From NCBI GenBank assembly GCA_017999235.1, contig JAGOBN010000229.1, positions 1-6,704 on the forward strand: 6,704 nucleotides of DNA. Reading direction: 5' to 3'. Under the pieces are notes generated by a model. It saw nothing but the letters and a program-made list of their open reading frames with translations, searched no databases and was not told where the DNA came from. Shown one piece after another: positions 1 through 6,704 of the stretch. The translations under genes were made by a program, and so were the position numbers. Positions within the stretch are counted from its first letter, which is position 1. The number at the start of each line of letters is the position of its first letter. The stretch comes from Anaerolineales bacterium. Lineage in GTDB: Bacteria > Chloroflexota > Anaerolineae > Anaerolineales > UBA6663.

Positions 1-51
1 GGGCCGGACGTGGCCGCGCTGCCGGCTTTGCTCGCGCCGCTCTGCCGCTAA
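1..51 (+). CDS. Possible C-terminal end of a plus-strand gene (partial)
   Basis: Frame 1 of the plus strand is open from the window edge to a TAA at 49-51. It reads 16 codons ending in PALLAPLCR, with GC-rich third positions like those of the neighbouring genes. The next feature is the stop codon of the minus-strand radical SAM gene, only four bases further on, so this would be a tight convergent gene pair. The fragment is too short to assign a family. It could also be non-coding, because open frames arise easily at this GC content. Confidence 0.4.
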   Translation, partial: GPDVAALPALLAPLCR

Positions 52-55
52 CCGC

Positions 56-1549
56 TTACCGCGCCAGGCCGCTGGCTTCCACCTCCGGCCCTTTGTGGGT
101 CACCCGGTTAAAGCTGACCAGCCGTTCAGTGAGCCAGCCCAGCGTGCCGCGCAGCGGCGACGCGCTCACCGCCCGCTTGAGCGAGCCTTCCCAATAGTGC
201 TTGAAATACCGGTTTCGCCAGCGCCAGCGCAGCAGGCGGTAATACGGCGTCAGCAGCCAGTGGCCGGTGGACCGGCCCACAAACAAGATGTCGTTGATCT
301 CGCACAGCGTCTGCGCCTCGGCGTCGTCCATCCAGGGCGTGTTGCCGCGGTTGAGGTCGAACGCGCACCAGCCGAGCTGATCGGCCGGCGGCTGGTAGCC
401 CAGGGCCAGCGCCTGCGGCCACAGCGGCGTGCCGGGATAGGGCATATACACGCACACCGAGCCGCGCACTTTCTCCGACAGCGCGCACACGCGCTCGATC
501 AGGTCCAGCGTCACCTGGGTGTCGGCCGGCGTCTCCCCCGGCAGGCCGATGATGAAGGACAGGTTGGCCTCCACGTTGGGCGCGCCGTGGACCAGGTTCT
601 TCACGCCCCATTCGATCTGCCAGGCCTTCTGATCCTTGTGGATGTTGTCCAGCACGGCCTGCGAGCCGGATTCCGCGCCGATGTTGACCCACTGGCAGCC
701 GGTGGCGCGCATCCAGGCCACAAACTCCTCGGTGAGCAGTTGCACGCGCACCTGGCCGCTCCACGGCATCCCGACCTTTTCCACCAGCCGCTGCATGGGC
801 TTGATGCGGCCGAAAAGATAATCGTCCGCGTAATCCACGGCGTCGATCTGGTAATGGTCTTTGAGCCATTGCACCTGGTCCAGGATGAAGGCATCCGAGT
901 GCTGGCGCCAGGTGCGCTTCATGACCACTTCGTTGTAGCAGAAGCCGCACCGGAACGGGCAGCCGCGCGAGATGTAAATGGGGATGGCGCGCCGGTACGG
1001 GCCGCTGGGGATTAAATAGCGCTCGCCGGCCACTTTCTCCCAGCGCGGGCGAAAGCGGTCCAGGTCCTGGATGAAGGGCCGCTCCTGGTGAAACTGCGGC
1101 CGGCCGTGCTCATCCTTGTACGCCAGGCCGGGCACGCTCTGCCACAGAGGCAGCTGGTCGCCGGCCAGCATGCGCGCCAGCTCCTGCGCCGTCTCTTCGC
1201 CCTCGTTCACCACCACGAAGTCCACGTACGCTTCTTTGAGTACCTCCAGCGGCATGATGGTGGCGTGCACGCCGCCCCAGACCACCGGGATGCCCAGGGC
1301 CTTGACGCGTTGGGAGGCTTCAATGGTCGGGCGCAGCTGCGGGCCGGTGATGGTGCTGAACCCGACAAAAAGGGGCCGGGCCTCGGCCACCTGCCGCACA
1401 AAGTCTTCCACAAAACCTTCGGTTTCGTGGAAGAGGCGGGTGCTGAAGCCGGCCTGCTCCAGCGCGTCGGCCACGTACATGATGCCGAAGGGCGGATAGA
1501 GATCGCGGTGGTTGCGGAAGTTGATCAGGAAGACCGTCCGGTTATCCAT
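56..1549 (-). CDS. B12-binding domain radical SAM protein
   Basis: This 497-aa protein has the two-domain layout of cobalamin-dependent (class B) radical SAM enzymes, which typically methylate or rearrange unactivated carbon or phosphorus centres using S-adenosylmethionine, a [4Fe-4S] cluster and cobalamin. Residues about 5-130 form the Rossmann-like B12-binding domain, with VVWGGVHAT near 89-97 and VNEGEET near 114-120. The radical SAM motif CPFRCGFC supplies Cys197, Cys201 and Cys204. GAESGS at 291-296 fits the SAM-contact segment, and FIIGLPGET (332-340) and YPGTPLW (371-377) are typical of the family. The C-terminal ~90 residues are basic and aromatic-rich and do not point to a substrate. 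The ATG at 1549 is preceded by AGAAGG at seven bases' spacing. A 132-nt gap separates it from the upstream FGE-like gene, so it may have its own promoter. The family call is firm; the substrate is unknown. Confidence 0.93.
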   Translation of the reverse strand: MDNRTVFLINFRNHRDLYPPFGIMYVADALEQAGFSTRLFHETEGFVEDFVRQVAEARPLFVGFSTITGPQLRPTIEASQRVKALGIPVVWGGVHATIMPLEVLKEAYVDFVVVNEGEETAQELARMLAGDQLPLWQSVPGLAYKDEHGRPQFHQERPFIQDLDRFRPRWEKVAGERYLIPSGPYRRAIPIYISRGCPFRCGFCYNEVVMKRTWRQHSDAFILDQVQWLKDHYQIDAVDYADDYLFGRIKPMQRLVEKVGMPWSGQVRVQLLTEEFVAWMRATGCQWVNIGAESGSQAVLDNIHKDQKAWQIEWGVKNLVHGAPNVEANLSFIIGLPGETPADTQVTLDLIERVCALSEKVRGSVCVYMPYPGTPLWPQALALGYQPPADQLGWCAFDLNRGNTPWMDDAEAQTLCEINDILFVGRSTGHWLLTPYYRLLRWRWRNRYFKHYWEGSLKRAVSASPLRGTLGWLTERLVSFNRVTHKGPEVEASGLAR

Positions 1550-1578
1550 ATTACCGCCTTCTGCGATCGCTGGTTTCT

Positions 1579-1682
1579 GCCACGAATTACAGGCAGGTGC
1601 TTGACTTCACCAACTGTCCGCCCTCTCTGAAACGCCCACGCCGCCCATTCGTGCCATTCGTGCCATTCGTGTAATTCGTGGC
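1579..1682. repeat. 13-bp perfect inverted repeat bracketing the 132-nt gap
   Basis: GCCACGAATTACA at 1579-1591 is repeated in inverted orientation as TGTAATTCGTGGC at 1670-1682, with 78 bases between the arms. The right arm touches the stop codon of the FGE-like gene and the left arm lies 30 bases upstream of the radical SAM start. The arms could pair in a transcript reading through the gap, or be the ends of a small mobile or recombined repeat. The match stops abruptly on both sides of each arm. I see no promoter in the gap that I would defend. Confidence 0.7.
1647..1682. repeat. Four tandem 9-bp repeats, ATTCGTGNN
   Basis: Four consecutive 9-mers start with ATTCGTG: two with CC endings (1647-1655, 1656-1664), one with TA (1665-1673) and one with GC (1674-1682). 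The array abuts the stop codon of the FGE-like gene, and its last copy is part of the 13-bp inverted repeat. From memory, similar ATTCGTG-type strings recur between genes in some environmental bacterial genomes, but I could not check this. The function is unknown. Confidence 0.85.
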
Positions 1683-2515
1683 TAGTCTTCAATGGCCACC
1701 CGGAACCCGGTCCCTTGCGCGCGATAGTGGCGGCTGGGGGTGGTGACGCTGCCCGCGCTGCGGACGTAGAGCTTGGTGTGGTGGATGCTGTAGCCCCACG
1801 AGCCGCCTTTGACCACGTGATACTCCGGCTGGGCCGGGTGGTAGAGCGAGCGCGTCCACTCCCAGATGTTGCCGCTCATATCTACGCACCCGAAGGGCGA
1901 GACGTTGTGCGGTTTGACACCCACCGGCCAGGGATACCCGTTGCGCCAGTACCAGCCCGCCCGCGCCCACTCGCGCCGCGCGCCGACCACTAAAGAAAAG
2001 AGATAGGTCTCCGGCCCCACCGGAAAACGCCGCTGCCATTGCAGTTCGGGCCGCGGGGTCAGCTCACCCCACGGGTAGGTCCGGCCGTCCAGGCCGCGCG
2101 CCGCTTTTTCCCACTGCTCTTCGGTCGGCAAGGTGCAGAGCTGGCCCAGGTGTTGGGACAGCCACGTGCAGTATGCGAACGCGTCGGCGTGTGAGACCTC
2201 CACCACCGGCCAAGCGGCATGCGCGGCTGGATACTCAGACACAGGCGCATAGACGCGCTGCCAGCGGGCGCGCCAGCCGGGCCGCACCGCGTACCAGCGG
2301 CCGGCCCATTCATATCCGGTGTCGTCCAGGAAAGCCCGCCAGTCGGCGTTGGTCACCGGCCGGCGCGCGATCCAAAACCCAGGGAGCTCCAAGACCTGGC
2401 GCGGCCGCAGCGGCCGGCATTGCGCCAGGCGTTCGTAGCACGCTTCCGGCCCATAAATAAACGGGCCGGCCGGGATGTGGGCAAATACCGACGATGGAAG
2501 CACCACAGGCCGCAT
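1682..2515 (-). CDS. FGE-sulfatase (SUMF1-like) domain protein lacking catalytic cysteines
   Basis: The protein belongs to the formylglycine-generating-enzyme fold family. Residue numbers here count from an upstream TTG at 2527, four codons before the ATG chosen as start. Family landmarks appear in order: HIPAGPF (17-23), RRPVTNADW (55-63), LPTEEQWEKAARG (133-145), YPWG (151-154), SPFGCVDMSGNIWEWT (210-225), GGSW (241-244) and GFRVA (274-278). In true FGE, two copper-binding cysteines follow the GGS motif, five residues apart. Here those positions are Tyr246 and Thr251, so sulfatase activation is unlikely. Other branches of the family serve as oxidoreductase or ligand-binding modules. No signal peptide or membrane segment is visible, so it is probably cytoplasmic. 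The ATG at 2515 is preferred because the TTG sits on the flank of a terminator-like hairpin; neither start has a convincing Shine-Dalgarno sequence. The role and any partner are unknown. Confidence 0.88.
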   Translation of the reverse strand: MRPVVLPSSVFAHIPAGPFIYGPEACYERLAQCRPLRPRQVLELPGFWIARRPVTNADWRAFLDDTGYEWAGRWYAVRPGWRARWQRVYAPVSEYPAAHAAWPVVEVSHADAFAYCTWLSQHLGQLCTLPTEEQWEKAARGLDGRTYPWGELTPRPELQWQRRFPVGPETYLFSLVVGARREWARAGWYWRNGYPWPVGVKPHNVSPFGCVDMSGNIWEWTRSLYHPAQPEYHVVKGGSWGYSIHHTKLYVRSAGSVTTPSRHYRAQGTGFRVAIED

Positions 2516-2525
2516 TCCAAGGGTC

Positions 2526-2557
2526 AAAACCCGCCGACCGGGTTTATTCTCGGCGGG
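2526..2557 (-). terminator. Terminator-like hairpin between the DUF5693-like and FGE-like genes
   Basis: On the minus strand CCCGCCGA pairs with TCGGCGGG (plus-strand 2550-2557 and 2530-2537), giving an eight-base-pair GC-rich stem with a 12-base loop. TTTT (2529-2526) follows it. The hairpin spans the TAA stop of the DUF5693-like gene, and its T-run ends 11 bases before the ATG of the next gene. The short T-tract makes complete termination doubtful. Partial termination or attenuation between the two genes is possible. Confidence 0.4.
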
Positions 2558-4385
2558 CGGCCAGCAAGAGCAGCGCTCCCAGCCCGAGGCCGGCTCCGAA
2601 GCTCAGCCCGGCTGCGCGCCCGGTGATGGAGAGCGCACGTTCTGAGCGGCGGAAGCCCACCAGCCCGAACGCGCCGCCGGCCGCGCTTAATCCCGCCGCC
2701 GCGGCGGCCCACCCCCGTTGGCCGCGCTCGGCCAGCACCAGGCTCGCCGCCGCGCCGAGCGGCGCCAGGCCGGCCCATTTACGCGCCGGCTGGGCGCCGG
2801 CCGCAATCTGCAGATCGCCCAGCCAGCGGGCCGCGGCCGAGAGATGATGCGTGTGGCCCTCGGCCGGCGCCGGGTCAAAACGCGCCAAGGGATCCAGACC
2901 GCGCGTGTTGGCGAGATGCCAGGCGGCGGCCAGGCCGGCCAGCGCCGCCAGCCGCAGCGCGCGGTTTTCCAGGGTCAGCGCCGCCGCCGCGAGCGGCACC
3001 GCCCAATCCAGGTTGAAGCCCTTAAAGGTTTCAATCCGCAGATGGTAGTCCGCGCCGCTGGTCACGGCCGCCAATTCGGCGGCCGCGGCGGCCAGGCCCG
3101 CGCTGCCGGCCAGCCAGCCGGCCGGGCCATCCCGGCGGGCGGCGTGCAAAGCGGCGGCTGGGGCCGCGGCGGCGGCGGCCAGCGCCAGCAGTTTGGGCGC
3201 GTAGGAGGGCGGATACTGTTCTTCCAGCGCGTTGCGCGGCGCTTCGAGGTACGGCAAGGCGGCGGCGCCGGCCGCGGCCGCCACCGTCAGCGGCACGCCG
3301 ATCACATCCGGCAGGTCGAGCGCGGCGCTTAGGCCGCCGGCCGCCACGCCGGCCGAGGTCAGGCCGGCCAGCGCCAGGGTGGCGCGGCTGGGGGCCGGCA
3401 CCGGCGGCGGCATGGCCGGCTCGGCGCAGACCACGAAGCCGGCGTGTTCCAGCGCTTCTTTGATGTGCGCCACGTAGTGCAAAAACTCCAGCGGCGCCGT
3501 GGCGTGCAGCACGCGGAAGGCGTTTACGTAGCACAGTCGGAGGCCGCGCTCGCGGGCCAGGTGCGCCCAGAGATGCGCGGCCGCGTGCAGGTCCAGCGGC
3601 ACCATCTCGGCCGGCGTCAGGCGGTGCGCCAGAACCACGTGCGGGGCGCGGCGCTTGGCCACAAACCAATCGCCCTTTTGATGGCGGGATTCCGCGAAGT
3701 AGGCCAGCGTCAGGCCCTCGCGCGTCAGCGCCGCCAGGGTGGCGTCCAGGTGCATCTCGTGGCCCAGGATCAGATCGCCGTCAAAGGCCACCAGCCGGCC
3801 GAAGACCGCGGCCTGGGCCAGCGTCAGATCGATCAGCCGGTCCTCCGGCCAGGCGTAGCTCACCGGGCGCGGCAGACAGTGCAGGCCGGCCTGTTGAATG
3901 CGCTGCGCCAGCGCGGCATCGAACCCCAGGCCGATCTCGCCCACGGTGGATAGGTCGCCGGCGAAGGCCAACGTGTTGGCGCCTACGGTGCGCGCCTCGG
4001 TTTGCGGCAGGCGCGCCGCCAGCTCCGCGGCCAGGGCGGCCGCTAAGGCGGCGTCGCCATAGAGATAATTCCAATGGCCGATCGGGGCCGCGGCCCGGAT
4101 GGGCCGGGCCGGCGCGCGGGGGATGAGCGCGCCGGTGGCGCGCAGACGGTTCAGGGTGAGTTCGGGAAGCGAGGCGTGCGTGGCGCCGTGGTGGGCCAGC
4201 TCGTGGAGCACATCGTCCAGCGGGCGGGCGGCGCGCACCGCGATGGCGGCAGTGTCGTCAAGATCGACGGCCAGAGCCACGCGGTTGTGGCGCGGCTCCC
4301 ACGCCGCGCGCCGGCGCAGGAATTGGCCGCTGGCGGCCGCGCCGGCGCCGGTCAGGGCCAGGGAAAGCAACCGGGTGAAATTCAC
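2544..4385 (-). CDS. DUF5693-like membrane protein
   Basis: This 613-aa protein resembles, from memory, the DUF5693 family of unknown function. A hydrophobic N-terminal segment (about 5-22) is followed by WEPRHNRVALAVDLDD (29-44) and a repeated pattern of the family (DDVLHELAHHGATHASLPELTLNRL, about 57-81, quoted here as DDVLHELAHHG then ATHASLPEL). Residues about 40-325 look like one soluble, probably extracytoplasmic domain. From about 335 to the end, alanine- and leucine-rich stretches suggest a multi-pass membrane domain, interrupted by LEEQYPPSYAPKLL (387-400) and DYHLRIETFKGFNLDW (446-461). The start is GTG at 4385, supported by GAGGT seven bases or so upstream. It follows the leader-peptide gene in the same orientation, but an inverted-repeat arm lies just before its ribosome binding site. 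Function is unknown. In other bacteria I recall the family near cell-envelope polysaccharide genes; that is unverified here. Confidence 0.8.
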   Translation of the reverse strand: MNFTRLLSLALTGAGAAASGQFLRRRAAWEPRHNRVALAVDLDDTAAIAVRAARPLDDVLHELAHHGATHASLPELTLNRLRATGALIPRAPARPIRAAAPIGHWNYLYGDAALAAALAAELAARLPQTEARTVGANTLAFAGDLSTVGEIGLGFDAALAQRIQQAGLHCLPRPVSYAWPEDRLIDLTLAQAAVFGRLVAFDGDLILGHEMHLDATLAALTREGLTLAYFAESRHQKGDWFVAKRRAPHVVLAHRLTPAEMVPLDLHAAAHLWAHLARERGLRLCYVNAFRVLHATAPLEFLHYVAHIKEALEHAGFVVCAEPAMPPPVPAPSRATLALAGLTSAGVAAGGLSAALDLPDVIGVPLTVAAAAGAAALPYLEAPRNALEEQYPPSYAPKLLALAAAAAAPAAALHAARRDGPAGWLAGSAGLAAAAAELAAVTSGADYHLRIETFKGFNLDWAVPLAAAALTLENRALRLAALAGLAAAWHLANTRGLDPLARFDPAPAEGHTHHLSAAARWLGDLQIAAGAQPARKWAGLAPLGAAASLVLAERGQRGWAAAAAGLSAAGGAFGLVGFRRSERALSITGRAAGLSFGAGLGLGALLLLAARRE

Positions 4386-4398
4386 GCCAGGACCTCGT

Positions 4399-4427
4399 TC
4401 ACTTTAGGCCAGAGGGAGACGCGCTAC
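4399..4427. repeat. Left arm of 29-bp imperfect inverted repeat
   Basis: This arm matches the reverse complement of 4624-4652 at 25 of 29 positions, including an uninterrupted 16-base core GCCAGAGGGAGACGCG at 4408-4423. It ends 13 bases before the GTG start of the DUF5693-like gene, immediately upstream of its GAGGT ribosome binding site. The two arms enclose the leader-peptide gene and its ribosome binding site. Confidence 0.85.
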
Positions 4428-4443
4428 GCAGGACACCATGAAA

Positions 4444-4463
4444 GGTAACGGGAAACGATTACC
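4444..4463 (-). other. Small stem-loop downstream of the leader-peptide gene
   Basis: On the minus strand GGTAAT and GTTACC can pair (five Watson-Crick pairs plus one G-T) around an eight-base loop, followed by TTT. It lies 46 bases beyond the leader-peptide stop and could be a weak terminator. The stem is short and the T-run minimal, so chance is a fair alternative. Confidence 0.25.
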
Positions 4464-4508
4464 GGGAAGCGCGGGCCGGCCTGGAGCAGTGCCGTCGCGC
4501 TGGCCACG

Positions 4509-4574
4509 TTAGTGGCTGCTAAAAGTGACTTGTTTCAGGTCGTCGTGCTTGGTCAGCTCGGGCTTCTCATACAT
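4509..4574 (-). CDS. Lasso-type RiPP leader peptide, 21 aa, almost without a core
   Basis: The gene starts at ATG 4574 and ends at TAA 4511-4509. The product begins MYEKPELTKH and ends QVTFSSH. The lasso-precursor leader consensus is YxxPxLxxxGxFxxxT; here Tyr2, Pro5, Leu7 and Thr17 sit exactly on the consensus spacing, with Asp11 in place of Gly and Leu13 in place of Phe. In known systems this leader is bound by a PqqD-like recognition element and is cut two residues after the Thr register. Only three or four residues remain beyond that point, too few for a threaded lasso ring, which needs an Asp or Glu acceptor at core position 7-9. AAGGAG stands seven bases upstream of the ATG, the best ribosome binding site in the window, so translation is credible. 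It follows an NTP_transf_5 gene, a family often found in lasso clusters. The product may be a truncated precursor, a leader-only recruiter, or a scaffold. Confidence 0.75.
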   Translation of the reverse strand: MYEKPELTKHDDLKQVTFSSH

Positions 4575-4581
4575 GGCGGTT

Positions 4582-4587
4582 CTCCTT
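4582..4587 (-). promoter_or_regulatory. Strong Shine-Dalgarno site of the leader-peptide gene
   Basis: The minus strand reads AAGGAG, with seven bases before the ATG at 4574. It is the main argument that this very short open frame is a real gene, and it fixes the start codon. Confidence 0.85.
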
Positions 4588-4623
4588 GAAGGGTGGGTGG
4601 TGTGACCGCTTAGCCGGCGTCCG

Positions 4624-4652
4624 GTAACGCGTCTCCCTCTGGCGGAAAGCGA
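4624..4652. repeat. Right arm of 29-bp imperfect inverted repeat
   Basis: This is the partner of 4399-4427, with the core in inverted orientation (CGCGTCTCCCTCTGGC, 4423 side equivalent at 4628-4643). It lies in the presumed 5' untranslated region of the leader-peptide gene, between the candidate promoter and the ribosome binding site. The outer ends lie 254 bp apart. I found no convincing target-site duplication outside the arms and no transposase, so a MITE-like origin is only one possibility; RNA pairing around the peptide gene is another. Confidence 0.85.
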
Positions 4653-4679
4653 CTACGTGATCCGGACTAGGTTAGTCAA

Positions 4680-4707
4680 ATTTTAGCGTAAAGCCGGCGA
4701 CTTTCAC
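4680..4707 (-). promoter_or_regulatory. Candidate sigma-70-type promoter for the leader-peptide gene
   Basis: On the minus strand GTGAAA (4707-4702, four of six matches to TTGACA) is followed after 16 bases by TAAAAT (4685-4680, five of six matches to TATAAT). It overlaps the stop codon of the nucleotidyltransferase gene and would transcribe the leader peptide about 110 bases downstream. This AT-rich patch stands out in the GC-rich surroundings. A second partial -35-like TTGACT overlaps it (4679-4674) but lacks a good -10 partner. Confidence 0.3.
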
Positions 4708-5876
4708 TTATTGCGACCAATCGCATTAGCGCGGTCGAGCAGCAGGCGGCCGGTATCGGTCCGGCCGACGCGCAGGGCGGTGGCCCAGACGCGCGCCCAC
4801 TCGGCTGGCGTGCTCGCCCAGCTCGCGGCCTCGGCCCGGTCGCTTAGCCCGCGCCGGACGCGCTCCGCCACGGTTACCAGCGGTTTCTGCTGGGTCCGGC
4901 GCCAGAGCGCGGCCAGGTCCAGGGCCGCCGCGCGCCGGCGCAGATGAGCGGGGGTGGCCGCCGCCAAGACCGGCAGAGCCTCGGCCACGGGCGCGTCCAG
5001 CAGCCGGCCGGCCAGGCTGAGTGCGGCCAGCGCGTACGGGGCGGCGCCGCGCTCGCGGGCGCGGCGCGTAAACGTCTCCCAATCGAGGCCGGCCGCGCTG
5101 ACCACCTGCAAATCCAGCAGCTGCACCATGGCCGGCGCGCCGGCGATGACGTGAAAGCAGAAGTGAACGCACAGGTGCAGCAGCAGGTCCTCGCGCGCCA
5201 GCACCCGCGCCGGCTGGCCGGCCAGCGTCACCGCCGCCGCGCGCTCGCGCACGCCGGGCGTGATGTCCACGCGCAGCCCGAACCAGGCCTCGGTCAGCGA
5301 GGTGTGCGGCTCCACCATGCGCTCCGCGTCGCCGGAAAGATACGGGTTGGGCGTGCCGGCTGGCGCCGCCGCGCGCTGGTAGGTGCTGGTGTGCTTCACC
5401 ACGCCGGGGCCGGTTTCCGGTGATTTGTGCTTGCCGCCGTAGCCCAGCGCCCGCAGCACCGCCTCCGCCGCCGGCAGTTCCGCGGGCTCAAAGAGCAAGT
5501 CGATGTCGTTCATCGGCCGCAGGGCCGGCGCCGGATACACCAGCGCGGCCAGGTGCGCGCCCTTCAGGACGATGGGCCGCAGGTTGCTTTGCGCGGCGGC
5601 CTGCAGCACCTCGGCCAGCTGCGTGTAGAGGCCGGCCGCGCGCTGGGCCTGCGCCTGATACGTCAGGCTGAGCTTGGCGGCGGCGCGGGCCGGCACCGCC
5701 GCGCCCCAGGCGGTCAGCCGCTGGTGCAGCGCCGGCGCGAGGCCCAGCACCATGGCGCGCACGGCCAGCCGGTCGAAGTCGGCGCCGGCGGCCGCGGCCA
5801 GCCAGCGCTCCGGGGTCTGCTCCCGGCGCAGCGCGTCGAACAGCAGCTGGGTTTCCGCGCCGGCCGTCCGGTTCAT
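4704..5876 (-). CDS. NTP_transf_5-type nucleotidyltransferase family protein
   Basis: This 390-aa protein has the marks of the uncharacterised nucleotidyltransferase family PF14907 (NTP_transf_5). After a helical N-terminal part come VLKGAHLAAL (103-112) and RPMNDIDLLF (120-129). The Asp124-x-Asp126 pair is the expected metal-binding signature of the nucleotidyltransferase fold. VEPHTSLTEAWFG (188-200), EDLLLHLCVHF (229-239) and LLDL (253-256) follow in the usual order. It would transfer a nucleotidyl group to an unknown acceptor. The family is a frequent accessory in lasso-peptide clusters and also occurs near surface-polysaccharide genes. The ATG at 5876 overlaps the upstream stop as ATGA, indicating translational coupling with the flavoprotein. 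No signal peptide or membrane segment is seen. The leader-peptide gene begins about 130 bases downstream. The family is well supported; the substrate is not known. Confidence 0.9.
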   Translation of the reverse strand: MNRTAGAETQLLFDALRREQTPERWLAAAAGADFDRLAVRAMVLGLAPALHQRLTAWGAAVPARAAAKLSLTYQAQAQRAAGLYTQLAEVLQAAAQSNLRPIVLKGAHLAALVYPAPALRPMNDIDLLFEPAELPAAEAVLRALGYGGKHKSPETGPGVVKHTSTYQRAAAPAGTPNPYLSGDAERMVEPHTSLTEAWFGLRVDITPGVRERAAAVTLAGQPARVLAREDLLLHLCVHFCFHVIAGAPAMVQLLDLQVVSAAGLDWETFTRRARERGAAPYALAALSLAGRLLDAPVAEALPVLAAATPAHLRRRAAALDLAALWRRTQQKPLVTVAERVRRGLSDRAEAASWASTPAEWARVWATALRVGRTDTGRLLLDRANAIGRNK

Positions 5877-6704
5877 GTTTCCGCGCCGGCCTCATCCGCC
5901 GAGAGCGCGGAGTGGGGCGTGAGCCGCAGTTCTTCGTGATACGAGCGCTCGGTGTTGACGTCCCACACATCATGGCGCTCGCCGGCCAGGTTGCGGACCG
6001 CCAGCATGGCCGTCAGCATCGAGTGATCCTGATTGTTGTATTTGTGCAGGCCGTTGCGGCCGATGGTTTGCAGATTCTCAAAGCCGGCCAGGTACGCTTT
6101 GAGGGTCTCCAGATAGCGGGCGTAGGTGCTGTTGTAGACCGGGTAGGCCTTGGGCTGGCGGATCACCAGGCCGTCGAAGACATCGGCCGGCTGAACCAGC
6201 CCAATCTGCGCCAGCTCACGCTGGCCCAGCGCGATCAGGTCGCGGTCCGCCATCGTCCAGAGCGCGTCGCCCTCGTTCACAAAATACTCCAGGCCGAGCG
6301 AGGTGGTGGCGGGGTCCGGCACCATCTCCGGGCTCCAGTTCTTGAAGTTCTGCACCCGGCCCACATGCACCTCGGGCGAGTGAATGTAAATCCAGTTGTC
6401 GGGGAAGAGTTCGGGCTGGCGGACCAGCAGGATCACGGTCAGGAAATCCCGGTAGGTCAAGCCGCGCGCGGCGGCCAACACCGCCGGCGGGGCCGGCGGA
6501 TCAAGCTTGAGGATCAGCTCGGACAGCGGCATGGATGAAATGACGTGCGCGGCCTCGAAGACGCGCGTCTGCGCGTCCTGGCGCGCCGTCACATCCAGCA
6601 CCCGGCCGCCGGCGTGCCGCACCGTCAGGGCCTGGGTGTTCAGATGGACCTGCCCGCCGCTGGCGCTCACGCGGTCCGCGGCGGCGCGCCACATCTGGCC
6701 GGGG
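5873..6704 (-). CDS. FAD-dependent oxidoreductase, protoporphyrinogen-oxidase/amine-oxidase-like (N-terminus outside window)
   Basis: About 276 residues of the C-terminal part are present. The frame is open to the window edge and reads PGQMW at its start, a family motif normally in mid-protein, so the internal ATG at 6694 is not the true start; the N-terminal FAD-binding GxGxxG segment lies outside. Visible landmarks are VISSMPLSELI, RVQNFKNWSPEMVPD, EYFVNEGDALW and GRNGLHKYNNQDHSM. The last is the conserved C-terminal flavin-contact region shared by UDP-galactopyranose-mutase-like and HemG/HemY-like flavoproteins. Members of this branch are usually annotated only as NAD(P)/FAD-dependent oxidoreductases and commonly sit beside glycosyltransferase and exopolysaccharide genes. 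The stop overlaps the next start as ATGA, so it forms a coupled pair with the nucleotidyltransferase. The substrate is unknown. A role as true protoporphyrinogen oxidase is unlikely, given the absence of haem genes in the window. Confidence 0.87.
   Translation of the reverse strand, partial: PGQMWRAAADRVSASGGQVHLNTQALTVRHAGGRVLDVTARQDAQTRVFEAAHVISSMPLSELILKLDPPAPPAVLAAARGLTYRDFLTVILLVRQPELFPDNWIYIHSPEVHVGRVQNFKNWSPEMVPDPATTSLGLEYFVNEGDALWTMADRDLIALGQRELAQIGLVQPADVFDGLVIRQPKAYPVYNSTYARYLETLKAYLAGFENLQTIGRNGLHKYNNQDHSMLTAMLAVRNLAGERHDVWDVNTERSYHEELRLTPHSALSADEAGAET

Follow-up and report, generated by a model that had tools for sequence, protein, structure and literature searches.

A conserved 21-codon gene of Chloroflexota encodes a candidate minimal precursor of a linear phosphopeptide-type RiPP

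A Short Gene with a Leader-Like Peptide and Its Neighbors

The window analyzed here, a 6,704-nt stretch of DNA from an Anaerolineales bacterium, has its five large Pfam-matched genes and one short gene on the minus strand, in the order partial FAD oxidoreductase, NTP_transf_5 protein, a 21-codon open reading frame (ORF) that we call mini, DUF5693 protein, FGE-domain protein, and B12-radical-SAM protein (Table 1). A sequence-only reading of this DNA had singled out the short ORF, and each detail it gave was verified: the 21 codons, the AAGGAG site, Tyr2, Pro5, Leu7, and Thr17, and a stop codon directly after FSSH. A six-frame search of the window for Y..P.L.{4,12}T returned mini as its single match. 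Six short ATG ORFs (15 to 60 codons) in the window have an SD-like site, and one of the six, mini, contains Y..P.L.{9}T; an SD-bearing short ORF with this pattern arose in 0 of 300 dinucleotide-shuffled windows. The NCBIfam model lasso_leader_L3 matched mini weakly (E 0.2, 11.8 bits against a cutoff of 19), and plasmids searched at the DNA level gave no near match.

Table 1. Positions of genes and features in the window
Feature	Position	Strand	Basis or remark
Mini, candidate precursor gene, MYEKPELTKHDDLKQVTFSSH and stop	4509..4574	-	21-codon ATG ORF; kept in 17/18 close NTP_transf_5 loci
Ribosome-binding site AAGGAG of mini	4582..4587	-	Seven bases 5′ of ATG
Mini C-terminal Ser19-Ser20-His21, proposed core SSH (FSSH if cleavage is after Thr17)	4512..4520	-	Conservation
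Upstream arm of inverted repeat/RNA stem enclosing mini	4624..4652	-	Pairing, covariation, folding
Downstream arm of inverted repeat/RNA stem enclosing mini	4399..4427	-	Pairing, covariation, folding
NTP_transf_5 (PF14907) protein, PsmN/LppN-like putative peptide-modifying transferase	4704..5876	-	161 bits, cutoff 31.2
DUF5693 protein	2544..4385	-	Same family in 14/18 mini loci (window counted)
FGE-sulfatase-domain protein	1682..2527	-	Same family in 8/18 mini loci (window counted)
B12-binding radical SAM protein	56..1549	-	Same family in 5/18 mini loci (window counted)
FAD oxidoreductase (PRK07208-like, partial)	5873..6703	-	Neighbor, association uncertain

Conservation of Mini across Relatives

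An NTP_transf_5 profile built from 22 relatives was used to scan species-genome contigs, a scan that rests on two peptide patterns and that gave 26 loci, 18 close (L001 to L018) and 8 distant. Seventeen of the close loci are labeled Chloroflexota, Chloroflexi, Anaerolineae, or a family thereof, and L011 only "bacterium." Among the 18 close loci, 17 have mini 5′ of NTP_transf_5 and the eighteenth (L008) is without upstream DNA; mini was found in none of the 8 distant loci. The peptide alignment comprises 18 sequences of 21 to 29 aa, from the window and the 17 loci, with L001 and L002 represented by one copy each. M1, Y2, K4, P5, K9, L13, T17, F18, S19, and H21 are invariant, and H10 and S20 each occur in 17 of 18. 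The C terminus is [VIM]TFSSH followed by the stop throughout, except for one TFSAH (genome G014). At the DNA level, pS is 0.76 and pN 0.22, giving a pN/pS of 0.29 overall and 0.16 for TFSSH, and both AGC and TCN codons are used for Ser20. Pairwise identity drops as low as 0.26, the random level, within the first ten bases past the stop and is 0.25 to 0.28 more than 10 bases upstream of the start; a purine-rich SD-like stretch precedes the start in all 18 aligned copies. The tandem copies in L001 and in L002 differ at 4 and 7 bases, respectively, all synonymous, so that the paired peptides are identical. Mini is a genuine conserved gene under strong selection.

One option raised by the sequence-only reading was that mini is the remnant of a lasso precursor whose core went missing through decay or a frameshift, an idea suggested by the combination of a lasso-type leader with lasso-type genes, typical lasso cores being longer. 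All 18 copies share one stop and the ending TFS[SA]H, conservation ceases at that stop amid random flanks, and the pN/pS of 0.29 indicates purifying selection; mini is therefore not decayed, and we regard this explanation as ruled out, its remaining chance being negligible. Neither of the outcomes set to refute the sequence-only reading, an ORF lacking conservation or homologous loci that all carry a longer intact core, materialized. When 17 genomes were searched with a mini profile, 16 yielded strong copies, 19 in total, all ending in TFS[SA]H and a stop and all near NTP_transf_5, with none elsewhere in those 16 genomes; the seventeenth, G007, is the source of L008, whose contig begins at NTP_transf_5, and is included in the genome counts nonetheless. 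No longer-core relative appeared under this profile in the 17 genomes at E ≤ 1 (the single extra match had E 0.59), although the profile could underscore relatives with a quite different tail.

The distribution of mini is patchy. It was found in 1 of 400 evenly drawn Chloroflexota genomes, namely the center genome G009, and, with centers counted, in 5 of 25 genomes in the order of G012 and confidently in 3 of 301 in the order of G003. The latter count becomes 6 of 301 at E ≤ 0.05; weak A2 matches in G516, G521, and G585 (E 0.005 to 0.04) are excluded from the gene counts. Viral contigs gave no relatives of NTP_transf_5 or of mini.

The Leader Register

Across the 18 aligned peptides the mini register is Y0, P+3, [LIVM]+5, H+8, L+11, T+15, and S+18. 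It has the lasso YxxPxL with Thr at −2: Y, P, and T occur in 18 of 18, and position +5 varies among L, I, V, and M. The classical lasso leader has a Gly at Y+9, which is missing from mini, an un-lasso-like feature. The lasso leader register proposed from sequence held for its YxxPxL...T positions. The leader register of linear polyphosphorylated peptides (LPP) is likewise present, with His at +8 and Ser at T+3 as LPP-like features, each found in 17 of 18 peptides. The published LPP leader consensus is YxxPxVLxHQxIxFETxxS, with cleavage after T and polyphosphorylation of Ser3 (T+3) (PMC13381572); the Q after H and the FE before T are not kept in mini. In bsf-type lasso precursors, YxxPxL spans −17 to −12 and a kinase phosphorylates Ser3 (PMC10368454). 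Judged by these residues, the mini register fits lasso leaders, and it fits the LPP leader better. Ser19 never varies. In G014 (tail TFSAH) Ala replaces Ser20, the LPP-equivalent phosphosite, so the putative phosphosite of mini could be either Ser19 or Ser20. Register and conserved short tail together lend support to the initial proposal of a putative lasso-type (RRE-binding) leader with almost no core.

Genes around Mini

NTP_transf_5 lies beside every mini, but the loci were collected through NTP_transf_5. A structural model contains a nucleotidyltransferase-like part whose best PDB match is ANT(2″)-Ia (E 4e-4, TM 0.31 by query length); a weak likeness to FKRP, a ribitol-phosphate transferase, is not decisive. 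The PF14907 DxD residues N123, D124, I125, and D126 are invariant in 23 aligned sequences, and activity is predicted. A second, diverged NTP_transf_5 follows the FGE gene in L004 (5594-6799), L005 (10117-11331), and L006 (11884-13110). The model of the DUF5693 protein shows an alpha/beta N-terminal part and long C-terminal helices. A fold search with it gave weak PDB matches, none below E 0.001 and mostly to barrel-type enzymes that point to no one function, and the name DUF5693 was absent from the open-license papers searched.

Canonical formylglycine enzymes carry a Cys pair after GGSW. The FGE-domain proteins of the window, L003, L005, and L010 have instead the motif GGSWGY[ST][IV]HH without Cys, and the window protein therefore need not be a formylglycine enzyme; the top NCBIfam matches of the FGE-domain protein are EgtB and other FGE-fold enzymes, all under cutoff. 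Glycosyltransferases and a flippase-type gene lie near some minis and, with the PRK07208-like oxidoreductase, hint weakly at an envelope or glycan destination.

Other genes occur at individual loci. A family of about 800 to 850 aa is encoded between NTP_transf_5 and DUF5693 in L013 (11046-13610), with homologs in L015, L016, and L018, and had no Pfam match over cutoff in the two members scanned (L013 and L018). A reverse-transcriptase gene is found two genes upstream of mini in L009 (4775-5818, Pfam match) and L014 (4558-5610, homolog). The genes upstream of mini in L009 and L014 that had been considered exporter ABC genes encode tandem-ATPase proteins instead, and L005 has a lone ABC ATPase gene. 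A deltaproteobacterial RiPP-like cluster, L019 (383-8437), contains two PqqD-like and two radical-SAM-like proteins, an HprK-like protein, NTP_transf_5, and a Cys/Gly-rich candidate precursor of 57 aa; its members were named by eye, except NTP_transf_5.

A PqqD-B2 Module in the Same Genomes

PqqD-like, B2, and Asn-synthetase-like genes, the companions that the sequence-only reading had proposed for such a leader, are present in relatives. PqqD and B2 genes are adjacent, in this order, in 16 of 17 genomes (all but G002), either near mini or elsewhere in the genome, and their frequent partners are a divergent HprK-like kinase, an Asn-synthetase-like protein, and an EEP-family (Exo_endo_phos) protein. 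Genes of the fetched loci were called by a simple caller of our own, and local HMMs were seeded from the same loci. In G003, G009, G010, and G011 the module lies about 2 to 11 kb from mini; in G007 its distance to NTP_transf_5 is 3 kb. Eleven of the 16 genomes (G001, G004, G005, G006, G008, and G012 to G017) have module and mini at least 70 kb apart or on separate contigs. For the window organism, whose contig ends before PqqD, B2, or kinase, we infer a PqqD-B2 module. The B12-radical-SAM family also occurs in three further stretches with the module.

PqqD scored over cutoff in 17 of 17 genomes, unrelated PqqDs counted; a local model gave the module PqqDs 73 to 194 bits, versus 20 to 47 for other PqqDs in these genomes. 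The closest solved RRE to the G003 PqqD is TbiB1 (E 1.1e-8), a lasso B1. The B2 profile (A5) was positive in 15 of 16 mini-bearing genomes, the exception being G002, and also in G007. In the order of G012, B2 was found in 5 of 5 mini-bearing versus 1 of 20 mini-less genomes (Fisher p 1e-4), the one being G423, which has neither mini nor a close NTP_transf_5. Ten of these genomes, including 3 in the order of G012, contributed sequences to A5; seed-genome scores are therefore inflated, and very divergent B2s elsewhere could escape this profile. PF13471 was over cutoff in both B2 proteins scanned and NF033537 in one. The Cys and GHAW of the B2 leader peptidase are retained in 16 of 16 sequences, so the enzyme looks intact; the profile matches in G009 and G011 cross a stop, and both sequences end a few residues early in the alignment.

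An HprK-like gene is found in 13 of the 16 module genomes and in none of the fetched stretches of G014, G015, and G016; in G006 it lies near mini, with a mere fragment at the module. The match to the kinase family is weak (TIGR04352, 25 bits; cutoff, 200), and the G003 protein matched no Pfam family over cutoff. The P-loop GAGKTTTG is present in 11 of 12 aligned sequences, the twelfth (G012) being a different paralog, less similar than the copy beside the PqqD of that genome. The Asn-synthetase-like gene adjoins the module in 13 of 16 genomes; contigs end in G004 and G007, and in G001 it lies away from B2. In G015 the copy beside B2 (L074 7078-9068) is split over two overlapping frames, either a broken gene or an assembly error. 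Two of these proteins scored 224 and 239 bits with the lasso cyclase model NF033535 (cutoff 525) and 453 and 484 bits with TIGR01536, asparagine synthase (cutoff 267). By these scores the enzyme resembles AsnB more than a lasso cyclase, and its link to mini could be absent.

In each of the 13 modules found to contain it, the Asn-synthetase-like enzyme has an N-terminal Cys; it could act on a carboxyl end, which bears on the possibility, raised by the sequence-only reading, that mini is a carrier or scaffold, staying intact while an amino acid or glycan is built on its C-terminal carboxyl or its serines in a TglA-like logic. Almost no core, an invariant C-terminal His, and the glycosyltransferases and flippase-type gene near some minis agree with such a role. 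Yet no peptide aminoacyl-tRNA ligase was recognized among 46 Pfam-scanned proteins, a selection of neighbors, and a leader peptidase co-occurs with mini; a cleaved precursor with a three- or four-residue core fits at least equally, and we consider a scaffold quite improbable. The same 46 proteins included no recognizable SpI-like leader peptidase or MsbA-like exporter. Module stretches held no convincing precursor of their own with Y..P. in a search requiring an SD-like site and a distance of <6 kb. Longer candidate precursors with a Y..P.[LIV] leader lie near a different PqqD type, at L089 4745 (plus strand), L091 8501 (minus), and L020 10780 (minus).

An Inverted Repeat Encloses Mini

An inverted repeat brackets mini, or both tandem copies in L001 and L002, in the window and 16 of 17 fetched mini loci (L011 is without it). 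It measures 25 to 32 bases in six of seven regions tested and 10 in L005, and its arm core often reads GAGGCGCGCTA / TAGCGCGCCTC. The stem score, taken from the best ungapped pairing of the 150 bases upstream with the 350 bases downstream of mini, is 46 to 66.5 in 17 of 18 loci, each above the best of its 40 shuffles, with none in L011. Random places in the same loci reached 46, the lowest of the 17 positives, in 8 of 393 cases; for L005, which has this score, 1 of 22 background places matched it. Arms swapped between loci pair worse on average (means 26 to 34). For L005, L014, L015, and L016, and for stem-less L011, one or more downstream flanks of other loci pair better than the native one, so part of the arm pairing reflects conserved sequence. 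Across 17 loci, a 24-column stem has 87% paired cells and 87 compensatory ones in 21 columns, a covariation reached by 0 of 2,000 partner shuffles in a test that favors the observed stem, since the downstream register was picked per locus by best pairing; the best-stem scores and the random-place comparison are less biased. RNA folding gave z scores of −5.7 for the window unit, −5.5 for L016, and −2.6 for L003, which folds moderately (1 of 200 shuffles equally good). Rfam had no match to the window stem stretch. A dispersed repeat of about 97 bases lies directly 3′ of the downstream arm in L010 (about 7866-7960), with at least 18 further matches in G009 and at least 41 in G011.

Mini follows NTP_transf_5 in the window and precedes it in relatives. 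Since the whole unit is displaced in the window, stem and mini appear to travel together. This different operon place, with the foreign flanks that pair better than native ones, would suit a DNA feature, either the terminal inverted repeat of a mobile cassette or an invertible segment. Against it stand the compensatory cells and the orientation of mini, which equals that of NTP_transf_5 in 18 of 18 loci; moreover, the arm motif AGGCGCGCTAYC has 19 sites in seven genomes, and the only close opposed pairs flank mini (G015 and G017), a survey that leaves a dispersed mobile element unsupported. We consider a DNA feature unlikely, though worth keeping in mind, and read the inverted repeat as probably an RNA stem that isolates or stabilizes the mini message.

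Given the enclosing stem, some of the conservation of mini may be regulatory. Mini could more generally be a regulatory leader peptide, whose translation, or stalling at TFSSH, controls downstream genes by attenuation or nascent-chain arrest. In all 17 fetched mini loci it is found 5′ of NTP_transf_5, 143 to 364 bases from the matched start; a covarying long-range stem surrounds it in 17 of 18 loci, and its C terminus is among its most conserved parts. The window unit, located after NTP_transf_5, is at odds with such control, as are the tandem minis of L001 and L002, two within one stem; mini also has the register of RRE-binding leaders, and B2 co-occurs with it both in trans and in cis. On balance we hold a purely regulatory peptide to be improbable.

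A Proposed Pathway

A conserved tag with a near-identical tail, and a lasso-like enzyme set in the same genomes, make mini probably the precursor of a tiny ribosome-made product. We put at about 0.7 the probability that it is a minimal precursor of a linear phosphopeptide-type RiPP with a core of three or four residues, subject to Ser phosphorylation, decoration by NTP_transf_5, and cleavage by B2. From the observed gene, its conservation and leader register, the co-occurring enzymes, and the enclosing inverted repeat, we infer the chemical steps, their order, and the product and its use as follows. Residues 1 to 17 or 18 would be the leader, bound by the PqqD-type RRE (B1). The HprK-like kinase would phosphorylate a Ser of the tail, and NTP_transf_5 would then put a nucleotide-derived or sugar group on the (phospho)Ser. 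The B2 cysteine peptidase, assisted by B1, would cleave after Phe18 in the lasso register, with Thr at −2, or after Thr17 in the LPP register, so that SSH or FSSH would be set free in decorated form. Amidation or coupling of the carboxyl end of the tail may be the task of the Asn-synthetase-like enzyme, and the FGE-like, B12-radical-SAM, DUF5693, and EEP-family proteins could serve later steps or the envelope side.

With so little variation in its tail, mini probably gives rise to a single conserved compound and not to a diversifying antibiotic; a cofactor, an envelope or glycan unit, or a signal are the probable candidates. More tentatively, and at slightly less than even odds, we suggest a RiPP pathway in which a nearly invariant tri- or tetrapeptide (SSH or FSSH) is the only ribosomal contribution, lasso/LPP machinery is repurposed, and the micro-gene is packaged in its own traveling RNA stem; under this tentative proposal, a tail near-invariant across several Chloroflexota lineages would yield one small compound, such as a cofactor or an envelope or glycan phospho-unit.

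Gene finders usually discard ORFs as short as mini, and RiPP mining expects a longer core, so core-less systems are easily missed; we found no report of such a core-less precursor among the open-license papers searched. If the proposal is correct, three or four encoded residues suffice for lasso/LPP-type machinery to produce a conserved metabolite, the uncharacterized NTP_transf_5 and DUF5693 families gain a testable setting, and mini offers a minimal substrate on which the kinase, transferase, and peptidase steps could be measured singly.

Comparison with Known Systems

Mycofactocin and PQQ are small conserved cofactors cut from a short precursor. The mini system shares with them PqqD-type recognition and a ribosomal part of a few invariant residues, but no MftC/PqqE-type enzyme was identified in it and its other modifying enzymes differ. 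In the TglA-type scaffold peptide, 3-thiaglutamate is made at the peptide C terminus (PMC9016710). Were mini a scaffold, both would be peptides serving a small C-terminal product; unlike TglA, mini has encoded and conserved last residues, and no peptide aminoacyl-tRNA ligase was recognized among the proteins scanned.

The modified lasso peptides paeninodin, pseudomycoidin, and bsf have in common with mini the YxxPxL, penultimate Thr, B1, B2, kinase, and NTP transferase, and both B1 (RRE) and B2 (transglutaminase-like peptidase) are present in relatives of the window. Pseudomycoidin carries hexoses on the Ser that PsmK phosphorylates, and their attachment requires the NTP transferase PsmN (PMC9266682). 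Paeninodin is described as phosphorylated on its C-terminal Ser, whereas the last residue of mini is His. A macrolactam has no room in mini, which has four residues after Thr17, none acidic, and no Asp or Glu in SSH, and the two Asn-synthetase-like proteins scored lie far under the lasso cyclase cutoff.

The LPP systems of Popov et al. 2026 (PMC13381572) are described as restricted to Bacillota, and their loci are situated in polysaccharide regions. Their precursors, of 35 to 200 aa with variable C termini (a 45-aa core in the one tested), are processed by an SpI-like peptidase; deletion of lppN had no visible effect. Shared with mini are the leader register, a discrete RRE, an HprK-like kinase (a weak family match here), and an NTP transferase, and some mini loci have glycosyltransferases where LPP loci lie in polysaccharide regions. 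In contrast, the mini system belongs to Chloroflexota, has a peptide of 21 to 29 aa with a nearly invariant tail, outside the 35 to 200 aa and variable core of LPP, uses a putative B2-type peptidase, and adds Asn-synthetase-like, FGE-like, and B12-radical-SAM genes and an enclosing stem. By its residues and gene company, mini thus appears to behave as a lasso/LPP precursor, yet it departs from lasso peptides in core and cyclase and from LPP in the length of its core.
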